From contig SCRI01000070.1 in the NCBI GenBank assembly GCA_004298675.1, positions 1-6,182 of the forward strand: DNA of 6,182 bases. Reading direction: 5' to 3'. Each line of letters begins with the position of its first letter. Position 1 is the first letter of the stretch. The stretch comes from a bacterium. Lineage in GTDB: Bacteria; Vulcanimicrobiota; Vulcanimicrobiia; Vulcanimicrobiales; SCRA01. A program made the position numbers and the translations under genes. Below, in pieces: positions 1 to 6,182 of the stretch. The notes beneath the pieces were generated by a model. That model was not told where the DNA came from. It saw only the letters and a list, made by a program, of their open reading frames with translations, and did not search any database.

Positions 1-1
1 G

Positions 2-169
2 TACGGGATCGATCCGGGTCTGATCTTCTCGTTTCCGTCACGGACCGAGAACGGCGTCTCACGGATCGTCGAGGGAATCACGCACGACGATTTCGGCCGG
101 AAGAAGCTTCAGGACACGCTCGAGGAGTTGCGCAAGGAGCGCGACGCAGTCAAGGAACTCGAGCGGTGA
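2..169 (+). CDS. mdh: Malate dehydrogenase, C-terminal end (partial)
   Basis: Only the last 55 codons are present; the gene begins before the window. The frame starts at base 2 and ends at TGA 167-169. Malate dehydrogenase interconverts malate and oxaloacetate with NAD(H) in the cytosolic TCA cycle. The visible tail carries the pattern of the family's C-terminus: [14 protein letters not shown], then an IVEGI strand, a DDFGRKKLQ turn, and the final helix [16 protein letters not shown], which matches the 'EL..ERDAVK.LG' ending typical of bacterial MDH of the MalDH/cytosolic type. The NAD site and catalytic His/Arg lie upstream and cannot be checked. Lactate dehydrogenases share the fold, but this tail resembles MDH more. 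The gene converges on the - strand membrane-protein gene, with 27 bases between the two stop codons. Confidence 0.85.
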
Positions 170-203
170 GGTAGTTCCGGATCACCAACCCGACTCTCAC
201 CGC
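163..203. terminator. Inverted repeat spanning both convergent stop codons; possible bidirectional terminator
   Basis: GCGGTGAG at 163-170 and CTCACCGC at 196-203 are perfect 8-base complements separated by 25 bases. The left arm contains the mdh stop and the right arm the stop of the convergent gene. A stem here would sit at the end of both transcripts. There is no T-run on either side and the loop is long, so a classical intrinsic terminator is not shown. The pairing may partly reflect chance. Confidence 0.3.
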
Positions 204-586
204 GCCCACGAGCGCGGAAGAAACGCGATCGTGAAGCGCTCGCCTCGCGCCGCCCGCGCCGCCAGCGCAACGTTCAGTGCGAGGCCTAGCACGATCGCCG
301 CGACATCGAGCACAAAACCCAGCGCATAGATCCAGACGGTCGCCGCCGTACCCACCGGTAAACGCAACGCGAGCGCCACGCCAACGAGCACGGCCGGCAA
401 TGCCAACACGATCAGCAGCGCCGCCGTCTCCACGAGCCCTAGCGCCACCGCCTGGCGGATATGGGCACGAAACCATGCGGAGGCGGGACGTGCGGCGGGC
501 GCGAGCTCAGGGAGCGCGAGCACCCAGAACGCATAGGCACCTGCCGCACGCTGACGCTCCTCAGGTGTCGGCTCGACGTACTCCAT
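197..586 (-). CDS. Small membrane protein, Tic20/DUF4870-like
   Basis: A 129-residue protein with ATG at 586-584 and TGA at 199-197. Three hydrophobic stretches are visible: about residues 16-29, 49-75 and 84-110. Between the first and second lies FRAHIRQAVALG (residues 39-50), which resembles the 'F..FHarQAl' signature of the DUF4870/Tic20-like family of small bacterial membrane proteins. The GERFTI stretch at 115-120 fits that family's conserved end. Its molecular function is not known, and I assign the family by eye only. It lies 48 bases downstream of the LysM-NlpC/P60 gene on the same strand and is probably co-transcribed with it. The Shine-Dalgarno match is weak (AAGCGAG shortly before the start). 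Codon use and GC resemble the neighbours. Confidence 0.75.
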   Translation of the reverse strand: MEYVEPTPEERQRAAGAYAFWVLALPELAPAARPASAWFRAHIRQAVALGLVETAALLIVLALPAVLVGVALALRLPVGTAATVWIYALGFVLDVAAIVLGLALNVALAARAARGERFTIAFLPRSWAR

Positions 587-589
587 GCG

Positions 590-628
590 ACTCGCTTCGA
601 CGGCGCACCGGGCGCCGCCCGCGCGAGT
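590..628 (-). other. Nested inverted repeats in the gap before the DUF4870-like gene
   Basis: The 48-base gap between the hydrolase stop and the membrane-protein start holds an inner hairpin, CGGGC 609-613 with GCCCG 617-621. An outer pair, ACTCGC 590-595 with GCGAGT 623-628, encloses it. In the - strand RNA the outer stem would cover the weak ribosome-binding sequence AAGCGAG of the downstream gene. No T-run follows, so it is not a clear terminator. It may limit translation of the downstream gene, or it may be a chance result of the high GC. Confidence 0.25.
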
Positions 629-634
629 AGGACG

Positions 635-1378
635 CTAGGAGTGAACGTTATGCGAGGCCGCGACGCGCTTTGCGCCGAGGAAACGATTGGCCCAGTAAGA
701 CTCCGACAGGCTAGAAACCATCACGCCGTGGCTGGAGCTATGCGCGAAGCGCCCGTCACCCAAGTAGATGCCGACGTGCGACGCTCCAGGCGCATAGGTC
801 TGGAAGAACACGAGATCGCCGGCCTGGAGGTGACCGGTTGGGACGCGCCTGCCCACGAGATACTGCGCATCCGCCGTGCGCGGCAGATGGACGCCGATCA
901 TGGCGAAGACGTGCTGCACGTAGCCGGAGCAATCGAAGCCGGAGGCCGTGGTGCCGCCCCAGGCGTACGGAACGCCGATGAAGCTGAGCGCCGCGTGCGA
1001 AACTTCCCGGGCGTAGGCCGCCGAACGTGCGAGGAACGTCCCGACCAGTCCGCCGGCGCTATTTTCAGGCCGCCCTGCGGCCACAACCGCCGTATCGCCG
1101 GTCCACTGCGTGACGTCGGCACCCTCCACCGGGGCCGTTGCCACGCGCGCCGGCACTGCGGGATCTTCCTGCAGCAACAACCGCTGGCCTGGCTGGAGCG
1201 TTCCCGCCCGCCCGCCTTCGAGGTCGTTGTACCGCGCCAAACTCTCGGGCGAGAGGTGCGCTTCATGGGCGATCGAGTAGAGGGTCTCCCCTGGCCGCAC
1301 CACGTGTACCTGGGGTGCGGCAAGGGCGGGGGATGCCAGTGCACACATCAAGGCACCGGCGATTAACAACGAGCGCAA
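635..1378 (-). CDS. Secreted LysM - NlpC/P60 peptidoglycan endopeptidase
   Basis: A 247-residue exported cell-wall hydrolase. Residues 1-20 are a signal peptide (MRSLL, a hydrophobic core, then ALA before APQ). Residues 25-69 are one LysM domain (HVVRPGETLYSIA ... LQPGQRLLL) that binds glycan strands. After a linker of about 60 residues, residues 125-240 form an NlpC/P60 cysteine peptidase. Cys150 in FDCSGYV, His201 in SHVGIYLG and probably His213 form the catalytic triad, and YAWGGTT (138-144) is the usual family motif. Such enzymes cut stem peptides, commonly the D-Glu/meso-DAP bond; the exact bond is inferred. The start is TTG (1378-1376): it precedes the signal peptide, has AGAGGA five bases upstream, and the frame has a stop at 1408-1406 with no ATG between. 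An ATG start at codon 11 would destroy the signal peptide. A c-di-AMP riboswitch lies immediately upstream. Confidence 0.95.
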   Translation of the reverse strand: MRSLLIAGALMCALASPALAAPQVHVVRPGETLYSIAHEAHLSPESLARYNDLEGGRAGTLQPGQRLLLQEDPAVPARVATAPVEGADVTQWTGDTAVVAAGRPENSAGGLVGTFLARSAAYAREVSHAALSFIGVPYAWGGTTASGFDCSGYVQHVFAMIGVHLPRTADAQYLVGRRVPTGHLQAGDLVFFQTYAPGASHVGIYLGDGRFAHSSSHGVMVSSLSESYWANRFLGAKRVAASHNVHS

Positions 1379-1383
1379 ACCTG

Positions 1384-1389
1384 TCCTCT
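1384..1389 (-). promoter_or_regulatory. Ribosome binding site of the LysM-NlpC/P60 gene
   Basis: AGAGGA reads on the - strand at 1389-1384, five bases before the TTG start. It supports that unusual start codon. It lies only four bases downstream of the 3' strand of the riboswitch's closing stem P1, so the fold of the aptamer could affect its access to ribosomes. Confidence 0.7.
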
Positions 1390-1391
1390 TT

Positions 1392-1520
1392 CCACACCTA
1401 CGGGGTTAGCTGACGGGTTCGGGCGGAAAGATCGCCCTGGCGCCTCCACGGCGCGTTCACCCCAAAAAAACGGGTCCCCCGCTCCATGACGGTAGGGAGC
1501 CGCCATGGATTCGGTGTTCT
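1392..1520 (-). ncRNA. ydaO/yuaA-type c-di-AMP riboswitch
   Basis: Read on the - strand, this leader carries the conserved blocks of the ydaO aptamer in order. They are CACCGAATCC (1516-1507); a GCTCC/GGAGC stem; GGGGGACCC (1480-1472); GGGGTGAA (1463-1456); and CGAACCCGTCAGCTAACCCC followed by GTAGG (1421-1397). The closing stem P1 is visible as ACACC 1517-1513 paired with GGTGT 1398-1394. ydaO aptamers bind c-di-AMP and usually lower expression of wall-hydrolase or osmolyte/K+ genes when the ligand is abundant. Here the gene controlled is the LysM-NlpC/P60 hydrolase. P1 ends only about 15 bases from the start codon, with no terminator after it, so control of ribosome access is more likely than downstream termination. 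The c-di-AMP synthase operon lies directly upstream on the same strand. Confidence 0.92.
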
Positions 1521-1576
1521 GACGAGCCTGCTTCCGTGGGGGAGCACGGCTAGGGAAAACACACGGCGTACTTGGA

Positions 1577-1630
1577 AGGGGAGCAAGCCCCCTGCCGCCT
1601 CCCCCTTTCTCCTTCCGGGGCTACCGCCCC
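1577..1630 (-). terminator. GC-rich hairpins after glmM; weak terminator candidates
   Basis: Between the glmM stop and the riboswitch, the - strand RNA could form GGGGC/GCCCC with a four-base loop (1630-1617). A second stem, AGGGGG/TCCCCT, has a CTTGC loop (1593-1577). Neither is followed at once by a T-run; the nearest T-rich stretch (GTTTT) comes over 15 bases later. They may end glmM transcription or only slow it. The rest of 1524-1653 has no convincing gene and no clear -10/-35 pair, apart from another small stem, CCGTG 1534-1538 with CACGG 1545-1549, just before the aptamer. Whether the riboswitch RNA starts here or comes by readthrough from glmM is undecided. Confidence 0.2.
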
Positions 1631-1653
1631 CTTCTTCGGCTTTACAGCGTGAT

Positions 1654-3003
1654 CTAGAGCGCACCGTCGCCGGCGGCACGGATCGCGGCGGCGATCTCCT
1701 CCGCCATGCGCATCACCTCGCCGCGATCGGGTCCTTCGACCATCACGCGCAGGAGCGGCTCCGTCCCGCTAGGGCGGACCACGACACGCCCCTCAGTTCC
1801 AAGCGCGCCTTCGATCTCCTCGATGCGGCGGCGCACCGCGGCGTGCTCCAGCAGCTCCTTGCGGCCGCTCCGCACGTTCACCAGCACCTGGGGGTAGGTC
1901 TTCACGCAGGCGGCCAACTCCTCCAGGCGCAAGCCGGAGCGAGCCATGAGCGAAAAGACCGAGACCGCAGTCATCGGCCCGTCGCCGGTCGAGTTGCGCC
2001 GCAAATCGATGACATGCCCCGACTGCTCGCCGCCCAGCGGATGGCCGCCGGCACGCATGCGCTCCAACACGTAGCGGTCTCCCACGACCGTGCGCTCCAA
2101 GCGCAGCCCCATGCCGTCGAGCGCGCGTTCCAGTCCCACGTTGGACATCACGGTCGCTACCACCGTTGCGCCCGGCAACGCCCCCTCGCGCAGCATCTGC
2201 GCCGCCAGCATCGCCAGCACCTGATCGCCGTTCACGGCGTGCCCGTGCTCGTCTACGAAGAGCGCGCGGTCGGCGTCACCGTCGAAGGCCACGCCGACGC
2301 TCCCCGGGTGCCGGCGCACCTCCGCGATCAAAGGCTCCAGATTGGTCGCGCCGCAGGCGACGTTGATGCGCGCGCCGTCCGGCTCGCAATTGATGGCGTG
2401 CACCGTCGCGCCGAGATTGGTGAGTGCCTGCGGGCCGATTCGATAGGCGGCACCGAAGGCGCCGTCCACGACGATCACCATGCCTGCCAGCGGCGCGCCG
2501 TGCGCCGCAATGTGCGCGAGGTAGCGCTCTTGGAGCTCCGGAGCCGCGGCGACGCCGCCGACGCCCAACCCGGTCGGGCGCGGACCGTTGGCAGCCGTGA
2601 CGTCGGCCTCGATCTCCTCTTCGAGCGCATCGGAGAGCTTGAAACCGTCGGCGCCGAAGAGCTTGATGCCGTTGTCGGCGATGGGATTGTGCGACGCCGA
2701 GATCATCGCCCCCGCGGCCGCGCCCGAACTGCGCGTGAGCAGCGCCACGGCTGGCGTGGGGAGCACTCCCAAGAGCAGCACGTCGCGGCCGGCGGAGCAG
2801 ATGCCGGCTACCAGCGCAGCCTCCAACATCGGACCCGAGACCCGCGTGTCGCGCCCGACCACGATCGGCCGGCTCGCGTCGACCTCGTGCGCCAGCACGA
2901 CCGCAGCGGCGCGCCCCACGGCAAACGCCAACTCGGGCGTGAGATCCGCGTTGGCCACGCCCCTGACCCCATCGGTCCCAAAAATGTGCTGCTGCTCGGG
3001 CAC
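1654..3003 (-). CDS. glmM: Phosphoglucosamine mutase GlmM
   Basis: A 449-residue enzyme, the usual GlmM length. It converts glucosamine-6-phosphate to glucosamine-1-phosphate in the cytosol, the step leading to UDP-GlcNAc for peptidoglycan. Visible motifs in order: the N-terminal FGTDGVRG (8-15); the catalytic phosphoserine loop ISASHNP with Ser104; the Mg2+ loop DGDADR (Asp241, 243, 245); the sugar-recognition loop GGEQSGH (324-330), whose form fits GlmM rather than other phosphohexomutases; and the phosphate-binding loop RPSGTEPLLRVMVE (410-423). The start is GTG (3003-3001), seven codons before the conserved motif. AGGAG overlaps the end of cdaR about 13 bases upstream, a rather long spacing. 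The gene is last in the cdaA-cdaR-glmM cluster, 16 bases after cdaR. In Firmicutes, GlmM binds and inhibits CdaA; the same here is inference. Confidence 0.97.
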   Translation of the reverse strand: MPEQQHIFGTDGVRGVANADLTPELAFAVGRAAAVVLAHEVDASRPIVVGRDTRVSGPMLEAALVAGICSAGRDVLLLGVLPTPAVALLTRSSGAAAGAMISASHNPIADNGIKLFGADGFKLSDALEEEIEADVTAANGPRPTGLGVGGVAAAPELQERYLAHIAAHGAPLAGMVIVVDGAFGAAYRIGPQALTNLGATVHAINCEPDGARINVACGATNLEPLIAEVRRHPGSVGVAFDGDADRALFVDEHGHAVNGDQVLAMLAAQMLREGALPGATVVATVMSNVGLERALDGMGLRLERTVVGDRYVLERMRAGGHPLGGEQSGHVIDLRRNSTGDGPMTAVSVFSLMARSGLRLEELAACVKTYPQVLVNVRSGRKELLEHAAVRRRIEEIEGALGTEGRVVVRPSGTEPLLRVMVEGPDRGEVMRMAEEIAAAIRAAGDGAL

Positions 3004-3019
3004 TGCTCGGTCTCTGCTC

Positions 3020-3691
3020 CTACTGACTGGTAGTGACGCTTTTAGGGACGCTGACGTGCACGACGTTGGGCGAGATCGTGATCTCGCCCAACGGGTGCCC
3101 GTTCAGATCGAGGGCAGCCGGCGCCAGTAACGCGTCAAAGCCCACCGTAAGCCGATCGCCGGGGACCTCCGCGGCGACGATCACGATGCGTGAAAGCTGC
3201 GAGGCGGGGCCGCGCACGAGCACCGTCGTGGGCACGACGTTGGCGCCCACCGTTGCAGAGCCCTGCGGCCTTCCGCGATACTGCACGGTCACCGGCAGAC
3301 GCCGCGAGACCAGACGATCGACGCTCACGACGATCGAAGCAGGGCGGACACGCTCTACGTTGATATCCTTGGGACCGACGACGCGCGGCACGAGACTAAA
3401 GGTGCCGGTGCTCAGGCCATGCAGGTCGACGTAGGCGACGAACTCTTTGGACGCAGGCGCGTCGAACGGCCCGCGATCGCCGCTGACGATGACGGTCACC
3501 GTCTGCGCCACGGGTTGCGCTACCAAACCAGCGGCGAGGTTGCGCACGACGATTGGAACCTCGACCTGCTGCGTGATGCCCGCGCGCACGCCCGGGTTCG
3601 CACCGTAGGTGAGATAGGCCCAGGCCAAGATCGCCAGGGCCAGTGAGAGCGCTTTGAGCTTGAGATTGCGCCTGAAGAAGCCCCCGATCAT
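3020..3691 (-). CDS. cdaR: CdaR (YbbR-domain), regulator of the diadenylate cyclase
   Basis: A 223-residue membrane-anchored protein. A basic N-terminus (FFRRNLKLK) leads into one transmembrane helix at about 12-29, after which the chain lies outside the membrane. Two YbbR-like beta domains follow, about residues 40-124 (VPIVVRNLAAGLV ... PASIVVSVDRL) and 130-217 (LPVTVQYRGRPQGS ... VVHVSVP). Known CdaR proteins contact CdaA in the membrane and change its activity. The start is ATG 3691-3689, overlapping the cdaA stop as ATGA, which indicates translational coupling. A longer reading frame continues upstream but only as antisense-like noise inside cdaA. The protein is short: the Bacillus subtilis homologue has four YbbR repeats and about twice the length. 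Identity rests on the anchor, the repeats and the position between cdaA and glmM. Confidence 0.92.
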   Translation of the reverse strand: MIGGFFRRNLKLKALSLALAILAWAYLTYGANPGVRAGITQQVEVPIVVRNLAAGLVAQPVAQTVTVIVSGDRGPFDAPASKEFVAYVDLHGLSTGTFSLVPRVVGPKDINVERVRPASIVVSVDRLVSRRLPVTVQYRGRPQGSATVGANVVPTTVLVRGPASQLSRIVIVAAEVPGDRLTVGFDALLAPAALDLNGHPLGEITISPNVVHVSVPKSVTTSQ

Positions 3692-4539
3692 CCGCGCGAG
3701 CTCTCGGTGCGCTCCACGCGCAGGCGCTGCCGCAGGGCGGTGACCACGCTCTCCACGCGATTGCGTGCCGGTACCGTCGCGTGGATGCAGGCGCGCAAGA
3801 CTTTGCGCAGCCGCTCCTCGTCGTCCAACTCGCGCGAGAGACGTCCACCACGAGCCACCGCGATGTTTCCCGTCTCCTCCGAGACGACCAGCGCGATCGC
3901 ATCGCTTTGTTCGGTGAGGCCGATGGCGGCACGGTGGCGCGTTCCCAGCCGCCGGTCCAGCCACATCGCCTCGGTCAACGGAAGGAAGCAGCCCGCTGCC
4001 ACGATCCGGTCGCCGCGCACGATCACCGCGCCGTCGTGCAGCGGAGCGCGCGGTGTGAACAGCGTGAGCAGCAGCTCCGGCGTCAACTTCGCGTCCAGCG
4101 CCGTTCCGCTCTCCACGAACTCTTGCAGGCCGCTCTGCTGCTCGATCACCACCAGCGCGCCGATCTCGCTGCGCGAGAGGATCGTCGCGGCGCGCGCCAA
4201 GGCCTCCACCACGCGCTCGAGATCCGCGCTCTCGCCCGGCTCCTCTTGGGCCGGATGGAAGAACTCACCGCGCCCGATGCGCTCCAGCGCGCGGCGCAGC
4301 TCCGGCTGAAAGACGATCGGCAACGTCACCGCCGTCCCCAGCACCAGATACTGCAGGAGCGTCTTGAGCACGACCAGGTGCAACATGTTGGCGATGGCCA
4401 TGACGGCGATGAGCGTCAGCAGCCCGAGCATGATCTGCACGGCGCGGGTGCCGCGGATCAGCAGCAGCAGGTAGTAGATCAGCGTGCTGGTTGCCAGAAC
4501 GTCGAGCGCCGCCAGTATCCACGAGGGCACGTGAAGCAT
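3688..4539 (-). CDS. cdaA: Membrane diadenylate cyclase CdaA (c-di-AMP synthase)
   Basis: A 283-residue enzyme that condenses two ATP into cyclic di-AMP at the cytosolic face of the membrane. Three hydrophobic helices lie at about residues 8-28, 33-53 and 56-77, followed by the linker FQPELRRALERIGRG (77-91) typical of CdaA. The DAC (DisA_N) domain covers about 105-265. The catalytic DGA motif is at 169-171 within APLHDGAVIV, and the ATP-binding RHR motif at 201-203 within LGTRHRAAIGLTEQSDA; both are intact. The tail VSEETGNIAVARGG is also typical. The start is ATG 4539-4537, which shares one base with the upstream gene's TAA stop (TAATG), and the end overlaps cdaR (ATGA). The gene is therefore the second of a tight four-gene block. 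No phosphodiesterase for c-di-AMP is visible in the window. Confidence 0.97.
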   Translation of the reverse strand: MLHVPSWILAALDVLATSTLIYYLLLLIRGTRAVQIMLGLLTLIAVMAIANMLHLVVLKTLLQYLVLGTAVTLPIVFQPELRRALERIGRGEFFHPAQEEPGESADLERVVEALARAATILSRSEIGALVVIEQQSGLQEFVESGTALDAKLTPELLLTLFTPRAPLHDGAVIVRGDRIVAAGCFLPLTEAMWLDRRLGTRHRAAIGLTEQSDAIALVVSEETGNIAVARGGRLSRELDDEERLRKVLRACIHATVPARNRVESVVTALRQRLRVERTESSRG

Positions 4540-5063
4540 TAGAGGTGAGCCTCGAGGACGTCGCGAGGCGAGATATCCGCGCCCAGCCCCGTCGCTGCAA
4601 TGGCGGCCACCGTGCGGAGGGGCACCGGTGAGAGCAAGCGCACCGCACAGGCCTCCCCGTTCGAGATCAGCTCTAGGTCGATGAGGTCGCGTACCAACGC
4701 GTACGGCGTGCGTTCCGTCGCCAGGCGCAGCAGCAACGCGCGCGCGCGCCGCTCCAGTTGCACGCCGGTGGGGGCGCCACGTCCGCCCAGCGCCTCCTCC
4801 AGCAGCGCCGCACCGCGTTGCGTGGCAGGCTCTACGGAGAGATAGAGCGCGGGCGGGCGTTCGCAGCGCACGTCGGCACCGAGCACGCGTCGCGCCGCAG
4901 GCTCGTCGAACGGTCCGGCTACGACGGCAAAGGTGCAATCGACGGCGAACGCGACGCGCCAAGCCCGCAGCGAGCCGCCCTCACGCTCGCACCACGCGGC
5001 GAAGGCTTCGTGCACGGCCTCGTCGAGCGCACGCAGGGCGCACACTCCCGTCAACGCATCCAT
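4539..5063 (-). CDS. Unrecognised 174-residue protein coupled to cdaA
   Basis: I do not recognise a family. The chosen start is ATG 5063-5061 (GGGA about five bases upstream); an ATG at 5075-5073 would add four residues. The stop TAA overlaps the cdaA ATG by one base. The protein appears soluble: there is no signal peptide or clear membrane helix. It looks like alternating strands and amphipathic helices, with a helix at about 10-28 containing AVHEAFAAWCERE, a strand AFAVDCTFAVVAG, a strand PALYLSVE, then helix-rich stretches (ERRARALLLRLATE, YALVRDLIDLELIS) and the end GLGADISPRDVLEAHL. Cysteines are scattered and form no metal-site pattern. It heads the c-di-AMP operon and diverges from rsgA. 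High-GC codon use like its neighbours and the start/stop overlap argue that it is real. A role tied to CdaA is inferred from position only. Confidence 0.8.
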   Translation of the reverse strand: MDALTGVCALRALDEAVHEAFAAWCEREGGSLRAWRVAFAVDCTFAVVAGPFDEPAARRVLGADVRCERPPALYLSVEPATQRGAALLEEALGGRGAPTGVQLERRARALLLRLATERTPYALVRDLIDLELISNGEACAVRLLSPVPLRTVAAIAATGLGADISPRDVLEAHL

Positions 5064-5124
5064 TGTCCCGCACATCTTCCCCGCCGCAGGCCGAGCGTTC
5101 CTGGGCCGCGAACGCCGCCGCTCG
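5064..5124. promoter_or_regulatory. Divergent intergenic region with an inverted repeat
   Basis: These 61 bases separate the outward-facing starts of the cdaA-linked operon and rsgA, so promoters for both should lie here or inside the opposite gene. GCGTTC 5095-5100 and GAACGC 5110-5115 form a 6-base inverted repeat with a nine-base spacer, near the middle, in the shape of a dimer operator. I see no convincing -10 or -35 boxes in the GC-rich sequence and no good Shine-Dalgarno sequence before rsgA. Confidence 0.35.
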
Positions 5125-6087
5125 ATGAGGCAGAGCAAGCACCGCGCCCTGCGGGAGGCGGGCCCCGTGCAGCCGGCCGTGGTGGTCTCGCGTGGCCGTA
5201 ATCGCGCGTGGGTCGCCGTGGAGGAAGACGGCACGTTGCTGCTCTGCGATTTCCCCTCGCTCGACGTGCTGCCGGCCGTGGGCGACAGCGTGCTGATCCG
5301 TCCCGCGCAGGGTGCCCCCGGCGAGGGCATCATCGTCGAACTGCTGCCGCGGACACGCGCGATCACGCGCACCACCGCCGCGGGTGAGCGCAAGACCATG
5401 GCCGCCAACGTCGACTTGCTGGTGATCGTCGCGGCCCTCGCGCGCCCTGCGCTGCGCTACGGGTTCATCGACCGTGCGTTGGCGTTTGCCGAGCATCAGG
5501 AGATCGCACCGCTGGTGGCGTTGACCAAGGCCGATCTGGCCGCCACCGAGACGCTGACGCAGGCACTCGCGCTCTACCGTAACCGCCTGCGCTACGACAC
5601 GCTCGTGCTGAGCACCGTGGACCATCGCGGCATCGCCGAGCTGGGGGAGCAGATCGCGGGGCGGCGAGCGCTGATGCTGGGCCAAAGCGGAGTCGGCAAG
5701 TCCTCGCTGTTCAGGGCGCTAGGGGCCGACCGCGGCGCGCGCGTGGGCGAAGTCAACGAGCGTACCGGGCGCGGGCGCCAAACCACGACCAGCTCGCGCT
5801 TGGCCTACCTGGGCCACGGCTTTCTCATCGACACTCCGGGAGTGCGCGAGTTCTCCCTGGCGGATCTGGACGCGGGTGAGCTGGCCGGTTGCTTCCGCGA
5901 TCTCGCCCCCTATGTGGGGCGCTGCCGCTTTCCGGACTGCCGCCACCAAGAGGAGCCCGCGTGCGCGGTCAAGGCCGCCGTGGAGGCCGGGGAGATCCTG
6001 GCGGTACGCTACGCCAGCTACCGGCGCGCCCTGGAGCAGGCTACCCGCTCTCTCCTGAGCGACGTAGTGGCTCGTCTGAGAATCTGA
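5125..6087 (+). CDS. rsgA: Ribosome small-subunit-dependent GTPase RsgA
   Basis: A 320-residue circularly permuted GTPase that acts in late maturation of the 30S subunit. An OB-fold covers about residues 13-75 (VVVSRGRNRAWVAVE ... GDSVLIRP). The permuted G-motif order is visible: G4 TKAD 134-137, then G1 GQSGVGKSS 186-194, G2 with the TTT of GRGRQTTT (215-222), and G3 DTPG 236-239. The C-terminal zinc site has Cys267, Cys272, His274 and Cys280 (CRFPDCRH ... C). Length fits the family (about 300-350). The start ATG 5125 sits 13 residues before the OB-fold; the frame is open further upstream, but that part overlaps the divergent gene and looks non-coding. No clear ribosome binding site precedes it, so leaderless translation is possible. 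All key residues are intact. Confidence 0.95.
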   Translation: MRQSKHRALREAGPVQPAVVVSRGRNRAWVAVEEDGTLLLCDFPSLDVLPAVGDSVLIRPAQGAPGEGIIVELLPRTRAITRTTAAGERKTMAANVDLLVIVAALARPALRYGFIDRALAFAEHQEIAPLVALTKADLAATETLTQALALYRNRLRYDTLVLSTVDHRGIAELGEQIAGRRALMLGQSGVGKSSLFRALGADRGARVGEVNERTGRGRQTTTSSRLAYLGHGFLIDTPGVREFSLADLDAGELAGCFRDLAPYVGRCRFPDCRHQEEPACAVKAAVEAGEILAVRYASYRRALEQATRSLLSDVVARLRI

Positions 6088-6182
6088 CCCGGCGGCGGAT
6101 CGTTGGCTCATGGCTTTTCTTACCTGCCGCAGGTAGTCGATCGAACCGATCTGGGAGCCTTTCCGGTGCTTAGGCACTGCAG
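6088..6182. other. Region after rsgA with clustered inverted repeats, no sure gene
   Basis: Three hairpin-like repeats lie in 95 bases. TACCTG 6121-6126 pairs with CAGGTA 6130-6135 (nearly a perfect 15-base palindrome), GATCG 6139-6143 with CGATC 6147-6151, and GTGC 6166-6169 with GCAC 6174-6177. GGCTC 6105-6109 and GAGCC 6155-6159 could close the first two into one branched structure. No T-run follows the stems in the rsgA direction, so a standard terminator is not shown. On the - strand a GTG at 6177 opens a frame beginning PKHRKGSQIGSIDYLRQVRK, which looks protein-like for some 20 codons but then runs antisense through rsgA. It may be a structured RNA, a terminator region or the edge of another gene outside the window. 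Confidence 0.3.

Follow-up and report, generated by a model that had tools for sequence, protein, structure and literature searches.

c-di-AMP synthase genes adjoin a riboswitch that probably gates translation of a wall hydrolase in a lineage of Eremiobacterota

In the window analyzed here (the whole stretch of contig SCRI01000070.1, 6,182 nucleotides), the c-di-AMP synthase genes cdaA-cdaR-glmM are followed on the same strand by a full-length c-di-AMP aptamer and a gene for a wall hydrolase, an arrangement that recurs in most aptamer-bearing genomes of the host's order. The explanation that we favor, with a probability of about 75%, is that of an operon with a c-di-AMP aptamer behind it, which gates hydrolase translation as an output arm. 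An earlier note on this DNA had read cdaA, cdaR, glmM and a LysM-NlpC/P60 gene from the minus strand, and had taken the hydrolase as the riboswitch-controlled gene. All four genes are indeed present, with the CdaA, CdaR and GlmM families intact, and the LysM-NlpC/P60 gene lies directly after the aptamer. The parts of this arrangement are already known, and their lineage-wide linkage appears to be new within the open-access literature searched.

All features described below lie on the minus strand. The cdaA gene (4539-3688) encodes a membrane diadenylate cyclase (TIGR00159, 250 bits, over the cut-off; PF02457 and PF19293 for the DAC and CdaA_N domains) with DGA and RHR motifs, cdaR (3691-3020) a membrane-anchored YbbR-domain protein (PF07949, 4.7e-8), and glmM (3003-1654) a phosphoglucosamine mutase (TIGR01455, 541 bits, cut-off 447.55). 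Family and gap checks place them in the closely packed cdaA-cdaR-glmM operon order: the cdaR ATG overlaps the cdaA stop (ATGA), and 16 nt separate cdaR from glmM. The cdaA ATG in turn overlaps the stop (TAATG) of orfX (5063-4539), a conserved hypothetical gene that had no match in Pfam or NCBIfam and has homologues 5' of cdaA in relatives. It is probably the first gene of the operon, and orfX-cdaA-cdaR-glmM probably form one transcription unit. The glmM stop is separated from the aptamer (1526-1381) by an interval of 127 nt (1527-1653), in which no intrinsic terminator was found. The hydrolase gene (1378-635; PF00877, 2.3e-35, 121 bits; PF01476, 6.6e-9) encodes a secreted LysM-NlpC/P60 peptidoglycan hydrolase; its translation contains DCSG, SHVG and FAHSS motifs and MRSLLIAGALMCALASPALAA, with the NlpC/P60 Cys-His-His residues and a secretion signal.

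Each of the key components is single-copy. In the genome (3.03 Mb, 98.5% complete), cdaA is the only DAC gene detected, the aptamer is the only RF00379 match and the LysM-NlpC/P60 gene the only PF00877 match. Relatives are similar, with at least one DAC in 59 of 60 (exactly one in 58) and one NlpC/P60 gene in most of 30. Elsewhere the genome carries a 7TM-HD gene of the PgpH type, which is a candidate phosphodiesterase, together with one DHH gene, so that a full c-di-AMP pathway is plausible. The host is a member of a bacterial group from soil and groundwater that has received little study.

The aptamer is identified by the RF00379 covariance model (Rfam) with 95.1 bits (gathering cut-off 38; E 3.4e-22) over model positions 1-134 of 134, and it matches the consensus core of the family. 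The earlier note's prediction of a ydaO aptamer before the hydrolase gene is thus borne out; its span of 1392-1520 had the right location and was slightly short at both ends. Within the aptamer, the hairpin-loop segment UCUUUCC (1431-1425) is a perfect 7-bp complement to GGAAAGA (1393-1387), just 3' of helix P1, and could pair with it in a pseudoknot. The same loop/tail complementarity is found in the crystallized ydaO construct, for which a pseudoknot has been described (PMC5393176). Among 90 relatives, the two segments allow at least five Watson-Crick pairs in 82 and at least six in 70. Complementarity exceeds that of shuffled partners: at least 6 bp are possible in 49 of 64 distinct loop/tail pairs, compared with a mean of 37 and a maximum of 47 in 1000 shuffles. 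The helix itself differs among relatives (UCUUUC, UUCUUCC, UCUUUCUC and UCUUUCACG, each with a matching tail). The loop-tail pseudoknot appears to be kept and mostly compensated in relatives, although a test with one sequence per genus gives a marginal result, 47 of 2000 shuffles doing equally well. The minimum-energy fold without the pseudoknot is not distinctive (z -1.7).

The Shine-Dalgarno sequence of the hydrolase gene (GAGGA, 1384-1388) overlaps the 3' strand of the pseudoknot by 2 nt and abuts it, and the hydrolase start codon is UUG (1378-1376). Approximately 80 of 90 relatives have an SD-like core that overlaps the paired strand or sits immediately next to it. In most loci the first in-frame start is found at -2 to +8 nt relative to the aptamer 3' end, and the tail contains a GAGG-type SD; by the rule of the first in-frame start, the start is TTG in 84 of 92 loci. 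No consistent terminator follows the aptamer, and 12 of 90 loci have weak matches to a terminator within the beginning of the coding region. Taken together, the overlap of pseudoknot and SD, the nearby UUG and the lack of a consistent terminator suggest that the aptamer likely acts on nlpC by translational OFF control. Control at the level of transcription, by termination or Rho-dependent attenuation as for B. subtilis ydaO, is in our view quite improbable. Terminators do follow the aptamer in other parts of the phylum and in Chloroflexota (10 of 25 loci), but in nearly all loci considered here start codon and SD are within the aptamer tail or come right behind it, so that a terminator would not fit ahead of the start.

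The closest known counterpart, and the experimental precedent, is nlpC (cg2402) of Corynebacterium glutamicum, where a ydaO-type aptamer also directly precedes an NlpC/P60 hydrolase gene without a canonical terminator. This aptamer is a c-di-AMP OFF switch that probably acts on translation, and the authors of that study propose a pseudoknot at the ribosome binding site (PMC9960051), much as is proposed here for the present locus. In C. glutamicum, however, c-di-AMP comes from DisA, further NlpC/P60 genes exist and another ydaO aptamer is predicted (PMC9960051), whereas here a CdaA synthase is encoded immediately upstream, aptamer and hydrolase are single-copy, and the phylum is diderm. According to the accounts given in PMC9960051, the Streptomyces coelicolor rpfA riboswitch likewise places a c-di-AMP aptamer on a wall-lytic enzyme without a canonical terminator, but the enzyme is of another family and the reported effect is at the transcript level; the B. 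subtilis ydaO aptamer differs in preceding kimA and acting on transcription. The Bacillus/Staphylococcus cdaA-cdaR(ybbR)-glmM operon has the same three genes in the same order, while in the present locus the run extends further, to a c-di-AMP aptamer and the gene of a wall hydrolase.

The mechanism that we propose starts from family membership, positions, conservation, complementarity and the lack of a consistent terminator, from which we infer ligand binding, OFF direction, translational level and read-through. An orfX-cdaA-cdaR-glmM transcript, possibly reading through, would be followed by the aptamer gating LysM-NlpC/P60 translation. At low c-di-AMP, the purine tract GGAAAGAGGA 3' of helix P1 would be free, and ribosomes could reach the SD and initiate from the UUG, a weak start codon. 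With rising c-di-AMP supplied by CdaA, the aptamer would fold and close P1 and the loop-tail pseudoknot, which would pair the upstream half of the SD tract, put structure against the SD core and reduce hydrolase translation. Since SD core and pseudoknot overlap by only about 2 nt, occlusion would be partly steric. The result would be an output arm from the sole diadenylate cyclase to the sole NlpC/P60 hydrolase, restraining wall cutting at high c-di-AMP.

Of 87 genomes of the host's taxonomic order that carry the aptamer, 79 share the gene order of the locus, among them one matching the cultivated Vulcanimicrobium alpinum WC8-2 (phylum Eremiobacterota, diderm), and so do 6 genomes from a second family of the class. 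In the out-of-phylum comparison, it was present in none of 30 Chloroflexota aptamer loci. The adjacency of synthase genes and riboswitch-hydrolase unit that the earlier note described is therefore conserved and not a property of this genome alone. Given this recurrence, and a single RF00379 match in 3.03 Mb, we also rejected chance adjacency. Inherited gene order could nevertheless be all there is to it: glmM and the hydrolase would share a growth-linked promoter, and c-di-AMP control would be real while the adjacency carried no regulatory meaning. We give this reading, which is compatible with the mechanism proposed above, slightly less than an even chance. It agrees with the presence of the order in two families, as descent predicts, with four relatives that keep glmM-nlpC without a detectable aptamer (a search for truncated aptamers found none at E up to 1), and with three genomes in which aptamer-nlpC units are separated from glmM. 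It fits less well with retention across about 35 genera despite intergenic divergence, and with gaps below 25 nt in several lineages, which together suggest selection for co-transcription. Most likely, the adjacency reflects an ancestral wall/c-di-AMP operon held together by co-transcription, and does not in itself provide sensing.

Transcription reading through from glmM into the riboswitch is plausible from the intervals between them. Only 2 of 84 contain a terminator-like element, and the gap is at most 24 nt in 10 of 85 loci, one of these overlapping. A scan for sigma-70 promoters gave no match in the entire window and is thus uninformative on promoters here.

The earlier note went further and proposed a compact loop. 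Its aptamer, synthase families, hydrolase target and adjacency stand, the last being conserved, but the closed loop as stated is not supported, with the aptamer lying 3' of cdaA. In a version with a purpose-built feedback loop, CdaR would read wall status and tune CdaA, the hydrolase product would close the loop, and the adjacency would have been selected for the circuit. The order conserved across the class, the single-copy status of synthase, sensor and NlpC/P60 enzyme, and the direct inhibition of DacA by GlmM in S. aureus (PMC6368335) would all suit such a loop. We still consider it unlikely. The aptamer is downstream of cdaA, cdaR and glmM and probably acts on nlpC translation, so it cannot act in cis on the synthase and is better seen as an output arm. 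Moreover, c-di-AMP diffuses, and aptamer-nlpC persists in the three genomes where it is apart from glmM and in four where one gene is inserted before it, so that co-location is not required for sensing; glmM-nlpC, for its part, persists in the four relatives without detectable aptamer. CdaR, for which outer YbbR domains in the plural had been assumed, has only one detectable YbbR domain.

The locus suggests that c-di-AMP controls wall cutting in a diderm phylum, probably at the level of translation. It bears on why c-di-AMP aptamers guard wall hydrolases, and on whether c-di-AMP mainly serves turgor. A broader and distinctly tentative view is that Eremiobacterota hold a c-di-AMP circuit of one synthase, one sensor and one hydrolase as a single chromosomal module, in which read-through from glmM would couple the hydrolase mRNA to CdaA and GlmM, and an aptamer acting on translation (SD in the pseudoknot, conserved UUG start) would block production of the hydrolase in proportion to the c-di-AMP present, all within a diderm cell. 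The pathway is here reduced to a single locus with one synthase, one aptamer and one NlpC/P60 enzyme, and the locus is also carried by a genome matching the cultivated and sequenced type strain V. alpinum WC8-2; this makes the synthase-hydrolase link directly testable, and V. alpinum would spare such tests the redundancy of Firmicutes and Actinobacteria models.

Two further features concern the region 5' of the aptamer. An GGGAGGAGA-N12-GGTAAACC block that precedes several aptamers might have been a promoter or a second RNA; this reading was dropped because in other genera part of the block corresponds to the C-terminal codons of GlmM (EEI...GKP-stop), and Rfam is empty there. For a conserved hairpin just 5' of the aptamer, z averages only -1.5 across 35 genera, and we make no claim for it.

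Family matches in the window, together with a full-length RF00379 match (95.1 bits) in which the aptamer core CCGAACCCGUCAGCUAACC is intact, bear out the gene order that the earlier note had read on the minus strand. The genes cdaA (4539-3688), cdaR (3691-3020) and glmM (3003-1654) are followed, after 127 nt, by the c-di-AMP (ydaO) aptamer (1526-1381) and a LysM-NlpC/P60 hydrolase gene (nlpC, 1378-635). Both CdaA and GlmM score above the curated cut-offs for their NCBIfam equivalogs, and CdaR has one detectable YbbR domain. As read from the window sequence, the cdaA/cdaR junction is ATGA, and 16 nt separate cdaR from glmM. Downstream of nlpC lies orfY (586-197, minus strand), and rsgA is found divergently upstream of the run, on the plus strand. 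The first gene of the run, orfX (5063-4539, minus strand; 174 aa, without family match), overlaps the start of cdaA (TAATG), and its homologues in relatives also precede cdaA, making it a candidate new partner of CdaA.

The window genome (3.03 Mb, 98.5% complete) has a single RF00379 match, a single diadenylate cyclase domain and a single NlpC/P60 domain. Its 7TM-HD protein of PgpH type and its one DHH protein are candidates for c-di-AMP breakdown. In a search of 60 relatives, 58 had a single cyclase domain, G060 had a second, weak match besides its first, and in G006 none was detected, so that 59 carry one or more. NlpC/P60 is single in most of 30 relatives, with a second full domain in G005 and G013.

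The adjacency is not confined to the window genome. RF00379 was present in 99 of 149 genomes of the phylum, and 108 listed aptamer places were examined with their flanks (G077:C19:208679 was left out). At 85 of them the immediate upstream neighbour of the aptamer is glmM in the same orientation, its stop -16 to 338 nt from the aptamer (median 108), and the NlpC gene is next wherever the contig continues. In the order 79 genomes show this arrangement, as do 6 from a second family in the class. One gene is inserted between glmM and aptamer in four loci. In G085 it encodes a PMT_2-type glycosyltransferase; in the other three it encodes an M61 peptidase, scanned in G117 and assigned to that family by reading in G013 and G005. 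The aptamer-nlpC unit stands apart from glmM in three genomes (about 13 kb away on the same contig in G020, on other contigs in G038 and G053), the contig breaks just upstream of the aptamer in three loci, and the remaining 13 aptamers precede other genes. Where a genome of the order gave no aptamer match, in most cases either glmM was undetected too or the contig ends at or just after it, although in G090 the sequence continues for about 1.4 kb beyond glmM without nlpC. In four genomes of the second family (G075, G076, G081, G082; L130, L134, L135, L136) glmM and nlpC are kept, their homology matches 280-650 nt apart, and no aptamer was found at E-values up to 1, possibly due to loss or to a different control RNA. 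Losses thus run both ways, with the aptamer gone in some genomes and the unit relocated in others, which shows that keeping the parts together is favoured but not required.

The window aptamer ends in GGAAAGAGGA-CAGGT-TTG, with the Shine-Dalgarno (SD) sequence GAGGA at 1388-1384 (minus strand); the protein starting from the UUG at 1378 has an evident signal peptide. Most relatives share this geometry, with SD-like purines within the aptamer tail and the start a few bases on. Of 92 loci, 84 have TTG as the first in-frame start of the riboswitch-controlled hydrolase, although in a few g18 loci this rule chose a TTG too near the SD, with another shortly after. UUG, a weak start codon, is unusually conserved here.

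A hairpin loop of the window aptamer, UCUUUCC (1431-1425), is exactly complementary to GGAAAGA (1393-1387). At least five Watson-Crick pairs between the loop and tail segments are possible in 82 of 90 loci, and at least six in 70, with helix sequences varying by lineage (UCUUUC/GAAAGA, UUCUUCC/GGAAGAA, UCUUUCUC/GAGAAAGA, UCUUUCACG/CGUGAAAGA). Own partners pair better than swapped ones, the one-per-genus test being marginal (47 of 2000). Loop and tail are complementary in the crystallised ydaO construct as well (CUCCUUCG/CGAAGGAG), and its pseudoknot is described as stable by RNA-Puzzles (PMC5393176).

When stabilised by ligand, the pseudoknot in the window would engage the SD tract in pairing over its 5' half and lie directly against the SD core. 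Behind the aptamer there is no consistent terminator, in contrast to Chloroflexota, where a simple scan detected one at 10 of 25 loci. The nlpC aptamer of C. glutamicum, likewise without terminator, was shown to switch its gene OFF, most likely at the level of translation (PMC9960051). The SD overlap, the terminator scan and this analogy favour translational OFF control of the hydrolase, where we infer both direction and level.

Terminator-like elements occur in only 2 of 84 glmM-aptamer intervals, and the gap is at most 24 nt in 10 of 85 loci, which makes read-through from glmM into aptamer-nlpC plausible; a promoter within glmM possibly drives the unit instead. Lying behind the synthase genes, the riboswitch cannot regulate them in cis, and the arrangement is therefore an output arm rather than a demonstrated closed loop. 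That GlmM inhibits the cyclase is established for S. aureus (PMC6368335) and serves only as a lead for the present lineage.

The order belongs to Eremiobacterota (Vulcanimicrobiota), with a Gram-negative envelope; the published chromosome of Vulcanimicrobium alpinus WC8-2 (later alpinum) has 3,508,363 bp (PMC9758169). In a Chloroflexota sample, 23 of 151 genomes had aptamers, and at none of 30 aptamer loci was glmM or cdaA detectable closer than 1.5 kb. Each component is already known. Among the open-access papers searched, none dealt with c-di-AMP in Eremiobacterota or with the present gene order, which may be listed in subscription papers such as the original ydaO surveys.

Some aptamers of the phylum precede other genes. 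In G022 (protein scanned) and G104 (similar), a second aptamer precedes a GT4-type glycosyltransferase, and a G051 locus resembles these with a poor reading frame (loci among L056, L054, L074); this may point to compatible-solute or envelope sugars. Extra aptamers in the second family (L112, L115, L122; G077, G078, G088) precede secreted proteins, seemingly of one family; the one scanned, from G078, had no Pfam match. In other classes, with names read from sequence, aptamers precede a KdpA-like gene, with a terminator (L127, G072), and a lytic transglycosylase-like gene (L125, G069). Several genera have a block GGGAGGAGA-N12-GGTAAACC at 70-100 nt upstream of the aptamer (L007, L013, L027, L086, L101 and others), which in other genera coincides in part with C-terminal codons of GlmM, and in many relatives nlpC is closely followed by a tRNA gene (L007, L013, L014, L026, L027, L086, L101).
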